Part shown: positions 1 to 64,000 of the stretch, in pieces | Layout of the letters: every line of letters begins with the position of its first letter | Numbering within the stretch: the stretch's first letter is position 1 | From: Halorussus sp. MSC15.2 | GTDB taxonomy: Archaea; Halobacteriota; Halobacteria; Halobacteriales; Haladaptataceae | Assembly: GCF_010747475.1 (NCBI RefSeq) | Contig: NZ_VSLZ01000003.1 | Location: forward strand, 496,001-560,000 | Direction of reading: 5' to 3' | DNA: 64,000 nt | Notes under the pieces: generated by a model | Told to the model about the DNA's origin: nothing | The model's input: only the letters and a program-made list of their open reading frames with translations | The model's database searches: none | Program-made: the position numbers and the translations under genes

Positions 1-1053
1 CTGGTCCTCGTCGGGCCATCTGGCTGTGGGAAATCGACCACCTTACGGATGCTCGCCGGTCTCGAAGGCATTACCGACGGGACGCTCTCGATAGACGGAG
101 ACATCGTCAACGACACCCCGCCGAAGGACCGGAGCATCGCGATGGTGTTCCAGAACTACGCGCTCTACCCACACATGACGGCGGCGGAAAACATGAAGTT
201 CGGCCTGCAGTCCACCGGGTCGTACAGCGACGACGAGGTGCGACGTCGCCTCGATACCGCGGCCGAGACGCTCGGTATCACCGAACTGATGGACCGCAAG
301 CCCAAGCACCTGTCTGGCGGGGAGCGCCAGCGCGTCGCCATCGGGCGAGCGCTCGTCAGGGAACCGGAAGTCTTCCTCCTCGACGAACCCCTCTCGAATC
401 TGGACGCGAAACTGCGCGTTCAGATGCGGGCGGAGTTGCTCAAACTCCATCGGGAGTTGGACACCACCACCATCTACGTCACGCACGACCAGACGGAGGC
501 GATGACGCTGGGCGATAGAGTGGCGGTGATGAACGACGGGCAAGTCGAACAGGTATCGACCCCACAGTCGCTGTACGACTTCCCGAACACGCGATTCGTC
601 GCGGAGTTCGTCGGCGACCCCGCGATGAATCTGGTTCCGGCCACGGTGCAGGCTACCGGCGAGGACTACGTGGCCGTTCACAGCGGGTTCGAGGTTCGGT
701 TACCGGAGCGCGACGGACTCGCCGCCGCCGCAGAGCGACAGGTACTGTTCGGGGTCCGGCCTGAGGACGTCGCTGTCGCACCGACGCTCGACCGCCAGAC
801 AGCGGTGGGGACCTTCACGGGTGAGGTCGTCGTGCACGAACCGCTCGGCGAGTCGTTACTGCTACACGTCGATGTCGGCGGTGACGAACTACAGGTGAAA
901 GCCGAACCGCGACTGGACGTACACCCGGGAGACGAGGTGGAACTCGGCGTCGACCCCGAGCGGCTACACCTGTTCGACGCGACGAGCGGCGAAGCGGTCT
1001 ACCACTCGACCGCCGGTAATCAGTCCGAACGACGACCGCCACTCGTGGAGTAA
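1..1053 (+). CDS. Sugar-type ABC transporter ATP-binding protein (MalK/UgpC family), 5' end missing
   Basis: This ATPase subunit should power import of a sugar or glycerol-phosphate-like solute from the inner face of the membrane. The window opens inside the gene, and about 35 N-terminal residues are missing. From the first visible codon: Walker A GPSGCGKST (residues 5-13), Q-loop VFQNYALYPHMT, signature LSGGERQR, Walker B FLLDEPLSNLDAK and H-loop YVTHD. These are followed by about 150 residues of TOBE/MalK regulatory domain (GVRPEDV). ENMKFGL and QSLYDFPNTRFVAEFVG are typical of the MalK/UgpC branch. Its permeases and binding protein would lie upstream, outside the window. The substrate cannot be told from the ATPase. 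Confidence 0.93.
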   Translation: MVLVGPSGCGKSTTLRMLAGLEGITDGTLSIDGDIVNDTPPKDRSIAMVFQNYALYPHMTAAENMKFGLQSTGSYSDDEVRRRLDTAAETLGITELMDRKPKHLSGGERQRVAIGRALVREPEVFLLDEPLSNLDAKLRVQMRAELLKLHRELDTTTIYVTHDQTEAMTLGDRVAVMNDGQVEQVSTPQSLYDFPNTRFVAEFVGDPAMNLVPATVQATGEDYVAVHSGFEVRLPERDGLAAAAERQVLFGVRPEDVAVAPTLDRQTAVGTFTGEVVVHEPLGESLLLHVDVGGDELQVKAEPRLDVHPGDEVELGVDPERLHLFDATSGEAVYHSTAGNQSERRPPLVE

Positions 1054-1187
1054 CGTATCGCGGAAACTCCTCGCCTCTGTCTGGTAGTTATTCGCCGAGT
1101 GTGAGCGGGTTAACTCGGCTGGTGCGGGACGGTCTCCCCCGAGACGAACTGTCCTTCGAATCCCCCAACGGACATCCTCGGCGTGTC

Positions 1188-1625
1188 CTACTTCACCAGC
1201 GAGAGCAGTTCGCACGACAGCACCGTCTCGTCGCGCTGGTTCAGCACCTCGGTCTCGTACCGGACCACGCCGCTCGCGGTCGGGTGGTCGCGTTCGTCCT
1301 TCTCGACCAGTTCCATCTCGACGCGAATCGTGTCGCCGAACTCGACCGGGGCCGTGAACCGGAGTCGGTCCACGCCGTAGAACGCCACCACGTCGGCGCG
1401 CCGGTCGCGGGCGCGGCGCGCGAGACCGGTCATCATCGAGAACACGAGCGCCCCGTGGGCCACGCGTTCGCCGAACGCCGACTCCGCCGCGACGGTTTCG
1501 CTGGTGTGGAGCGGGTTGAAGTCGCCGCTCACGCCCGCGAAGTTGGTCACGTCGGCCTCGGTGACGGTCCGCGACGGGGTGGTGATTCGGCGGCCCACGT
1601 CGAGTTCGTCGAACGAGAGGCTCAC
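1188..1625 (-). CDS. MaoC-like hotdog (R)-specific enoyl-CoA hydratase/dehydratase
   Basis: The 145-residue single-hotdog protein probably hydrates a 2-enoyl-CoA. The MaoC hydratase motif is present as GDFNPLH with Asp35 and His40, followed by VAHGAL at 55-60. Its GTG start overlaps the stop of the upstream thioesterase in a GTGA arrangement, so the two are translationally coupled. It is the last gene of a minus-strand operon: hydroxyacyl-CoA dehydrogenase/hydratase, thioesterase, then this gene. Acyl chain length and stereochemistry are inferred from the family only. Confidence 0.88.
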   Translation of the reverse strand: MSLSFDELDVGRRITTPSRTVTEADVTNFAGVSGDFNPLHTSETVAAESAFGERVAHGALVFSMMTGLARRARDRRADVVAFYGVDRLRFTAPVEFGDTIRVEMELVEKDERDHPTASGVVRYETEVLNQRDETVLSCELLSLVK

Positions 1626-2101
1626 GTCGTCTCACCCCGGAACAGCCGATAGCTCGCGCGTCCGACCGCGACTTCGGTCGCCTCCTCGTCGCCGGGTCGC
1701 TCGCTGGTGACGGTGACCTCGGTCACGCCCATCGACCCGCCCGCCCGCACTACCTCGGCCTCGGCCCGGAGGTCGCCGGTCGCGGGCCGGAGGTACGAGA
1801 CGTTCAGGTCGGTGGTCGTGAGCGCGGCCTCGGCCGGGTCCTCGAACGTGGTCCGCAGGACGAACCCGCTGGCGGTGTCCACCAGCGTCGCGGCGATGCC
1901 GCCGTGGACGACCGCGGTACCGTCCGGGTCGGGGTTGACCAACTTCTCGTCGTACGGGACCGACATGACGAGTCGCCCGCGCTCGACCGCCTCGACCGTC
2001 ACGCCCAGCCACGAGAGGTAGCCGTGGCGGTCCACGAACGCCTGCATCTCGGCCGTCGCGTCCGCGGACCGTTCCCCGCCAGCGGCGCGTTCGTCGCTCA
2101 T
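1622..2101 (-). CDS. PaaI-family hotdog acyl-CoA thioesterase
   Basis: The 159-residue protein has the hotdog-thioesterase core VVHGGIAATLVDTASGF: His66-Gly-Gly at the start of the hotdog helix and Asp75 as the likely catalytic acid. PaaI-type enzymes hydrolyse phenylacetyl- or other acyl-CoA thioesters, often to release trapped CoA. The ATG lies 4 nt after the stop of the fused dehydrogenase/hydratase gene, and its own stop overlaps the MaoC start. All three genes are therefore co-transcribed and presumably act on the same CoA esters. The first 20 residues look like a disordered acidic leader. Confidence 0.86.
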   Translation of the reverse strand: MSDERAAGGERSADATAEMQAFVDRHGYLSWLGVTVEAVERGRLVMSVPYDEKLVNPDPDGTAVVHGGIAATLVDTASGFVLRTTFEDPAEAALTTTDLNVSYLRPATGDLRAEAEVVRAGGSMGVTEVTVTSERPGDEEATEVAVGRASYRLFRGETT

Positions 2102-2105
2102 GGGG

Positions 2106-4067
2106 TCACTCTCCGGTGAACTCGGGGTCGCGGTCGTCGCGGAACGCCGCGGTCCCCTCGCGCACGTCGTCGGTGCTCATCAGCAGGCCGAACCCCTGAC
2201 TCTCCATCGCGAGCGCGGCGTCGAGGCTGGCGTCCGCGCCCTCGTTCATCACCTTCTTGGCGACCTTGAGGCCGACGGGCGGCCCCTCCAGCACGTCCGC
2301 CACGAACGCCGAGACGGTGTCCTCGAACTCCGATTCGGGGACGGCGCGGTTGACCAGTCCCCACTCCTCGGCGCGGTCGGCGTCGATGCGGTTGCCGCGG
2401 AACACGAGTTCCTTGGCCCGCGTCTCGCCGAGCAGTCGGAGCAGGCGCTGGGTCCCGCCGCCGCCGGGGATGAGTCCGAGACCGATTTCGGGCGACCCGA
2501 ACTGAGAGGCCTCGGTGGCGATGCGGAGGTCGCAGGCCAGCGCGAGTTCGAGTCCCGCGCCGAGGCAGTAGCCGTCCACCTTCGCGATGACGGGGCGCTC
2601 GAAGTCGTTGACCGTCTCGAACGCGGGGGTCACGTCCATCGCATCGGTGGGGTCCATGTCGGCGAACCCGCCGATGTCGGCCCCGGCGCTGAACGCCCGG
2701 TCGCCCGCGCCCTCGAAGGTGACGCACCGGACGTCGTCGGTATCGACCGACGAGAGCAGGTCGTCTATCTCGCCCAGCAAGTCGCCCGAGAGCGCGTTCA
2801 TGCGCTCGGGGCGGTCGAGTTCGACTGCGAGCAGGCCCTCGTCCGAGAGGTCGTAGTTCAGCAGGCGGTAGTCGCCCGGTCCGTCGCCTCCGCCGCCGTA
2901 CTCGTGGAAGCCAGCGCCCGCTTCCTCGCCCGTCTTCCCCGACTCGACGAGTTCGACCAGATAGTCGTCCGGTTCGAACCGGTCCTCGCCGGTCTCCTCG
3001 CGGAGGGTCCGGAGTTTGTCGAGGACCGCGTCGAGACCGAGTTTGTCGCCGCGTCGGCAGATGCCCTCCGGGAAGCCCAGACCGAGTTTGACCCCGGTGT
3101 CTATCTCCTCGGGCGTCGCCACGTCGTCGCCCACGAGTCGCGCGGCCTCGTTGACCATCCGGGCCTCGACGCGCAGGGTGTCGAACTCCTCGCCGTCGCC
3201 GGGTTCGTAGTTCACGCCCTCCCCGTCCTCGTAGTCGTAGAACCCCTTCCCGGTCTTCCGGCCGAGTTCGTCGTTCTCGACTTTCTCCTCGGTAATCGGC
3301 GGGATGGGTCGGCCCGCCTCCTTCCGGACGTGGTAGCCCACGTCGATGCCGGTGAGGTCCGCGAGTTCGAAGGGACCCATCGGGTAGCCCCGCCGGTGGA
3401 CCATCGCGGCGTCGGCCTCCCGAATCGTCGCCTCGCCGTTCGAGACCATCCACGCCGACTCGTCGGTGAACGGCCCGAGGACCGTGTTGACCACGAACCC
3501 GTTGACGTCTTTCCGGACGTAGATGGGCGTCTTGCCCAGCGATTCCACGAACTCGTAGGCCGTCTCGGCGGTGTCGTCGCTCGTCTCCTCGCCGTAGATG
3601 ACCTCCACGAGGTCCATCTTCACCGGCGGGTTGAAGAAGTGCGTGCCCACCACCTGCTCGGGGCGGGCGGTCGCGGTCGCCATCTCGGTGATGCTCAGAC
3701 TGGAGGTGTTCGACGCGAGTATCGCGTCGTCGGGCGCGAACTCGTCCAAATCGCCGAAGATGTCCTTCTTGAGGTCCATCCGCTCGGGCGCGGCCTCTAT
3801 CACGAGGTCGGCGTCGGCGACCGCTTCTTCGAGGTCGGTCGTCGTGTCGATGCGGCCCAGAATCGCCTCGACCGACTCGTCGAGTCGGTCCTTCTCGGCC
3901 AACTTCTCCAGACTCCACTCGATGTCGTCGTAGCCGTCCTCCACGAGGTCCGTCTCGACGTCGCGCATCGTCACGTCGTACCCGGCGAGGGCGGCGACCT
4001 CGGTGATTCCGTGGCCCATGTTGCCCGCTCCGAGAACGGTCACCCGTCGGATGTCAGAAACTGTCAT
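2106..4067 (-). CDS. Fused 3-hydroxyacyl-CoA dehydrogenase / enoyl-CoA hydratase
   Basis: The 653-residue bifunctional beta-oxidation enzyme catalyses hydration of 2-enoyl-CoA and NAD-dependent oxidation of 3-hydroxyacyl-CoA. The N-terminal half is the dehydrogenase: Rossmann GAGNMG (residues 13-18), the HFFNPPVKMDLVEV segment and a C-terminal 3HCDH domain. From about residue 400 there is a crotonase domain with AFSAGAD, YCLGAGLELALACDLRIA and the GLIPGGGGTQRL oxyanion/active-site region. This order (dehydrogenase first) is the reverse of bacterial FadB and typical of archaeal fusions. It heads the operon with the thioesterase and MaoC protein. The start at 4067 follows an AT-richer leader. 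Confidence 0.95.
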   Translation of the reverse strand: MTVSDIRRVTVLGAGNMGHGITEVAALAGYDVTMRDVETDLVEDGYDDIEWSLEKLAEKDRLDESVEAILGRIDTTTDLEEAVADADLVIEAAPERMDLKKDIFGDLDEFAPDDAILASNTSSLSITEMATATARPEQVVGTHFFNPPVKMDLVEVIYGEETSDDTAETAYEFVESLGKTPIYVRKDVNGFVVNTVLGPFTDESAWMVSNGEATIREADAAMVHRRGYPMGPFELADLTGIDVGYHVRKEAGRPIPPITEEKVENDELGRKTGKGFYDYEDGEGVNYEPGDGEEFDTLRVEARMVNEAARLVGDDVATPEEIDTGVKLGLGFPEGICRRGDKLGLDAVLDKLRTLREETGEDRFEPDDYLVELVESGKTGEEAGAGFHEYGGGGDGPGDYRLLNYDLSDEGLLAVELDRPERMNALSGDLLGEIDDLLSSVDTDDVRCVTFEGAGDRAFSAGADIGGFADMDPTDAMDVTPAFETVNDFERPVIAKVDGYCLGAGLELALACDLRIATEASQFGSPEIGLGLIPGGGGTQRLLRLLGETRAKELVFRGNRIDADRAEEWGLVNRAVPESEFEDTVSAFVADVLEGPPVGLKVAKKVMNEGADASLDAALAMESQGFGLLMSTDDVREGTAAFRDDRDPEFTGE

Positions 4068-4306
4068 ACGGTACGACGTTTCGTGGTATCCGACCTTAAC
4101 TCCACCGGAGAGTGGTTACCTCTGTAAAGGAAATATCCCTCTCCAACAATATCGGAATCCGTTTGCAGCTATTTCGTAATCGTTGTTAGAACGCGTCGGG
4201 CGACGGCGCGGTCTGTCAACGAGTCGTGTGACTCGCCCGTCTGCGGCCAGACGGCCAGTCGAAGAACGGGGGCGATACCCCCGGCCCCACCGAGGCGACG
4301 GACCGC

Positions 4307-5470
4307 TCACTCGCCCTCGCGGCCGCCCCTGACCTCGCCCGTGACTCTGTCGCCGGAACCGAGACCGTCGCGGGCGCGACGCCAGAGGTCCTTGATACCG
4401 CCGGTGACGCCGTTCTCGAAGAACATCACGACCGCCAGCAGGATGACGCCGAACACCAGTTGCCAGCGCGCCGCCAGCGCGGGGTACTGGTCGATGGTGA
4501 ACCGGAGGTACTCGTAGACGAACGCGCCCACCGTCGGGCCGAGGAACGAGTACGGGCCGCCGATGACCGTCACCAGCACGGGCGTGGCCGAGAACGTCCA
4601 GTGGCCGATGCCAGGGACGACGCTGCTCTGCAGGGGTGCCCACATCGTCCCGACGAGTCCGGTGAACGCCGCGCTGACGACGAACGTCGCCCACGAGTGG
4701 CGCGTCACGTCGATTCCGAGCGACCGGGCGCGCTCGGGGTTCTCCCGAATCGCCATGCAGACTCGCCCGAACGGCGACCGGACGATTCGCCAGAGCGCGT
4801 ACATCGACGCCGCGAAGGCCGACAGGACGACGAAGTAGAACGCGAGGTAGTCGTCGATGTTCATGAACGTGAACGTCCACCCGAACAGGTCCACCTCGCC
4901 CATGGCCCGGAACGAGATGATGAGTCCGTCGTCGCCGTTCGTGGCGAGCAGTTCGGTGGCGGTCTCCCCGAGGTGCAGGATTTCGGCGAACTGGCCGGTG
5001 ATGTCCTGCAGGAGGACGACGAACACCGCCATGCTGAACGACAGCGTAATCATCGCGAAGTATATCTCCTCCAGTTGGACGCTGAGGTAGCCGACGGGAA
5101 TGGCCAGTAGCGTCGCCGTCACCACCCCAAGCAGGACGGCGAGCGCGAACGTCACCAGCACGCTGGCCCCGCCGAACAGTTGCTCGACGCCGACGAGCGG
5201 ACCGACCACGTTGAACACCTTCGCCGTCGCGTACGCCGCCACCGCGAGGAACATCGCGTGGCCGAACGAGAGCAGTCCCGTGTAGCCGTAGAGGAGGTTG
5301 AACGCCGTTCCGAAGATGGCGACGAGGAGCATCGTGATGAGCAGCGAGGTCTCGACCGGTCCGAGGAACAGCGGTGCGCCGACGAGCGCCGCGGCGACGA
5401 CGACGCCCGCGACGACGACCCCCAAGTCGCGGTCTCGGACGCGGTCACGTACCGTATCTGTGTAGCTCAT
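4307..5470 (-). CDS. livM: Branched-chain amino acid-type ABC transporter permease LivM
   Basis: The 387-residue polytopic permease has about ten hydrophobic segments and the LivM-type motif YGYTGLLSFGHAMFLAVAAYA near residue 65. A cytoplasmic coupling stretch, VRSPFGRVCMAIRENPERARSLGID, contacts the ATPases. The hydrophilic C-terminal tail after GGIKDLWRRA is family-typical. It lies 40 nt downstream of the binding-protein gene on the minus strand and belongs with the divergent livH-livG-livF genes, giving a full HAAT importer. Liv systems also carry carboxylates, amides and urea, so the substrate is open. Confidence 0.93.
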   Translation of the reverse strand: MSYTDTVRDRVRDRDLGVVVAGVVVAAALVGAPLFLGPVETSLLITMLLVAIFGTAFNLLYGYTGLLSFGHAMFLAVAAYATAKVFNVVGPLVGVEQLFGGASVLVTFALAVLLGVVTATLLAIPVGYLSVQLEEIYFAMITLSFSMAVFVVLLQDITGQFAEILHLGETATELLATNGDDGLIISFRAMGEVDLFGWTFTFMNIDDYLAFYFVVLSAFAASMYALWRIVRSPFGRVCMAIRENPERARSLGIDVTRHSWATFVVSAAFTGLVGTMWAPLQSSVVPGIGHWTFSATPVLVTVIGGPYSFLGPTVGAFVYEYLRFTIDQYPALAARWQLVFGVILLAVVMFFENGVTGGIKDLWRRARDGLGSGDRVTGEVRGGREGE

Positions 5471-5509
5471 GTGTAGGTAGCGTGTGCCTGTGAACCGGGA
5501 GTCCGGCGC

Positions 5510-6859
5510 TCAGACGCCCGGCGGCAGGTTGGTGTCGGCCTGACTCAGGAGGTCGGTGAGCGTCTTGCGGTCCGCGCTGATGGACTGGGACGGTTGGAGT
5601 CCCACCCCGTCGTACGGGACGTCGTCCTCGCTACTGGTGGTCCCGATGACGGTCGGTGCCTGCGCCTGATGGGAGTCTGCGTCTATCGTTATCGGCCCCC
5701 GCGGGTCGTTCTGGAACTGCATCCCCTCCAACTGCGAGGCGATGTCGTCGGGGTTGGTACTCCCGGCGTTCTCCATGGCCCGCTTGTACATCCAGAGCGC
5801 GGACCACGCGCTCGGTCCGGTGAACGACGGGATGCCGATGGTGTCGGTGTTCGCGTACTCCTCGTTCCAAGCGTTCAGGAAGCTCTTGTTGTTCTCGTTG
5901 TCGTACGTCGAGTGCCAGTACCACGAGGAGTAGCTGACGCCCTCGGGCATGCTGTTGCCCAGCGCCTTGAACACGGTCGGGTCCGCCCCGAGCGTGTCGA
6001 AGACGTCCGTGGCCTGCTCGAACAGTCCCTGCTGGGTGGCCTGCTGGACGAACGTGACCGCGTCGCCGCCCCAGAACGAGGTGAACACCAGTTCCGGGTT
6101 CGCGTTGGTCACCGTGTTTATCTGTGGCGTCATGTCGCCCGCACCCACCTCCGGGAACTGGCTGGCGACGTACTCGTAGTCGGCCCCCATCGCGTTCGAG
6201 AACGCCTTGAAGTACTCCCAGCACTGCTGGCCGTACGCGTAGTCGGGTCCGAGGTTGGCGACGCGCGTCACGTCGAGGTTCTCGTTCGCGTACTTCGCCA
6301 TCGCGTACGTGTTGATGGCGGTGTTCGCGTTGGTCCGGAAGTGAACCGGCGTCCCCTGCGCGTTGTCGCCGTACGTGTCCTCGTCGTGCTCCGTGATGAA
6401 CGGCGTCCCGATGTCGGTCAGCGTCAGCGGCACCCCGAGCTGTGCGACAGTCGGCGCGGTCGAGAGCGTCACCCCCGAAGAGGTCAGACCAATCATGGCG
6501 GCGACGCCCTGCCGCTGGACGAGGTCCCGGAAGTGCTGGTTCGCGGTGGAGGCGCTGTTCTCGTGGTCGCGGACTATCAGTTCGACGTCCCGACCCATGA
6601 TGCCGCCCGCCTCGTTTATCTTCTTCACCGTGAGTTCGGCGGCAGCGACCGATGCCGACCCGAGCGACTGCCCGAGTCCCGACAGCAGGTAGACCGCTCC
6701 GATTTTGATTGGCCCGTTCTGTCCCGCGACGGTCCCCACCGGTCCGGTCAGTCCGGCCACGCCGGTCGCTCCGGCCGCGCCGAGGAACCTGCGGCGATTC
6801 CACCCCGTCGATTCGCCCTTCTCCTCCCGTCCGACACGGGGAGTGCCATCTGTTGTCAT
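5510..6859 (-). CDS. livK: Tat-exported substrate-binding protein of Liv-type ABC transporter
   Basis: This periplasmic-type binding protein (Peripla_BP_6 family) captures the solute outside the cell for LivHMGF. The N-terminus carries a Tat signal: NRRRFLGAAG about 20 residues in, then a hydrophobic stretch ending near AGQNGPIKIGAVYLLSG, where the mature type I fold begins. It is about 449 residues, slightly longer than bacterial LivK. I start it at the ATG at 6859 rather than the upstream in-frame GTG (6868), because a TATATG box lies about 35 nt upstream. No lipobox cysteine is obvious, so it may be soluble or anchored otherwise. Confidence 0.92.
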   Translation of the reverse strand: MTTDGTPRVGREEKGESTGWNRRRFLGAAGATGVAGLTGPVGTVAGQNGPIKIGAVYLLSGLGQSLGSASVAAAELTVKKINEAGGIMGRDVELIVRDHENSASTANQHFRDLVQRQGVAAMIGLTSSGVTLSTAPTVAQLGVPLTLTDIGTPFITEHDEDTYGDNAQGTPVHFRTNANTAINTYAMAKYANENLDVTRVANLGPDYAYGQQCWEYFKAFSNAMGADYEYVASQFPEVGAGDMTPQINTVTNANPELVFTSFWGGDAVTFVQQATQQGLFEQATDVFDTLGADPTVFKALGNSMPEGVSYSSWYWHSTYDNENNKSFLNAWNEEYANTDTIGIPSFTGPSAWSALWMYKRAMENAGSTNPDDIASQLEGMQFQNDPRGPITIDADSHQAQAPTVIGTTSSEDDVPYDGVGLQPSQSISADRKTLTDLLSQADTNLPPGV

Positions 6860-7043
6860 GAAACCCACGAATCGTTGATGGTAGATGTGAACATATACCT
6901 TCGCCTGAGTACGAGGGCCGCCCTGTCTCTATTCTATCACTCGCCGCCGCAACGTTTATCCGTCCGGTTACGCTCATCCAACCGCATCCCGTCCCAATAG
7001 TAAAACGGCGGTATTCGCCATCCAGAGCGCCCGAGGGCGGCGA

Positions 7044-7076
7044 AACGTTTAATCCCGTTCTCGTCGAGGTGTGTTC
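7044..7076 (+). promoter_or_regulatory. Box A and ribosome-binding site of livH
   Basis: A TTTAA box A element lies at about 7048-7052, close to 27 nt upstream of the start. GAGGT at 7066-7070 is spaced 6 nt from the ATG at 7077. An in-frame GTG at 7071 overlaps this site and is the less likely start. The same 200-nt divergent region also drives livK-livM on the other strand. Confidence 0.5.
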
Positions 7077-7988
7077 ATGGTTAGCATCGACCTGATTGCG
7101 GATCAGGTTATCACGGGACTCAGCATCGGCGCGCAGTTGTTCCTCGTCGCCATCGGACTGAGCCTCATCTTCGGCGTCCTCGACGTGCTCAACTTCGCTC
7201 ACGGGGCGCTCTACATGATTGGCGCGTACGTGGCCGTGACGCTGGTCAACGGTCTCGACGTTCTGGGTCTGAGCGTTCCACAAATGGGGTTCTGGCCGGG
7301 GGTGGTGGCCGCGCTGGTCGTCGTCGGAGTACTCGGCGCGGTCATCGAGGTGGGATTCATCCGCAGGCTCTACGGCCGACAGGAGGAGGTACTCGACCAA
7401 CTGCTGCTGACCTTCGCGTTCGTGTTGATACTCACCGACCTCACCCGCGTCGCCTTCGGGACGGGCCAGTTCGTCATCGCGCCGCCGCCCGAACTTCAGG
7501 GCACCGTCCGGTTCACGAGTTCGCTCGCGGCCCCGACCTACCGGGTGTTCCTGATACTCACGTCGATAGCCGTGCTCGGCGCGCTGTTCGCGGTCCTCCG
7601 GTTCACCAACGTCGGTCGCCTCGTGCGGGCGACGTCGAGCGACCGCGACATGGCCCGCCTGCTCGGTATCGACGTCTCGCGGCTCTACACCGGCGTCTTC
7701 TTCGTCGGGGCGGTCCTCGCCGGACTGGGCGGCGCGCTCGCGGCGCCCGTCGGGGCGGTGAGTCCGGCGATGGGCAATCAGGTCATCATCAACGCGTTCG
7801 TCGTCGTGGTCATCGGCGGTCTCGGGTCGTTCACGGGCGCGTTCGTCGGCGCGTACGTCATCGGACTGCTCATCGCCGTCGGGAGCATCGTCATCTCCGG
7901 GGCGGGCCAGTTACTCCCGTTCCTCGCGATGATAGCGGTCCTCGTACTCAAACCGCAGGGGCTGTTCGGGACCGAGGAGGGGGTCTGA
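7077..7988 (+). CDS. livH: Branched-chain amino acid-type ABC transporter permease LivH
   Basis: This is the second membrane permease of the HAAT importer, about 303 residues and eight hydrophobic segments. Diagnostic stretches are GLSIGAQLFLVAIGLSLIFG near the N-terminus, DVLNFAHGALYMIGAYVA, and the coupling motif TSSDRDMARLLGIDVSRLY. The AGLGGALAAPVGAVSPAMG region is also typical. The ATG at 7077 is chosen for its spacing from GAGGT. The gene is followed after 1 nt by livG, so livH-livG-livF form one plus-strand transcript opposite livK-livM. Confidence 0.93.
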   Translation: MVSIDLIADQVITGLSIGAQLFLVAIGLSLIFGVLDVLNFAHGALYMIGAYVAVTLVNGLDVLGLSVPQMGFWPGVVAALVVVGVLGAVIEVGFIRRLYGRQEEVLDQLLLTFAFVLILTDLTRVAFGTGQFVIAPPPELQGTVRFTSSLAAPTYRVFLILTSIAVLGALFAVLRFTNVGRLVRATSSDRDMARLLGIDVSRLYTGVFFVGAVLAGLGGALAAPVGAVSPAMGNQVIINAFVVVVIGGLGSFTGAFVGAYVIGLLIAVGSIVISGAGQLLPFLAMIAVLVLKPQGLFGTEEGV

Positions 7989-7989
7989 C

Positions 7990-8868
7990 GTGACGACAGT
8001 CCTCGAAACCGAACACCTGACGCGGGAGTTCGGCGCGCTCGTCGCCGTGGACGACGTCAGCGTGGCGATAGACGACGCCGACATCACCAGCATCATCGGC
8101 CCGAACGGCGCGGGCAAGACCACGTTCTACAACCTGCTCGCCGGGCAACTGGACCCGACCGAGGGCCGCATCGCCATCCGTCCGCGCCGGGCGGACCCGG
8201 TGCCCGACGGCGGGACGACGGCGGACGCCGACGGCGGGACGACGGCGGACGCCGACGGCGGGACGGACGCGAACGCTGGAACTGCGACCGACCCCGATGA
8301 CGCCGGACTGGTGGACGTCACGGGGATGGAACCGTTCGAGATAAACCGTCTCGGACTCGCCCGGGCGTTCCAGATAAACAACGTCTTCGAGCGCCTGACG
8401 GTGCTGGAGAACGTCCGCGTCGCCCGAATCAGCCGCGAGGGTCGGACCCTCGACGTCACGTCCGTCGCCGCCAGCGACGACGAACTCAACGAGCAGGCCC
8501 GCCGCGTCCTCGAACTGACCAACCTCGAAGGCGTCGCCGACACCCGATGTGCCAACCTCTCGCACGGAGACGTCCGGAAGGTCGAAATCGCGCTCGCGCT
8601 GGGGACCGACCCGTCGGTGGTCCTGCTGGACGAACCCACCGCCGGGATGAACGCGACCGAGACCCGGCGGATGGTCGAACTCATCGGCGAACTCGACGAG
8701 ACCACGGACACGACGTTCCTCGTCACGGAACACGACATGGAGGTCGTCCTCGGCATCTCCGACCGCATCCTCGTGTTCGACAACGGGCGACTCATCGCCG
8801 ACGGCACTCCCGACGAGGTGATGGCCGACGAGCGCGTCCGCGAGGCCTACCTCGGGGGTGAGGGGTGA
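7990..8868 (+). CDS. livG: Liv-type ABC transporter ATP-binding protein LivG, with low-complexity insertion
   Basis: This is one of the two ATPases energising the Liv importer, 292 residues. It has Walker A GPNGAGKTT (about residues 38-46), Q-loop LARAFQINNVFERLTVLENV, signature NLSHGDVRK (a variant of LSGGQ), Walker B VVLLDEPTAGMN and H-loop VTEHDMEVVLGISDRI. The GTG start at 7990 begins right after the livH stop. Residues about 73-100 form an acidic Gly/Thr/Asp repeat, DGGTTADA, encoded by a 24-bp tandem repeat. It is inserted in the surface hairpin between Walker A and the Q-loop, where other LivG proteins have a short turn. Confidence 0.92.
   Translation: MTTVLETEHLTREFGALVAVDDVSVAIDDADITSIIGPNGAGKTTFYNLLAGQLDPTEGRIAIRPRRADPVPDGGTTADADGGTTADADGGTDANAGTATDPDDAGLVDVTGMEPFEINRLGLARAFQINNVFERLTVLENVRVARISREGRTLDVTSVAASDDELNEQARRVLELTNLEGVADTRCANLSHGDVRKVEIALALGTDPSVVLLDEPTAGMNATETRRMVELIGELDETTDTTFLVTEHDMEVVLGISDRILVFDNGRLIADGTPDEVMADERVREAYLGGEG
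8206..8265 (+). repeat. 24-bp tandem repeat, 2.5 copies, inside livG
   Basis: Two exact copies of a 24-nt unit beginning GACGGCGGGACGACGG occupy 8206-8229 and 8230-8253. A half copy follows to 8265. The unit is in frame and encodes DGGTTADA. It probably arose by replication slippage in a surface loop. Each junction contains the short inverted repeat CGCC-GAC-GGCG, but this is not distinctive at this GC content. Confidence 0.85.
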
Positions 8869-8917
8869 TGACGACGCCGAGCGGCCGAGCGGGGCCGGGG
8901 TCGGGAGGTGAGGAGTG

Positions 8918-9634
8918 ATGGCGATACTGGAGATGGAGGACGTTGACGTCTACTACGGGAACAGTCACGTCCTGTTCGACCTCTCGCTCGACGTCGAGGA
9001 GAACGAGGTCGTCGTCCTGCTCGGGCGGAACGGCGCGGGCAAGACGACCACGCTCCGGAGCATCGTCGGGTCCGTGCCGCGGCGCGAGGGACGCATCACC
9101 TACCGCGGCACCGACATCGCCGACGCCGCGGTCGATAGAATCAGCGGGATGGGCGTCAAACTCGTCCCCGAGGACCGAAGGATATTCCCGACGCTGACCG
9201 TCCACGAGAACCTGCAGGTGGCGGCCGAGACCGCCGGAGACCCCCGTCCGGTCGAGGAGATGTACGACATCTTCCCGACGCTCGACGACCTCCGCGACAG
9301 TCTGGGCCGGGACCTCTCGGGGGGCGAACAGCAGATGCTCTCGGTGGGCCGAGCGCTCGTCCAGAACCCCGACCTCCTCCTGTTGGACGAACCCACCGAG
9401 GGTCTCGCGCCGGTCATCGTCGAGGACCTGCGGCGCGTGTTCCGCGAAATCGTCCGAGAGGACGTGACCGTCCTGCTGACCGAGCAGAACGTCCAGTTCG
9501 CGCTGGACCTCGCCGAGCGCGCCTACATAATCGAGAAGGGGTCGAACGTCTGGGAGGGGAGCGTGCCCGACCTCCGCGAGCGCGACGACCTGCTCGAAGA
9601 GTACCTCTCGGTCTCGGTAGCCGAGTCCGACTGA
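8918..9634 (+). CDS. livF: Liv-type ABC transporter ATP-binding protein LivF
   Basis: This is the second ATPase of the Liv importer, 238 residues. It has Walker A GRNGAGKTTT, LVPEDRRIFPTLTVHENL at the Q-loop region, signature LSGGEQQML, Walker B LLLLDEPTEGLAPV and H-loop LLTEQNVQFAL. I use the ATG at 8918 rather than the preceding in-frame GTG (8915), because GGAGGTGA (8904-8911) gives 6-nt spacing. The 49-nt gap after livG contains a near-duplicate of this start region (GAGGGGTGATGACG at the livG stop versus GAGGAGTGATGGCG here). This suggests a small local duplication. Confidence 0.93.
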   Translation: MAILEMEDVDVYYGNSHVLFDLSLDVEENEVVVLLGRNGAGKTTTLRSIVGSVPRREGRITYRGTDIADAAVDRISGMGVKLVPEDRRIFPTLTVHENLQVAAETAGDPRPVEEMYDIFPTLDDLRDSLGRDLSGGEQQMLSVGRALVQNPDLLLLDEPTEGLAPVIVEDLRRVFREIVREDVTVLLTEQNVQFALDLAERAYIIEKGSNVWEGSVPDLRERDDLLEEYLSVSVAESD

Positions 9635-9756
9635 CCCCGTCGAAATCGTTCGACACCGAGAAGGCCCGAGGGGTTCGGCGAGCGAGACGGGCGGTTCAAT
9701 CCCCGATTACGGACGCCCCGTCACCAGTAACCCACACTTATGAGTGGAGCTATTGT

Positions 9757-10041
9757 ATGGCTGGCAGAATGTCCGACGAACCCGAGAGCGAGATTATCCA
9801 CCGACAAATCGATACGGACCAACCGGAACCGGCGACCGAGGTCGCGGAGATAGTCGCGGATATCGAAGGCAAAGATTCGACGGAGATTTCGAACCTGTGG
9901 GAGTGTACGGACGAAGTCCTCCAGCATCTGTTCTCCAATCCGCCGAATGCGGAGGCCCAGATGCAGGTCGAGTTCAGTTACGAGAGCTACCGCATCACGG
10001 TGGAACAGGACGGAACGACGGAGTTCATAAAGACCGAATAA
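9757..10041 (+). CDS. HalOD1 output-domain protein
   Basis: The 94-residue acidic protein matches the small haloarchaeal HalOD1 output domain: alternating strands and helices with PATEVAEIVADIEGKDSTEISNLWECTDEVLQHLF, then an edge strand VEFSYESYRITVEQDGTTEFI. HalOD1 proteins are thought to be stand-alone signalling outputs, but their partners are unknown. A second in-frame ATG (9769, MSDEPESE) is an equally plausible start. It is a single-gene unit between livF and the convergent acyl-CoA synthetase. Confidence 0.75.
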   Translation: MAGRMSDEPESEIIHRQIDTDQPEPATEVAEIVADIEGKDSTEISNLWECTDEVLQHLFSNPPNAEAQMQVEFSYESYRITVEQDGTTEFIKTE

Positions 10042-10065
10042 CCCACCGCGAGGCCGACCGCCGAA

Positions 10066-11727
10066 CTACTCCTCGGTCTCGCGGTCTCGGAGCTTTCGGC
10101 GCTGAATCTTGCCGGTCGTCGTCTGCGGGAGTTCGTCGAGGAACTCGATTTCGCGGGGGTACTCGTGCTTGGCGAGGTCCTCGCGGACGAGGTCCCGAAT
10201 CTCCTCGCGGAGCGCGTCGTCGGGGGTCGCGCCGCCGACCGGTTGCACGAACGCCTTGATGATTTCGCCGCGTCGCTCGTCGGGGACGCCGACGACGCCG
10301 ACCTGTTCGACGTCCGGGTGTTCGAGGACGGCGCTCTCGACTTCGCCGGGACCCACGCGGTAGCCCGCGGTGATGATGACGTCGTCGTCGCGCGCCTTGA
10401 ACCAGACGTAGCCGTCCTCGTCGCGGGACCCGAGGTCCCCGGTCAGGTGCCACTCCGTGCCGTCGGGCGCGGTGACTGTCGCGTCCGCGGTCTTCTCCGG
10501 TTGGTTCCAGTACTCCTCGAAGACGACCGGGTCGCCGTCGCGTCGAACCGCTATCATCCCGACCTCGCCCCGCGGGCGGCGCTCGCCGGTCTCCGGGTCC
10601 ACGATTGCGACCTCGTGGCCGGGAACTGGCTTGCCCATGCTCCCCGGCCGGGCCGGGAACCAGTCCCGGCAGTTCGACACCAGCAGGTTGGCCTCGGTCT
10701 GGCCGTAGAGTTCGTTGACGGCGACGCCGGACAGTTCCTCGTCGGCCCAGTCGAGAATCTCGGGCGTCAGCGGTTCGCCGCCCGAGCAGACCGCCTTCAG
10801 GTCGAGGTCGTACTCGTCGGCGGGGTCCTCGACCTCCATCAGCATCCGGATGGCGGTCGGCGGGAGGAAGGCGTCGGTGACGCCGAACTCCGCCAGCAGT
10901 TCGTAGGCCGTCTCGGCGTCGAACCCGCCCATCGGGTAGCCGACGACCGGGCGGCCGTGGTGCCACGCCGGGAAGACGAGGTCGCCGAGCGCGCCAATCC
11001 ACGCCCAGTCGGCGGGGGTCCAGAACACCGACTCCGCGACGTCGCGCTCGAAGTACATGTAGAACGCCGGGCAGTGACCCAGCCACACGTCGTGGGTGTG
11101 GAGGACGCCCTTCGGCGGTCCCGTACTCCCGCTGGTGTACATGACGATGGCGGGCGTGTCCGCGTCGGTCTCGGCGACTTCGAACTCGGTCGGCCGGTCC
11201 TCGTGCAGCGCCTCGAACCGCTCGACGTCGGTCGGCGGGTCCGCGGCATCGACCGCCACGACGTGGTCGAGGTCCGGGCAGTCGTCGCGCACCGCCAGAA
11301 CCGTATCGAGGACCGACTCGTCGGCGACGACCGCCCTCGCCCCCGAGTCCGCGAGGCGATAGCGGAGCGCGTCGGTCCCGAACAGGACCGACAGCGGGAG
11401 CGAGACCGCACCTAACTTCCAGCACGCGAGGTGGGTGATGGGGTTGGCGGGCTTCTGCGGGACGACGACCGCCACGCGGTCGCCGCGTTCGACGCCGCGG
11501 TCGGCCAACCCGCGGGCGACGGCGTCCGTGCGCTCGTCGAGGTCCCGGAACGTGTAGGTCTCCCGCGACCCGTCCGGGTACGCCTGATGCAGCGCGGGCC
11601 GGTCGAGGTCCTCGTGCTTGCCCAGCGCGTCGTGAGCGATGTTGTAGTCGTCCGGTATCTGCTCCCACGAGAACTCCTCGCGGGCCTGCTCGTAGGTCGG
11701 AGCGTCGAGCGTGATGCGCCAAGACAT
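10066..11727 (-). CDS. AMP-forming acyl-CoA synthetase (medium-chain type)
   Basis: This enzyme activates a carboxylic acid to its CoA thioester through an acyl-adenylate; it has 553 residues. ANL-superfamily motifs are in order: IVMYTSGSTGPPKGVLHTH (phosphate loop), YGQTEANLLVSNC, TGDLGSRDEDGYVWFKARDDD (hinge region), ITAGYRVGPGEVE, and the catalytic-lysine motif TTTGKIQRRKLR at the C-terminus. The sequence resembles medium-chain or aromatic acyl-CoA synthetases rather than acetyl-CoA synthetase. It is a single gene on the minus strand in a neighbourhood rich in beta-oxidation functions, supplying CoA esters to them. Confidence 0.92.
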   Translation of the reverse strand: MSWRITLDAPTYEQAREEFSWEQIPDDYNIAHDALGKHEDLDRPALHQAYPDGSRETYTFRDLDERTDAVARGLADRGVERGDRVAVVVPQKPANPITHLACWKLGAVSLPLSVLFGTDALRYRLADSGARAVVADESVLDTVLAVRDDCPDLDHVVAVDAADPPTDVERFEALHEDRPTEFEVAETDADTPAIVMYTSGSTGPPKGVLHTHDVWLGHCPAFYMYFERDVAESVFWTPADWAWIGALGDLVFPAWHHGRPVVGYPMGGFDAETAYELLAEFGVTDAFLPPTAIRMLMEVEDPADEYDLDLKAVCSGGEPLTPEILDWADEELSGVAVNELYGQTEANLLVSNCRDWFPARPGSMGKPVPGHEVAIVDPETGERRPRGEVGMIAVRRDGDPVVFEEYWNQPEKTADATVTAPDGTEWHLTGDLGSRDEDGYVWFKARDDDVIITAGYRVGPGEVESAVLEHPDVEQVGVVGVPDERRGEIIKAFVQPVGGATPDDALREEIRDLVREDLAKHEYPREIEFLDELPQTTTGKIQRRKLRDRETEE

Positions 11728-11962
11728 GTTGGTTCTCCGAGTATCGGAGTCGGGTACGACGGGGGCGGTCTAAAAGGTGGGGATTGGTAACAGGCAACTT
11801 GGGACGTCGAACGGTACTCTCACCGGAACGGGAGGGGAGAAGCGACTCGACGTGTCCAATAAATCAGTGGCGGTCACCGGTCCCGAGAAAAGACTATGTA
11901 AACGATTGCCGTATCTACCCCGCGCACCACGAACCCGAGAGCCGGTGGTGTGAGGAGGGACG

Positions 11963-12424
11963 ATGACCGCAATAGCACGTCTAGAAATCATCCCGGTACG
12001 GGAGGGGAGTATGGCACCGTCCATCGCCAGAGCCGTCGAGATGCTCGACCAGTTCGACGTCTCCTACGAGACGACGGCGACGGACACCATCATCGAGGCC
12101 GAGTCCATCGACCAAGTGTTCGACGCGGTCCGGGCCGCGCACAAAGCGATTCCGGACGAGCGCGTCGTCACGTCTATCGAAATCGACGACGTGAGGGGAC
12201 GCCGACAGCGCGTCGGCGACCGGGTGGCGTCGGTCGAGCGCGCCCTCGGCCGTCCGCCGCGACGAATTCGGGAGTCACCCCAACAGCAAGCGCCGAGCCA
12301 ACAGTCGGCAACCGCAGGGGGAACACAGGGGTCCCAACAGAGTCAGCAGCGCTACAGTAGCAGGTCCGGCCGACGGACATCCGAACGGCGACCGACACCG
12401 ACGACGTCGAGTTCGACGTACTGA
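11963..12424 (+). CDS. MTH1187-family thiamine-binding protein with Gln/Ser-rich tail
   Basis: Residues 1-100 match the MTH1187/YkoF-like ferredoxin-fold family: MTAIARLEIIPVREGSMAPSIARAVEMLDQ, then VSYETTATDTIIEA and VVTSIEIDDVRG. Members bind thiamine or related ligands as tetramers. The remaining roughly 50 residues are unusual, a low-complexity tail rich in Gln, Ser and Arg (PQQQAPSQQSATAGG) that the family normally lacks and that is not acidic, unlike most haloarchaeal linkers. A good Shine-Dalgarno (GAGGAGGGA) sits 5 nt before the ATG. It is monocistronic. Confidence 0.8.
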   Translation: MTAIARLEIIPVREGSMAPSIARAVEMLDQFDVSYETTATDTIIEAESIDQVFDAVRAAHKAIPDERVVTSIEIDDVRGRRQRVGDRVASVERALGRPPRRIRESPQQQAPSQQSATAGGTQGSQQSQQRYSSRSGRRTSERRPTPTTSSSTY

Positions 12425-12480
12425 CGGTCCGGACCGCGTTCGGTCACTCGGCGACTATTCTTTCCGCGCCGGTCGGCGCG

Positions 12481-13252
12481 TCAGCGCGCGGTCCACCCGC
12501 CGTCCACCGCCAGACACTCGCCGGTGACGTACGAGGCGGCGTCGCTGGCGAGGAAGACGGCGGGACCGGCGATTTCCTCCGGGTCGGCGAACCGCGCCAT
12601 CGGCGTCCGGTCCACGATGGACTGCCGGAGTCGCTCGTTCTCCTGCAGTTCCTCGGTGAGGTCGGTGCGGACGTACCCCGGCGCGAGCGCGTTGACCCGC
12701 ACGTCGGGTGCCCAGTCGAGCGCCATGCTCTTCGTGAGACCGACGAGACCGTGCTTCGAGGCCACGTAGGGGTGCTGGCGCGGCAGGCCGACGAGTCCGC
12801 CGACGCTGGCGACGTTGACCACGGTCCCGCCGCGCTCCGCGAGGGAGTCGGCCGCCGCCCGCGCGCAGTCGAACGCCCCGCCCAGATTCACGTCGGTCGT
12901 GAAATCGAAGGCCTCGGCGTCCACGTCCTCGGGCGGCCCGAGCGCGGCGTCGGGGTTGATACCGGCGTTGTTCACCACCGCGTCCACCCCGCCCAGTTCG
13001 TCTTCGACTCGCTCGAACAGGTCGCTGACGGCCCGCTCGTCGGTCACGTCGGTCGGGGCGACGAGCGACGACGCGCCGCGGTCGCGCACGTCCGCGACGG
13101 CGTCCTCCACCGCCGCCTCGGTGCGGGCGGTCGGCACCACGTCGGCCCCGGCGTCGGCGAACCCCCCCGGCGATGGCCCGGCCAATGCCGCGGGTGCCGC
13201 CGGTCACGACGGCGACGGTTCCCGAGAGGTCGAAAGCGTCGAGCGTTGGCAT
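12481..13252 (-). pseudogene. Short-chain dehydrogenase/reductase (FabG-like), frameshifted in a G7 run
   Basis: This NAD(P)-dependent SDR is split by one extra base. From the ATG at 13252 the reading is MPTLDAFDLSGTVAVVTGG then TRGIGRAIAG, after which a run of seven G (plus-strand C7 at 13162-13168) throws it out of frame. With six G it continues GGFADAGADVV, NNAGIN, the catalytic serine region VASVGG, YVASKHG (Tyr/Lys pair) and VTGECLAVDGGWTAR to the stop. Everything else is intact and about 256 residues long, a normal SDR length. Either a sequencing error or a very recent or phase-variable mutation. The substrate is unknown; 3-oxoacyl or 3-hydroxyacyl thioesters are plausible in this context. 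Confidence 0.85.
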
Positions 13253-13344
13253 GCCTCCAGCGTCGGCGCGCGACGGCAAAACGGTTTGGTCGTTGTGGGG
13301 GTGTCCGGCGGAACGTCGGCGAAGGTCGGTTGGAGGAGGAGTCC

Positions 13345-14496
13345 TCAGAGCGGTTCGTCGCCGTCGATTATTCGCTTGGCGCGCCGGGCGAGGTCCGGGA
13401 CGCGGTGCTCCATGGCCGGGTACATCGGGTCGTCGCTGTTGCCTTCGAGGTACCGCCGGTAGAACATCTCGCCGAGCGCCGCGAGTTTGTACACCGCGAG
13501 CGACCGGTAGAATCGGTCGTGTTCGTACTCGATGCCGGTCTCCCGCTCGTAGCGCTCGACCAGTTCGCGGCGGGTCGAGTAGCCCTCCGACTCCATGAAC
13601 GTGGCCGTCAGTTCCGGCGTGGCCGGGTCCGGGTCGTCGGGGTCGCGCCAGTACGACAGCATCCACCCGAGGTCGGCCAGCGGGTCGCCGAGGGTCGCCA
13701 TCTCCCAGTCGAAGACGGCGGCGAGTTCCGGCGGCGTGCCCGGCGCGAACAGCACGTTGTCGAGTTTGTAGTCGCCGTGGACCAGCGCGTGTTCGTGGTC
13801 GGTCGGGCAGTTCTCCGCCAGCCAATCGCCGACCGACCGGAGTTCGGGCACCGTCCGCTCGTCGGCGGTCCGCTCAAAGGCCCAGTGGAGTTGCTTGGTC
13901 CAGCGCTCGACCTGTCGTTCGGTGTAGCCCGGCGGGTGGCCGAACTCGCCGAGTCCCACCTCCTCGTAGTCGAGCGCGTGAATCGCCGCGAGGGTGTCCA
14001 CGAGTTCCTCGCCGACGCGTCGGCGGGCCTCGGGCGTCCCGAAGCGGTCGGGTTCCGCGTCCCGGAGAACGTCGCCCTCCACGCGCTCCATCACGTAGAA
14101 GTCGCTGCCGACCACCGAGTGGTCCTCGCAGGCCAGCACGGTCCCCGGCACCGGGACGTCGGTGTCCTGTAGGGCGTCCAGCACCCGGTACTCCCGCAAC
14201 ACGTCGTGGGCGGTCTCGGCCGTCTCGCCGGGCGGCGGTCGCCGGACGACGAGTTCCCTGTCGCCCCACGTCACGAACAGCGTCTCGTTGGAGTGGCCCT
14301 CCTCGTGGTGCCGGACGGTGTACGTCTCGGTCTCGCCCAACTGCTGGGCGAGATAGTCCCGGAGCGCGCTCCGGTCGACGAGTCGTTCGAAGTAGTCGCG
14401 TTCGCGGTCGCTCTCGGAGCGGTCTCCCCCGTCATCGCTCGCGGAGCGGTCTCGGTCGGTGTCGGTCGTGGAGTGGTCGCGTTCGTCACCTGTCAT
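13345..14496 (-). CDS. APH/ChoK-fold phosphotransferase (ACAD10/11 kinase-domain type, LvaA-like)
   Basis: The 383-residue kinase-fold protein has an ATP loop region HHEEGHSNETLFVTWGDRELVVRRPP, Brenner motif LVHGDYKLDN and the metal-binding VFDWEMATLGDPLADLGW. The last two are typical of the phosphotransferase fused to acyl-CoA dehydrogenase in ACAD10/11 and of LvaA in levulinate catabolism, which phosphorylate 4-hydroxyacyl-CoA. The acyl-CoA dehydrogenase gene lies immediately divergent. I start at 14496 (MTGDERDHS); the upstream in-frame codons look non-coding and precede the expected transcript start. The N-terminal 35 residues are a Asp/Arg/Ser repeat containing two small palindromes. Substrate assignment is inferred. 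Confidence 0.85.
   Translation of the reverse strand: MTGDERDHSTTDTDRDRSASDDGGDRSESDRERDYFERLVDRSALRDYLAQQLGETETYTVRHHEEGHSNETLFVTWGDRELVVRRPPPGETAETAHDVLREYRVLDALQDTDVPVPGTVLACEDHSVVGSDFYVMERVEGDVLRDAEPDRFGTPEARRRVGEELVDTLAAIHALDYEEVGLGEFGHPPGYTERQVERWTKQLHWAFERTADERTVPELRSVGDWLAENCPTDHEHALVHGDYKLDNVLFAPGTPPELAAVFDWEMATLGDPLADLGWMLSYWRDPDDPDPATPELTATFMESEGYSTRRELVERYERETGIEYEHDRFYRSLAVYKLAALGEMFYRRYLEGNSDDPMYPAMEHRVPDLARRAKRIIDGDEPL
14409..14448. repeat. Two 3-nt-loop mini-palindromes in the kinase N-terminal extension
   Basis: Two hairpins with 5-bp perfect arms and 3-nt loops, CGCTC-TCG-GAGCG (14409-14421) and CGCTC-GCG-GAGCG (14436-14448), are 14 nt apart. They encode the repeated peptide DRSxSD in the disordered N-terminus of the kinase. 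Their form is like the hairpins in the histidine kinase gene at 62.2-62.4 kb. The arms are shorter and could be chance at this GC content. Confidence 0.45.
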
Positions 14497-14626
14497 GAGT
14501 TCGTCCTGCGGTGGTCGGTCGGCGGTTCCGCGGCCCGCGCCGTGTTCTCGCGCGGCCCGGACGTTTCGTGTCGATTGTACGTACAACTCCGGTAAAGAAC
14601 TTACGAGGGTAATAGAATCGGGGAAA

Positions 14627-14636
14627 TATTTTTACA
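14627..14636 (+). promoter_or_regulatory. Box A promoter of the acyl-CoA dehydrogenase gene (leaderless)
   Basis: TATTTTTACA is centred about 26 nt upstream of the ATG at 14658, which puts the transcript start at or very near the first codon. An opposing TTTACC element near 14591-14596 on the minus strand would drive the divergent kinase gene, so both promoters share about 70 nt and could be co-regulated. Confidence 0.6.
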
Positions 14637-14657
14637 TCGTTGTGGAGAGGTTGGAGT

Positions 14658-15872
14658 ATGGAGTACGACGACCCCGAGCGAGGCCGAGCGGTGGCCGAGC
14701 GCGTGCGTGAGTTCGTCCGAGAGGAGGTGATTCCCGTCGAGCGCGAGTACCTCGGCGAGGGGCCGGTCCCCCGCGACGCCGTCCGCCAACTCCGCGAGAC
14801 GGCGCGCGAGTACGACGTGTACGGCCCCCAGATACCCGAGGAGTACGGCGGTCTGGGGATGGGGTTCCGCGAGATGCTGCCCGTCTTCGAGGCGGCCGGG
14901 CGGAGCCTCCTCGGCGCGACGGCCATCCGCGCGAACGCGCCCGACGAGGGCAACATGCACACCCTCGAACTGGTCGGCACCGACGAACAGAAAGACGAGT
15001 GGCTCCGACCGCTGGCCGAGGGCGAGGCCCGGTCGGGATTCTCGATGACCGAACCCATGCAGGGCGCTGGGTCGGACCCGAAGATGATTCGCACGAGCGC
15101 CGAGAAGGACGGCGACGAGTGGGTCATCGACGGCCACAAGTGGTGGACAACGCAGGGGAGCGAGGCCGACGTGCTGCTGGTGATGGCCCGGACCGACGAG
15201 GACGCCCACCCGTATCAGGGCTGTTCCATCTTCCTCGTCCCCGCCGACACGCCGGGCGTCGAAATCGTGCGCGACATCCCGCACCTCGGCGGCGGTCTCA
15301 CCGGCGCGAGCCACGCCGAAATTCGGTACGAGGACGTCCGCGTGCCGGAGGAGAACCTGCTCGGCGAGGAGAACGCCGGGTTCGCCATCGCCCAGCAGCG
15401 CCTCGGCCCGGCGCGCCTGACCCACTGCATGCGGTTCTCCGGGATGGCCGAGCGCGCCCTCGACGTGGCGAAGGCCTACGCCGAGGAGCGCCGCGCCTTC
15501 GACGGGACGCTCTCGGACAAGCAGGCGCTCCGGTTCGAAATCGCCGAGGCCGAGACCCGCCTCCACGCCGCCCGGTCGATGGTCCGCCACGCCGCCCGAC
15601 AGATAGACGCGGGCAACGAGGCCCGCATCGAGGTGGCGATGAGCAAGACGTTCGCCGCGAACGTCACGCAGGACGCCATCGACACCGCGGTCCAGATATG
15701 CGGCGGCAACGGCATTGGCAAGGACCTGCCGCTTGCGGACTTCTACGAGAACGTGCGCCAGTTCCGCATCATCGACGGCGCGGACGAGGTCCACAAGCGG
15801 GTCATCGCGCGCGACGCCTTCGAGGACACCGACCCGAGCGAGGTCGAACACCTGCTCCGGTTCGGCGAGTGA
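14658..15872 (+). CDS. Acyl-CoA dehydrogenase, ACAD10/11-like (LvaC-like)
   Basis: The 404-residue FAD-dependent acyl-CoA dehydrogenase-fold enzyme has FSMTEPMQGAGSDPKMIRTSA (FAD/acyl binding), WWTTQGSEADVLLVMARTD, AQQRLGPARLTHCMR and QICGGNGIGKDLPLADFYENVR. The usual catalytic-Glu site (YEG in short/medium-chain enzymes) reads RIIDGADEVHKR, i.e. Asp. This signature is shared with ACAD10/11 and LvaC, which eliminate phosphate from 4-phosphoacyl-CoA rather than simply oxidise. With the divergent kinase it would make a split version of the animal fusion. Start 14658 fits the leaderless promoter. Classical dehydrogenation with an electron-transfer flavoprotein cannot be excluded. Confidence 0.92.
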   Translation: MEYDDPERGRAVAERVREFVREEVIPVEREYLGEGPVPRDAVRQLRETAREYDVYGPQIPEEYGGLGMGFREMLPVFEAAGRSLLGATAIRANAPDEGNMHTLELVGTDEQKDEWLRPLAEGEARSGFSMTEPMQGAGSDPKMIRTSAEKDGDEWVIDGHKWWTTQGSEADVLLVMARTDEDAHPYQGCSIFLVPADTPGVEIVRDIPHLGGGLTGASHAEIRYEDVRVPEENLLGEENAGFAIAQQRLGPARLTHCMRFSGMAERALDVAKAYAEERRAFDGTLSDKQALRFEIAEAETRLHAARSMVRHAARQIDAGNEARIEVAMSKTFAANVTQDAIDTAVQICGGNGIGKDLPLADFYENVRQFRIIDGADEVHKRVIARDAFEDTDPSEVEHLLRFGE

Positions 15873-15914
15873 GGTCGGCGAGACTGCGGGTTCGCTTCCG
15901 GTCGCCGCGGTCCC

Positions 15915-17084
15915 TCAGGGCGTCAGCACCGTCTTGATGCATCCGTCTCTCTTGTCCCGAAACGTCTCGTACATCTCCGGTCCCTTCTCCAGCGGTTCTC
16001 GGTGGGTGACGACGAATGAGGGGTCGATGTCGCCGTCCTCTATCTTCTCCAAGAGCGGGTCGAGATAGCGCTGGACGTGGGTCTGGCCGGTCTTCACGGT
16101 CAGGGCCTTGTTCATCAGCGGACCGACGGGAACGTTGTCCGCGTGTCCGAGGTAGACGCCGGGAACCGAGAGCGTCCCTCCCTTCCGACAGCACCTGATA
16201 GCCTGCCGGAGGACGTGCGGTCGGTCGGCCTCCAGATGCGCCTGCTGTTTCACCTCGTCCGCGACCCCCATGAGACCGGTGCCGTGGGCCTCCGTCCCGA
16301 CCGCGTCGATGCACCTGTCCGGACCACGGCCCCCGGTCATCGCCATCAGGCGGTCGTAGACGTCCTCGTCCTCGAAGTCGATGGTCTCGGCGTCCCCGTG
16401 TTCTCGCGCCATCTGCAGTCGCTCGGTCACTCTGTCGATGGCAATCACGCGGCCGGCACCGAGCATCCACGCGCTCTGGACGGCGAACTGTCCGACCGGA
16501 CCGCAACCCCAGACCGCGACCGTGTCGTCCGCCTCGATGTCGGCGTTCTCGGCGGCCATGTACCCCGTCGGGAAGACGTCCGAGAGCAGGAGGACCTGTT
16601 CGTCGGACAGGTCCGAGTCCACCTTGACCGGGCCGACGTCGGCGAACGGCACCCGCAGGTACTCCGCCTGTCCGCCGGCGTAGCCGCCCATCATGTGCGA
16701 GTAGCCGAACAGACCGGCGGGCGACTGGCCCATCATCTCGCGGGCTATCTCCTCGTTCGGGTTCGAGTTGTCACACAGCGAGTAGAGTTCCTCCTCGCAG
16801 AACCAACAGGAGCCACAGCTAATCGTGAAGGGCACGACAACGCGGTCGCCCTCCTCCAGGTTCTCGACGGCGCTCCCGACTTCGACGACCTCGCCCATCG
16901 GTTCGTGGCCCAACACGTCGCCCTCCCGCATCGTCGGCACGTACCCGTCGTAGAGGTGGAGGTCCGACCCGCAGATTGCGGTGGCGGTTATCTCGATTAT
17001 CGCGTCCCGGGGATTGACGATTTCGGGGTCGGGAACGTTCTCGACGCGGACGTCCTCCTTCCCGTGCCACGTGAGCGCCCTCAT
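15915..17084 (-). CDS. Zinc-dependent alcohol dehydrogenase (formaldehyde dehydrogenase-like MDR)
   Basis: This NAD(P)-dependent medium-chain dehydrogenase has 389 residues. The catalytic zinc region is [14 protein letters not shown] and [12 protein letters not shown]. The structural zinc loop has [15 protein letters not shown] (four cysteines), and a Rossmann [11 protein letters not shown] follows near residue 190. The long loop [27 protein letters not shown] is characteristic of the glutathione-independent formaldehyde dehydrogenase-like subgroup. I start at [12 protein letters not shown] (17084); the upstream in-frame stretch is Arg-rich and unlike the family. It is convergent with the acyl-CoA dehydrogenase. 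The substrate is probably a small alcohol or aldehyde. Confidence 0.9.
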
Positions 17085-17314
17085 CGGTCCCCCTCCCGCC
17101 GCTCGCGCCCGCCGGTTCCCGCGACGGGATTCGTCGTGCGGAGGGACTCGGTCTCGCCGTCTGCTCGTCGCGGTGCGGACCTCGTCGTTCGTAATAGCAG
17201 GGCGTCTGTCATGGTGAATCGCGTTCACAATCGACACAAACGGTCCATTAAAGATGGTGGCTGGTCTCCGAGGCGACGCGATGTCGTCACGCGGCTCCGG
17301 CCGGCAACGTCGCC

Positions 17315-18219
17315 TCAGTCGAGCGAATCACGAACGCCGACGATGTCGAGAATTTCGCGGAGGTCGTCCACCCGGTAATCGACCGCCGGACCGTCCTCGG
17401 CCCCGTAGGCGACGGTCGCAAGTCCGACGTCCTTCGCGCCCGCCACGTCGTGCTCGTACCGGTCGCCTATCATGAGCGCCTCGTCCGCCGCGACGTCGGC
17501 CTCCCGCAGGGCGGTCTCGAACATCCGGCGTCGGGCTTGGTTCGCCCGACCATCTCGGAGGTCGTAATCGAGTCGAACCGGTCGCGGACGCCGAACGTCT
17601 CCAGAATCCGCAGTCCCTCCTCGGTGTCCACGTCGCTGACGACGCCGACGTGGCGGTCGCTGTCGGCCAGTCGCTCGATTGCCTCGACCGCACCGGGTTC
17701 GGGCCGCAGGGTCTCGGTCGTCACCGCCTCGAAGAGCGGGAGCCACTCGTCTTCGGGCACCGCCTCGCCGACGATTTCGGCCACGGCGCGGTCGTAGCCG
17801 GTCCGCGCAGACCGGAACTCCGTCCCCTCGCGCTCCCGGAAGTACGACCCGACCGCGGCCCGCCACGTCGCTATCGCGTCCTCGTGAGCCTGCGAACGAG
17901 AGTTCGTAGGGCCGTGTCCTGCGGCGTCGTCGTGAGCCTGCGAACGAGGGTTCGTAGGGCCGTGTCCTCCGGCGTCGTCGTGAGCCTGCGAACGAGGGTT
18001 CGTAGGGCCGTGTCCTCCGGCGTCGTCGTGAGCCTGCGAACGAGGGTTCGTAGGGCCGTGTCCTCCGGCGTCGTCGGGCGAGCGCTCGGGGACGTACTCC
18101 TCGACCAGTCTCTCGACGAACGCCTCGTGGGCGCGCCGGACGGACTCGGGGTCGAGAATGACGCCGCCGATGTCCCAGAACACCGCCCGGTAGTCCGCCG
18201 TCGGTTCGTCGCCCGACAC
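17315..18219 (-). pseudogene. HAD-family hydrolase with four 16-aa repeats and a single-base frameshift
   Basis: From the ATG at 18219 the protein opens with motif I variant AVFWDIGGVILD. It then carries residues 49-112 as four copies of DDAGGHGPTNPRSQAH, resumes the cap helices (FREREGTEFRSARTGYDRAV) and reaches motif II VVSDVDT and the motif III lysine in MVGRTKPDA. One missing base near 17525-17530 then shifts the frame. The other frame continues MFETALREADVAADEALMIGDRYEHDVAGAKDVG (motif IV) to the stop at 17315. Restored length is about 301 residues, or about 237 without the repeats, a normal HAD size. Substrate unknown. Confidence 0.85.
17884..18075. repeat. Four tandem 48-bp palindromic coding repeats in the HAD gene
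   Basis: Exact 48-nt units start at 17884, 17932, 17980 and 18028 on the plus strand with GTGAGCCTGCGAACGAGGGT. Only the first unit differs, by two bases. Each unit holds a stem-loop, GCGAAC-GAGG-GTTCGT, and a second imperfect one with loop CGT (AGGGC-CGT-GTCCT). On the coding (minus) strand a unit reads as 16 amino acids in frame. There are no spacers, so it is not a CRISPR. The same motif occurs in the histidine kinase gene at 62.2-62.4 kb. Confidence 0.97.
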
Positions 18220-18221
18220 GG

Positions 18222-19781
18222 TCAGCTCTCCTCGTCCTCGACCAACTTGAACTTCTGGACCTTCCCGCTCGCGGTCCGGGGCAACTCCTCGACGAACTCG
18301 ACCTCGCGGGGGTGTTTGTACTCCGCGAGGTTGTCCAGACAGAACTGCTTGAGTTCCTCCGGGGTCACGTCTGTCTCCGGTGTGGGAACGACGAACGCCT
18401 TGACGGTCTCGCCCCGGCGCTCGTCCGGGATGCCGACCACGGCGGCGTCGGCCACCCCCTCGTGCTCGAAGAGCAGTTCCTCGACCTCACTGGGGTAGAC
18501 GTTGTACCCCGCCGTGTTTATCATGTGCTTCTTCCGGTCGATGATTTCGTAGTAGTTGTCGGCGTCGCGCCGCGCGACGTCGCCGGTCCGGAAGTAGCCC
18601 GACTCGGTGAACGCTTGTTCGCTCGCCTCGGGCAGGTCGTGGTACCCCTTCATCACCTGCGGCCCGCGGACCAGCAGTTCGCCCTCCTCGCCCGGCGGCA
18701 CCTCCTCGCCGCTCTCGTCCACTATCTTGCAGTCGGTCATCCGGAGCGGTTGTCCGATGGTCCCGAGTTTGTGGCCGAACGTCGTCCCCGCGCCGGTGTG
18801 GGTCGCCGCCGTCGTCTCGGTGAGACCGTACCCCTCCCACGTGTCCACGCCCGCGACCGACTCGAACTCCTCTTGGACCGCGACCGGCATCTTCGCGCCG
18901 CCCTGTCCGGTCTCGCGCAGACTCGACAGGTCGTACTCCCCGAACGCCTCGTGGTTGACGAGGTCCACGTACATCGCCGCGACGCCGATGAACCCCGTGA
19001 TACCTTCCTCCTCGATGGTCCGCATGGCGTCCTCGGCGTCCCACCGCGAGGGGTCGCGGACGTAGACCGCGCCGCCCCGAATCAGCGTCTGCCACGTCGA
19101 GTGGACGAAGCCGGTGATGTGGTACAGCGGCAGGACCGCGAGACTGCGGTCCTCGTCCGGTTCCACGTCTACCAGTTCGAACCCGGAGAACGCCTGCGCG
19201 CGGAGGTTGCGGTGCGTGAGCAGGACGCCTTTGGGCTGGCCGGTCGTCCCGCTGGTGTACGGTTGGAGCGCCACGTCCTCGCTCTCGCGTTCGACGGTGG
19301 TCGGGTCGCCGTCCACCTCCGGGAAGGGCACGTCTCCCTCGGGGACCGCGTCGGGGCCGCCCACCGTGACGACGGTCGGACTGCGGTCGGTCTCCCGGAG
19401 GGCCTCGGTCAGGTGTTCGCGGAGCGCGGCGTGGGTGACGACGACCGAGGCCTCGGTGTCGCGGAGTTGGTGGCCGATTTCGCGGGCCTTGTACTGGGGG
19501 TTCATCGGGGACGCCACCGCCCCGGCCTTCAGGGTCCCGAGGGTGGCCACGACGTACTCCGGGCAGTTCGGTAGGTACAGCAGGACCCGGTCGTCGGGTC
19601 CGGCCCCGAGTTCGCGCAATCCGCCGGCGAACCGCGCCGAGCGGTCCCGTAGCTGCCGGTGAGTGATTTCGGTGCCGTGCATTTCGAGCGCGAGGTCGTC
19701 GGCGTGGCGCTCCGCCGTCTCGTCGTGCAGTCGCGCGACGTTGCCCGAACGCGCGTCCTCGCCGAACGCGGACTTGTCCAT
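18222..19781 (-). CDS. Long-chain-type acyl-CoA synthetase (AMP-forming)
   Basis: This fatty-acid or aryl-acid CoA ligase has 519 residues. Motifs in order: LQPYTSGTTGQPKGVLLTH, GYGLTETTAATH, TGDVARRDADNYYEIIDRKKHMI, NTAGYNVYPSEVEELLFEHE and the catalytic-lysine motif RTASGKVQKFKL. This DRKK...G(F/Y)NVYP hinge is typical of long-chain or 4-coumarate-type ligases. Its stop lies 2 nt upstream of the HAD gene start, so the two are likely co-transcribed. The promoter is in the 130-nt AT-rich divergent region shared with the SDR gene at 19913. Confidence 0.92.
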   Translation of the reverse strand: MDKSAFGEDARSGNVARLHDETAERHADDLALEMHGTEITHRQLRDRSARFAGGLRELGAGPDDRVLLYLPNCPEYVVATLGTLKAGAVASPMNPQYKAREIGHQLRDTEASVVVTHAALREHLTEALRETDRSPTVVTVGGPDAVPEGDVPFPEVDGDPTTVERESEDVALQPYTSGTTGQPKGVLLTHRNLRAQAFSGFELVDVEPDEDRSLAVLPLYHITGFVHSTWQTLIRGGAVYVRDPSRWDAEDAMRTIEEEGITGFIGVAAMYVDLVNHEAFGEYDLSSLRETGQGGAKMPVAVQEEFESVAGVDTWEGYGLTETTAATHTGAGTTFGHKLGTIGQPLRMTDCKIVDESGEEVPPGEEGELLVRGPQVMKGYHDLPEASEQAFTESGYFRTGDVARRDADNYYEIIDRKKHMINTAGYNVYPSEVEELLFEHEGVADAAVVGIPDERRGETVKAFVVPTPETDVTPEELKQFCLDNLAEYKHPREVEFVEELPRTASGKVQKFKLVEDEES

Positions 19782-19912
19782 GGGACATAATGACTAGCAT
19801 CGTAGATTAAGATAACGATTGCAAACACCACCCCATATTTATTAACAGCGGGCGAGAATCGTGGCACGTAGTTAACAATGGTAATAACAACCAACTCCGC
19901 GGAGGGTCGCGC

Positions 19913-20689
19913 ATGAGAGACCAGTTCGGCGTCGCCGACGACACAGTCATTGTCACGGGCGCGTCGAGCGGCATCGGGCGGACCATCGCCGAGCGGTTCG
20001 CCGACGACGGCGCGAACGTCGTCGTCTGCTCGCGCGAACTGGAGAACGTCGAACCGGTCGCGGAGGGCATCGAGGACAGCGACCGCGAGGGAAGCGCGCT
20101 CGCGGTCGAGTGCGACGTGACCGACCGCGACGCGGTCGAGGCGCTGGTAGACGCCACCGTCGAGAAGTTCGGCGGCATCGACGTGTTGGTCAACAACGCC
20201 GGGGCGAGTTTCATGGCCCCGTTCGAGGACATCAGCGAGAACGGGTGGGAGACCATCGTGGACATCAACCTCCACGGGACCTTCCACTGCACGCAGGTCG
20301 CGGGCGAGCGCATGCGCGAGGACGGCGGCGGCGCGGTCATCAACCTCGCCAGCGTCGCGGGCCAGAAGGGGTCGCCACACATGAGCCACTACGGCGCGGC
20401 GAAGGCAGGCGTCATCAACCTCACCTCGACGCTGTCGTTCGAATGGGCGAGCGACGACGTACGGGTCAACTGCATCGCGCCCGGGTTCGTCGCCACGCCG
20501 GGCGTCGAGAGTCAGATGGGCGTCAGCGCCGACGACCTCGACCGCGACGAGGTCGAGCGCCGCATCGGCACTACCGAGGAGATAGCCGACATCGCCCAGT
20601 TCCTCGCCAGCGACGCCGCCTCCTACGTCGTGGGCGAGACCATCACCGCGGCCGGGGTCCCGCGCATCATGGAGACGCCCGACGTGTAA
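19913..20689 (+). CDS. Short-chain dehydrogenase/reductase (FabG/2,4-dienoyl-CoA reductase-like)
   Basis: This NAD(P)-dependent oxidoreductase has 258 residues. It has cofactor motif TGASSGIG (about residues 16-23), CDVTDRD, NNAG, the catalytic Ser in NLASVAGQKGSPH, YGAAKAG (Tyr/Lys) and the C-terminal SDAASYVVGETITAAG. GGAGGG lies just upstream of the ATG. A TATTTATTAAC box about 80 nt upstream suggests a leadered transcript. It is divergent from the acyl-CoA ligase. The target is likely a 3-oxo or hydroxyacyl-CoA in this catabolic region, but SDR substrate cannot be assigned from sequence. Confidence 0.92.
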   Translation: MRDQFGVADDTVIVTGASSGIGRTIAERFADDGANVVVCSRELENVEPVAEGIEDSDREGSALAVECDVTDRDAVEALVDATVEKFGGIDVLVNNAGASFMAPFEDISENGWETIVDINLHGTFHCTQVAGERMREDGGGAVINLASVAGQKGSPHMSHYGAAKAGVINLTSTLSFEWASDDVRVNCIAPGFVATPGVESQMGVSADDLDRDEVERRIGTTEEIADIAQFLASDAASYVVGETITAAGVPRIMETPDV

Positions 20690-20865
20690 CTCCGAGGGTT
20701 CGTCGTTTCGTTTTCAGCGTAGTCACTCCCGCTCCGGTGTAGTCGTCGCCGACGCGGGAACCGGCGGCCGAAATCTGTTATATAAATATTTCCCACAGTT
20801 GCGTCGCGGACAACTGGGGGGGCGCTTTATACGACGGACCGGGTCCACGTTCCGACGAGAACACG

Positions 20866-20982
20866 ATGAACCGGAAGCAGAACCACAGCGAACCCCGCGC
20901 CGCGGTTCCGATGCGCGACGGGGTCTCGCCGGAACGGTATCGGCAGCAGGTAACCGTCGCTCACGGGCGGGGGTCGGAGTGA
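20866..20982 (+). CDS. Small ORF (38 aa) translationally coupled to the MMPL transporter
   Basis: ATG at 20866 opens a 38-codon frame (MNRKQNHSEPRAAVPMRDGV, then SPERYRQQ...) whose TGA overlaps the GTG start of the transporter (GTGA at 20979-20982). A TTTATA box lies about 38 nt upstream. The peptide is basic and hydrophilic with no recognised domain. This could be a leader ORF that couples translation of the weak GTG start, or a small regulatory protein. No homology is claimed. Confidence 0.5.
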   Translation: MNRKQNHSEPRAAVPMRDGVSPERYRQQVTVAHGRGSE

Positions 20983-23501
20983 AGGGCGTCTTCTCGAAGA
21001 CCGCCCGGTTCGTCACCGAGCACAACCGGGTCGTGGTCCTCGTCATGCTGTTGCTGACGGCCGGAGTGGGTGCCGGTGTCACCCAACTGCAGCTTTCGAG
21101 CGAGACCGGCGGAAGCGACGCCGTCGGCGACACGACGGTCGCACAGAAGTACGATTACATCCAGAAACACTACGCCGGGGGAAACGAGAGTAACGCGACC
21201 CCGGCGGCGGTCTACGTCCGCGACGACGACGGCAACGTCCTCTCGAAGGCGTCGCTACTCGACTCGCTCCGGTACCAGCGAACCGTCCTGAAAAACGAGA
21301 CGGTCGCCGGAGCGCTCCCCGAGGACGGCGGCGTCCTCGGCGTCTCGAACCTCGTGGCCAAGCGAGCGGCCGGGGACCCCGACGCCTCGCTCGACGAGCA
21401 GATTTCGGCGCTCGAATCGGCGAGCGAGAGCGACGTTCGGACGCACCTCCAGCAGACGCTCTCGGAGGGGTCGGCCGCCCTCCGACTGCTGCCGAACGAC
21501 TACGAACCCGGCACCGCGAGCGCGACGAGTCGCCGGATGGTCTTCCGGTTCCGGACCGCGCCCGAGAGGTCCGGCGGGCAGACGCAGGGACGACCCGAAA
21601 CTCGCGCGCTCTACGAGCAGGCGACCGAGACGCCGAATCACTTCACCATCGGCGCGCACGCCCGGAGCGTCTCGAACCAGCAGTTCCAGCAGGACACGTT
21701 CGAGTTGATACTCCCCGTCGCGCTGGTGGCGATTCTCGGCGTCCTCGCGTTCTCGTACCGCGACATCGTCGACGTCGTCGTCGGGTTCACCGGGGTCGTC
21801 CTCTCGGTCCTCTGGATGTTCGGCATCCTCGGTTGGCTGAAGATTCCGGCCGGAATCACGCTCATCATCGGTCCCGTCCTCATCGTGGGACTGAGCGTCG
21901 ATTACGGACTCCACGTCTTCATGCGTTACCGCGAGGAGCGCGGCGAAGACGAGGGCATCCGCGAACCGATGGCACGGTCGCTGTCGGCGGTCGCCGTCGC
22001 CGTCGGACTCGTCACGGTGACCACCGCGGTCGGCTTCATGTCGAACGTCACGAACGAGTTCACCGTCATCCGCGACCTGTCGGTCGGCATCACGCTCGGC
22101 GTCGTCTCGGCGTTCGTCATCTTCGTGACCATCGTCCCGGCGCTGAAGGTGAGCGTGGACGGTCTCCTCGAACGGGTCGGTCTCGACCGACGCAAGCAGT
22201 CGCTCGGGAAGACCCGACTGCTCGAACCGGTTCTGGCGAGCGGTGCCGACCTCGCGCGGAGGGCCGCGCCGGTCGTCGTCGTAGTCGCGCTGGTGGCCGG
22301 CGCGGCGGGCGGTCTCGCGTGGACCGACCTCGACCGCAAGACGTTCCAGCAGGACGACGGCGAAATCGCCGAGTGGAAGCAGAACCTCCCCGGCCCGCTG
22401 GCGTGGGAGGTCACCGACTACGACCGAAACAGCCGGTTCGTGGACGCGCACTACCGGTCGGCCGACGAGAGCGAGCGCCGCGAGTCGCAGGTACTCGTCG
22501 AGGGCGACGTGACCGACCCGGAGACGCTCGAACGCCTCCGGGACGGCCGCGAGCGCGCCGCCGAGAGCGACGTCGTCTTCCGGCAGTCCGGGTCCGTACC
22601 CCTCGTCAGTCCCGTCACCGTGATGGAGTCGGTGGCCGCGCGAGACGAGGCGTTCGCCGAGACGTTCCGCGAGACCGATACGGACGGCGACGGCGTCCCC
22701 GACCGGAACCTCGAATCGGTGTACGACGCGCTCTACGACGCGGCCCCCGAGGAGGCGAGTCGGGTTATCGAGCGGACCGACGGCGAGTACCGGTCGCTCA
22801 GGATGGTCGTGCCGATTCGACCCGACGCCCGCTACGAAGACCAGAAGACCGAGATGCGGGCCATCGCGGCCGCGGTCGAGGACCGCGGCGAGTCCGTCGG
22901 CGCGACCGCCGTCGGGTCGGCGACCGTCAGCGCGGCCGAGTCGGCCCAGACGGCCGAGAGCATCCTGACCACGCTCGTCGTCGCGCTCGGCGCGGTGTTC
23001 GTCATGCTGATGCTGGTCTACCGAATCGCCGAGGGGAGCGCCTCGCTCGGCGCTATCACGGTGGTTCCCATCGCGCTCGTCACCGCACTCGTAATCGGCG
23101 GGATGCACCTCCTCGCCGTCCCGCTGACGCTGCTCACGTCGCTGCTGATGAGCCTCGTCATCGGACTCGGCATCGACTACAACATCCACGTCAGCGACCG
23201 GTTCGCGCACGAACTCGACCGCGGCCGCGACGCCTACGGCGCGCTCCGGGAGGCGGTCACCGGGACGGGCGGCGCGCTGCTCGGCAGCACGCTCACTTCG
23301 ACCGGCGCGTTCAGCGCGCTGCTGCTGTCGCCGTCGCCTTCGCTCCGGAGTTTCGGGACGCTAGTCGTCCTCGCGCTGACGCTGTCGTTCGTCGTGAGCA
23401 TCTTCGTCCTGCCGAGTCTGCTGTTCGTCTGGACGCGCTACGTCCGCTCGACTCCGAACACGGAGCCGGCGGGTCCCACGCCCGCGGGACAGCAGGACTG
23501 A
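20979..23501 (+). CDS. RND/MMPL-family membrane transporter
   Basis: The 840-residue polytopic exporter has the duplicated RND layout: one TM, an extracellular loop of about 230 residues, five or six TMs, then the same again. The first TM is RVVVLVMLLLTAGVGAGV. TM4-type motifs are VGLSVDYGLHVFMRY in the first half and GLGIDYNIHVSDRF in the second. Such proteins move lipids or hydrophobic compounds, or act as sterol-sensing-type flippases. I take the GTG at 20979 because the 60 upstream in-frame codons are Arg-rich and overlap a separate small ORF. The cargo is unknown. Confidence 0.9.
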   Translation: MKGVFSKTARFVTEHNRVVVLVMLLLTAGVGAGVTQLQLSSETGGSDAVGDTTVAQKYDYIQKHYAGGNESNATPAAVYVRDDDGNVLSKASLLDSLRYQRTVLKNETVAGALPEDGGVLGVSNLVAKRAAGDPDASLDEQISALESASESDVRTHLQQTLSEGSAALRLLPNDYEPGTASATSRRMVFRFRTAPERSGGQTQGRPETRALYEQATETPNHFTIGAHARSVSNQQFQQDTFELILPVALVAILGVLAFSYRDIVDVVVGFTGVVLSVLWMFGILGWLKIPAGITLIIGPVLIVGLSVDYGLHVFMRYREERGEDEGIREPMARSLSAVAVAVGLVTVTTAVGFMSNVTNEFTVIRDLSVGITLGVVSAFVIFVTIVPALKVSVDGLLERVGLDRRKQSLGKTRLLEPVLASGADLARRAAPVVVVVALVAGAAGGLAWTDLDRKTFQQDDGEIAEWKQNLPGPLAWEVTDYDRNSRFVDAHYRSADESERRESQVLVEGDVTDPETLERLRDGRERAAESDVVFRQSGSVPLVSPVTVMESVAARDEAFAETFRETDTDGDGVPDRNLESVYDALYDAAPEEASRVIERTDGEYRSLRMVVPIRPDARYEDQKTEMRAIAAAVEDRGESVGATAVGSATVSAAESAQTAESILTTLVVALGAVFVMLMLVYRIAEGSASLGAITVVPIALVTALVIGGMHLLAVPLTLLTSLLMSLVIGLGIDYNIHVSDRFAHELDRGRDAYGALREAVTGTGGALLGSTLTSTGAFSALLLSPSPSLRSFGTLVVLALTLSFVVSIFVLPSLLFVWTRYVRSTPNTEPAGPTPAGQQD

Positions 23502-23629
23502 CCGCGAACGACGACCGCTCGCCGTTCGCCCGCTTCGGCCCTCCTCCGTTCCCCACTGTGTCATCCTCCGCAGTCGCCACGGCTATGCCGCGTCGGCTGT
23601 CCGATGACGGTCAGCCCCGCGTCACTCGG

Positions 23630-24304
23630 TCAGTTCTGGAACGTCACCGTGTCGGAGGCGGTCCGCCCGCGCGAGTCGGTGACCTCCAGTTTGACGGTGT
23701 ACTGGTAGCCGCTGGCGAACTGTTCGGTGAACGTCGGTCCGTCGGCGTACTTGCCGAAATCGTCCTCGGGGATACCGTCGTTGCGGTAGTACCACGTGTA
23801 GCTCTCGATTGACCCGCGGGGTGCCGACGAGTACCGACCGATGAACGTTCGAATGTCCGGGTCGCCGGTGGCCGGTTCCTCCTCGATGCGGGCTATCGGC
23901 GTGACTACGGGACGGGCGAAGAAATCGACGACCGCCGAGTCGGTGTTGCCGTCGGCGTCGGTGACCTCCAACTTGACCGAGTAGGGGTAGTTCGCCCAAC
24001 TCTCGGTGAAACTCGGTCCGCTGGCGTACTCGCCGTATCCGCCCCCGACCGACTCGTTGTTTCGGAAGTACCACGTGTAGCTCTGGACGTCTCCGGACGA
24101 ACTGCTCCCGTCGAACGTAACGTTCTCGCCCTCTTCGGGCGGGAGCGCGTCCGCTTCGATGACTGCGGTCGGCCCGGCGGCCGCGACGTCGCCGGTCGCT
24201 ACTACCGACCCGGCGAGACCCAGTCCGGCGGCACCGACCGTCTTCAGCGCCGTTCGGCGCGAGCAAGACCCCTCAGCGTCGACGGATTCGTCTGCGTCGG
24301 TCAT
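23630..24304 (-). CDS. Tat-exported protein with two PKD domains
   Basis: The 224-residue secreted protein starts at 24304 (MTDADESVD...). It has a twin-arginine signal SRRTALKTVGAAGLGLAGS and Ala-rich cleavage region near VAAAGPTAVIEA. Two immunoglobulin-like PKD repeats follow, each with the motif SYTWYFRNN / SYTWYYRND and ending YSVKLEVTDADG / YTVKLEVTDSRG. PKD domains mediate surface adhesion or spacing between catalytic modules, but no enzyme domain is present here. AT-rich DNA upstream (24305-24360) supplies a promoter. The cognate partner is unknown. Confidence 0.88.
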   Translation of the reverse strand: MTDADESVDAEGSCSRRTALKTVGAAGLGLAGSVVATGDVAAAGPTAVIEADALPPEEGENVTFDGSSSSGDVQSYTWYFRNNESVGGGYGEYASGPSFTESWANYPYSVKLEVTDADGNTDSAVVDFFARPVVTPIARIEEEPATGDPDIRTFIGRYSSAPRGSIESYTWYYRNDGIPEDDFGKYADGPTFTEQFASGYQYTVKLEVTDSRGRTASDTVTFQN

Positions 24305-24450
24305 GTTCCATCCTAATATACAACACATAGGAATACAAACTTTTCTCCTAAAATATTTGTACTAAAGTAGGTGGTCTACCTCTGCGCGCCCTGCCTCCTC
24401 GGGGTCCCCCGGTTCGGCGCTCGTGGGACTGCTCGGTCGGGTATCCCCTC

Positions 24451-25191
24451 TCATAGCTCGAACACCTCCGCACGCCGGTCGGTCTCCGTACCGTAGTCGG
24501 CGTCGGCGACGGACTCCGGAATCGTGGCGTCGGTCGCGTCGCCGTAGCGCGATTCGAGACCGGCGCGAACCGCCTCTCGGACGCAGGCCCGCGCGCAGGC
24601 CCCGACTTCGGTGGCGCTCCCGGAGAACGTGGTTTCCTCGCCCGCGGGGTCGCAGGCCGCGATTACGGCGTCGCTCGTCGTCCCCGGAAAGCCGGTCTCG
24701 GCGAGCAGCGTCGCGGTCTTGGTCTCGACGGCGACCGCGAGCAGGTTGGGGAGCGCGCCCGGCGCGAGCGCCCGGTCGGTGCCGACGACGACGTTGACCG
24801 TGCCGATTTCGGGGTCGGAGTCGGGGGCGGAACCGAGGTCGGTCGCATCCGAATCGGGGTCCGACGTTCGACTCCCGCCGGGGTCCATCGGGAGCGCGGC
24901 CGGATTGGAGACCCCCGCGGTCGCCACCGCCGAGACCGGCCCGCACCGCGCGCCGCGGGCGTGGCGCAACTCGACGCCCGTCAGGAGCGCGGGACCCGGG
25001 TCGTCGAACCCCGCTGCACGCCTGCGCTCGGCGAGGTAGGCGTCGAGGTCGGTCCGGTCGAACCCCTCGGGCACCGAGACGTTGTATGCCGCGTCGGCCC
25101 GCCACTCCCCGCCGTCCCACCCGGTCGAGAGCCAGCGCGCGCCCTCGCGGCCGACTCGGAGGACGGCCTCGCGGGTCTCAGTCTCGAACAT
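24451..25191 (-). CDS. cbiZ: Adenosylcobinamide amidohydrolase CbiZ
   Basis: CbiZ cleaves the aminopropanol side chain of adenosylcobinamide (or pseudocobalamin) to adenosylcobyric acid for salvage. The family core is visible: YNVSVPEG, LLTGVELRHA, VSAVATAGVSNP, TVNVVVGTDRALAPGALPNLLAVAVETKTATL and TSDAVIAAC. It has 246 residues. Residues about 103-126 are an acidic Asp/Ser-rich insertion between AGVSNPAALP and GTVNVVV. It is the last gene of the seven-gene cobamide operon; its ATG overlaps the cobD stop by 14 nt. Confidence 0.9.
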   Translation of the reverse strand: MFETETREAVLRVGREGARWLSTGWDGGEWRADAAYNVSVPEGFDRTDLDAYLAERRRAAGFDDPGPALLTGVELRHARGARCGPVSAVATAGVSNPAALPMDPGGSRTSDPDSDATDLGSAPDSDPEIGTVNVVVGTDRALAPGALPNLLAVAVETKTATLLAETGFPGTTSDAVIAACDPAGEETTFSGSATEVGACARACVREAVRAGLESRYGDATDATIPESVADADYGTETDRRAEVFEL

Positions 25192-26239
25192 CCGCCAGCA
25201 CCTCCAGCAGGCGGTCGTTCTCGTCGGGCGTCCGGACCGCGACCCTGACGTGCGAGTCCAGTCCCCGGAACGTGGTCGCGTCCCGGACCGCGACCCCTCG
25301 CTCGCGCGCCGCCGCGACGAGTTCCGCGGGCGACTGCTCGCCGCTCCCCGGACCGCCTCCGCGGAGGTCCAGCAGGAGGAAGGGTGCCGACGAAGCCGAC
25401 AGCGGCGGCCCGTCGGGGGCGTAGACGCCGAAGTCGTCGCGGAGCGCGTCGGCCATCCGGGCGCGCTCCCGGCGGACGCGCTCGCGGGTCTCGGCGACGA
25501 ACGCCGACCGCCCCAGACAGTGCGCGCCGACGCGGGCCGCGGGCGTCCCGAGGCTCCACGCCCGCCGGGCGGTGGCGAGGTCGTCGCCGAGGTCGCCGGT
25601 CGCCGCCGCGAACCCCGCCCGGAGACCCGGCAGGCCGAAGAGTTTGGTCAGCGAGCGCGCGACGACGACGCCGTCGCTGCCCGCGAGCGAGGGCCGGTCG
25701 GTGAACCCGAGGAACGCCTCGTCGGCGACGAGCAGGGCGTCGGCCTCCCGGCACCGCACCGCGAACTCGCGGAGCGCGTCCGGGTCGTAGGCGTCGCCGG
25801 TCGGGTTGTTGGGGTTGCAGACCACGGCCGCGGCGTGGTCGGCGGGGTCGGCGTCGAGCAGTTCGTCGTGAGGGACGAACTCGGGGTCTCCGCCCTGCAG
25901 GCGAATCTCGCGGGCGTACTCGCCGAAGCTCGGGTACGGGACCAGCACGGAGTCGCCGGGCGAGACGCGGGCGGCGAACGCGAGTCGGAGCGCGGCGAGA
26001 CCGCCCGGCGTGGGGACGACGTCGCCGGGGTCGCAGTCCGCGAAGTCGGCCGCGGCTTCCCGGAACTCGGGGTAGTCGTCGTTCGGGTACGACCGCGCGG
26101 CGCCGAGCGCGTCGGCGTAGACCTCGGCGACACCCTCGGGCGTGTGGGGGTTGGTGTTCGCGCTGAACTCCAGCAGGTCCGGGTCGTCGCTCCCGCCGTG
26201 GGGCACGCGGTCGGTCTCCCGGACGCTATCGGGGTGCAT
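25178..26239 (-). CDS. cobD: L-threonine-O-3-phosphate decarboxylase CobD
   Basis: This PLP-dependent class II aminotransferase-fold enzyme (353 residues) should make (R)-1-amino-2-propanol phosphate, the linker in cobamides. Visible features: [13 protein letters not shown] near the N-terminus, [26 protein letters not shown], and the Schiff-base lysine in [19 protein letters not shown]. HisC homologues look similar; position inside the cob operon between cobT and cbiZ decides for CobD. The start overlaps the cobT stop by 14 nt. Confidence 0.88.
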
Positions 26240-27281
26240 CGCCGGTCTCCGGGTCGGTCGGGTCGGCCTCGCCGTCCAGCAGGTGGTCGTACACCGACTG
26301 AATCCGGTCGCGGACGCGGGCCATCTCGATTCCCTCGCGGTCGGCGAGCGCCAGCGCGCCGCCCATGCCGACGCCCTCCTTGGCCTCTCCGGCGACGTAC
26401 CGCGCCATCGCGGGGGAGTCTGCCGCCTCGAACCCGGGGTCGGTGACGGTCAGGTCGAGGTCGAAATCGACCGCCGCGGCCCGGAGGTCGGCGGCCGGGT
26501 CGTCGGCGACGAACTGCGTCGTGGCCAGCGAGAGGGGCGCGTCGAGTCCGGCGTGGCGCGCCAGCGCCGCGACAGCGACCATCTGGGTGCCCCCGGCGAG
26601 CGTGACGCGGGTGCCCGACCGGGCGGCCCCGACGACGAATCCGGCGGCGCTGGCCTGCACGGGGTCGCCCGCGCGACGGACCGCGAGGCGCGGGTCGCCC
26701 GCGGCGTCGCCCGGTTCGAGTCCGCTCGCGTCGAGCGCCTCGGCGACGACCTCGCGCTTCTGGTCCACGGGGTTGTCCGGGAGCGACGACGAGACGCCGA
26801 ACTCCTCGCCCAGCGCGGTCAGCACACCGAGCGCGGTGGTGGTGCCGCCGGGAATCGTCTCGGCGACAAGCACCTCCTCGTCCGGAATCCGGCGACCGAA
26901 CTCCCGGGCGGCGGCGAAGGCCCCGGGCGCTGTCGAGACGGGGTCGGACGCCCGAACGTCCTCGCCGGGTCGCGCGCCGACCGTGACCGTGGGCGCGGCG
27001 GTGGGTTCGGCGAGTCCGGCGTCCACGACCGTCGTCTCGAAGTCCGCGAGTTCGCGGACCGCGCGGGTCGCGACCGCCGGGGTCGGGCACCCCGAGGGAC
27101 TGACGGGGACGACCGGCGAGCGGACCGGTTCGCCGTACTCCAGTATCTCGGCGTCGGCGCTCGGCGTGTGGACCATCACCTCGGGGTCGGCCCCCGCGGC
27201 GCTCAGTCCGTCGATTTCGGCGGTCCGGGTCGTCCCGGCGAACAGCACCAGTCTCGTCGGAGAGTTTCCGTTCTCGCTCAT
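26226..27281 (-). CDS. cobT: Nicotinate-nucleotide-dimethylbenzimidazole phosphoribosyltransferase-like CobT (archaeal type)
   Basis: This enzyme activates the lower-ligand base to its alpha-riboside phosphate. The 351-residue archaeal CobT form has [31 protein letters not shown], a central [14 protein letters not shown] phosphate-binding loop, and [14 protein letters not shown]. Its ATG overlaps the cobY stop (ATGA). Haloarchaea may attach adenine or other bases rather than DMB; the sequence does not say. Confidence 0.88.
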
Positions 27282-27847
27282 AGCAACTCCTCCGCGAGGT
27301 CGGCGTCAGACAGTCGATTCACGTTCACGGCCAGTCGTGCGTCGTAGGTCTCGTACATGGTTTCGGTTTCGGTGTCTGGTTCGGCGACGACGTTGACGCC
27401 GGTCGGCGCGAGTTCCCGGCCCTCGCGCTCGAACGTCGTGTCGATGCTCGCGCCGAGCGCGCGCTTGAGCGCGGCCGGGACGCAGACGGTCAGCGACCCC
27501 TCGGAATGGCTCCGGAGGACCGCGTTCACGGCGTCGGCGTCGAGCAGCGGCAGGTCGGCGGCCGCGGTCAGGACCGGCGGTTCGACCGCGTCGAGCGCGG
27601 TCTGCAAGTCCGCGACGTACCCCTCGCCGGGCGTCTCGATGGCGGACAGCGAGTCGCGGTTTTCGGCGAACTCGCGGGTCTCGGGCGCGTGGGGGGAGAC
27701 GACCGCGTGGACGGTCTCGGCGTCGCTCTCGGCGAGGGCGTCGGCGACCCGGGCGACCATCGGCCGCCCGCCGACCTCGAACAGCGGTTTCTCGGTCGGG
27801 GCGTCGAGTCTGGTTCCGCGTCCGCCGCACATCACGAGAGCGTCCAC
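27278..27847 (-). CDS. cobY: GTP:adenosylcobinamide-phosphate guanylyltransferase CobY
   Basis: This is the archaeal non-orthologous replacement of bacterial CobU's guanylyltransferase function; it activates AdoCbi-phosphate with GMP. The 189-residue MobA-like nucleotidyltransferase fold has [26 protein letters not shown] at the N-terminus (nucleotide and metal loop) and [12 protein letters not shown] for the metal-binding Asp. It overlaps cobS by 16 nt and cobT by 4 nt, so all are co-translated. Confidence 0.9.
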
Positions 27848-28731
27848 GCGACCACCCCCAGATGGAGACCCGCGATGCGGGCGAGTTCGTTCGTCGCGCC
27901 GAACACGTCGCCGTTGACGCCGCCGAGGTTCGCTCGCGACCAGCGCAGGAGCGCCAGCGCGACGCCGACTGCCCCGCCGAGGGCGGCGGCCGAGGCGGCG
28001 ACGAGACCGGCGGCGGACGTGCCGAGAGTCGCGGCGCGGACGCCGACGACAGGCACGGCAGATGCGCCGATGGCCGCGCCCGGAGCGTCAAGGGCCGCGA
28101 GGAGGACGCCGAGACCGACGACCGGAACCGCGACCGCGGCCGGAGCGACCAGCGCAGACGGGTCGTTGTCGGTGAACGCCGACCCGAGTCCCTCGAACGC
28201 GGGGTCGCCGAGGCAGGCCAGCGCGGCCATCCCGAACTTCGCGCCGACCTCCGCGGCGACGACCACCGTCACGGCCGCCGCGACGGGGAGTCGGGCGAGC
28301 GCGAGCGCGGCGAGCGCGAGTCCGACGACGACGAGACCGAGCGCCAGCACCGCGCCGACGCCGACCTCGGTGTCCTTCAGCACCGCGCGGCGCGCGTCCG
28401 GGTCGCCGTGGACCGCCGCGGCGTCGCCGAGGTCGGCCACCCCGTCGGCGTGGTTGACGCCGGTGACGGCGTAGAGCGCGAGCAGGTAGCCGAACGCGGC
28501 GGTCGGGTCGGGAACGGGTCCGAGTCCGGACAGGAGGAACGGCGTCGCGGCCAGCGCGCCCACGACCCATCCGGCCAGCGGGAACGCCGCGGGGGTCTCG
28601 CTGAACGCGGTCCACGCCGCCTCGCTCCGGCCGGTCGGAATCCGGGTGAGGAAGCCCAGCGCGCCCTTCGTCGCGGTCAGGCGGCGGCCGACGAACTCGC
28701 GGGTCCGACTCGCGACTGCGGTCAGAGCCAC
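27832..28731 (-). CDS. cobS: Adenosylcobinamide-GDP ribazoletransferase CobS
   Basis: CobS joins AdoCbi-GDP to the alpha-riboside, finishing the nucleotide loop at the membrane. The protein has about 299 residues and six or seven hydrophobic segments. Family motifs are GALGFLTRIPTG, the acidic active-site stretch GVNHADGVADLGDAAAVHGD (Asp-rich), KDTEVGVGAVLALG and NGDVFGATNELARI near the C-terminus. I use the GTG at 28731 (VALTAVASRTREF), overlapping the cbiB stop; a later start cannot be excluded. Confidence 0.9.
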   Translation of the reverse strand: MALTAVASRTREFVGRRLTATKGALGFLTRIPTGRSEAAWTAFSETPAAFPLAGWVVGALAATPFLLSGLGPVPDPTAAFGYLLALYAVTGVNHADGVADLGDAAAVHGDPDARRAVLKDTEVGVGAVLALGLVVVGLALAALALARLPVAAAVTVVVAAEVGAKFGMAALACLGDPAFEGLGSAFTDNDPSALVAPAAVAVPVVGLGVLLAALDAPGAAIGASAVPVVGVRAATLGTSAAGLVAASAAALGGAVGVALALLRWSRANLGGVNGDVFGATNELARIAGLHLGVVAWTLS

Positions 28732-29698
28732 GCGACCACCTCCGGCAGAAGCACGCTGGAGACCCCCGCGAGGAGTCCGGCGAACAGGAAGGCCAAGACG
28801 CCCGCGACCGAGACGACGCGAATCGCGGCCCGCGAGGTTTCGACCGAGGGCAGAGCGCCGCCGGGGTTCAGCACGTAGACGCCCGGCTTTTCGAGGCGCG
28901 AGTCCACGACCGCCGCCAGCGTCGCCATCGGCCACCCGGAGTTGGGCGAGGGCGGAGCGTCGGCCCACCGGCGGGCGGCGAGGAGCGAGGCGGGGAGCGA
29001 CGCCGCGAGCGCGAGCAGGACCGCACTCGCGCGTGCGGGAACCCACATCACAACATCGTCGAGGCGGGCGCTCGCGGTCCCGTGAGGCTTGGCGGGGTAG
29101 CCCAGCATCGAGTCGAGGGTGTTGACCGCCTTCACCCACGCGGCGGCCGCGGCCCCGGCAGCCAGCGAGAACGGGGCGAACAGGGCGAACGCCAGCAGCG
29201 GGGCCACCGCGCCGTCGGCGAGGTTCTCGGCCGCGCTCTCGACCGCGGCGCTCCGGACCTCGCCCGCCGAGAGGTCGGCGGCGTCCCGGCCCGCCAACCA
29301 CTCCAAGCGCTCGCGGGCGGTCGGCAGGTCGGCGTCGGTCGCGGCGACAACCTCGGCGGCCTTCGACGAGAGCATCCGGAGACTCGTCGCGGCGAAGACG
29401 GCGAGTCCGGCCGCGGCGACGCCGAGGGCGGGGTGGAGGCGAGTCGCCAGTCCGGCCGCCAGCGCGACCGCCGCGGCCGCGAACAGCGGGAGCGCGACCG
29501 CCACGGCGAGACGACCGCTCCCGGGTGCGACCACTCGCGGTCGAAGCGAGCGACCAGCGACCCGAACCACGCGACGGGGTGGAGTCGCCGTGCCGGTTCC
29601 GCGACGGCGGCGTCGAGGGCGAGCGCGAACGCGACCGCGGCGGCCGGCGGGAGACCAGCGGCGGCCGCCCCGACCGAGACGCCGCCGGGCGGGTTCAT
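28722..29698 (-). pseudogene. cbiB: Adenosylcobinamide-phosphate synthase CbiB, single-base frameshift
   Basis: CbiB links adenosylcobyric acid to aminopropanol phosphate. From ATG 29698 the frame reads MNPPGGVSVGA, FALALDAAVAEPARRLHPVAWFG, FDREWSHPG, then one base is missing at the CCCGGG at 29520-29525. The next frame carries RLAVAVALPLF, TARERLEWLAGRD, AAVESAAENLADGAVAPLLAFALFA, WVKAVNTLDSMLGYP and the remaining TMs to the stop at 28722. Both halves align end to end with a normal 325-residue CbiB. Its ATG overlaps the upstream HAD stop (ATGA). Since the operon is otherwise intact, a sequencing error is the simplest explanation. Confidence 0.88.
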
Positions 29699-30318
29699 CG
29701 CCGACCCTCCAGCCAGTCGGGGAACGCGGTCAGAGGCACGTCCGCGAGGTGGAGCGCCTCGCCGCCGCAGTCCGCGATACCGCCGTCTGTCCGGGGGTCG
29801 TCGCCGACGTGGACGAGGTCGGCGACCGGGACGCCGAGGCGGTCGGCGCAGGTCTCGAAGGCCCGCGGGTCGGGCTTGCGCCACCCGCAGGCGACGCTGG
29901 TGACGATAGCGTCGAACGCGTCGCGGTCGAGGTCGGAACGAATCAGCGCCGTGCGCGCGAGTTGGGGCACCGCGCAGTTCGAGAGGATTCCCACCGGCCC
30001 GCGCTCGCTCGCGGCCTCGACCGCCTCGACCGCGCCCTCGCGCGTCTCGACCGCGGGGTCGAACGCCGAGACGACCGCCCGGCGTGCGGCGTTGGCGGGC
30101 GCATCGACATCCCGACTCCCGAGCGCGGCGCTGACGTGGGCCGGAAGCGGGACCTCTGCGCCCTCGGGCGCGTCGACGTGCATCTCGCGGTAGGCCCGGT
30201 CCCAGTCGTCGGGGACCGCCACGCCGCGCTCGCGGAGTTCCGCGCCCACGGCCTCGGCGGGGTCGGCGGGGCGCTCGGCCTCGACGAGCGTTCCGAACAG
30301 GTCGAACGATACTGCCAC
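29695..30318 (-). CDS. HAD-family hydrolase heading the cobamide operon
   Basis: The 207-residue HAD phosphatase has motif I SFDLFGTLVEA (Asp nucleophile in DLFGT), motif II ILSNC, the motif III lysine in CGWRKPDPRAFE and motif IV HVGDDPRTDGG. It is the first gene of the cob operon and overlaps cbiB by ATGA, so it is translationally tied to cobamide synthesis. No CobC/CobZ-type alpha-ribazole phosphatase is present in the window, so it may supply that step, but this is inference from position only. Confidence 0.85.
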   Translation of the reverse strand: MAVSFDLFGTLVEAERPADPAEAVGAELRERGVAVPDDWDRAYREMHVDAPEGAEVPLPAHVSAALGSRDVDAPANAARRAVVSAFDPAVETREGAVEAVEAASERGPVGILSNCAVPQLARTALIRSDLDRDAFDAIVTSVACGWRKPDPRAFETCADRLGVPVADLVHVGDDPRTDGGIADCGGEALHLADVPLTAFPDWLEGRR

Positions 30319-30558
30319 TACGTCGTGATTAGTGCAAGCGGACTTGAATCGGTCGGACCGAGGTGAGTTTTGGGGTCACACTTCGCCAACCACTTCGGCG
30401 CGCGCTGGCGGGTCGCTCTCGTGCGACCTGCCAACCGCGCGAGGGACCAGGACCGCAAGAGGTTGGGGGGTGCGAGGCCCGCGGTTGTGGTGCGGTAGAC
30501 TCCTCGGTTCAAGCCTGACTCTAGCTTCTTCCGGTAATCAGCCACACTGCAACCATCC
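30319..30558. other. Intergenic region between the cob operon and halocyanin
   Basis: A minus-strand frame (30318-30545, GTG start, MADYRKKLESGL...) can be read but has no recognised family and sits where the cob operon promoter and leader should be. I regard it as probably non-coding. I found no convincing cobalamin riboswitch core and no complete tRNA cloverleaf, although a GGTTCAAGCC T-loop-like string occurs near 30510. Confidence 0.35.
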
Positions 30559-31179
30559 TCAGAAACTTCCTCGTTTAGTAACCACTACAAACTCGTCCAC
30601 CGAAAATTCACCCCTCAAGTCCGGACCGAACTTCGCGTTCAGCGCCTCCAACTTCGCCGCCGCACTCCCGGAGCGGCCCTCACCCGGCGGTTTTAGACCG
30701 GGTTGTCCCTCGGAATCGGGAGTGCCGACGACCACACTGGCGACCATCCCGAACGGTTCGTGGGGCGTGCAGTAGTAGTCGTAGACGCCCGGCGTCTCGA
30801 AGGTGTGGGATGCCGACGCGCCGTCCTTGGTGATGACGCCGGTGTCCCACGGGTCGGCGTCCTCGGGGATGCGCCGCGGGTAGTCGGTGGCCGGCGCGTA
30901 GGCCGTCGCGGAGTGGTTCGCCGAGACGTTGGTCCACGTGACGGTGCCGCCGACCTCGACGCTGACGATTTCGGGCGCGAAGCGGTTGGTGCCGTCCGGT
31001 CCCATCTCGACCTCGGCGCTCTCGGTCACTTCGGGGAGGGTGTAGTCTACGGTGGTCTGCTGGTCGTTCTCGCTGCCCTCGGAGAGGACGCCCGCGCATC
31101 CAGCCAGCGCGGTGACGGTGGTGGTCGCGCTGGCGGCCGTCGCGCTCCGGAGGAACTGTCGGCGCTTCGAGTCGGTCAT
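30559..31179 (-). CDS. Halocyanin/plastocyanin-like blue copper lipoprotein
   Basis: This is a membrane-anchored electron carrier. From ATG 31179: Tat motif KRRQFLRS, hydrophobic stretch and lipobox TALAGC (Cys about residue 28). A cupredoxin domain follows with copper ligands visible as His in VSANHSATAYAP and Cys/His/Met in YYCTPHEPFGM. The linker after the lipid cysteine is acidic. About 45 C-terminal residues (PGLKPPGEGRSGSAAAKLEALNAKFG...) extend beyond the cupredoxin. I reject the upstream in-frame start at 31224 because it lies in the promoter AT tract. Partner oxidases are not in the window. Confidence 0.9.
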   Translation of the reverse strand: MTDSKRRQFLRSATAASATTTVTALAGCAGVLSEGSENDQQTTVDYTLPEVTESAEVEMGPDGTNRFAPEIVSVEVGGTVTWTNVSANHSATAYAPATDYPRRIPEDADPWDTGVITKDGASASHTFETPGVYDYYCTPHEPFGMVASVVVGTPDSEGQPGLKPPGEGRSGSAAAKLEALNAKFGPDLRGEFSVDEFVVVTKRGSF

Positions 31180-31224
31180 CTGTCCGGAATTCGGAACTGG
31201 GACGTAGATAGCTTGCGCCCCCAT

Positions 31225-31293
31225 TCTCGAATATATTTATAATTTATATTAAGCTATTTTTATTATGTGCTAATTAAATAATTAGCTCGTAGT
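31225..31293. promoter_or_regulatory. Very AT-rich divergent promoter region
   Basis: About 70 nt of almost pure A/T (TATTTATAATTTATATTAAG and following) in a roughly 65% GC genome separates halocyanin from the metalloprotease pair. It contains several TATA-like elements on both strands. The composition resembles that of recently acquired accessory DNA. Confidence 0.6.
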
Positions 31294-31888
31294 ATGGAGA
31301 ACAAAAAAAGACGCCCACGAATCTGATGGGTTCGAACGTAAGCGGCGGACGTTCCTTCAGACCGTCGCGGCGAGTAGCTTCGTTTCAGTCGGCCTCGGAA
31401 ACGCGACGGCGGCCGACTCCGAGATGTCCGTAGACGACCTTCTGGTCTCGTTCGACCAGATGGACGCCGAGAGCCAGAGACTGTTCCGTCGCGCTCTGAA
31501 GCGCGACGAGGTAGAGGTCGAGTCGCTCCCGCAGGCACTACGGGACTACCCCTTCGTGGCGTATCGTGGTGACGTGTACTCTACCGGCGCGCAACACGTC
31601 AGAGACCAGCCGACCGAGACCATCGAACCCGAGGCCGTCGAAGCGGTTCCGGACGACGCGTCGGCCACCGACGCGGCCGACCTCCCGGCCGAAGCACGAC
31701 GGACGTTCGAGAACGCGCGCTCGAACGGACAAGTCGAAGCAGCGGGTGGCCTCCCGAGCGACCTCTCGTTCGTGGAGTACGTCCGCTTCGGCGACACCGT
31801 CTACGAGACGAACTTCGTCCACCGCGAGGGCGACCAGTCAATCGTGTTGGCTCCGAGCGTGGTCGAGAACTTCGGAGGTGAGAACTGA
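31294..31888 (+). CDS. Tat-exported protein of unknown function, frameshifted in an A7 run
   Basis: ATG 31294 gives MENKK and then stops after ten codons. With six instead of seven A at 31303-31309 it reads MENKKDAHESDGFERKRRTF followed by LQTVAASSFVSVGLGNATAA, a clean Tat signal. It then joins the long open frame (SVDDLLVSFDQMDAESQRLFRRALKRDE...SVVENFGGEN) ending at 31888. An intact sub-frame starts at 31424, but it would lack the signal peptide. No domain is recognised in the roughly 165-residue acidic mature part. The stop overlaps the next gene's ATG (TGATG), so the two products are co-translated and probably partners. Confidence 0.7.
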
Positions 31889-32562
31889 TGACGGACGTGA
31901 CTATCTACCTCTCGCAGAAGGCGTACAACAAACTCGGGACGGAGCCGCTCGACATCGCGTACAACTATCTCGAACACGCGTTCAACGACCTCAGTACCAG
32001 TTACACTCTCGAAAAGGGCGGCACCTTCTTCGACGCGACGTACGACTACAACGGTGACGGGACCACCGGAAGCGACACCTGCGTCGACCTCGACGACTTC
32101 GGGGCGTTCGTGAGCGACCAGTCCGACAGCGGGAGCAAGGCGAACCACGTCCTCACGTACGGCGACTGGACGTGCAATCCCGCGAGCGACGGTTACCTCT
32201 CGTGGTCATCGGACGCCGAGGACGTCGCCCAACTCAGCAAGGACCCCGTCGACTCTCACGAAGACACGACGACGGGCGCACACGCGATTACCGGCGTCCT
32301 CCACGAGGTCGGACACAGCCTTCTCGTCCCCGAGTCCGAGATGCAGACCGGCGACTCCCACAAGACAGGGTCGAACCGCCTCGAATTCTACTCGGGGCTG
32401 AACTTCACCGGGTACTACGTCACGCCGATGCTGACGAACTACGACAGACAGTTCGTCGGCGAGGACAACGAGTGTGGCGAACACATCGACGACCCCGAAG
32501 ACGGTGACGCAATCTACCTCGAACACCTCTACTCGAACTGCTTCGACAAGCACACGGAGTAA
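31888..32562 (+). CDS. Putative zinc metalloprotease (HExxH) of unknown family
   Basis: The 224-residue protein has the zincin motif GVLHEVGHSLLVPE (His139, Glu140, His143), preceded by THGAxxx-like TTGAHAIT and followed by Asn/Tyr-rich sequence. The N-terminal region includes an acidic YDYNGDGTTGSDTCVDLDD, possibly a calcium site. Six cysteines suggest disulphides and an extracellular place of action, yet no signal peptide is present. The upstream co-translated Tat protein may carry it out. The third zinc ligand is not certain. It belongs to no family I can name. Confidence 0.65.
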   Translation: MTDVTIYLSQKAYNKLGTEPLDIAYNYLEHAFNDLSTSYTLEKGGTFFDATYDYNGDGTTGSDTCVDLDDFGAFVSDQSDSGSKANHVLTYGDWTCNPASDGYLSWSSDAEDVAQLSKDPVDSHEDTTTGAHAITGVLHEVGHSLLVPESEMQTGDSHKTGSNRLEFYSGLNFTGYYVTPMLTNYDRQFVGEDNECGEHIDDPEDGDAIYLEHLYSNCFDKHTE

Positions 32563-32599
32563 GAGTCGGTCTCCGTCGATTCGGCGACCGACCGTCGCA

Positions 32600-32639
32600 G
32601 GTCAGGACTCGAACCTACGAGATGGGTCGCAGCCTGACC
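32600..32639. other. Inverted repeat with tRNA T-loop-like sequence
   Basis: GGTCAGG (32600-32606) and CCTGACC (32633-32639) are perfect 7-nt arms. On the minus strand GTAGGTTCGAGTCCTGACC resembles a tRNA T-arm and 3' end, but the T-stem does not pair fully. It could be a transcript terminator for the metalloprotease pair or a decayed tRNA fragment left by integration. Confidence 0.35.
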
Positions 32640-32679
32640 CTCACAAAACTTATTACGAATATACTCCGTAATTAATACA

Positions 32680-33207
32680 ATGACTGACACGACGAGGCGG
32701 TCCTTCGTCGCTGCGACCGGCGCGATAATCGCGGGTTCGCTGGCCGGTTGCACGAGCGTCACTTCCAGCGGTGGCGGTCCGGACGAAACGACTGTGGACA
32801 CGACCGACGTGTCGCAGACTGCGACGACGGACGACGAACCGTCGTCGGACGCGACCACGACCGGCGACGGGGGCGACTCGCGAACGACTCGGAGCGGCGC
32901 TCACCCAGGGAAGCTGTCGATTTTGAACGACACCGACGAGCGCAAATCGTTTGTCGTGACCATCATGAACGAGAACACCGGTGACCGCCGGACGTTAGAC
33001 GTGACGGTCTCAGCCGGGAAACAGCACGAGATTCCGGACGCCTACCCCATCGTCGAAGAAGGCACCGTAGTTCACAGGACGACCATCGAATCCGACGGAA
33101 AACTGGTCGGCGAACGCGATGTGCGGGTGTTCGACTACCACAAGGTCCACGACGTGACCGCGACGGTCACCGAGTCCGGCGTCGAGTGGACCACGGTGGT
33201 CCACTGA
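32680..33207 (+). CDS. Tat lipoprotein of unknown function
   Basis: The 175-residue predicted lipoprotein has Tat motif RRSFVAATGAIIAGSLAGC with the lipobox cysteine at about residue 25. A Thr/Asp-rich linker of about 45 residues follows, typical of haloarchaeal anchors. A compact C-terminal domain starts at GKLSILNDTDERKSFVVTIMNE and ends VTESGVEWTTVVH, an immunoglobulin-like beta pattern. The upstream AT tract (TTATTACGAATATACTCCG) provides its own promoter. No function can be assigned. Confidence 0.8.
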   Translation: MTDTTRRSFVAATGAIIAGSLAGCTSVTSSGGGPDETTVDTTDVSQTATTDDEPSSDATTTGDGGDSRTTRSGAHPGKLSILNDTDERKSFVVTIMNENTGDRRTLDVTVSAGKQHEIPDAYPIVEEGTVVHRTTIESDGKLVGERDVRVFDYHKVHDVTATVTESGVEWTTVVH

Positions 33208-33213
33208 CGCGAC

Positions 33214-34416
33214 TCACTCCACACTGATGATATTCGATTCGAGGTCACGCGGGAAGTAAGTCAGCCAGTCCACGCCGTCCTCCGTGATGGCGATGGTGTC
33301 GGAGTGGCGGTAGCCGTACTCGTCGGTGTAGATGCCGGGTTCGATGGTGTAGATGTGGCCCGGTTCCATCTCGGCGTCGCCCTCGTCGCGGCCCTCGCGC
33401 TTCTCGCAGTGGTCGGTCCACCCGCGGTCGATGTACGGCGGTTCGTGCGCGCCCAGACCGATGTTGTGGCCGACGTGGTGCTGGGCGAGGTCGGTGACGC
33501 CCTGCTCTTCGAAGAAGTCCCAGACCTGCTCGTCCACGTACGACAACTCGACGCCCGGCCCGAGCGCGTCGATGGCGATGGTCTGGGCCTCAAGCATGAG
33601 TTCGAAGTAGTGGGCCTGCTCGTCGGTGGGTTCGCCGAGGAACATCGTGCGCTCCAGTTCCGAGTGGTAGCCGTTCACGTTCGCGCTCGCGCCCGTGACC
33701 AGCACGTCGCCCTCCTGCAAGCGGCGGTTCGCGGTGTGGCCGTGGGGGAGGGCGGTCTGTTCGCCGGTGATGAACCCCGCCATCGCCGGACCGTCGCCGC
33801 GCGTCCGCGGGACGTACTCGTCGCCCAGCGTATCGAGCATCGCCCGCGAGGCCTCCATCGAGGCGCGCTGGCTCACCGTCGCCGGATGCTCGCCGACCTC
33901 GGTGAAGTCCGCGAGGTAGCGATGGGCGAGGTTCCCCCACCGCGCGGACTCGCGGACCAGTTCGACCTCGACGTCGGACTTGGCCCACCGCATCCGGTCT
34001 ATCCAGTTCTGGGTCTCGACGTCCACGAACGCCGAGAGCTTCGGTCCCTCGTACCCCATCACGCCGGGCGCGCCGTCGGTGTCGGTGGCGACCGATTCGA
34101 CGCCGAGACCCGACAGCATCTCGGCCGCCGTCTCGACCGGGTCGCCGCCGGGGTAGTCGAAGTAGTGGTGGACCGCGTCGATGCGCGGATTGGTCTCGAC
34201 GCGCTCGACTTCGAGGCGGGGGACGGTTATCTCGACGCGGTCGTCGGTCACCGCGAGGACGACCGGGCGCTCGGTCTGGATGTGGTCGAAGCCGGTCAGA
34301 TACTCGATGCTTGTCGCGCCGAACCAGACTCCCGCGTCCGCGCCGGTCTCCGCGATGCGGTCGCGGACGGCGGCGAGTCGGTCCTCAAACTCGGTGTCGG
34401 GTACACGCGTCGGCAT
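33214..34416 (-). CDS. M24-family (pita-bread) hydrolase, Xaa-Pro peptidase-like with altered metal ligands
   Basis: The 400-residue protein has a creatinase/prolidase N-domain followed by a pita-bread domain. Conserved parts are HHVGHNIGLGAHEPPYIDRGW (His ligand), TIEPGIYTDEYGYRHSDTIAIT (Glu ligands) and TALPHGHTANRRLQ. At the usual DxGxxxxGYxSDxTRT segment it reads TGASANVNGYHSELERT, so the first Asp is lost and the second is Glu. It may therefore not be a classical two-metal aminopeptidase; creatinase-, ectoine-hydrolase- or DMSP-lyase-like relatives are alternatives. Start is ATG 34416; the upstream in-frame TTG is rejected. Confidence 0.85.
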   Translation of the reverse strand: MPTRVPDTEFEDRLAAVRDRIAETGADAGVWFGATSIEYLTGFDHIQTERPVVLAVTDDRVEITVPRLEVERVETNPRIDAVHHYFDYPGGDPVETAAEMLSGLGVESVATDTDGAPGVMGYEGPKLSAFVDVETQNWIDRMRWAKSDVEVELVRESARWGNLAHRYLADFTEVGEHPATVSQRASMEASRAMLDTLGDEYVPRTRGDGPAMAGFITGEQTALPHGHTANRRLQEGDVLVTGASANVNGYHSELERTMFLGEPTDEQAHYFELMLEAQTIAIDALGPGVELSYVDEQVWDFFEEQGVTDLAQHHVGHNIGLGAHEPPYIDRGWTDHCEKREGRDEGDAEMEPGHIYTIEPGIYTDEYGYRHSDTIAITEDGVDWLTYFPRDLESNIISVE

Positions 34417-34497
34417 ATGGGCCGAACCACGCAACCCTATCGGTTAAACATTGACGTGTGGGCAACCCGGCCGGACTGCCCCGCCTCGTCGTGTGAC

Positions 34498-34839
34498 TCA
34501 CCCCCGAGGAAGGTTCAGTCCGACGCGGAGTAGGACCGCGTACACCGCGATACCGAAACGGAAGAACAGGCCGAAGACGACCGCGAAGAGCAGCGCGAGA
34601 CCGACCGCGGCCAGCGCCGCGCTGGCGGTACTCGACCGCAACCGCGACACCTCCACCGCGACCGTCGCCAGCGACAGCAACGCGCCGACGCCGCCCGCGA
34701 CGTACGCGCCGAGCGAGAGACCCAAACCGAGTCGCCGGTCGAGAAACTCGGTGGTCGCGCCGAGGTCCCGGGCGAGACCCCCGTAGAAGCCGACCAGCGC
34801 CACGACGACCAGCGCGTCGGCGAGCAGTGGCGATACCAT
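34498..34839 (-). CDS. Small integral membrane protein
   Basis: The 113-residue protein has three likely transmembrane segments: LLADALVVVALVGFYGG, SLGAYVAGGVGALLSLATVAVEV and SAALAAVGLALLFAVVFGLFFRFGIAVYAVLL. No motif is recognised. It stands alone between the M24 gene (same strand, 81 nt away) and the divergent redoxin. The frame has haloarchaeal codon use. Confidence 0.6.
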   Translation of the reverse strand: MVSPLLADALVVVALVGFYGGLARDLGATTEFLDRRLGLGLSLGAYVAGGVGALLSLATVAVEVSRLRSSTASAALAAVGLALLFAVVFGLFFRFGIAVYAVLLRVGLNLPRG

Positions 34840-34929
34840 GCCAAGCGCATTGACTTCGGGTTGTCATAAAGGGGTCGGAACTCGGTGTCTGACGTAAATT
34901 TAAACCGCCTTAGGGAGACACGTCGGACG

Positions 34930-35475
34930 ATGGGAGATTCGGCCGGTCCGGCAATCGGTTCGCACGCCCCGGAGTTCACCGCACCGCTGGCGACGCCCGA
35001 CGGGTCAGTGTCGGACGTCTCGCTGTCGTCGCTGCTCGACGACGGCGCCGTCCTGCTGGTGTTTCAGCCGACCAACTTCGAGTTGGGTTCGTTCGCCGAA
35101 CGTCACGCACTCGGCGAGTACGACTGGTTCACGGCCGACGACCGAGTCCGAGTCGTCGGGGTCAACCGCGCCAGACCGCGGACCAATCGAGAGTTCGTGG
35201 ACTACCTCGACGTGACCTACCCGTTCTGCTCGGACCGGGACCTCTCGATAGCCCGGTCGTACGGCGTGACCTATCGGGCGTTTGGAATCGCCCCGCGGGC
35301 GCGCCGGGCCTGTTTCTTCGTGGACCGCGACGGCGTCGTCCGGTATCGGTGGGTCGCCGACCGGAACCGCTCCGGTCGCGCCCGTCCGCAGGTTCGGGAC
35401 CTCTACGAGGTCGTGATGGACGTTCTCGGCAAACCGGACCCCGAGAGCTTCGGCTTCGGAGACGGCGTCCACTGA
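34930..35475 (+). CDS. Peroxiredoxin/redoxin-fold protein lacking the peroxidatic cysteine
   Basis: The 181-residue protein opens AIGSHAPEFTAPLATPDG as in AhpC/BCP peroxiredoxins and continues GAVLLVFQPTNFELGSFAERHAL where the family has PxxxTxxC. No cysteine is present there; the only two are in YPFCSDRD and RRACFFVD. The rest (VGVNRARPRTNREFVDYL, ARSYGVTYRAFGIAPRARRACFFVDRDG, RYRWVADRN) keeps the fold. It is thus probably not a canonical peroxidase. Start 34930 follows a TTTAAA box about 30 nt upstream. Confidence 0.75.
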   Translation: MGDSAGPAIGSHAPEFTAPLATPDGSVSDVSLSSLLDDGAVLLVFQPTNFELGSFAERHALGEYDWFTADDRVRVVGVNRARPRTNREFVDYLDVTYPFCSDRDLSIARSYGVTYRAFGIAPRARRACFFVDRDGVVRYRWVADRNRSGRARPQVRDLYEVVMDVLGKPDPESFGFGDGVH

Positions 35476-35478
35476 CGG

Positions 35479-35997
35479 TCACTCGTCGAGATACTGCTCC
35501 TCGATGTCGGCGTCGCCGCCGAGTCGGCGACTCGCGCCCCGGGTAACGCCGTCGAACAGCGTCACGAGCGGAGAGAGGACGCGCTGGACGAGCGTTATCG
35601 GGCCTGCGATGTCGAGCGCCCACGCCTCGGCGTTGCCGAGTCCGTAGGACTTCGGGATAATTTCGCCGAAAATCAGCACTATCGAGGTGACGACGAGCGT
35701 GGCGACGGTCACCGCGATGCCCGGCGGAAACGCGTCAACGAGCAGGACCGTGACGACGCTGGAGATGGCGACGTTCACGAGGTTGTTGCCGACGAGGAGC
35801 GTGACGAGCAGTCGGTGGGGGTCGTCGCGCAGTTTCTGGAGCAACACCGCGTGGCGGTCACCTCCGGCCGCGCGGTCGGCCACCCACTCGACGGAGAGCG
35901 AGAAGATTGCCGTCTCACTGCTGGAGAAGAACGCACTGAGCGCGAGTAATACGACGACGGCGACGGCGGCGAGCACCGTCGTAGCGAATTGGAGCAT
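35479..35997 (-). CDS. DUF21/CNNM transmembrane-domain protein without CBS domains
   Basis: The 172-residue membrane protein has the DUF21 (CNNM/CorC) core: LLALSAFFSSSETAIFSLS, LLVTLLVGNNLVNVAISSVV and IVLIFGEIIPKSYGLGNAE. Such proteins are implicated in Mg2+ or Co2+ efflux. Relatives normally add cytoplasmic CBS and CorC-HlyC domains; here the frame ends in an acidic tail, DADIEEQYLDE. The start is ATG 35997. It is convergent with the redoxin gene, with only 3 nt between stops. Confidence 0.78.
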   Translation of the reverse strand: MLQFATTVLAAVAVVVLLALSAFFSSSETAIFSLSVEWVADRAAGGDRHAVLLQKLRDDPHRLLVTLLVGNNLVNVAISSVVTVLLVDAFPPGIAVTVATLVVTSIVLIFGEIIPKSYGLGNAEAWALDIAGPITLVQRVLSPLVTLFDGVTRGASRRLGGDADIEEQYLDE

Positions 35998-36078
35998 CGT
36001 TCCCGACCACGGAGGTAAGACCCTAAAGATACCGGGAGACGCTCGTCGGCACACGAGTCCACGTTCGGGGGTCGCCTC

Positions 36079-36516
36079 TTACTGGCTTCGCTCCAGTCGG
36101 TACTGTAGCCACTCCCCGTCCCGACCGACCGTCTCGAACCCGTGTCGCTCGAACAACCGCTGGGACGCGGTGTTCTCGGCGCGTATCTCGGCGGAGAGCG
36201 TCCGGTCTCTCCCGTCGAGTGCCTCCTCCAGCGCCGCGGAGGCGAGTCCCCGTCCCCAGAGGCGCTTCTCCCCGATGTAGATACCCACGTCGCCGTCGGC
36301 CGCGACGGAGACGACTCCGACCGCCCTCCCCAGATACTCGATTATCAGGTCTTCGCGGCCCTCCGGACGGTTCCGAAACCACTCGACGTGGTCGTGCCAC
36401 TCCAGTTCGTCGTCCTGCTCGCGGAACCAGCGATAGATGTCCGGGTCGTTTCTCCACCGGTAGATGCGGTCCATGTCCTGACGGGTCGCAGGACGGAGCG
36501 ATACCGACCGAGGCAT
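36079..36516 (-). CDS. GNAT-family N-acetyltransferase
   Basis: The 145-residue acetyltransferase starts at MPRSVSLRPATRQDMDRIYRW. The GNAT motif A appears as GVGIYIGEKRLWGRGLASAALEEAL with acetyl-CoA loop RGLASA, followed by ENTASQRLFERHGFETVGRDGEWLQYRL. The arrangement resembles RimJ/RimL or amino-sugar acetyltransferases. I start at 36516 and reject a much longer in-frame extension, which is Arg-rich and overlaps the divergent PepSY gene. Confidence 0.85.
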   Translation of the reverse strand: MPRSVSLRPATRQDMDRIYRWRNDPDIYRWFREQDDELEWHDHVEWFRNRPEGREDLIIEYLGRAVGVVSVAADGDVGIYIGEKRLWGRGLASAALEEALDGRDRTLSAEIRAENTASQRLFERHGFETVGRDGEWLQYRLERSQ

Positions 36517-36659
36517 ACTCCAGACCAACCCGTCCGTCGTCTTATAATTGGTCCCCCTTCGAACCGGCGGTTCGCGGTCGGCGACCGGCGACGCGGAGCG
36601 GCCGTCATTACTTTGCGGTAGTCCGCACCAGTATCGACAACGGTCGGTCGGTGAACTGC

Positions 36660-37229
36660 ATGACACGCTATCAGCGGTTCGTCCTCGGACTCGTCGTCCT
36701 GCTGGTCGTCGGCGCACCAATCGGTACGGCCGCCCCGAGCGTCGCGTTCGAATCGCCGGAAGAGGGAGCCACGAGTCCCGTATCGACGGTCCGAGAGACC
36801 GCCCGAAACGTGACCGCAGTCGATGCGATGGTCGCGGCCGAGAACGAGACGAACGGGACGGCCATCGGCGTGGAACGCGAACGCAAGGACGGGACGCCGG
36901 TCTGGGAGGTCGAAGTACTACGGAGGGATGCGGCGCGATTCGAGGTAGACGTCCACGCCGAGACCGGCGAGATACGCAACGTCGAAGGCGGGGGCGTCCT
37001 CGGGGGCGGTGCCTCCGAGGGCCTCCTGCCCGCCAATCGGACCCGCAACGTCTCCGAGATGCGCTCGGCCATCGAGGCGGTGGGAGTCGCCCGGAACCGG
37101 AGCGCGACGGTGACGAACGTCTCGCGGGTGTCGCTCGAAATCGAGAACTCGACGCTCGTCTACGAAGTCGAGTACTCGACGCCGGACGGCGAGCACGAGG
37201 TCCACGTCGCCGCCGTTCCTCGAACGTGA
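36660..37229 (+). CDS. Secreted PepSY-like domain protein
   Basis: The 189-residue exported protein has a Sec-type signal (YQRFVLGLVVLLVVGAPIGTAAPSVAF). A PepSY-like repeat follows: AMVAAENETNGTAIGVERERKDGTPVWEVEVLRRDAARFEVDVHAETGEIRNVEG, then a second half-repeat to HEVHVAAVPRT. PepSY domains are thought to bind peptides or inhibit proteases at the cell surface. Several Asn-X-Ser/Thr sites suggest glycosylation. The stop codon lies at the edge of a tRNA-derived repeat, so the integrated element joined exactly at the gene end. Confidence 0.75.
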   Translation: MTRYQRFVLGLVVLLVVGAPIGTAAPSVAFESPEEGATSPVSTVRETARNVTAVDAMVAAENETNGTAIGVERERKDGTPVWEVEVLRRDAARFEVDVHAETGEIRNVEGGGVLGGGASEGLLPANRTRNVSEMRSAIEAVGVARNRSATVTNVSRVSLEIENSTLVYEVEYSTPDGEHEVHVAAVPRT

Positions 37230-37277
37230 ATCGTGAGGCGAAGAAGTCCACACTTCCCGATTTGAACGGGGGACAAG
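37228..37277. repeat. tRNA-Tyr 3'-end repeat copy A (candidate attachment site remnant)
   Basis: GAATCGTGAGGCGAAGAAGTCC at 37228-37249 is identical to 38264-38285. It is followed by CCCGATTTGAACGGGG, the T-arm of tRNA-Tyr (minus-strand sense). Between them the acceptor part has diverged (ACACTT instead of GCCCTC). The first bases include the stop codon of the upstream gene. Confidence 0.75.
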
Positions 37278-37742
37278 TGGAAAGCGACCTCCACAGACGT
37301 ACTATCCGCCTGTAACACCACTTCACCGCGCCGACATGGCTTTGCAAACCACCGCAAGCCACGACCCGAGAACTCGAACCTCTCGAACCGAAAATAGCAG
37401 TACCGGTAGGGAAAGGCTGGACAGACAATTGCCGCCAAGCGAGGATGACAGTCGAACTATCCTCGAAAGCAGGTCCCTGCTGGTCGAGTGTGCCGCCGCG
37501 TGTGTTCACCACTCTCACGGGAGGCCCTGCACACGGCCACGCAGGACCGACACGGCAGTGGTCAGGCCCGGTCTGTGTCGCCACATAGGAGACCACGGCC
37601 ACAGTCCTCCGGAGAGCGGTAGCTACAGAGCGTCTATCTTTCACCAATCGAACGTAACCCTCGAAGCGGATACGCGGCGGTCTGAATGTAGTGGCATCAT
37701 CGTTCACGAGCCATCACGGGACACGCGACAACCAGTCGTAGA
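37278..37742. other. Gene-poor DNA of the tRNA-Tyr-adjacent element remnant
   Basis: About 465 nt with no convincing gene. A plus-strand open frame of 172 codons (37336-37854) is rich in Arg, Ser, His and Thr with no motif and overlaps the small membrane gene. Composition is lower in GC and lacks haloarchaeal codon periodicity. I read it as decayed mobile-element DNA. Confidence 0.5.
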
Positions 37743-38003
37743 CTACGTTCCCGCCGTAGCGCCACCTGCTTCGGCTTCAGCCTTCATTTCTGTCCGCTTG
37801 CTGGAGTCGTCACTGTTTTTCGAGGGCGGGTCTCGATACTGCCCCCATTTGTAGAGAACGTACGTCACGCCCACCACGGTGACGGCAGTGGCCGAGTTTG
37901 TATGCTGGCTCCCGACGAGAGACGAGGGAACCGCGAGGAGTGTACTCGCGAGTGTTACGTGCACCGTCCAGACCGGCACCCACCGCGAGCCATCATCTAC
38001 CAT
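37743..38003 (-). CDS. Small membrane protein (two TM) in the element remnant
   Basis: The frame from ATG 38003 encodes about 86 residues (MVDDGSRWVPVWTVHVTLAS...). It has two hydrophobic segments (VWTVHVTLASTLLAVPSSLV and ATAVTVVGVTYVLYKWGQY) and a charged tail with KTE/KAEAEAGG. A TTTTTATG box lies directly upstream on the minus strand. No family is recognised. The longer open frame up to 38177 looks non-coding. It may be cargo of the former integrated element. Confidence 0.5.
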   Translation of the reverse strand: MVDDGSRWVPVWTVHVTLASTLLAVPSSLVGSQHTNSATAVTVVGVTYVLYKWGQYRDPPSKNSDDSSKRTEMKAEAEAGGATAGT

Positions 38004-38263
38004 ACATAAAAATGTCGGAGCCCAGCAATAAGCGTTCCTCCCTCGAACAATCCGCACCACGTGTTTATCGTTCCACTTCCTCGATGCGTAGTTGTAGTGC
38101 AACGACCCACTGGTCCGAAGGTCTGCGTCGGCGTGTGTACTTCTCTTTGCACCGCGTTGGGCAATATGCAAAGGCACGACGGCGCGGACCCCAGTTGGGT
38201 GCCTGTTGAGCTACGCAGGTCCTGCGGAAAATCGCACAAGGGCGGCTACTCGGCCAACAAAGA
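38004..38263. other. Element remnant upstream of repeat copy B, no gene seen
   Basis: 260 nt with short overlapping frames on both strands and none convincing. It holds the likely promoter of the small membrane gene at its left edge. Confidence 0.4.
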
Positions 38264-38304
38264 ATCGTGAGGCGAAGAAGTCCGCCCTCCCCGATTTGAG
38301 CGGA
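38264..38304. repeat. tRNA-Tyr 3'-end repeat copy B (candidate attachment site)
   Basis: GTCCGCCCTCCCCGATTTGA at 38281-38300 is identical over 20 nt to the 3' end of tRNA-Tyr at 38436-38455 (acceptor strand plus T-arm). The 22 nt before it (38264-38285) match copy A exactly. This is the classical form of an attachment site created by integration into a tRNA 3' end. A further T-loop-like GGTTCAAATC occurs at about 38357, between copy B and the tRNA. Confidence 0.8.
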
Positions 38305-38436
38305 GTGAGACGTTCCGGGCGTGCGGCCTTCGGCCGGTCCGGGACTGCGACTCACAGGTTCAAATCGGCTCGGGGTCGCTACTCTCGCGGCGTATCTCAG
38401 TCGCTTCGCTCTTTCGTGTTACGTCGCAAGAAGTAG

Positions 38437-38510
38437 TCCGCCCTCCCCGATTTGAACGGGGGGCAAGTCGATCTACAGTCGACTGCTCTACCAGTCTGAG
38501 CTAAGGGCGG
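38437..38510 (-). tRNA. tRNA-Tyr (anticodon GTA)
   Basis: A full cloverleaf of 74 nt folds on the minus strand. The 7-bp acceptor stem is CCGCCCT/AGGGCGG with discriminator A, and the D-arm is GCTC...GAGC. The anticodon arm is GTCGA-CTGTAGA-TCGAC with GTA at 38476-38474, and the T-arm is CCCCG-TTCAAAT-CGGGG. There is no intron and CCA is not encoded. A TTAAG box about 33 nt upstream (near 38543) could be its promoter. Its 3' end is the target of the adjacent element repeats. Confidence 0.97.
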
Positions 38511-38955
38511 GCACGCAGTTTCACGTAGGTTCCCTGCCAGACTTAAGGGTTATTATTCGGTGAGAGCGCGTCGCCTGCCACCGAGTCACGTCGCCGCCGC
38601 GTCTGTCCCACGTCGATACCCCATCCCGGTGTAATTTGCGTCCGACAGTTCGGAGGACAGAGAGTGCCTCCGGTGGAAATCGCCGACCGAACTGCGACCG
38701 ACCCCAGCGACGAATCGCGTATCGACATCGCCGAGACCGTGCGGTCGCACCGACACACGGCGTTCGGAATCCGGGACTGCTCGAACCCGAGACCTGCGGC
38801 GATACTCGGACGAGGTCACACGTCAAATGGCGTTCCGGACGACAGACGGACCGAAACCGTCCGACGGCCGCTCGTCTCCCATCGTCTTCCACTCGTCGGA
38901 CATGTTTGGGAAGATTGAAATGGGTTGGTCGTAAACCTGTGGGTCGAACTGGCAC
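38511..38955. other. Intergenic region between tRNA-Tyr and cdrL
   Basis: About 445 nt carrying the tRNA promoter at the left end and presumably the cdrL promoter at the right. Open frames across it on both strands are Arg/Ser/Thr-rich with no motif and no good start. I see no further RNA gene. Confidence 0.45.
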
Positions 38956-39626
38956 ATGAGCAAGATAACGTTCGCGCGGACGAGGAACTGGTCGAGCGCA
39001 TCGAGGGCCGCGACGCCTCGAAGAGCGAGATTATGCGGGAGGCGCTCCGCGAGTACCTCGACGCGTCCGACGACGGGAATCGCGCTCGGGACGCGGGCCG
39101 CACCGCGGACGCGGACCGGGCGCACGACGCACGCCGGGCGACCACCTCGGCCGGTGGTCACGGCGAGCGCCGAAGTGCCGACAGTCTCGACGATATCATC
39201 GCGCAGCGCGTGGACGAACTCGTCGCCGAGCGACTCGCCGCGTGGGAGGCCCAAGAGCGCGAGCGCGGACGCAACCGCGGCGAGCGCGCTCAGGACGTGA
39301 ACGTCAACGTGACGCTCGACACCGACGCCGCCCGAACCGACGCGTCGGCGGACCGGCACGCGGACGCGTCTGACGAGTTGTCCGACGGACGCCCGCCGGA
39401 ACGCGCCGCCGACGCGGACCGTCGCGAGCCGTCCGGCGAGACAGAGAACGCCTGCGGACAGTGCGGCGAGTCGCTGTCCGACGACCACGTGTACTGCCCG
39501 AACTGCGGAGAGAAGGCCGCGCGACGGGTCTTCTGTGAGTGCGGTGACGAAGTGCGCTCCGATTGGGGGTTCTGTCCGAGCTGTGGCCGCCGAACGCCCG
39601 CGGCCGACGTCCTCGACCGGTCGTAA
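38956..39626 (+). CDS. cdrL: CdrL-like ribbon-helix-helix / double zinc-ribbon regulator, frameshifted near its start
   Basis: This predicted DNA-binding regulator of the cdrS-ftsZ2 locus has ATG 38956 followed by MSKITF. One base (a C) is missing near 38973-38977; restoring it gives FRADEELVERIEGRDASKSEIMREALREYL, a ribbon-helix-helix domain. After a long Asp/Arg/Ala-rich linker come two zinc ribbons: CGQCGESLSDDHVYCPNCG and CECGDEVRSDWGFCPSCG. The domain order and location match haloarchaeal CdrL. Without the fix the RHH strand is lost. Sequencing error is likely because cell-division regulation should be conserved. Confidence 0.82.
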
Positions 39627-39684
39627 GACAACGTTTTACGACGGGCGTTAACTATTTAAGTTCTGACTATGTGGGTAGTGGCAC

Positions 39685-39702
39685 GTAAGACGGTCGTCTT
39701 AC
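39685..39702. promoter_or_regulatory. Perfect palindrome GTAAGACG-GT-CGTCTTAC, candidate Cdr operator
   Basis: Two 8-nt arms with a 2-nt spacer lie about 30 nt downstream of a TTTAAG box (near 39655), so at or next to the expected transcription start of cdrS-ftsZ2. A degenerate copy, GTAAGAC-AAC-GTTTTAC, is at 39623-39639, and a wide copy at 39751-39788. RHH dimers bind short palindromes, making this the natural site for CdrS or CdrL. Confidence 0.65.
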
Positions 39703-39750
39703 ACACCGTCCCGAATACGGGAATTGGACCGTGTTGGGGACTCACAGAGT

Positions 39751-39788
39751 GTAAGACAGGACGCGCTGGAAGTCGCGTGCCGTCTTAC
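39751..39788. promoter_or_regulatory. Second GTAAGAC/GTCTTAC inverted repeat in the cdrS leader
   Basis: GTAAGAC (39751-39757) and GTCTTAC (39782-39788) are separated by 24 nt that themselves contain ACGCG and CGCGT. The whole could form a stem-loop in the 5' leader, ending 24 nt before the cdrS ATG, or act as a second operator. Confidence 0.5.
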
Positions 39789-39812
39789 TAACAACAGGGG
39801 AAATTACAAAAC

Positions 39813-39995
39813 ATGGAGCGTGTGACACTGCGCATTCCGAAGCAGCAGATAGAAGAGGTCGAACAGATGGTCGAGACGGGCGAGTTCCCGAACCGGAGCG
39901 AAGCGATTCGGGCCGCCGTTCGAGACATGTTGAACGAACACGAAGAAGAGAAGACCGAGCAGACCACGAACAAGCGCTCGTGGGCGAAGGTGTAG
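39813..39995 (+). CDS. cdrS: CdrS, ribbon-helix-helix cell-division regulator
   Basis: The 60-residue CopG/MetJ-type RHH protein has strand [20 protein letters not shown], a helix-turn, and [22 protein letters not shown], with a charged C-tail ending RSWAKV. In haloarchaea this protein (CdrS) controls ftsZ2 and cell division. It sits 3 nt upstream of ftsZ2, so the two are co-transcribed from the palindrome-rich leader. A conserved short N-terminal strand supports the ATG at 39813. Confidence 0.93.
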
Positions 39996-39998
39996 ACC

Positions 39999-41231
39999 AT
40001 GCAGGATATCGTTCAAGACGCCCTCGAGAACGCCGAGGAAGAGAGTCGCGAGATGGACGCTTCGATGGACGGCGACGAGTTCGGGGACCCCCGAATCGTC
40101 ATCGTCGGCTGTGGCGGTGCGGGCAACAACACCGTCAACCGACTCTACAACATCGGCGTCGAGGGCGCCGACACCGTCGCTATCAACACCGACAAGCAGC
40201 ACCTCAAGATGATTGAGGCCGACACGAAGATTCTGGTCGGCAAGTCCCTGACCAACGGACTCGGCGCTGGCGGCGACCCCTCGATGGGTGAGCGCGCCAC
40301 CGAGATGGCGCAAGGGACCATCAAAGAGGTACTCGGCGACGCGGACCTCGTGTTCGTCACCGCAGGGATGGGCGGCGGCACCGGCACAGGTGCGGCCCCC
40401 GTCGTCTCGAAGATTGCCAAAGAGCAGGGCGCTATCGTCGTCGGGATGGTCTCGACGCCGTTCAACGTCGAGCGCGCACGCACGGTGAAAGCCGAGGAAG
40501 GACTGGAGAAACTCCGCAACGAGGCCGACTCCATCATCGTGCTCGACAACAACCGACTGCTCGACTACGTCCCGAACCTGCCCATCGGCAAGGCGTTCTC
40601 GGTGATGGACCAGATTATCGCCGAGACCGTGAAGGGAATCTCGGAGACCATCACCCAGCCCTCGCTCATCAACCTCGACTACGCCGACATGACCTCCATC
40701 ATGAACCAAGGCGGCGTCGCGGTGATGCTTGTCGGCGAGACGCAAGACAAGAACAAGACCGAAGAGGTCGTCCGCGACGCGATGAACCACCCGCTGCTGG
40801 ACGTGGACTACCGCGGCGCATCCGGCGGTCTGGTCCACATCACGGGCGGCCCGGACCTCACGCTCAAGGAGGCCGAGTCCATCGCGAGCAACATCACCGA
40901 ACGACTCGAAGCGAGCGCGAACGTCATCTGGGGCGCGCGGATTCAGGACAACTACAAGGGTAAGGTCCGGGTCATGGCCATCATGACCGGCGTCCAGAGC
41001 GCGCAGGTCCTCGGCCCGAGCACCCAGAAGCAGGCCGACAAGTCCCGTCAGGAGATGCGCGACGTGGACGCCCAAGCGTTCGACGCCAGTCAGAACGTCG
41101 AAGATGCCGGGAGTCTCGGCGGAACTGGCGGTGCCTCCCGCGAAGCCAACGAGTCTGCGGAGTGGGGAACCAAGAGCGACGGCGGTCAGGACAAAGTCGA
41201 GCAGAACAACGGTCTCGACGTAATTCGCTGA
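39999..41231 (+). CDS. ftsZ2: Cell-division GTPase FtsZ (FtsZ2 type)
   Basis: This tubulin-superfamily GTPase forms the division ring; it has 410 residues. The N-terminal nucleotide fold is [17 protein letters not shown]. The tubulin signature is [14 protein letters not shown] (about residues 126-139), the T7 loop is [14 protein letters not shown], and ATPFN-type [11 protein letters not shown] is also present. The C-terminal tail after the core is Asp/Gly/Asn-rich and ends [10 protein letters not shown], possibly a partner-binding peptide. Linkage to cdrS identifies it as the FtsZ2 paralogue. Confidence 0.96.
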
Positions 41232-41443
41232 CTGGGATTCCGTCTTCCGACGAATCGTGCGTTTTGGCTCTTTCTCGCGGTAACTCGAACGCCTAGCGAC
41301 GCGGCGCTCGTTCGAGAGTTGTGTCTGTTCGTCGCTCGGCAGAATCCGGACCGGTCGCCCGGTGTCGAACGCAGGCCTCAGTGCCTCTTTCCCGACGGAC
41401 CCGAAGGGTGTTTCATCGAGCGCAGCAGGTGCGGCGGTGAGAA

Positions 41444-42415
41444 TCAGACGGCGTGAATCGAATCGAGGAGCGAGCACTTCCGGCAGACGTCGCGCGTGGT
41501 CGATGCGCCGCAGCGCTCGCACTCGCCGAGTTCGGTGTCGCCCTCGTCGCGCGCGCCGAACTCGCTGGCGGCCAGCGACGCGAGTTCCTCGTAGCCCGCC
41601 ATAATCGAGTGGCGTGTCCCCGGGTGGTTCTCCTCCAGTTTGTGAAGGAGTTCCTGAATCTCACCGCGGTAGGCCTCGCTGGCGTGCGGGCACTCCGTGA
41701 TGTGGGCGGGGAGGTCTTCGAGGTGCGCGTAGAGCGCGACCTCCTTCTCGGGCACGTCCCGGAGCGGTTTGGCCCGGGGTACGAAATCGTCCTGTTCGCC
41801 CCGCTCCTCGAAGTTGCCGAGACTCGCGTCGAAGTGCTTGGCGACCTGCGAGACGTCGCCTTCGAGGAAGTTCATCAGCGCGGTCTGGGCCTCGTCGTCG
41901 AGGTTGTGTCCGGTCAGGAGTTTGTCGGCGTCGTACTTCTCGGCGTACTTCGAGAGCAGGTCCCGACGGAACACCCCGCAGTAGGCGCAGGCCGCCATCC
42001 CCTCGGGGTCTTTCTCGACCACGTCGTCCATCTGCACGTCGAACTCCTCCTCGTAGGTGACGAGTTCGTGGCGGATGCCCAGTTCGTCGGTCAGTTCCAC
42101 GCAGGCGTCCACGCTCTCGTCGCGATACCCCTCGATGCCCTCGTGAATCGTGAGCGCGACGAGTTCGATGCGCGGGTCCTGCTCGAAGGTTCGGTAGAGG
42201 ATGTCGGTGAGGACGACGCTGTCTTTGCCGCCGGAGAGACCGACGACCCACGTCTGTGGGTCCTCGGGCGTGGCGTCGTCGGGAACGAGGTCGTCCTCCC
42301 GGATACGACGCCGAACTCGCTTCTCCACGGAAGCGACGAAGTGGTCCTCGCAGAGATGTAGCCCCGAGTAGGCGGCGTGCATCACCGCCTCTCGGCCGCA
42401 TTTGTCGCAGTCCAT
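41444..42415 (-). CDS. ncsA: tRNA 2-thiolation protein NcsA (TtuA family)
   Basis: This PP-loop enzyme makes 2-thiouridine-34 in tRNAs, receiving sulphur from a SAMP/ubiquitin-like carrier; it has 323 residues. N-terminal zinc cysteines are CDKCGREAVMHAAYSGLHLCEDHF, the PP-loop is VGLSGGKDSVVL, the central catalytic motif is AACAYCGVFRRDLL, and the C-terminal zinc ribbon is CERCGASTTRDVCRKCSLL. I start at ATG 42415 (MDCDKCGRE); the upstream in-frame extension is not family-like. It is convergent with ftsZ2. Confidence 0.93.
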   Translation of the reverse strand: MDCDKCGREAVMHAAYSGLHLCEDHFVASVEKRVRRRIREDDLVPDDATPEDPQTWVVGLSGGKDSVVLTDILYRTFEQDPRIELVALTIHEGIEGYRDESVDACVELTDELGIRHELVTYEEEFDVQMDDVVEKDPEGMAACAYCGVFRRDLLSKYAEKYDADKLLTGHNLDDEAQTALMNFLEGDVSQVAKHFDASLGNFEERGEQDDFVPRAKPLRDVPEKEVALYAHLEDLPAHITECPHASEAYRGEIQELLHKLEENHPGTRHSIMAGYEELASLAASEFGARDEGDTELGECERCGASTTRDVCRKCSLLDSIHAV

Positions 42416-42710
42416 CGCGTATGGGTTTCGGTTCCGGGCGTTTGTCGGTTTCGCCTCGGACTGATAAATGATATAGTGCGATAGCAAATCGGCATCGAGC
42501 CGCTGTGAGCGCCTCCGACTCCACGGGCGGTACTGACGCGGTTTAGTGGAATCCAATCATTTTCATGATATTTCGGCCACGACCATTACTGAGCGATACC
42601 GAGTGGAGGGAAGTCCGGTCGAGTGAAATCGTCCATTCGGAAGGTCGATAGATTCCGACTCCCGACATTGATGGACAGGCTGAAATGACGCTCGCTCTAT
42701 AGGTGTATTG

Positions 42711-43160
42711 ATGAACCGCCGAACTTTCCTCTCGGGGGTATGTGGCGGGAGTATCGCCACGGGTGGGTGCCTCGGTACCGGAGGGAGTACGCCGTTCGTT
42801 ACGAACAGTTCGATAGAAGTGACCGACCGAGGGTGCGGGAGCCGAAAGAACACGGCTACACTCGACTACGAGAAGGCGGCGACTCGACTCCACATCGAGG
42901 GGGTCCTGTCCGGAACGACGAAGTGTGGCGGTCTGAACTGGTCCCACGCGTACAATCAGGAGTCAAACCGGGTCATCCTCGAAATCCTGCCTACCGACGA
43001 CGCACAGTGCCCGTCTTGCACTCGATACTACGAGTACAAGGGCACCGCGACGTTCCGCGAGGCGCCGTCGGTCGCGGTCGCGTTCCACTCCGACCCGGAC
43101 GTACTCGCAGACGTGGGGGCTGTAATCCTGTCCGAGTCGGGGGCGGAGGCGACCCCATGA
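42711..43160 (+). CDS. Tat lipoprotein of unknown function
   Basis: The 149-residue lipoprotein has NRRTFLSGVCGGSIATGGC: twin arginines and lipobox cysteine at about residue 20. The mature part has several cysteines (RGCGSRK, TTKCGG, AQCPSCTRYYEYKG), with CPSC suggesting a redox or metal site. A beta-rich C-terminus ends FHSDPDVLADVGAVILSE. Start is ATG 42711, directly after an in-frame TTG. It is divergent from ncsA across about 295 AT-richer bases. No family is recognised. Confidence 0.75.
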   Translation: MNRRTFLSGVCGGSIATGGCLGTGGSTPFVTNSSIEVTDRGCGSRKNTATLDYEKAATRLHIEGVLSGTTKCGGLNWSHAYNQESNRVILEILPTDDAQCPSCTRYYEYKGTATFREAPSVAVAFHSDPDVLADVGAVILSESGAEATP

Positions 43161-43307
43161 GTTCCGGGGAGGGGATAGTTCGTTTCAGCCTCGACCGTCC
43201 CCTTGACGAGAGAGTCCAGGTCACTATCCGTCCGAGAGAGCCGAATGCGAACCGACGAGACGGCACCCGCCCCGAGGAATAAGACCACCGAGCACGTACG
43301 TCGGTCC

Positions 43308-43523
43308 ATGCCCGTGGGTGGGTACGACCCCGAAGACCTCGACGAGAAACTCTCGGACCTGCTGGACGAGACGGGCCGAGACCCCTCGAACTGGTTGACC
43401 GCCGAGGAGATAGCCGCGTGGGAGAACGGCGAGAGTCTGGTGGACCTGCTGAGCGAGGAGGACATCCGCGAGTTGCTGCAGGCGGAACGCGACCGTTCCA
43501 GCGGTGGCGACGCCGCGAGTTAG
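43308..43523 (+). CDS. Small acidic protein of unknown function
   Basis: The 71-residue protein reads MPVGGYDPEDLDEKLSDLLD and continues with predicted helices (DPSNWLTAEEIAAWENGESLVDLLSEEDIRELLQAERD). It is strongly acidic and helical, as many haloarchaeal small regulators. In-frame ATG at 43245 would add a basic 21-residue leader and is less likely. It is convergent with blh, 14 nt apart. Confidence 0.6.
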   Translation: MPVGGYDPEDLDEKLSDLLDETGRDPSNWLTAEEIAAWENGESLVDLLSEEDIRELLQAERDRSSGGDAAS

Positions 43524-43537
43524 CCCGGCGAGCGGAG

Positions 43538-44614
43538 TCACTCGGCCGACCAGACGCCCTCTCGCAGGTCCATCCACGTGACGACGGCGGTGTGAGGGAG
43601 CGTCAGCACCGCCAGTAACACGAGATACAGACCGAGAAGTGACGCCGGATTCGCGTCGGGCGGGGCGACGGACGCGAGACCGGCGAGGACGACCAGCGCC
43701 CCGACCGTGTTCGGAAGCGCGTCGCGAGCGAATCCCGCGACCGCGGGGGCGATTCGTCCGCCCGCGAGCGACTCGCCGCCGTCGTTCTCGACGACGAGGA
43801 GGCGCGCGACGTGGCGGACCGAGTGCCAGAGGCAGAAGTAGAGACCGACCGCCAGTACCGGCGGGACGACGAGGAAGTACGCCCACAGCAGGGCGGTTTC
43901 GAGCGCGTCGATTCGCCACCCGCGGTCGGTCCACCCGCTCCCCCGGACGACCCCGACGCCGACGGCGACCAGCGAGAGCGCGGCCAGTCCGCCGCCGAGC
44001 GCGAAGCGGACTTCGGGCCGAAACGCGGCGTCGAGGGTGGTCGCTGTGACGAGGTCGGAGTCGAACAGTCGAATCGTCGCCTCGGCGACCGACCGGTAGA
44101 CGCCCGGAAACGCCACGAGCGGGACGACCATGGGAATCCCGCCCCGGACCGCGAGCGCGAGCAGGCGCTGGCCGCGGGTCCGGAGGTGGTCGCCGCCGAC
44201 CGCGAGCAGGACGTAGAGGTCGCCCTGCCCCCAGTGGTAGACGGTCAACAGGAGGAACGAGGCGAACCCGAGGGCGGGGGAGGTCAGCCAGACCGCGAGT
44301 GTGACCGCGCCGCCGAGGAGGTAGACCGCGCCGACCGCCGCCAGCGGGCGGGACCCGCCGAGGCGCGCGACCGCGAGGTGGTCGGCCGCGCCGTGGGGGA
44401 GTCCGAAGGCGACGAAACTGGCGAGAAACGGGAGGTAGCGCACGACCGGCGGGAGGTCGGCTCCGACGCCGAGGGCCGCCGCGACCGCGACCGCCGCGAG
44501 GGCGACCCACGCCGGGACGACCGCGATTCGGAACAGTTCCCCGCCGAAGCCGTCGGGCGGGCCGCCGCCCGCGGAACCGGTCCCGTCCGAATCGCGCTCG
44601 CCGCTCACTGCCAT
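43538..44614 (-). CDS. blh: Brp/Blh-family beta-carotene 15,15'-dioxygenase
   Basis: This integral membrane iron oxygenase cleaves beta-carotene to two retinals. The 358-residue protein has about nine TMs. Candidate iron-ligand histidines are in FGLPHGAADHLAV, LLTVYHWGQGD, YFCLWHSVRHVARLL and VLTLPHTAVVTWMD. The ATG overlaps the 3' end of crtY by 10 nt, so beta-carotene synthesis and cleavage are co-expressed. The N-terminal 25 residues are a Gly/Asp-rich leader. No opsin gene is in the window. Confidence 0.9.
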   Translation of the reverse strand: MAVSGERDSDGTGSAGGGPPDGFGGELFRIAVVPAWVALAAVAVAAALGVGADLPPVVRYLPFLASFVAFGLPHGAADHLAVARLGGSRPLAAVGAVYLLGGAVTLAVWLTSPALGFASFLLLTVYHWGQGDLYVLLAVGGDHLRTRGQRLLALAVRGGIPMVVPLVAFPGVYRSVAEATIRLFDSDLVTATTLDAAFRPEVRFALGGGLAALSLVAVGVGVVRGSGWTDRGWRIDALETALLWAYFLVVPPVLAVGLYFCLWHSVRHVARLLVVENDGGESLAGGRIAPAVAGFARDALPNTVGALVVLAGLASVAPPDANPASLLGLYLVLLAVLTLPHTAVVTWMDLREGVWSAE

Positions 44615-45455
44615 CGGCGACGCACCTCCGCGGCGTCCGGAACGCGGGCCGCGACCGCCTCGGCCAGCGACGCGACCGACGGCGGTACCAGTCCCGCGAC
44701 CGCGTAGGCCGGACCGCGCTCGTCCGCCCGGGCGGTCACCCAGTCGAACAGCAAGAGACCCTGCACGACGAGGAGGTTCGTCAGGACGAAGAAAATCGCC
44801 TCCTCGACCGGCAGTCCCGCGACGTGAATCCCGGTCGAGTAGTCGGGCGAAATCGTCCAGAGACCCGTGCCGATGGCGAACCGGTCGGCGACCCAGAGGT
44901 ACGCCGACGGAACCGCGACCGCGCCGCGACGAGTCGGCGGTAGCGCCAGACGACCGGGCCGCCGACCGCCCAGAGGAACGCGACGACCGGCCCGGCCCAG
45001 ACGAGTATCATCCCGAGGTAGTAGGTCCGGGTCGCACTCACGGTGAGAACGGCCCCGAGCGCCGCAAGTGCGAGCCACGCGACGGCACCGACGGTCCGGG
45101 CGTCGGCCCGTCCGGGCGCGTCGCGGCCGGGAACGCCGGGGTCCACCCGGGGCGCGAGCAGGTGATACCAGAGTCCGGTCGTGACGGTCTGGAGGACGAA
45201 GAACAGCCACTCGCCGAGGGGGACGCGGGCGAACCGGGCCGCGACCACGCCCTCGCCGTAGGTCCAGACGCCGCGACCGACGAGATAGCTGTCCCACGGT
45301 GCGGTGTAGGCGACCGCGATGCAGACCAGCGCGGCCACGCCCGCGACCACTCGTCGCGGGGCCTCGGTCCGGCGCGCGACCGCGACGGTCAACCCGACCG
45401 CGGGGACCGCGAGGAAGGCCGACAGGAACTCGACGTAGGTGAGCGAACCGGTCAT
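44605..45455 (-). pseudogene. crtY: Lycopene beta-cyclase CrtY (archaeal CrtYcd type), single-base frameshift
   Basis: This enzyme cyclises lycopene to beta-carotene. From ATG 45455 (MTGSLTYVEFLSAFLAVPAV): AYTAPWDSYLVGRGVWTYGEG, RVPLGEWLFFVLQTVTTGLWYHLL, TRTYYLGMILVWAGPVVAFLWAVGGPVVWRYRRLVAA. One missing base near 44920-44924 then shifts the frame, and the second half follows: VPSAYLWVADRFAIGTGLWTISPDYSTGI, LPVEEAIFFVLTNLLVVQGLLLFDW. The two repeats (GEWLFFVLQ and EEAIFFVLT) are the CrtYc and CrtYd modules. Restored length is about 283 residues, normal for the family. Overlaps blh. Confidence 0.88.
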
Positions 45456-45608
45456 CGTGAGAGTCGGACTCGTTCGCGGCGTTCGCAACCGGGTGTCAAA
45501 GTCGGTTCGGTAGCTGGTCGGCGGGTAGGGGGACGGCTGGCGAAAATCGAAGCGTGGATGTCGGGGCGAGGAACGGAACTGAGTGGCTTCGGCCCGTAGG
45601 ACCGACGG

Positions 45609-46205
45609 ATGCGCCGCGTAGCCCAAATCGAAGTCCTCCGCGAGTGGCTCCGGGTCGAGCGAAGCCACCCCGAGGTGGACTGGTTCCCCGTCGAATCGCT
45701 GGACGAGCGAGCGGCGCTGGACGAACTGCTCGACCGCAACCCCGGCGCGGCCGCGTTCGTCTGGCGGGACGCCCCCGTGCGGTGGTACGAGACGACCCTC
45801 GACCGAGAGGACTTCGCGGACCTCCGCGTGGTCGAGGGACCCGAGGGACTGCGGTGGCGCGCCCTCTCGCCCGACGGGACGATTCACGGCGCGGCCCGTC
45901 GAATCGCTGACGGGGACCCGGGCGAGTTGACCGACGAGACGGGCGTGGACGTTTCGACTGTGGTGGAGTTCGTCGAGGAGATGCCCGACGGTCCGCTGGT
46001 CCTCTCGACGCGGGAGGGGTGCGTTCCGCGGTACGTGGCCGACGGCAACCACCGCGCGGTGGCGCTGGCGCTCCGGATGCGCTCGGGAGACTTCTCGCCA
46101 CAGCGCGCGTATCTCGGCGTGGGTGCGAACCGCGTCGTTCGACCCCTCCGACAGCGCCTCTGCGGGGCGGTCGAGGACGCGCTCGATAGTTACTTCGGGA
46201 GGTAG
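45609..46205 (+). CDS. Conserved-type protein with ParB/sulfiredoxin-like DGNHR motif
   Basis: The 198-residue protein has no named family. N-terminal WFPVESLDERAALDELLDR resembles the ParB-like entry strand, and YVADGNHRAVALALRM matches the nucleotide-binding DGxHR motif of ParB/sulfiredoxin folds. Between them is EEMPDGPLVLSTREGCVP. A single-domain nuclease, NTPase or kinase of that fold is possible. It is monocistronic and divergent from crtY. Confidence 0.65.
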   Translation: MRRVAQIEVLREWLRVERSHPEVDWFPVESLDERAALDELLDRNPGAAAFVWRDAPVRWYETTLDREDFADLRVVEGPEGLRWRALSPDGTIHGAARRIADGDPGELTDETGVDVSTVVEFVEEMPDGPLVLSTREGCVPRYVADGNHRAVALALRMRSGDFSPQRAYLGVGANRVVRPLRQRLCGAVEDALDSYFGR

Positions 46206-46316
46206 TGTTCCGAACAGTTTCCGGGTCCTGGAACGCTCTCGCGCCGGTTGGGGGCCAAAGAGGCATAAGTCGGCCCGTCGTATCCCGGTCGGACGGCCGA
46301 GCGCCGTCGGGGGAGC

Positions 46317-47393
46317 ATGCCAGCACGGTCACTCTACTTCACGGGGGACGGAGCGGTGGAGGTGCGCGAGCGCGAGATACCCGACCCGGACGAGGGGGAA
46401 GTTCGGGTCCGGGCCGAGCGGTCGGCGGTGAGTCCCGGCACGGAGCTACTGGTCTACCGCGGCGAGGTGCCGTCGGGGATGGCCGCCGACCCGAACATCG
46501 ACGCGCTGTCTGGCGGGTTCGAGTTCCCGCTCCGGTACGGGTACGCGGTCGTCGGCCGAGTGACGGCGACCGGGCCGGGCGTCGAGAGCGCGTGGGAGGA
46601 CCGGCGCGTGTTCGGGTTCAATCCGCACGAGAGCCACTTCTGCGCGCCGGTCTCGGACGTGCTGGCGGTGCCCGAGGACTGCTCGGCCGCGGCGGCCACC
46701 TTCCTGCCGAACGTCGAGACGGCGGTCAACTTCCTGCACGACGGCGCGCCCAGACTCGGCGAGCGCGCGGCCGTCTTCGGACAGGGCGTGGTCGGCCTGC
46801 TGACGACCGCACTGCTCGACGACTGCCCGCTGGACCGACTCGTCACGGTGGACCGCCACGCCCCGCGCCGCGAGCGCTCGCTGGAACTGGGCGCTGACGC
46901 CGCCCTCGACCCGGAAGCCACGCTCGGTCCGGACGGGCGCGATTTCGACGGCGGAGAGTCAGACCGGACCGGCGTCGGCGAACGAATCCGAGAGCGACTG
47001 GGAGGTCCCGACGAGGAGGCCGCGGGCGCGGACCTGACCTACGAACTCTCGGGGTGTCCGGACGCGCTCGACTCGGCCATCGCGGCCACGGGCTACGACG
47101 GTCGGGTCGTGGTCGGGTCGTGGTACGGCACCAAGCCCGCGGAACTCGACCTCGGCGGGCGGTTCCACCGGAGTCGGGTCAGCGTCGAGAGCAGTCAGGT
47201 CAGCACCATCGACCCGGAACTCCGGGGCCGGTGGTCGAAGGACCGGCGACTCGCCGTGGCGTGGGACCGGCTCCGCGACCTGAACCCCGAACGGTTCCTG
47301 ACCCACGAGTTCGACGTCGGCGAGGCGGGGCGGGCCTACGAACTGCTGGACGAGAGTCCGGCGGACGCGCTCGGCGTGACCTTCCGGTACTGA
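46317..47393 (+). CDS. Zinc-binding dehydrogenase-like MDR protein (BchC-like)
   Basis: The 358-residue medium-chain dehydrogenase has ERSAVSPGTELLVYRGEVP and FEFPLRYGYAVVGRV in place of the classical GHE zinc motif, no structural-zinc cysteines, and Rossmann FGQGVVGLLTT. This pattern is shared with BchC-type dehydrogenases. A substrate-domain end GTKPAELDLGGRFHRSRV follows. It starts a plus-strand cluster with a pterin synthase, a glycosyltransferase and a methyltransferase; 90 nt separate it from the next gene. It probably oxidises or reduces a hydroxyethyl- or hydroxypropyl-type side chain, by analogy only. Confidence 0.85.
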   Translation: MPARSLYFTGDGAVEVREREIPDPDEGEVRVRAERSAVSPGTELLVYRGEVPSGMAADPNIDALSGGFEFPLRYGYAVVGRVTATGPGVESAWEDRRVFGFNPHESHFCAPVSDVLAVPEDCSAAAATFLPNVETAVNFLHDGAPRLGERAAVFGQGVVGLLTTALLDDCPLDRLVTVDRHAPRRERSLELGADAALDPEATLGPDGRDFDGGESDRTGVGERIRERLGGPDEEAAGADLTYELSGCPDALDSAIAATGYDGRVVVGSWYGTKPAELDLGGRFHRSRVSVESSQVSTIDPELRGRWSKDRRLAVAWDRLRDLNPERFLTHEFDVGEAGRAYELLDESPADALGVTFRY

Positions 47394-47483
47394 CGGAGGG
47401 ACGGGAGGGTCACCGACCCGCCGGGAGTCCTCGAACCCCGCGACCCCCGACTTTCAAGCCGACGGGCGTCGTGCCGACAGTGA

Positions 47484-47861
47484 ATGTACACCGTCACGGT
47501 CCAGCGCGACTTCGTAGCACAGCACTTCCTGACGGTTCCGGACCCCGGTCCCGAGGGCGACCTGCACTCGCACCACTACACCGCGACGGTCGAACTCGCG
47601 GGCGAGCGACTCAACGAGTACGGCTACCTCGCGGACATCGACGCCGTGGCCGAGCGCCTCGACGCGACGGTGGACCGATACCGGGACGCGACGCTCAACG
47701 ACCTGCCGGAGTTCGAGGGGCGGAACCCGAGTCTGGAACACTTCGCGCGCCTGTTCGGCGGTCAGTTTTGGGAGAGTCTCGACGCGCCCGAAGTCGAGTC
47801 CGTGACCGTCTCGTTGCGGGAGGACGACGTGGCGCGGGCGTCCCACGAGCGAGCGGTCTGA
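47484..47861 (+). CDS. 6-pyruvoyl-tetrahydropterin synthase family protein (QueD/PTPS-like)
   Basis: The 125-residue T-fold protein has zinc ligands His14 (FVAQHF) and His28/His30 (DLHSHHY), as the HxHxY motif requires. The cysteine normally seen just before this motif in PTPS and QueD is replaced by Gly/Glu (GPEGDLHSH), so the reaction may be the retro-aldol type of PTPS variants. GRNPSLEHFARLFGGQF near the end carries the family's conserved Pro-Ser/Thr-x-Glu pterin anchor. It sits 3 nt before a glycosyltransferase rather than the queuosine genes, so a pterin product is more likely. Confidence 0.85.
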   Translation: MYTVTVQRDFVAQHFLTVPDPGPEGDLHSHHYTATVELAGERLNEYGYLADIDAVAERLDATVDRYRDATLNDLPEFEGRNPSLEHFARLFGGQFWESLDAPEVESVTVSLREDDVARASHERAV

Positions 47862-47864
47862 ACG

Positions 47865-48962
47865 ATGCGCGTCGGACTGGTGGTCTACGGCGACCTCGGG
47901 ACCACCAGCGGCGGGTACCTCTACGACCGGCGACTCGCCGCGGCGCTCCGGGACGCGGGCCACCGGGTCTCCGTCGTCTCGCTTCCCGAACGCGACTACC
48001 TGCGAGCGCTCGCCGACAACCTCGACCCCGGAATCCGCTCCGGACTCCGGGGGTTCGACCTGCTGGTCGAAGACGAACTCTGTCACCCCTCGCTGGTCGG
48101 CCACAACCGGGCCGTCGGCGCGCCGATAGTCGCCGTCGTCCACCACCTCCGGAGCAGCGAGCGGTGGCCCGCGTGGCGCGAGCGACTCTATCGCGCGGTC
48201 GAACGGCGCTACCTCCGGACCGCCGACGCGGCAATCTACGCCAGCGACGCGACGCGGCGCGACGCCGAGCGACTCGCCGGTCCCCGACCCTCGGTGGTCG
48301 CCCGGCCCGCGGGAGACCGATTCGACCCCGACGTGGACCCCCGAACTATCGTCGCCCGGGCCGACCGCGACCCCTTCCGAATCGCCTTCGTCGGCAACCT
48401 CCTCCCGCGGAAGGGCCTCCGCGTTCTGCTCCGCGGACTCGCCCGCGTCTCGGGGGACTGGCACCTCTCGGTCGTCGGGAACGACGACGCCGACCCGGGG
48501 TACGCGGACGACGCACGCGAACTCGCCGAGACGTTCGGAATCGCCGACGCGGTCCGGTTCGAGGGGCGACTCCCGGACGCCGCGCTCGCCGACCGACTCG
48601 CCGAGAGCCACCTGCTCGCGGTCCCCTCGCGGTTCGAGGGGTACGGCATCGTCTATCTGGAGGGGATGGGGTTCGGACTCCCGGCGCTCGCCACGACCGC
48701 GGGCGGTGCGACGGAACTCGTCACTCACGGCGAGGACGGCTTCCTCGTCCCGCCGGGCGACGCCGCCGCGGTCGCCGCGGCGGTCGAAACCCTGCTGAGC
48801 GACCGCGACCGCCTGCGCGAGATGAGTCTGACCGCCAGACGCCGATTCGAGCGCCATCCGGGGTGGAGCGAGTCGATGGCGACCGCCCGGCGCTTCCTGC
48901 AGTCGGTCGCTGACGAGTCGGAGCGACTCGGCGAGAATCACCCGAAGGAGACCGAGCCGTGA
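47865..48962 (+). CDS. Glycosyltransferase family 4 protein
   Basis: This GT-B glycosyltransferase has 365 residues. The N-domain starts MRVGLVVYGDLGTTSGGYLYDRRLAAALRDAGH. The C-domain has IAFVGNLLPRKGLRVLLRGLA and the donor-binding PSRFEGYGIVYLEGMGFGLPALATTAGGATELV (EX7E). It transfers a sugar from a nucleotide donor, retaining configuration. It begins 3 nt after the pterin synthase and ends in a GTGA overlap with the methyltransferase, so the three are co-translated. The acceptor is unknown; a pterin is a reasonable candidate. Confidence 0.9.
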   Translation: MRVGLVVYGDLGTTSGGYLYDRRLAAALRDAGHRVSVVSLPERDYLRALADNLDPGIRSGLRGFDLLVEDELCHPSLVGHNRAVGAPIVAVVHHLRSSERWPAWRERLYRAVERRYLRTADAAIYASDATRRDAERLAGPRPSVVARPAGDRFDPDVDPRTIVARADRDPFRIAFVGNLLPRKGLRVLLRGLARVSGDWHLSVVGNDDADPGYADDARELAETFGIADAVRFEGRLPDAALADRLAESHLLAVPSRFEGYGIVYLEGMGFGLPALATTAGGATELVTHGEDGFLVPPGDAAAVAAAVETLLSDRDRLREMSLTARRRFERHPGWSESMATARRFLQSVADESERLGENHPKETEP

Positions 48963-49831
48963 ACTTCCAGCGTTACCTCTCGGCCAAGCGGACCGCGGAC
49001 GGCCGAGCGCTGAACCGCCGCGTCGAGGAGCGACTCGGCGACGCGGTGTGCATGCAGGACCGCCTGCGTGTACTGGAGGTCGGCGCTGGCATCGGTTCGA
49101 CCGTACTCCGACTCCTCGACCGGCAGTGGCTCCCCGACCGGGTGACCTACACCGCGCTCGACGTGGACGAGCGAACCGTCGTGACCGCCCGCGAGCGCCT
49201 GCCGCCGCGCGCCGCCGCACTCGGCTACGCGGTCCGGCGCGCGGGCGACCGGTTCGTCCTCTCTCGCGAGGGCCGACGCGTCGAAGTCGAGTTCCGAACG
49301 GCCGACGCCTTCGAGTTCCTCGCGGAGACCGACGCGGTGTGGGACCTCGTTGTGGCTCAGGCCTTCGCGGACCTCGTCGACCCCGCCGACGCGCTGGCGG
49401 CGTTCCGAACCGCGCTGGCTCCCGAGGGACTGGTCTACTGTCCCATCACCTTCGACGGCGAGACGATTTTCGAACCCGTGACCGACGCCGAGTTCGAGGG
49501 GCGTCTGCTCGACGCGTTCCACCGCCACCTCGACCGGTCGGGCGACAGCAGAGCGGGCCGACACCTGCTCTCGCTGGCCGCCGCCGGAGACGAGGGCGGC
49601 GTTCTGGCGGCGGGCGGGTCGGACTGGGTGGTGCGACCCCGCGGCGAGACGTATCCGGCCGACGAGACCTACTTCCTCGACTGCATCGTGGAGATGGTCG
49701 AGAGCGCCGTCCGCGCGGAGTCGGTACTCGACGACCGGCGACTGTCGGCGTGGGTCGCGCGCCGACACCGACAGGTCGAGGACGCGGAACTGGTGTACGT
49801 CGCCCACCAACTCGACCTGCTGATTCGGTGA
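48959..49831 (+). CDS. Class I SAM-dependent methyltransferase
   Basis: The 290-residue methyltransferase has SAM motif I LRVLEVGAGIGSTVLRLL, motif II YTALDVDERTVVTARERL and motif III DLVVAQAFADLVDPADALA. The GTG start overlaps the glycosyltransferase stop. C-terminal regions (GGSDWVVRPRGETYPADETYFLDCIV) resemble no specific family known to me. As the last gene of the cluster it would tailor the glycosylated product. Confidence 0.87.
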   Translation: MNFQRYLSAKRTADGRALNRRVEERLGDAVCMQDRLRVLEVGAGIGSTVLRLLDRQWLPDRVTYTALDVDERTVVTARERLPPRAAALGYAVRRAGDRFVLSREGRRVEVEFRTADAFEFLAETDAVWDLVVAQAFADLVDPADALAAFRTALAPEGLVYCPITFDGETIFEPVTDAEFEGRLLDAFHRHLDRSGDSRAGRHLLSLAAAGDEGGVLAAGGSDWVVRPRGETYPADETYFLDCIVEMVESAVRAESVLDDRRLSAWVARRHRQVEDAELVYVAHQLDLLIR

Positions 49832-49949
49832 AAACAGCCGCGAGGCGGAAATCGAGCGGAGAAGTACTCTACAGATTTCGACGCGACTGGGGTTTCGGAA
49901 CGTCGGAGCCTCCACGACTACCGAACGGAATCGCCGCAGGCGACCAGCG

Positions 49950-51095
49950 TCACATGGCGGTCCGCGGTGCCGCGACGCTCCCCGCTTCCCGGCGAATCTG
50001 TAACGCCGTCGCCATCTGCGTCGAAGTGATGACGCCCCGAATCTCGCCGTCGGCTTCCACGATTGCCGCGTCCACCCGGTCGCGGTTCATCAGTCCGTAC
50101 ACGTCGAACAGCGACGTTTCACCGGTAATTCGAGGAACGTTAGTGTCCATCACCTCCTCGACCGTAGTATCCTGCCCGCGACTGCGTTTGAAGTCGTCTA
50201 CCGAGACGATGCCGGCGACGGTTCCGTCGTCGCCGGTCACCAGATATGTCGTCCGGCCTTCCTCCAACATACGCGTCGCGAGGTCCGCCATCGTGGTGTC
50301 TCCGGTGACCCTCTCCGTGTCCGTCGTCATCACGTCAGCGGCGGTGACGCCGTCGAGCAGCGTGTCGAGCGCGACGAGTCGCGATTCGCTCGTCGCGCCC
50401 CCGTACACGAACAGCGCGAGGAGCAGGAGGAGCGGACTGAACGAGAGGACTCCCAAGATAGCGAAGCCAAGCGCGAACAGGGCACCGACGCGCGCGGCGG
50501 TCCGCGTCGCCGTCGCGTACGGTTGGGACCGAGCGAGGAGCGCGCGGAGGACGCGCCCGCCGTCCATCGGGAACGCCGGCAGGAGGTTGAACACTGTCAG
50601 GACCAGATTCGTCACCACGAGCCACCCGAAGACGAAGGTCACGACGGGAAGCGAAGCGGGGACGACGAGGACGGCGGCGTAGGCCACGGCGGCGACGAGA
50701 ACGCTGGCCGCGGGTCCGGCGATGGCTATCCAGAACTCCTTCTGCCACTCGCGGGGAATCGTCTGGAGATTGGCGAGACCGCCGAGCAACCAGAGGGTAA
50801 TCGACTCGACCTCGATACCGTACCGTCGCGCGGCCCACGAGTGCCCGAGTTCGTGGAGCGCGACGCTGACGAACAACCCGACCGCCGCCAGACTACCGAT
50901 GAGCCACGGCGTGTTCCCGGCCCGGAGGTCCGCCGCGTCGAGCGGCGACGGGGTGAACCCGTTGATGATGCCGGTGTAGATGGTAATCTGTTCGCCGCTT
51001 CCGATGAGCCACGCCAAGACCGGCAGGAACACCAACAGCGAAACGTTGATTCGAATGGGGATGCCCCAGACCGAGGTAATCCTGTAGTTCCACAT
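49950..51095 (-). CDS. Site-2-protease family zinc metalloprotease with two CBS domains
   Basis: The 381-residue membrane protease has WNYRITSVWGIPIRINVSLLVFL at the start. The active-site HELGH is in FVSVALHELGHSWAARRYGI, the third zinc-ligand motif is NLLPAFPMDGGRVLRALLAR, and there are about six TMs. The C-terminal third has two CBS motifs, VTAADVMTTDTERVTGD and VEEVMDTNVPRITGE, which sense adenyl nucleotides in relatives. The ATG at 51095 is chosen because the family begins there; the upstream 128 in-frame codons look like shadow. Confidence 0.92.
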   Translation of the reverse strand: MWNYRITSVWGIPIRINVSLLVFLPVLAWLIGSGEQITIYTGIINGFTPSPLDAADLRAGNTPWLIGSLAAVGLFVSVALHELGHSWAARRYGIEVESITLWLLGGLANLQTIPREWQKEFWIAIAGPAASVLVAAVAYAAVLVVPASLPVVTFVFGWLVVTNLVLTVFNLLPAFPMDGGRVLRALLARSQPYATATRTAARVGALFALGFAILGVLSFSPLLLLLALFVYGGATSESRLVALDTLLDGVTAADVMTTDTERVTGDTTMADLATRMLEEGRTTYLVTGDDGTVAGIVSVDDFKRSRGQDTTVEEVMDTNVPRITGETSLFDVYGLMNRDRVDAAIVEADGEIRGVITSTQMATALQIRREAGSVAAPRTAM

Positions 51096-51553
51096 TGCAG
51101 AAGTATACGAATCGAGATAGGATATGCTTGGTGGCACGTCTGTACCGCCGTACAGCCGCCGACTGAAACGTCTCGGAGGAAAGGTAGGAAGGAGCGTACA
51201 TATCAGGAAACGAACTGCTCTGGGCTGAGAGTGTGAGCGTTCGACTGCAATCGAGGAGTGGGCACCCTCTCGGAGACACAGTGACGATACGCAACTTGCG
51301 GGCCGTTCGTAGAGGACTAGGCTACAACTCCAATTCGGAGCGACACTGGCGTTTGATATATCGGTATCTAGTTTACTATAACCGCGAGCCGGAATTCGGG
51401 AGTTCGAGCGAGACCGCGGGAAACTACCGTCCTGCTGGCCGTCGAGGAGAGCGTCGCAGTCGCCGCGAGTGACCGACACGGGGCGATTGCGGAGCAGTGT
51501 TGTGCGGACTATACAAATCCTTTTACGTGTTTGGTCCGTAGCGACCGCTAAGA
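51096..51553. other. Divergent intergenic region between the S2P protease and the HTH regulator
   Basis: About 458 nt. TTTTAC (51521-51526) lies about 30 nt upstream of the 51554 start, indicating a leaderless transcript. AT-rich elements at about 51355-51385 (TATATCGGTATCTAGTTTACT) may be further promoters or operators. Only short motif-free frames are open here. Confidence 0.5.
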
Positions 51554-51949
51554 ATGGCAGACTCGATGGCCGAATATCTTCAGAGCGACATGGAGTGTGA
51601 GGGACTGCTGGAGTGCATCCACGGTCTGAAGGAACTCGACCGAGAGTGCTTTCAGGTCCTCGTCGAGAGCGAAGAACCGCTGACCATCGACGAAGTGGCC
51701 GACAAGGTGGACCGCGAGCGTTCGACCGCGTACCGCTCCATCCAGCGACTTCTCCAGTCCGGATTCGTCCAGAAGGAACAGGTGAACTACGAGCAGGGCG
51801 GCTACTACCACGTCTACCGGCCGACCGACCCGGACGAGGTGGCCGACGACATGCAGCGGATGCTCAACGACTGGTACGCCAAGATGGGCCAGTTGGTGCA
51901 GGAGTTCCGCGACAAGTACGACCAACAACCGGTCGCGGCCGAGAACTGA
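51554..51949 (+). CDS. TrmB-like winged helix-turn-helix transcriptional regulator
   Basis: The 131-residue regulator has a wHTH at residues about 35-75: LTIDEVADKVDRERSTAYRSIQRLLQSGFVQKEQVNYEQGGYYHVYR, with a beta-wing around NYEQGGYYH. A helical dimerisation tail follows (DDMQRMLNDWYAKMGQLVQEFRDKY). Small TrmB/MarR-type proteins of this kind are common in haloarchaea. Cysteines in ECEGLLECIHG could be redox or metal sensors. It is monocistronic, so the target is unknown. Confidence 0.87.
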   Translation: MADSMAEYLQSDMECEGLLECIHGLKELDRECFQVLVESEEPLTIDEVADKVDRERSTAYRSIQRLLQSGFVQKEQVNYEQGGYYHVYRPTDPDEVADDMQRMLNDWYAKMGQLVQEFRDKYDQQPVAAEN

Positions 51950-52349
51950 GCGACGCGACCCACTTCTGTCCCGCCATATTCCCACGTTCTCTCTCGGCAT
52001 CTGATATCCCGATATCGCTCTCTTCCCGGGGTTCGGCCCACACTTCTCTCGAATTTCGGAACCGCACTCTCCTCGAATTTCGACGGACCACGGGACGCGC
52101 TGCGCTCGCGCTCGGCCGCACGCGGTGCAGTTGCGGCCGAGCGCCCGTGCAAGCGGGGAGCGCGGTTGCGGTGCCGTGCAGTGACGGTGCGGTACAGTGC
52201 GGTTGGCGTGGCGCTGTACTCCTCGGCTCTAGCAGTAGCTATCTCCTCGCCACCTCCGCCCACCTCTGAGAATTATCGCACACTCTCCGCGAAACCAACC
52301 GACGCCCAACACAGCACCGTTAACCCGCCCGAACCCCAACAGTGCGCCA
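51950..52349. other. Intergenic region with low-complexity G/C stretches
   Basis: 400 nt without a convincing gene. There are short repeats such as CTCTCTTC / CTCTCCTC and a run of GTGC/GTGCGG variants around 52150-52210, and no promoter of unusual kind. TTATCGCACACTCTCC (52274 on) may belong to the promoter of the downstream gene. Confidence 0.4.
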
Positions 52350-52997
52350 ATGAACCGAGACGAAGCCATCGAACGCGTCGAGGAGATTCTCGCCACCGTC
52401 GAGAACGAGACGATGCCCGTGCCGGTCCGGGAGCTGTGGGTCTACGGCGACGTAGCGCTGGGACTCGACCCCGTCGAGCGACTCGACGTGTACGTCACCA
52501 AGGACATCCTCCTGCGCGGCGACGACGCCGACGCCGCCGAGCGGTTCCGGAAGTCCCACGGCGTCGAAGGCGTCGGCAAGACCGTCCGGGCCGAGTGGGC
52601 CGAGCAACACCCCGAACACCTGCGCGCGAACGACAGCGGCCACGTCGCGCCCGAGAAGTGTCTGGCCGCCAACCTCCTGCCCGACGACGAACCCGTCCAC
52701 CTCGAAGTCTGCAATTCCAGTTTCGAGGACAACGTGACCCAGCGACTCGAAGGAGCCATCGCGCGAGAAGCCTACGAGCAGATTCTGGACCCGCGAGGCG
52801 TCTGCCTCTGGGCCGACGGCCAGCGCAGCGACGAGGCCCTCCGCAAACTCCGCGAGAGCGAACTCCCCTTCCCGACGCTGCCCGACGCGCTGGAGATGCT
52901 CGGCATGGACGCCGACGAGACCGACGAGGCCGCCGAGGCGGTCGAGTCCTACCGGAAGCGTCAAGAGGGCGCGACGGTCCGCGGCGACGTGGTGTAG
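52350..52997 (+). CDS. Conserved-type haloarchaeal protein with a nucleotidyltransferase-like start
   Basis: The 215-residue protein reads MNRDEAIERVEEILATVENE, then VRELWVYGDVALGLDPVERLDVYVTKDILLRG. The WVYGDVALG...DVYV pattern vaguely recalls the nucleotidyltransferase G-S/D-x-x-x-G fold, but the usual two-Asp motif is not clear. EKCLAANLLPDDEPVHLEVCNSSFEDNVTQRLEGA and a helical C-terminus follow. No family named with confidence. It is monocistronic with no obvious partner. Confidence 0.7.
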   Translation: MNRDEAIERVEEILATVENETMPVPVRELWVYGDVALGLDPVERLDVYVTKDILLRGDDADAAERFRKSHGVEGVGKTVRAEWAEQHPEHLRANDSGHVAPEKCLAANLLPDDEPVHLEVCNSSFEDNVTQRLEGAIAREAYEQILDPRGVCLWADGQRSDEALRKLRESELPFPTLPDALEMLGMDADETDEAAEAVESYRKRQEGATVRGDVV

Positions 52998-53163
52998 GGT
53001 CCCCCGACGAATCGTCCGTCGTCACGCCCTTCGAGGCGTGTTCGTTCGTCGGCAGTTCCGATTGTGAGTGCCACAGTTCGAAGCGCGTTCGTCACGGTCA
53101 GAGCGACGTACGCGAGACGACCCGACGGAAATTTCATACGTCATCCTATAGAAGATAGCTGTC

Positions 53164-53490
53164 ATGAACTGGCCACTTGTCCTCCGGGGAGTCGTGCAGT
53201 ACACCGCTCTGTACGGGGGTGGCACGGTCGGTCTGGTCTACTGGGCCACCGAGAGCGACGCGGCGGTCCTCGGTGCGGCGTTCCTCGGACTGATGGGGAC
53301 GCTGTTCGTCGTCGGAGGCGGAAGCGGGTCGCGCGGGGCGGTCGCGACCGCGGAGACCGAGATTCCGGGGTCCGAACCCCTCGACGAGACCGGCGACACA
53401 GTCCTCGCGGTGGGAGTCGGCCGGAACGTCAAAGCGTTCTTCTACGGCGTCGGTCTCGTCGCCTTCAGCGTCGCTCTCTACGTCGTCTGA
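53164..53490 (+). CDS. Small membrane protein
   Basis: The 108-residue protein has three hydrophobic segments: LRGVVQYTALYGGGTVGLVYW, AAVLGAAFLGLMGTLFVVGG and AFFYGVGLVAFSVALYVV. An acidic loop of about 35 residues separates the last two. No motif recognised. A TTTCATACG box lies about 30 nt upstream. The stop is within 20 nt of an unassigned stretch leading to the convergent methyltransferase. Confidence 0.6.
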   Translation: MNWPLVLRGVVQYTALYGGGTVGLVYWATESDAAVLGAAFLGLMGTLFVVGGGSGSRGAVATAETEIPGSEPLDETGDTVLAVGVGRNVKAFFYGVGLVAFSVALYVV

Positions 53491-53661
53491 CGTGGAAGTG
53501 CCCAATCGCTCGAAGCGATACCCACTCCTCGAAATCGCCTGCAAATCGGAAGGTGCCGTTGCGCTGGACGACTTCGCCGTCCGCCTCGACGGACGAATCC
53601 TCGCTCACGTCCACTAACACGCCGATGCGAACGCGATATCGACGGCGACTGTTCTCCGACC

Positions 53662-54462
53662 TCAGACCGACCCGACGGTGACGTAGAAGGGGACGACCTC
53701 GGCCCGGCGGTACTCGCCCGCGCTCATCTGCTCGACGACCTCGCGGCCCATCGCGCGCCAGTCGCTCCGGAGGTCGTCGTACTCCGCCACCGAGAGGTCG
53801 CCCGCGAGCAGGGTCGCCCGGTCGTCGGCCAGTCCCTCGCCGCTGGCCTTCCGGCGGGCCGAGCGCAGGTCTCGCTCGGCGTAGGGCGGTTCGACCGTCC
53901 GGGAGTGGTAGTGCTGGCGGGTGGTCACGTCCGCCAGTCCCGCCTCCCGGAACGCCTCGCGGGTCCCCTCGCCGCCGAGGGTCACGTCGGTCTCGACGCC
54001 GCGGAGGTACGCCCGGCGCGCGCGGGCCGCGAGACCGTCCTCGGACTCGACGGTGGACTCGACCGACACGCCGCCGTTGTCGGGTTCGACCGCCGCCACG
54101 AGGTCCGAGGAGACCCGCCGGAACTCCCGGACCGCGGCGGCGGGGTCGGGCAGGTTGATGAGCAGGGCCTGACAGACCACGAGGTCGAAGCAGTCGTCGG
54201 GGAAGGGGAGGCGGAGAGCGTCGCCCGCGACGGTCTCGATGCCGGTCCGGTCGCGGGTCACCGCGAGCAGGTCGAGGTCGGCGTCCGCCCCGACCACTTC
54301 GCCGGGCGTCTCCTCGGCGAGGACGCGGGAGAGTTCGCCCGTGCCGCATCCAACGTCGAGGACGCGCTCGCGCGATTCGAGTTCGAGGTCGGCCAGCGCC
54401 TCGCGGTCGTCCCACATGCCCCGGCGCGTGTCTCGGAGGTAGTCGGCGGAGAACTGTCGCAC
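53662..54462 (-). CDS. Class I SAM-dependent methyltransferase
   Basis: The 266-residue methyltransferase starts at GTG 54462 (VRQFSADYLRDTRRGMWDD). Motif I is RVLDVGCGTGELSRVLA, motif II VVGADADLDLL, motif III FDLVVCQALLINLPDPAAAV. The LINLPDPAAAVREFRRV style is typical of UbiE/COQ5-like small-molecule methyltransferases. The in-frame stretch upstream overlaps the divergent azlC region and is rejected. Substrate unknown. Confidence 0.85.
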   Translation of the reverse strand: MRQFSADYLRDTRRGMWDDREALADLELESRERVLDVGCGTGELSRVLAEETPGEVVGADADLDLLAVTRDRTGIETVAGDALRLPFPDDCFDLVVCQALLINLPDPAAAVREFRRVSSDLVAAVEPDNGGVSVESTVESEDGLAARARRAYLRGVETDVTLGGEGTREAFREAGLADVTTRQHYHSRTVEPPYAERDLRSARRKASGEGLADDRATLLAGDLSVAEYDDLRSDWRAMGREVVEQMSAGEYRRAEVVPFYVTVGSV

Positions 54463-54599
54463 GGCTGAATCTGGTCGGTGGTTGTCGCGGGAGAGTGAAA
54501 AGCGGGGCGGTCCCCGGCGACTCGCTCGCCGGGCGCTCGGTCCGAACGCCTCGCCGGAAAACCAAGGATGATACCGTTCGGCCCGCCTACGAACGCACA

Positions 54600-55280
54600 G
54601 TGTCATCTCCACGCAGCGACTTCACCTCTGGTGTTCGAGTCGCCCTCCCGATTCTCCTCGGTATCGTTCCGTTCGGGATGGTGGCGGGCGTCGCCGCGAT
54701 TAGCGCGGGCATCCCCGCGGTCGAAGCGGTCGCCATGTCGGTCGTCATCTTCGCCGGGGCCTCCCAACTCGCGGCGGCCGAACTCGTCGGCCGGAATGCG
54801 CCCGCCGTCGTGGTCGTGTTCACCGTCCTCGTCATCAACCTCCGGATGATGATGTACAGCGCCTCCATCGCGCCGTACTTCCAGCGCGAATCCGCTCGGT
54901 GGAAGGGCGCACTGGCGTACCTCCTCACCGACCAAGCCTACGCCGTCTCGCTGTTACGGTTCGAGAACGACGACGACGTCTCCCGGCGGTGGTACTACCT
55001 CGGCGTGGGGAGTGCGCTGTGGGTGACGTGGCAACTCGCGACGGTCGTCGGCATCGTCCTCGGCGCGAAGGTCCCGGACAGTTGGCGACTGGAGTTCGCT
55101 GTCCCGCTGGTGTTCCTCGCGGTACTGGTCCCCGCGGTCACCGACCGAGCGACCGGTGTCGCCGCGCTCGTCGGCGGCGCGGTCGCAGTCGCCGTCAACG
55201 GACTGCCGTTCAATCTGGGACTGATAACCGCCGCCGTCGTCGGCATCGCGGCCGGACTACTGGCCGAGGAGGTGGCGTAG
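54600..55280 (+). CDS. azlC: AzlC-family branched-chain amino acid exporter subunit
   Basis: The large subunit of an AzlCD exporter has about 226 residues from GTG 54600 (VSSPRSDFTSGVRVALPILL). Family features are GIVPFGMVAGVAAISAGI, MSVVIFAGASQLAAAELVG, INLRMMMYSASIAPYF and YLLTDQAYAVSLL, with five or more TMs. An alternative upstream ATG (54495) would add a non-conserved basic leader that overlaps the divergent methyltransferase promoter. The stop abuts the azlD start without a gap. Confidence 0.9.
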   Translation: MSSPRSDFTSGVRVALPILLGIVPFGMVAGVAAISAGIPAVEAVAMSVVIFAGASQLAAAELVGRNAPAVVVVFTVLVINLRMMMYSASIAPYFQRESARWKGALAYLLTDQAYAVSLLRFENDDDVSRRWYYLGVGSALWVTWQLATVVGIVLGAKVPDSWRLEFAVPLVFLAVLVPAVTDRATGVAALVGGAVAVAVNGLPFNLGLITAAVVGIAAGLLAEEVA

Positions 55281-55622
55281 ATGGCGACCGACTACGGGTC
55301 GGCGACGCTGTGGCTGGTCATCCTCGCGGCGGGCGTCGGGACCTTCCTCATCCGGTTCTCGTTCATCGGACTGTTCGGTCTCCTCGACGACGTTCCCGAG
55401 GGCGTCGAGCGGGCGCTCCGGTTCGTCCCGGCGGCGGTCCTCTCGGCGCTGGTCGTTCCGCAGTTGGTCGTCTCGGACGGGACCGTCGCGCTCTCGGTCG
55501 GGAATCCCCGACTGCTGGCGGGCGCGTTCGCGGCGCTGGTGGCGTGGCGGACCGAGGACGTTCTGGCGACGCTCGTGGCCGGGATGGCGAGCCTGTGGCT
55601 CCTGACGTTCGTTTTCGGATAG
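55281..55622 (+). CDS. azlD: AzlD-family branched-chain amino acid exporter subunit
   Basis: The small AzlD partner has 113 residues and four TMs. It has WLVILAAGVGTFLIRFSFIGLFG, FVPAAVLSALVVPQLV and AWRTEDVLATLVAGMASLWLL. It follows azlC directly (stop and start adjacent), and the two form the exporter. Together with the distant Liv importer it gives the window both import and export of branched-chain-type amino acids. Confidence 0.9.
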   Translation: MATDYGSATLWLVILAAGVGTFLIRFSFIGLFGLLDDVPEGVERALRFVPAAVLSALVVPQLVVSDGTVALSVGNPRLLAGAFAALVAWRTEDVLATLVAGMASLWLLTFVFG

Positions 55623-55710
55623 CGGACCGACGAGTGTACTCGCAAGTTCGCCGCACACGTCGGTCCTCTTCGCGAGAACTCGTCCCGGTCGTATCACACT
55701 ACCACGGAAC

Positions 55711-56481
55711 TCACGCGGCGATGATGTCGAACTCGAGCAGAAGGTACGCCGACGCGAAGATAGACGCGTTGTAGAGACCGTGAACGGCCATCGCGACGGG
55801 GAGCGAATCGGTGGACGCGTACAGCCAACCGAAGGCGAGACCGACGAGGAAGATGACGAAGAGGGTGACTGCGATACCGAGCGCGGACGGCACTACCACC
55901 AGTGTCGGCAGATGAATCGACATAAAGAGGACTCCCGCACCGACGACAGCGCCGCGGACCGAGAACGCTCCGGCGAGGTATCGCTGAATGACTCCGCGGA
56001 ACAACAACTCCTCGGAGGGACCGATAATAAGGACGGAGAGCGGAATCATCACCAACAGGAGTAGCTGCGTATCGGCCGACGATTGAAGGATGCTCGGGGG
56101 AGCGAGGGGGACGCCAGCGAGCGACGCTACCCCGATGATACTCGACCGGAGCGCGAACAACGCCACGGTCCCACCGAGTACGTACTGTACGAGCGTTCGG
56201 GTATCGGGAACGGAGAGGTCGAGAAAGTCCAGTCCCCGCCCACTCAGTTTCAGAAATCCTGCGCCGACGACGACGAACGCCAGTTCACCGAGAACCGTCG
56301 CCCCGACGGTCCGCTCGATACCGGACAATCCGAGGACTGCGGGCAACGTGAAGACGCCGTTCACCACGACGGCGACGACCGTCAGGCCCACGGCTACCAG
56401 TCCCCGTATCCATCGCGTCCCGTTCGAGGACTCTGGGTCGGCTGCTGCTCTGTCGCTTGGTTCGTTCTCCGATAACCCCAT
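55711..56481 (-). CDS. CPBP-family intramembrane metalloprotease
   Basis: The 256-residue membrane protein of the CAAX/Rce1 (Abi) family has about eight TMs. The family motif is SEELLFRGVIQRYLAG (EExxxR at about residue 165), followed by SIHLPTLVVV (His) and FLVGLAFGWLYASTDSLPVAMAVHGLYNAS (FxxGxxxGxxxxx...H). Archaeal relatives process membrane proteins or peptides; the substrate is unknown. Convergent with azlD. Confidence 0.88.
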   Translation of the reverse strand: MGLSENEPSDRAAADPESSNGTRWIRGLVAVGLTVVAVVVNGVFTLPAVLGLSGIERTVGATVLGELAFVVVGAGFLKLSGRGLDFLDLSVPDTRTLVQYVLGGTVALFALRSSIIGVASLAGVPLAPPSILQSSADTQLLLLVMIPLSVLIIGPSEELLFRGVIQRYLAGAFSVRGAVVGAGVLFMSIHLPTLVVVPSALGIAVTLFVIFLVGLAFGWLYASTDSLPVAMAVHGLYNASIFASAYLLLEFDIIAA

Positions 56482-56704
56482 ACCAGTGACAGAATTAGGA
56501 AATTACTTAGAATTTGTCATTCGGCGGTAACTGCCTCGGCGAGCCGTAGCATTCGAAAAGAACGGTGTCTGTCGTCGGCAGAGCGCCGTGCATCGCGCGG
56601 GCAAGCCGAACAGCCGTAGCGGACGCGGTACCGGTTCGTAGCGTCGTTGTAGTCCCGCGAAAAAGTCGCGTCCGACAGACCGGCGTTCGGGACCGAGCGA
56701 ACGC

Positions 56705-57535
56705 TCAGTCCTCCCGCAGTTCTCGGACGCGCTCGATGTTCCACGCGAAGCCCTTGCCGTCCTCGTGGGGCGTTTCGAGGACGAGCGGCACGTCTTCGAG
56801 GTCCGGATGGTTGATGAACGCGCGCATCCCCTCCTCGCCGATGAGACCCTCGCCGATGTGGGCGTGTTCGTCCTTGTTCGTGCCGCACTCGTGCTTCGAG
56901 TCGTTGAGGTGGACGCACTTCAGGTGTTCCAGTCCCACCACGTCGTCGAACTCCGCGATGGTGTCGTGGACCGCCTCCTCGGTCGAGAGGTCGTAGCCCG
57001 CCGCGAAGGCGTGGGCGGTGTCGATGCAGACGTCGAGGTCCTGCTCCGAACGGGTCAGCACCTCGTGGAGGTGTTCGAAGTCGCCGCCGAGTTTCGTCCC
57101 CGACCCGGCGTCGCTCTCGATGAGGACCGTCACGCCGTCGGGGATGTCCAGTTCGTCTAACGCGGACGCGGCGTTGTCGAGTCCGCCGTCCACGCCCGCG
57201 CCGGTGTGCGCGCCGAGGTGGACGTTGACGTACGGGATGTCGAGTTTGTCCGCGGCGTCGACCTCCTTCTGCATCGAGTCGATGGACTTCGCCCGGAGGT
57301 CGTCCTTGGGCGTGCAGAGGTTCACGAGGTACGACGAGTGGATGACCCACGGCCCCACGTCGTTCTCGGCAGACAGCGACCGGAACTGTTCGGCCTCCTC
57401 GTCGCCGATGTCCGGGTCCTGCCACACCTGCGGGGAGTGGGTGAATATCTGTCCGCAGTTGCCGCCGTCCTCTATCTGCTCGTCTACCGCGTTGTAGACG
57501 CCGCCAGCGATGGATTCGTGCGCACCTACTCTCAT
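56705..57535 (-). CDS. nfo: Deoxyribonuclease IV (AP endonuclease, Nfo family)
   Basis: This base-excision repair enzyme cuts 5' to abasic sites; it has 276 residues and a TIM barrel. Start [19 protein letters not shown]. Zinc-ligand regions visible: [70 protein letters not shown] and [12 protein letters not shown]. All expected His, Asp and Glu positions appear kept. It is a single gene, divergent from the small HTH-like gene at 57673. Confidence 0.94.
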
Positions 57536-57672
57536 GTGTTCGAGGATGGATGGAGGGGTGATAGGCGCTTCGGAACCGGGGACCGACTACCGGAGGACCG
57601 GCGCGCCGACTCGCTGTCGTGGGTCGAGGTGCCAGCCCCCACTCTTATTGACCTCCGAACGCTACCCGGTGT

Positions 57673-57993
57673 GTGCCCATCAGCCTCGAAACCTTCGAAG
57701 GAGGCGGGGAGCGCTACTCCGTCGAGAGGCGAGTGCTGACGTTCCTCAGGGAGAACGACGAGCAGGCGTACAACGTCTTGGAGATTACCGAGGCGGTGAT
57801 GGACACCGGATGGTCCGAGGCCAACGTGGACTACCCGGTCGGCGACGGCGACGACGACCTCATCGGTTGCATCGTCGACGTGGCGACCGTGAGCGCGATT
57901 CTGGACCGACTCGTGGACCACGGTGCGCTGGAGCGGAGAGTCCTCGATACCGGAGAGGGCGAGCGGAGTTACTACCGGACGAGAGCGACGTGA
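57673..57993 (+). CDS. Small winged-helix-like protein
   Basis: The 106-residue protein starts at GTG 57673 (VPISLETFEGGGERYSVERR). Pattern: VLTFLRENDEQAYNVLEITEAVMDTG, then IVDVATVSAILDRLVDHGALERRVLDTGEGERSYYRTRA, consistent with a wHTH recognition helix and beta-wing. Probably a small DNA-binding regulator. Its stop is 10 nt from the convergent luciferase-like gene. Confidence 0.65.
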   Translation: MPISLETFEGGGERYSVERRVLTFLRENDEQAYNVLEITEAVMDTGWSEANVDYPVGDGDDDLIGCIVDVATVSAILDRLVDHGALERRVLDTGEGERSYYRTRAT

Positions 57994-58002
57994 CTCCGGG
58001 GG

Positions 58003-60912
58003 CTACAGTTCGGGCGGTCGCTCCTCGATGACGGGGTAGTCGCCGAACAGGTCCTCGCGGTCCGGGAGGCGGCCACCGTCGTCCTCGGCGACGGTCGTGT
58101 AGTTCAGGAAGTACTCGTAGCCGAGGTTGTCGTCGAACTGATTGCCCGCCCACGTGCCGCCGCCCAGCGAGAGCGTGAAGTCGAGGTCGTTGTTGCCCGC
58201 GCCTGCGAGACACAGCGACGGCTGGTTGACCAGTACCCGACCCACGTCGATGGCCTTCCCCATGCGCTCGGCGCGGTCGTCCTCCGAGGTGTGAATCGTA
58301 CACGAGTGACCGATACCCTCGTACTCCACGATGGACTGGGTCAGGTCGAGCGCCGCGGAGAAGTCCGGCGCTTCGTACACCGTCAGGACGGGCGCGAGCT
58401 TCTCGCCCGAGAGCGGATAGCGTTCGCCGACGCCCTCGCCGTCCACCACTAGGAAGTCGGCGTCCGCGGCGCGGTCGATGCCCGCCATCTCGGCCAAGGT
58501 CCCGGCGTCCGAAGCGATGGCCCGCCGGTCGAGGTGGCCGTCGCGGAAGAGCGTCTCCTCGACTCGGTCGCGTTCGGCGTCGTCGCAGTAGTACCCGCCC
58601 GCGACTTCGAGCGCCGTCCGGAGTTCGTCGGCGACCGACGACTCCACGACGAGCGAGTTGACGTTGACGCAGGTCGCGCCGTCGTCCAGCGGCTTGCTGA
58701 CCGCGACGAACTCCGCGACCTGCGCAATATCGGCGGTCCCGTCCACCACGCTGACGACGTTGCCCGCGCCGACGCTGTAGTTGGGCGTCCCCGACGACTG
58801 CCCGGCCTCGACGTTGTTCTGCGAACCGGTGACCTGCAACAGGTCGGCCCGTTCCATCAGCGCGTGGGCCTTCGCCTTGTCTATCTCACCGGGAATAACC
58901 TGCACGAGGTCGGCGGGCGCGCCGACCGCCGCCAACTCCTCGCGGACGTACTCGACCAACTCGGCGCAGGCGCGCCGCGTCTGAGGCGACGGCGAGAAGA
59001 CGACGGCGTTTCGTCCCTTCAGCGCGAGCATCGCCAGTTGCGGCACCGTCGCCACGGGGTTGGTCGAAGGCGTGAACGCGCCGACGACGCCGACCGGCTT
59101 GGCGATTTCGCTGACGCCGCGTTCGGGGTCGCGCTCCACGACGCCGACCGACGGGGCGTCCCGGAGGTCGGCCAGCGTCCCCTCGACCTGTCGTTTCACC
59201 TTGTAGACTTTGTCGGAGACGTTGCCGATAGCGGTGTCCTCCACGGCGGCGCGCGCGACCGGTTCGACGTTGTCGTCCCGATACGCCGCCCACCCGACCG
59301 CCCGGACCAGTTCGTCGGTCGCGGACTGGTCGTAGTCGGCGATGGCGTCCATCGCTCGCTCGGCCCGGGCGACGACCCCGGCCACGAGGTCGTCGGCGTC
59401 GAGCGACGCGTCCGCGTCGGCCGGAGCGTTGGGTCGGTCGGACGCCGAATCGGCAGACGCGGCCGACCGCTCCGGACTGCTCTCGGTGGACGCAGTGGAC
59501 GCGCTCGCCGTCTCGACGCTCCCGCCGTCGGCGGCCGCGGCGCTCCCGGTCGTCGTCTCCTCGGTCGGTCCGGGGAACTGCTCGCGGAGGTACGGCGCGA
59601 CGTCCTCGCCGAACGCGCGCAACTGGTCGTCCACCGCCTCGCCGCCGACGCCGTTGACCTCGAACGCCGGTTGGAAGTTCAGGCCGTCGAGTCCGCACTC
59701 CTCGACGATGCTCGACACCTCGTCCCTGATGTGGTCGGCGTCACCGACGATGGCGACGCCCTTCTCCACGAACAGGTCCGCCCCGTGTTCGCGCAGCGCC
59801 GCCGTCGCTTCCTCGTAGTCGAGTCCGGAGACCGCCCCGAGCAGGCCCAGCGGCGCGTAGTAGTTCCACTGGTTCTCCAGTCCGCGCTTCCAGCGGTCGA
59901 GCGTCTCCGCGTCGGCGGCGTCGGTGTTGAACACGTAGCGGGTGAGCGCGACGCCGCGGTTCCGTCGCTCGTCCCACCCGAAGGCGAAGGGTTCGCCGTC
60001 GTACTCCGGGCGGTGGTCGGGCCACCCCGCCTGCTCGGCGAACTGGTAGTAGGCACCGATGGCGTCTTCGAGCGCGTCGTTCGGCAGGCCGATGTAGAAG
60101 CCGTTGATACCGCGCTCGGCCGCGAACTTCATCGAGCGCGGCGAGAACGCGGGTTGCCAGAGTTGTGGGTGCGGTGACTGTTCGGGTTGCGGGTAGACCG
60201 ACACCGCGTCGAGCGTCGAACCGCCCGAGACGACCTCGTTCGCCCCGTCGCTGGCGTAGAGGTCCGAGTCGGTCCAGTCGATGACGTCGTCGAGGTCGTA
60301 CTCGCAGGCGTCGCTCTCGTAGTAGGCCTTCTCCTGTTCGTGATGCCACTTGGTCCCCTTCGGCGGGACGCTGTGGTACTCGCCGTCGTGGGAGAACACG
60401 TCCTCGGTCCACGCCTTCCGGACGATTTCGTACTTCTCCTCGAACGACTCGTAGTTCTGTGGCTGGTTCTGGACGCCGCCGCCCCAGTACTGCCCCATGA
60501 GTTCGGCTTCCCGGGGCTGGTACCCCCGCCCGATGCCGATTTCGGCGCGCCCGTCGCTGACCACGTCGAGGAGGGCGGCCTGTTCGGCGAACCGGACCGG
60601 TTCGTACCACGGTAGGATGCACGACGCCTGCCCGAGACGCAGCGAGTCGGTCCGGGCCGCGATTGCGGTCAGGGTCTGGAGCGGGTTGGTGCTGACCTCT
60701 TGGCCCATCGTCTGGCCGTGATGCTCCGAGAGGAACAGCGAGTCGTAGCCGAGGTCGTCGGCCAGCACGCCGTGGCGAATCTGGTCGCGCATGGCCTGCT
60801 TGGCGGCCTCGTGTATCTCTTCGACCGAGGCGTCGGGGACGAGGTGCCCCTCGTCGGTCCGTTCGAGCGGAAGACTGGTCGTCGCGTTGTGGAAGGTGCC
60901 GAGATGAACCAC
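58003..60912 (-). CDS. Fusion of luciferase-like flavin monooxygenase and CoA-acylating aldehyde dehydrogenase
   Basis: The 969-residue two-enzyme fusion has residues 1-440 as an LLM-class (bacterial luciferase-like) TIM barrel: LGYDSLFLSEHHGQTMG, SILPWYEP-type CILPWYEPVRFAEQAALLDVVSDGRAEIGIGRGYQPREAE. A Ser/Ala/Asp-rich linker (about 450-510) follows. Residues about 515-969 are an acylating aldehyde dehydrogenase (EutE/AdhE/SauS-like): KPVGVVGAFTPSTNPVATV, LKGRNAVVFSPSPQTR, catalytic Cys in SKPLDDGATCVN and GGGTWAGNQFDDNLGYEYFLNYTTVAE. The predicted path is flavin-dependent oxidation to an aldehyde, then acyl-CoA formation. GTG start at 60912 fits a leaderless promoter. Confidence 0.93.
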   Translation of the reverse strand: MVHLGTFHNATTSLPLERTDEGHLVPDASVEEIHEAAKQAMRDQIRHGVLADDLGYDSLFLSEHHGQTMGQEVSTNPLQTLTAIAARTDSLRLGQASCILPWYEPVRFAEQAALLDVVSDGRAEIGIGRGYQPREAELMGQYWGGGVQNQPQNYESFEEKYEIVRKAWTEDVFSHDGEYHSVPPKGTKWHHEQEKAYYESDACEYDLDDVIDWTDSDLYASDGANEVVSGGSTLDAVSVYPQPEQSPHPQLWQPAFSPRSMKFAAERGINGFYIGLPNDALEDAIGAYYQFAEQAGWPDHRPEYDGEPFAFGWDERRNRGVALTRYVFNTDAADAETLDRWKRGLENQWNYYAPLGLLGAVSGLDYEEATAALREHGADLFVEKGVAIVGDADHIRDEVSSIVEECGLDGLNFQPAFEVNGVGGEAVDDQLRAFGEDVAPYLREQFPGPTEETTTGSAAAADGGSVETASASTASTESSPERSAASADSASDRPNAPADADASLDADDLVAGVVARAERAMDAIADYDQSATDELVRAVGWAAYRDDNVEPVARAAVEDTAIGNVSDKVYKVKRQVEGTLADLRDAPSVGVVERDPERGVSEIAKPVGVVGAFTPSTNPVATVPQLAMLALKGRNAVVFSPSPQTRRACAELVEYVREELAAVGAPADLVQVIPGEIDKAKAHALMERADLLQVTGSQNNVEAGQSSGTPNYSVGAGNVVSVVDGTADIAQVAEFVAVSKPLDDGATCVNVNSLVVESSVADELRTALEVAGGYYCDDAERDRVEETLFRDGHLDRRAIASDAGTLAEMAGIDRAADADFLVVDGEGVGERYPLSGEKLAPVLTVYEAPDFSAALDLTQSIVEYEGIGHSCTIHTSEDDRAERMGKAIDVGRVLVNQPSLCLAGAGNNDLDFTLSLGGGTWAGNQFDDNLGYEYFLNYTTVAEDDGGRLPDREDLFGDYPVIEERPPEL

Positions 60913-60929
60913 GATACGCGAACATCAAA

Positions 60930-60962
60930 TCAGAGAGACTTATAATTTAGTATTAATTATAT
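60930..60962 (-). promoter_or_regulatory. AT-rich promoter of the luciferase-like fusion gene
   Basis: Minus-strand ATAATTAATACTAAATTATA contains a TTATAA-type box about 28 nt upstream of the GTG at 60912, consistent with a leaderless transcript. The same AT tract may terminate or separate the downstream lplA unit. Confidence 0.55.
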
Positions 60963-61037
60963 TACCAACCACGCTACCGTTAACCGTCGCCGTGATACGG
61001 TTACGGTTCTCCGACGCCCGACGCACCGAGCGGGCGG

Positions 61038-61850
61038 TCACTCGGTCGGGTCCTCGCGGTCTCGAACCCACGCCTCGCTCTCGAACTTCGCCTCGGCGCG
61101 GTCCCGGGCACGCTCCAGTTCGTCGTCGGTCCAACTCCCCTCGTCGGCGTCGGCCCACGATTGGAGGGCGTCCTCGACCGCACCGACCGCCTCGTCCCGG
61201 TCCGCGCCGGACTGTTCGGCGATGCTGGTCACGCGCTCGCGAAACTCCTCGGGCGCGGTGTCGGGTGCCGAGAAGGTCGAGAGGTGACGGTCGGCGTCGA
61301 GGTCGAACTTGAGCGACCCATGCTGGACGACCGCGTCTTTCCGGCGGTACTGGGCGTTGCCCGAGATTTTTCGCCCGCCGCCCGCGACCACGTCGTGGGC
61401 AGGGTGGAGTTCTCGCAGGTAACAGGCCGGTTGGTGAATCTCGGGGAGTTTCTCGTCGGTGAACCGCGCGTCGATGCCGAGTCGCTCGAAGGCGTCGAAG
61501 ACGGGTTCGCAGAGCAGTTCGTACGTCTCCATCAGGTCGCCCGGCAGTTCGTCGGCGGGCGCGACGATGGAGTAGGAGATGTCGGCGTACCGGTCGTGGT
61601 AGATGCCGCCGCCGCCCGTGGGTCTGCGGGTGACGGTGATGCCCTCGCGGTCGCAGTAGTCCCACGCCACGGTATCGGAGTCCTGCCGGTAGCCCAGCGA
61701 GAGCGTGCTGGGGTCCCACTGGTAGACCCGAACGGTTCGAATCCCTTCCTCGGCCGCGGTCTGCGCGGCGATTTCGTCGAGAGCCATGTTCGTCGGGCCG
61801 CGTCTTGACTCCTCTCGAATCAGCCGCCACTCGCGGTCGGACAGCGCCAT
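61038..61850 (-). CDS. lplA: Lipoate-protein ligase A family protein
   Basis: This enzyme attaches lipoate (or octanoate) to E2/GcvH lysines; it has 270 residues. Motifs: MALDEIAAQTAAEEG, VTRRPTGGGGIYHDRYADISYSI (RRxTGGG lipoyl-AMP loop) and GRKISGNAQYRRKDAVVQHGSLKFDLD (the catalytic Lys in GRKISG). The C-terminal about 60 residues could correspond to part of the LplB/accessory domain. Single gene on the minus strand. Confidence 0.92.
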   Translation of the reverse strand: MALSDREWRLIREESRRGPTNMALDEIAAQTAAEEGIRTVRVYQWDPSTLSLGYRQDSDTVAWDYCDREGITVTRRPTGGGGIYHDRYADISYSIVAPADELPGDLMETYELLCEPVFDAFERLGIDARFTDEKLPEIHQPACYLRELHPAHDVVAGGGRKISGNAQYRRKDAVVQHGSLKFDLDADRHLSTFSAPDTAPEEFRERVTSIAEQSGADRDEAVGAVEDALQSWADADEGSWTDDELERARDRAEAKFESEAWVRDREDPTE

Positions 61851-61970
61851 ACCGGGGGTTCGCGCGAGGGGGCCAAGTGCGTTGCGAAGGCCCAGCGGTC
61901 GGTAATCGAGAGTCCACGAGGAGCGGAGTTCGTCCCGACGGGAACGGTCGGCGGTCGTGGTCAGTCGGCG

Positions 61971-64000
61971 TTACGTGACGTTCCGGAACTCGAACCGCGC
62001 ACCGCCCTCGTCGCTCTCGGTGACGGCGCAGTCCCACTCGTAAATCTCGGCGAGTTTCTGGACGAACGCCAGTCCCAATCCCATCCCGCCGTTGCTGGCC
62101 GCCGACGTGTACCCCTCCTCGAACACGGCGTTCTTGTCGTCGTCGGGGATACCGGAACCGTCGTCCGCGACGTAGAATCCTGTCGGGAGTTCGCCGACGG
62201 TAACGGTGACGTCCGCGCCTCCGTGCTCGACGGCGTCCTCAGAACGCTGCGCGTTCTGATGGGCTGCATCAGACTCCGTCTGATGAACGTCATCGTCCCG
62301 AGGACGATTGCCCGTGGAGCCGTGCTCCACGGCGTCTTCGTGAGCCTGCGAGCGAGGACTCGTCGAACCGTGTTCGGCGGCGTTATCGTCCTGCGGACGA
62401 TTGCCAGTGGAGCCATGCTCCACGGCGTTCTCGAAGAGATTCCGGAACAGGTGTTGTACGTACGTCTCGTCGGCCTCTATCGTGGAGTCGATGGCTACCT
62501 CCGAGGTCGCTCCGCGAGTGTCTATGTCGTCCCAGACATCGCGCGCGACGGTCCCGAGGTCGACAGCGCTGTGTTCACCGACCGCGTCGCGACCCCGGGT
62601 CAGCATCAGCATCACGTCGATGATGTCCTCGATGCGGTCGAACGCCTCGGTGATGTAGCCGACGGCCTCGGCGTTCCCGTCAGCCGGGAGCTGCTGGCCG
62701 TATATCTGGCCGATGTTGACCGGGTTCCGAAGTTCGTGGGCGAGCATGCTGGCGAAGTTCTCCAACCGCGCGTTCTTCTCTTCGAGTTGCACCTCGCGGT
62801 GGTTCCGGTTGAGTTCGTAGCTCACGCACTGGCCCATCAAATCGAGGAACGTCCGCTCGGCGTCCGTGTACGCCCGGTCTCGCGGCATCTCGGACGCGAA
62901 GCACAGCGTCCCGTACTCGTCGCCGCCGACCTCCACGGTCGTCGCGAAGTACGCGTCCAGTCCGAACCGTTCGTACGCGGCGTCGTCCGTCCACCCCTCC
63001 TCGGCGGCGTCCGTCACCGAAACCGCCCCGGACGAAGCGAGCAACTTCTCGCAGTAGGTGTCACACAGCGAGTCAGTGACACCCGACTGTATCAGGTCGT
63101 GGTCGCCAATCGCTTCCACGATTTCGAACGTGTCGTCGTCGTTCGTTCGGGTGAAGTACCCGATGTCGAAGTCGAAACGCTCGCTCCCCAGTTCGAGCAG
63201 GTTCTCGACCTTGTCTCCGAACGACACCCGTGGGTCTGCGATGATATCGTACAGTTCACGCTGGTACTGTTCGTGCTCTTTGCGCTCGGTGATGTCGCGG
63301 ACGATAGCGAGCATCAGCTCCCGGTCGTCGAGTTCGATAGTCGACGCCGATATCTCCGCCGGAATCGCCCGGCCGTCCTTAGTCAGACACGACAGTTCGT
63401 CCGTCCAGCCGTGGCCGTTCGCGAACACGCCGTCGACGAACGCCCGGAATCGGCCCATCTCGTCGGGGTGGCAGTCGGACGGGCCGCGCGCCAGCAACTC
63501 CTCGCGCTCGTAGCCGAGCATCTCCAGTCCGGCGGGGTTCGCGTCGACGATTTCGTCGCCGAAGGGGTCGTTGACGAAGATGGCGTCGTTGCTGTTCTCG
63601 AACACCGCCTCGAACTGGTCTTTCGCCCGCCGAAGCTCTCGCTCGCGGTGCTGGCGTTCGAGTTCGTACTCTACCCACTGGCCCATCAGGCGGTGGAACG
63701 TGCGCTCCGCCTCCGAGAACTCGCTCTCACGCGGTTCGGTCGAGACGAACCAAAACGTCCGGTCGTCGGTCCCGTCGAGCGTGAGGTACGTGCCGAGGTA
63801 CGTCCGGACGCCGAACTGTTCGTAGCAGCGTTTACCTTCGAACCCCTCGCCGACGGGGTCGGTGACCGCGACCGGGTCGGCGATTGCATCTCTCGAATTG
63901 AAGTCGGTGGTGACCTCGCAGTAGGTCTCCGAGAGGTCGGCGTTCGCTCCGGGGACGAGGAAGTCGTGGTCGTCGCTGACCGCCTCGACTTCGAAGAAGT
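61971..64000 (-). CDS. GAF-PAS-GAF sensor histidine kinase with palindromic repeat insertion, 5' end outside window
   Basis: This kinase is open from the window edge to the stop at 61971, about 676 codons visible. The N-terminal piece (YCEVTTDFN, GVRTYLGTYL...SEFSEAERTFHRLMGQWVEYEL) is a GAF domain, then a PAS domain (FEAVFENSNDAIFVNDPFGDEIVDANPAGLEML...ITERKEHE) and a second GAF (YFATTVEVGGDEYGTLCFASE). The kinase core has H-box MLAHELRNPVN, N-box NLFENAVEHG and G-box VADDGSGIPDD...GGMGLGLAFVQKLAEIY. About 60 residues of HGSTSPRSQAH-type repeats are inserted right after the N-box. The signal and response regulator are unknown. Confidence 0.93.
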   Translation of the reverse strand, partial: FFEVEAVSDDHDFLVPGANADLSETYCEVTTDFNSRDAIADPVAVTDPVGEGFEGKRCYEQFGVRTYLGTYLTLDGTDDRTFWFVSTEPRESEFSEAERTFHRLMGQWVEYELERQHRERELRRAKDQFEAVFENSNDAIFVNDPFGDEIVDANPAGLEMLGYEREELLARGPSDCHPDEMGRFRAFVDGVFANGHGWTDELSCLTKDGRAIPAEISASTIELDDRELMLAIVRDITERKEHEQYQRELYDIIADPRVSFGDKVENLLELGSERFDFDIGYFTRTNDDDTFEIVEAIGDHDLIQSGVTDSLCDTYCEKLLASSGAVSVTDAAEEGWTDDAAYERFGLDAYFATTVEVGGDEYGTLCFASEMPRDRAYTDAERTFLDLMGQCVSYELNRNHREVQLEEKNARLENFASMLAHELRNPVNIGQIYGQQLPADGNAEAVGYITEAFDRIEDIIDVMLMLTRGRDAVGEHSAVDLGTVARDVWDDIDTRGATSEVAIDSTIEADETYVQHLFRNLFENAVEHGSTGNRPQDDNAAEHGSTSPRSQAHEDAVEHGSTGNRPRDDDVHQTESDAAHQNAQRSEDAVEHGGADVTVTVGELPTGFYVADDGSGIPDDDKNAVFEEGYTSAASNGGMGLGLAFVQKLAEIYEWDCAVTESDEGGARFEFRNVT
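62239..62423. repeat. Array of palindromic coding hairpins in the histidine kinase gene
   Basis: Perfect short palindromes with 3-nt loops occur in a row. They are TCAGAACGC-TGC-GCGTTCTGA (62239-62259), CATCAGAC-TCC-GTCTGATG (62267-62285), ATCGTCC-CGA-GGACGAT (62292-62308), CCGTGGAGC-CGT-GCTCCACGG (62312-62332), CGAAC-CGT-GTTCG (62364-62376), ATCGTCC-TGC-GGACGAT (62385-62401) and GTGGAGC-CAT-GCTCCAC (62407-62423). A GCGAGC-GAGG-ACTCGT hairpin equivalent to that of the HAD repeats lies near 62348-62363. They are in frame and encode HGSTGNRP-, HGSTSPRSQAH- and similar peptides on the minus strand. Confidence 0.95.

Follow-up and report, generated by a model that had tools for sequence, protein, structure and literature searches.

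A 48-bp two-hairpin coding unit found in frame in histidine kinases and unrelated genes of Halobacteria

Results

Two genes of the window carry the same 48-bp unit

Within the window, a 64,000-bp stretch of a Halorussus genome, a HAD-like hydrolase gene and a histidine kinase (HK) gene contain copies of one element, a 48-bp (16-codon) unit with the usual reading frame VEHGSTSPxSQAxxDA. The original prediction of four 48-bp units in the HAD gene and a related copy in the kinase gene was confirmed, with exact units on the minus strand and the HK copy at 62331-62378. Its 11-residue core, HGxTxPRSQAH, is indeed a shared motif, but the true unit extends over the full 16 codons. The features are listed below.

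17470-18219, minus strand: HAD-like hydrolase ORF with four tandem units (ORF call, Pfam, aligned orthologues)
18019-18066, minus strand: HAD unit 1 (GGHGPTNPRSQAHDDA), preceded by a target-side GACGCC
17971-18018, minus strand: HAD unit 2, identical in sequence to unit 1
17923-17970, minus strand: HAD unit 3, identical in sequence to unit 1
17875-17922, minus strand: HAD unit 4 (AGHGPTNSRSQAHEDA), of the four the nearest to the lone unit in the G391 orthologue
61971-63686, minus strand: HK ORF with Pfam PAS, HisKA and HATPase_c domains
62232-62423, minus strand: larger repeat-rich insert around the HK unit (from sequence)
62407-62423, minus strand: hairpin A formed by native N-box codons and insert, GTGGAGC-ATG-GCTCCAC (from sequence)
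62385-62401, minus strand: second-type module, a perfect 7-bp triloop hairpin, ATCGTCC-GCA-GGACGAT, encoding NRPQDD (from sequence)
62331-62378, minus strand: HK unit (AEHGSTSPRSQAHEDA), left junction AACGCC, right end GACGCC
62364-62376, minus strand: hairpin A of the HK unit, CGAAC-ACG-GTTCG (from sequence and covariation)
62314-62330, minus strand: hairpin A of the next VEHGST block, GTGGAGC-ACG-GCTCCAC (from sequence)
62292-62308, minus strand: second-type module ATCGTCC-TCG-GGACGAT, encoding NRPRDD (from sequence)
62267-62285, minus strand: second-type module CATCAGAC-GGA-GTCTGATG, encoding HQTESD (from sequence)
62239-62259, minus strand: second-type module TCAGAACGC-GCA-GCGTTCTGA, encoding HQNAQRSED (from sequence)

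The HAD ORF matches Pfam Hydrolase (5.8e-9) and HAD_2, and its tandem array spans 17876-18076 with a 48-bp period, 4.2 copies and 98% matches. In the 4.4-Mb assembly, the 13-mer CGCAGGCTCACGA has five exact occurrences, all of them in the HAD and HK units of the window; a reversed control gave 0. The canonical fold is largely lost in the three inner HAD copies (DNA fold z = 0.0), so we rejected a stable fold for them and regard the HAD gene as a poor place to view the structure of the element. At 17522-17538 on the minus strand, the gene reads KPDAGCSRPP... and then a stop where orthologues have KPDRRMFETALREAD, leaving its 3' end out of frame relative to them. The pattern suggests a 1-nt deletion, which would be a true frameshift or else an error of assembly; if it is genuine, the gene with four units may be decaying.

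In the kinase, the insert comes directly after the N-box NLFENAVEHG, and the Pfam HATPase_c alignment begins only past it (residues 485-568, profile from position 17). A unit occupies the same position in four further kinases of this genome. The insert as a whole combines the 48-bp unit with further modules that are perfect triloop hairpins, every one of them in frame, and compensatory versions, such as TCAGAACGC/GCGTTCTGA and TCAGAAATC/GATTTCTGA, occur in relatives. The EPSVADAPED module was rejected as a hairpin, as no stem of at least 6 bp was present in its 11 copies.

Both hairpins covary at the DNA level

The consensus of the unit is 5'-GNNGARC-NNN-GYTCNNC-GAGC-CCTNNN-TCGCANRCTC-NNNAGG-ACGCC-3', which contains hairpin A (7 bp with a 3-nt loop) and hairpin B (6 bp with a 10-nt loop). 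RNAalifold returned the same two hairpins when no structure was supplied. Across 168 distinct 27-nt cores, the nested stem pairs 6-23, 7-22, 8-21 and 9-20 were the top four covarying of 351 column pairs; for three of them, none of 200 tree simulations reached the observed value, the exception being 6-23. Of the stem cells in 110 full units, whose selection did not require pairing, 94% were paired. Both sides had changed in 263 stem cells of these units, compared with 104 after shuffling and at most 24 in slid controls, although the copies are related, so that this and the other covariation and codon counts do not represent independent events, and the tree simulations and slid controls address kinship only partly. 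Among frame-blind matches, in which stem bases were unconstrained, 31 of 50 triplets were fully complementary against 4.9 expected.

The hairpin with the ACG loop in the original prediction is thus real and covaries. The other hairpin it proposed, ACGAAC-CCTC-GTTCGC, showed no covariation in the 110 units above that after shuffling (83.1% versus 82.6% paired); the real second stem, CCTNNN...NNNAGG, lies further 3'. An alternative GAGC/GCTC pairing is not needed, since AGC is often found together with ACT.

Pairing in the stems is mirrored by the encoded amino acids, which occur in combinations such as SPRS..HED, SPDS..RQD, SPAS..QQD and SPPS..QED. When synonymous codons were resampled, 3.47 of 6 stem pairs formed, versus 5.41 observed, and a full stem arose in 0.3% of cases versus 58% observed; shuffling synonymous codons within columns gave 4.56 pairs. 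Silent changes in AVEHGST carry the same signal. The third bases of Val and Ser pair in 47 of 65 distinct sequences (24.7 expected) and those of Glu and Gly in 49 of 65 (30.8 expected), and two control combinations of AVEHGST that are unpaired in the structure gave no signal. The third base of loop codon 6 is T in 103 of 106 Ala codons (GCT) and 44 of 46 Thr codons, against a background of about 6% in the same genes. Both stems therefore covary, and in loop and spacer it is the DNA sequence itself that is conserved. The covariation surpasses tree simulations, shuffles, and slid and synonymous-codon controls, in support of the original suggestion of selection on a hairpin or spread of a mini-element. 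It also carries a warning: residues that covary in these inserts mirror the pairing of the DNA and not contacts in the protein.

The conserved loop bases suggest which strand folds. T10 C11 and T18 C19 are all retained in 156 of 168 cores. They would form weak T-C mismatches on the coding strand and GA/GA, a tandem sheared G-A arrangement, on its complement. Imperfect stem pairs include 36 G-T on the complement versus 11 on the coding strand. Judged from these sequence features, the folded strand would be the complement of the coding strand, which speaks against a role in mRNA.

These data bear on the possibility that selection acts on protein or RNA function, with the peptide serving as a useful linker or the hairpins acting in mRNA. 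Such an explanation would account for the strong frame bias toward VEHGSTSPxSQAxxDA, the recurrent position beside the HK N-box and the long retention in some families. We nevertheless consider it improbable: stem amino acids vary freely (R with HE, D with RQ, A with QQ) while DNA pairing is kept, loop bases stay the same at synonymous sites or where the amino acid changes, imperfect pairs favor G-T on the noncoding strand rather than G-U in mRNA, and an antisense copy of the element exists.

The unit is widespread in Halobacteria and occurs in unrelated genes

A two-unit protein query matched 184 of 391 Halobacteria genomes and 52 of 86 genera, with the unit mostly in HKs, just past the N-box. 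A 26-nt hairpin pattern with at most 3 mismatches gave 24 matches in 18 congeneric genomes and 0 for the control. When 84,980 bacterial and archaeal species were scanned for an exact pattern, only Halobacteria matched (12 stretches). A strict pattern, which required Ser-Pro and no G as the first base of the next codon, proved too narrow (1 match in 391 genomes). A frame-agnostic DNA pattern, in which CCT, the loop and AGGAC were fixed, stem bases were free and the usual kinase Val codon was excluded, produced about 80 matches versus 2 for the reversed control. Together, these proteome and DNA searches make plain that the phenomenon is much larger than the window alone reveals.

Kinases account for about 23 of the 73 distinct copies examined in context. 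The non-kinase hosts include glutamyl-tRNA synthetase (GluRS; tRNA-synt_1c), a rhodanese/metallo-beta-lactamase (MBL) protein, Cgi121, a corrin methylase, MutL, an AMP-binding enzyme, an AI-2E transporter, an alpha/beta hydrolase, an old-yellow-enzyme relative and a VLRF1-type release factor. More than 15 unrelated gene contexts carry copies, in either orientation. One match (L271) looks like chance, and a small number are in ORFs that are short or doubtful (L246, L264, L284, L287).

The single confirmed intergenic copy is in Halogranum rubrum (L110/L255), amid a chain of other hairpins. At 4230-4360 of L110, perfect short-loop hairpins follow the unit copy, and the chain is flanked by a glycoside-hydrolase-like ORF and a PhoD-like ORF. 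Mosaics of hairpins between haloarchaeal genes may be members of one wider family with the 48-bp unit.

Two genomes of one genus, G179 and G243, show a burst of insertions into many non-kinase genes, frequently in the form of degenerate arrays (L119, L124, L127, L132, L138, L142, L144, L283-L297). This genus is a good place to seek an active mobilizer. Viral contigs gave no exact-pattern match and phages no tblastn match, and we rejected carriage by viruses or phages. Plasmids yielded one Natrinema PAS protein and one weak, unconvincing Comamonadaceae match. In the 64-kb window, Rfam at gathering score reported only a tRNA and no match for the element.

Orthologues differ by exact 48-bp steps

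Comparison of orthologues revealed clean 48-bp gains at the HAD, GluRS, MBL and beta-helix sites. The number of units is 0, 1 or 4 in HAD, 0 or 1 in GluRS, 0 or 1 at each of two sites in MBL, and 0 or 1, reversed, in the beta-helix gene. For HAD, G394 and G384 have no unit, G391 has one and the window genome has four. G391 and G394 differ by 48 bp, with the flanks CGAGGACGC, and the G391 locus matches locus L114 of Halorussus aquaticus. The GluRS site is empty in G339 and G032 (NAAEYDE, NAEEYDE) and filled in the congeneric G163 and G263 (e.g., NAVEPGSTSPDSQARQDAEEHDD). The MBL protein has 402 residues in most genomes and 418 with a unit at one of the two sites; G059 has units at both. Compared with L330, L335 and L339, one empty MBL site, L332 of G041, reads DAAEL, as in the left flank of filled sites, and not the commoner DADDL. 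From its sequence, the G041 site is possibly a footprint of precise unit loss. In the NosD-like beta-helix gene, the unit is reversed (GVLVSARTRAG...) in G000, G391, G394 and G398, and about 16 codons are absent in other congeners. This antisense copy means that the inherited unit is DNA and not peptide.

The copies thus lie in unrelated genes with empty sites in relatives, and the condition that the original prediction named as refuting it, all copies in orthologues of one ancestral protein, does not hold. Replication slippage within HKs, with chance resemblance elsewhere, would explain the obvious tandem growth and the fact that HK N-box repeats make up most copies. It is very improbable as the whole explanation, because unrelated genes hold units with the same loop, boundaries and length at sites that are empty in relatives, and because the frame-blind search gave about 80 matches versus 2. 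The empty GluRS, MBL and beta-helix sites already contradict it.

The junctions are fixed and lack a target-site duplication

The left junction is AACGCC, which is retained, in GluRS, TACGCC at MBL site 2 and AACGCC in kinases; the corresponding right junctions are GACGCC, GACGCC or GACGCG, and GACGCC. Over 224 units, the first base of the left NACGCC varies (G, A, T or C), and the right sequence begins with GAC or GAT in all. This difference in the first base argues against a target-site duplication, which we rejected because A or T of the target is preserved on the left and the right copy has G.

All five documented empty sites read NACGC[CG]/GNNGA (the slash marks the junction) in at least one unfilled relative, compared with 54 of 319 background in-frame sites at which NACGCC continues as GNNGA. 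With this continuation, the target resembles the head-to-tail junction of an array, GACGCC/GNGGA. In host genes, 47% of ACGCCG sites are in the sense Asp/Asn-Ala frame and 30% are in one antisense open frame. Despite this 30%, only one antisense carrier gene was found. The scarcity of antisense and intergenic copies implies that insertion is biased or that selection on the peptide is strong, and the frame bias is in keeping with a flexible, acidic peptide being tolerated.

The junctions fit IS200/IS605-type insertion 3' of a fixed short target without duplication, and homology-driven insertion fits them too. The main rival to homology-based spread is a non-autonomous single-stranded DNA (ssDNA) transposon, mobilized by a putative trans-acting Y1 transposase (an HUH/Y1 enzyme of IS200/IS605 type) that would recognize the hairpins and insert the unit 3' of ACGCC. 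Consistent with such a transposon are the hairpins at both ends, the short target 5' of the insert, the target-like right end, the missing target-site duplication and the apparent use of one strand. In addition, haloarchaea are rich in IS605-type elements and derived palindrome-associated elements (PMC3119063). We consider this explanation unlikely, given that the hairpins lie directly at the ends, the likeness to the target extends over about 10 nt, the viral and phage collections hold no copy, and copies are overwhelmingly in frame within coding DNA.

Discussion

Exact 48-bp steps, a fixed junction, both orientations, tandem growth and a hairpin constraint characterize the unit. We interpret it as a haloarchaeal palindromic coding element that arose at the HK N-box, spreads by a hairpin-linked or short-homology process, expands by 48-bp slippage and has its stems maintained, a reading to which we assign a probability of about 0.6.

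An origin in HKs would follow from the 5' end of the element (GCCGTSGARCACGG), which is the native N-box Ala-Val-Glu-His-Gly. Single units may then have spread by hairpin-provoked template switching or short-homology recombination between array junctions and chance ACGCCGNNGA sites; these targets would correspond to Asp/Asn-Ala-x-Glu/Asp codons, common in acidic haloarchaeal proteins. Arrays would grow by 48-bp slippage, and stem pairing could be kept up by fold-back correction, a hairpin-requiring factor, or both. Units may persist because 48 bp preserves the frame and because an acidic, flexible 16-residue peptide is tolerated in surface loops.

Short-homology template switching with fold-back repair, an alternative that needs no dedicated enzyme, accounts for a large part of the data. 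For the conserved loop bases, pure template switching alone is not a sufficient explanation. In the three testable non-HK cases of a nearest-donor comparison, HK units of the same genome were not the closest. Some non-HK copies, as in the MBL and GluRS families, may be old and vertically inherited, so independent insertions would be fewer than copies. A more far-reaching proposal, which we advance tentatively and hold somewhat short of even odds, is an undescribed class of archaeal elements in conserved genes. The 48-bp two-hairpin unit of HK N-box origin would be recognized as folded ssDNA and inserted at ACGCCGNNGA in either orientation, and a wider family of perfect triloop hairpins (GTCGGCC-GGA-GGCCGAC and others) would occupy the same slot.

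The element accounts for the insert beside the N-box of many haloarchaeal HKs. It is common across an archaeal class, some species of which are genetically tractable, and it combines empty sites in relatives with a defined junction and strong covariation within coding DNA. It offers a natural test of DNA structure dictating protein sequence and of the need for an enzyme.

Comparison with known systems

In-frame palindromic elements are known mainly from Rickettsia. We found no haloarchaeal precedent by text or sequence motif in the open-access literature, which is weak evidence of absence as it covers open-access work only.

The original prediction likened the element to Rickettsia palindromic elements (RPEs), a likeness that holds for behavior and fails for length and host. 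RPEs are described, in the summary given by PMC10969869, as short palindromic DNA in frame in many unrelated genes, encoding a tolerated peptide. The haloarchaeal unit likewise is a palindromic insert, present or absent in orthologues (HAD, GluRS, MBL at two sites, beta-helix) and in frame in unrelated genes. RPEs are about 150 bp long and known from Rickettsia, whereas this unit is 48 bp, archaeal and, in our scan, restricted to Halobacteria; it is also tandemly repeatable and has two hairpins and a defined ACGCC junction. The element works like an RPE, and we liken the two by behavior alone and do not claim membership.

PARCELs, too, are in-frame tandem repeats whose DNA is palindromic and which are thought to pass from gene to gene (PMC2996958). 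Their repeats are amphipathic, 25 residues long and found in ORFs of no assigned function, often membrane targeted (PMC2996958), whereas the haloarchaeal unit is hydrophilic, has 16 residues and occurs singly or in tandem in conserved enzymes. REPs share short imperfect hairpins and many copies. According to PMC3733652, they are extragenic, 20-40 bp long and mostly bear a GTAG or CGTC tag; the haloarchaeal units are almost all intragenic and in frame. Unlike MITEs, the unit has two separate palindromes in place of terminal inverted repeats, and no target-site duplication. PATEs and other IS605-type elements are haloarchaeal, small and palindromic near their ends, and the available portion of their description (PMC3119063) mentions no in-frame insertion into conserved genes; the unit differs further in its 48-bp length and tandem arrays. 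By these comparisons, RPEs and PARCELs are the closest systems in behavior, and the IS605-derived PATEs the closest haloarchaeal elements.
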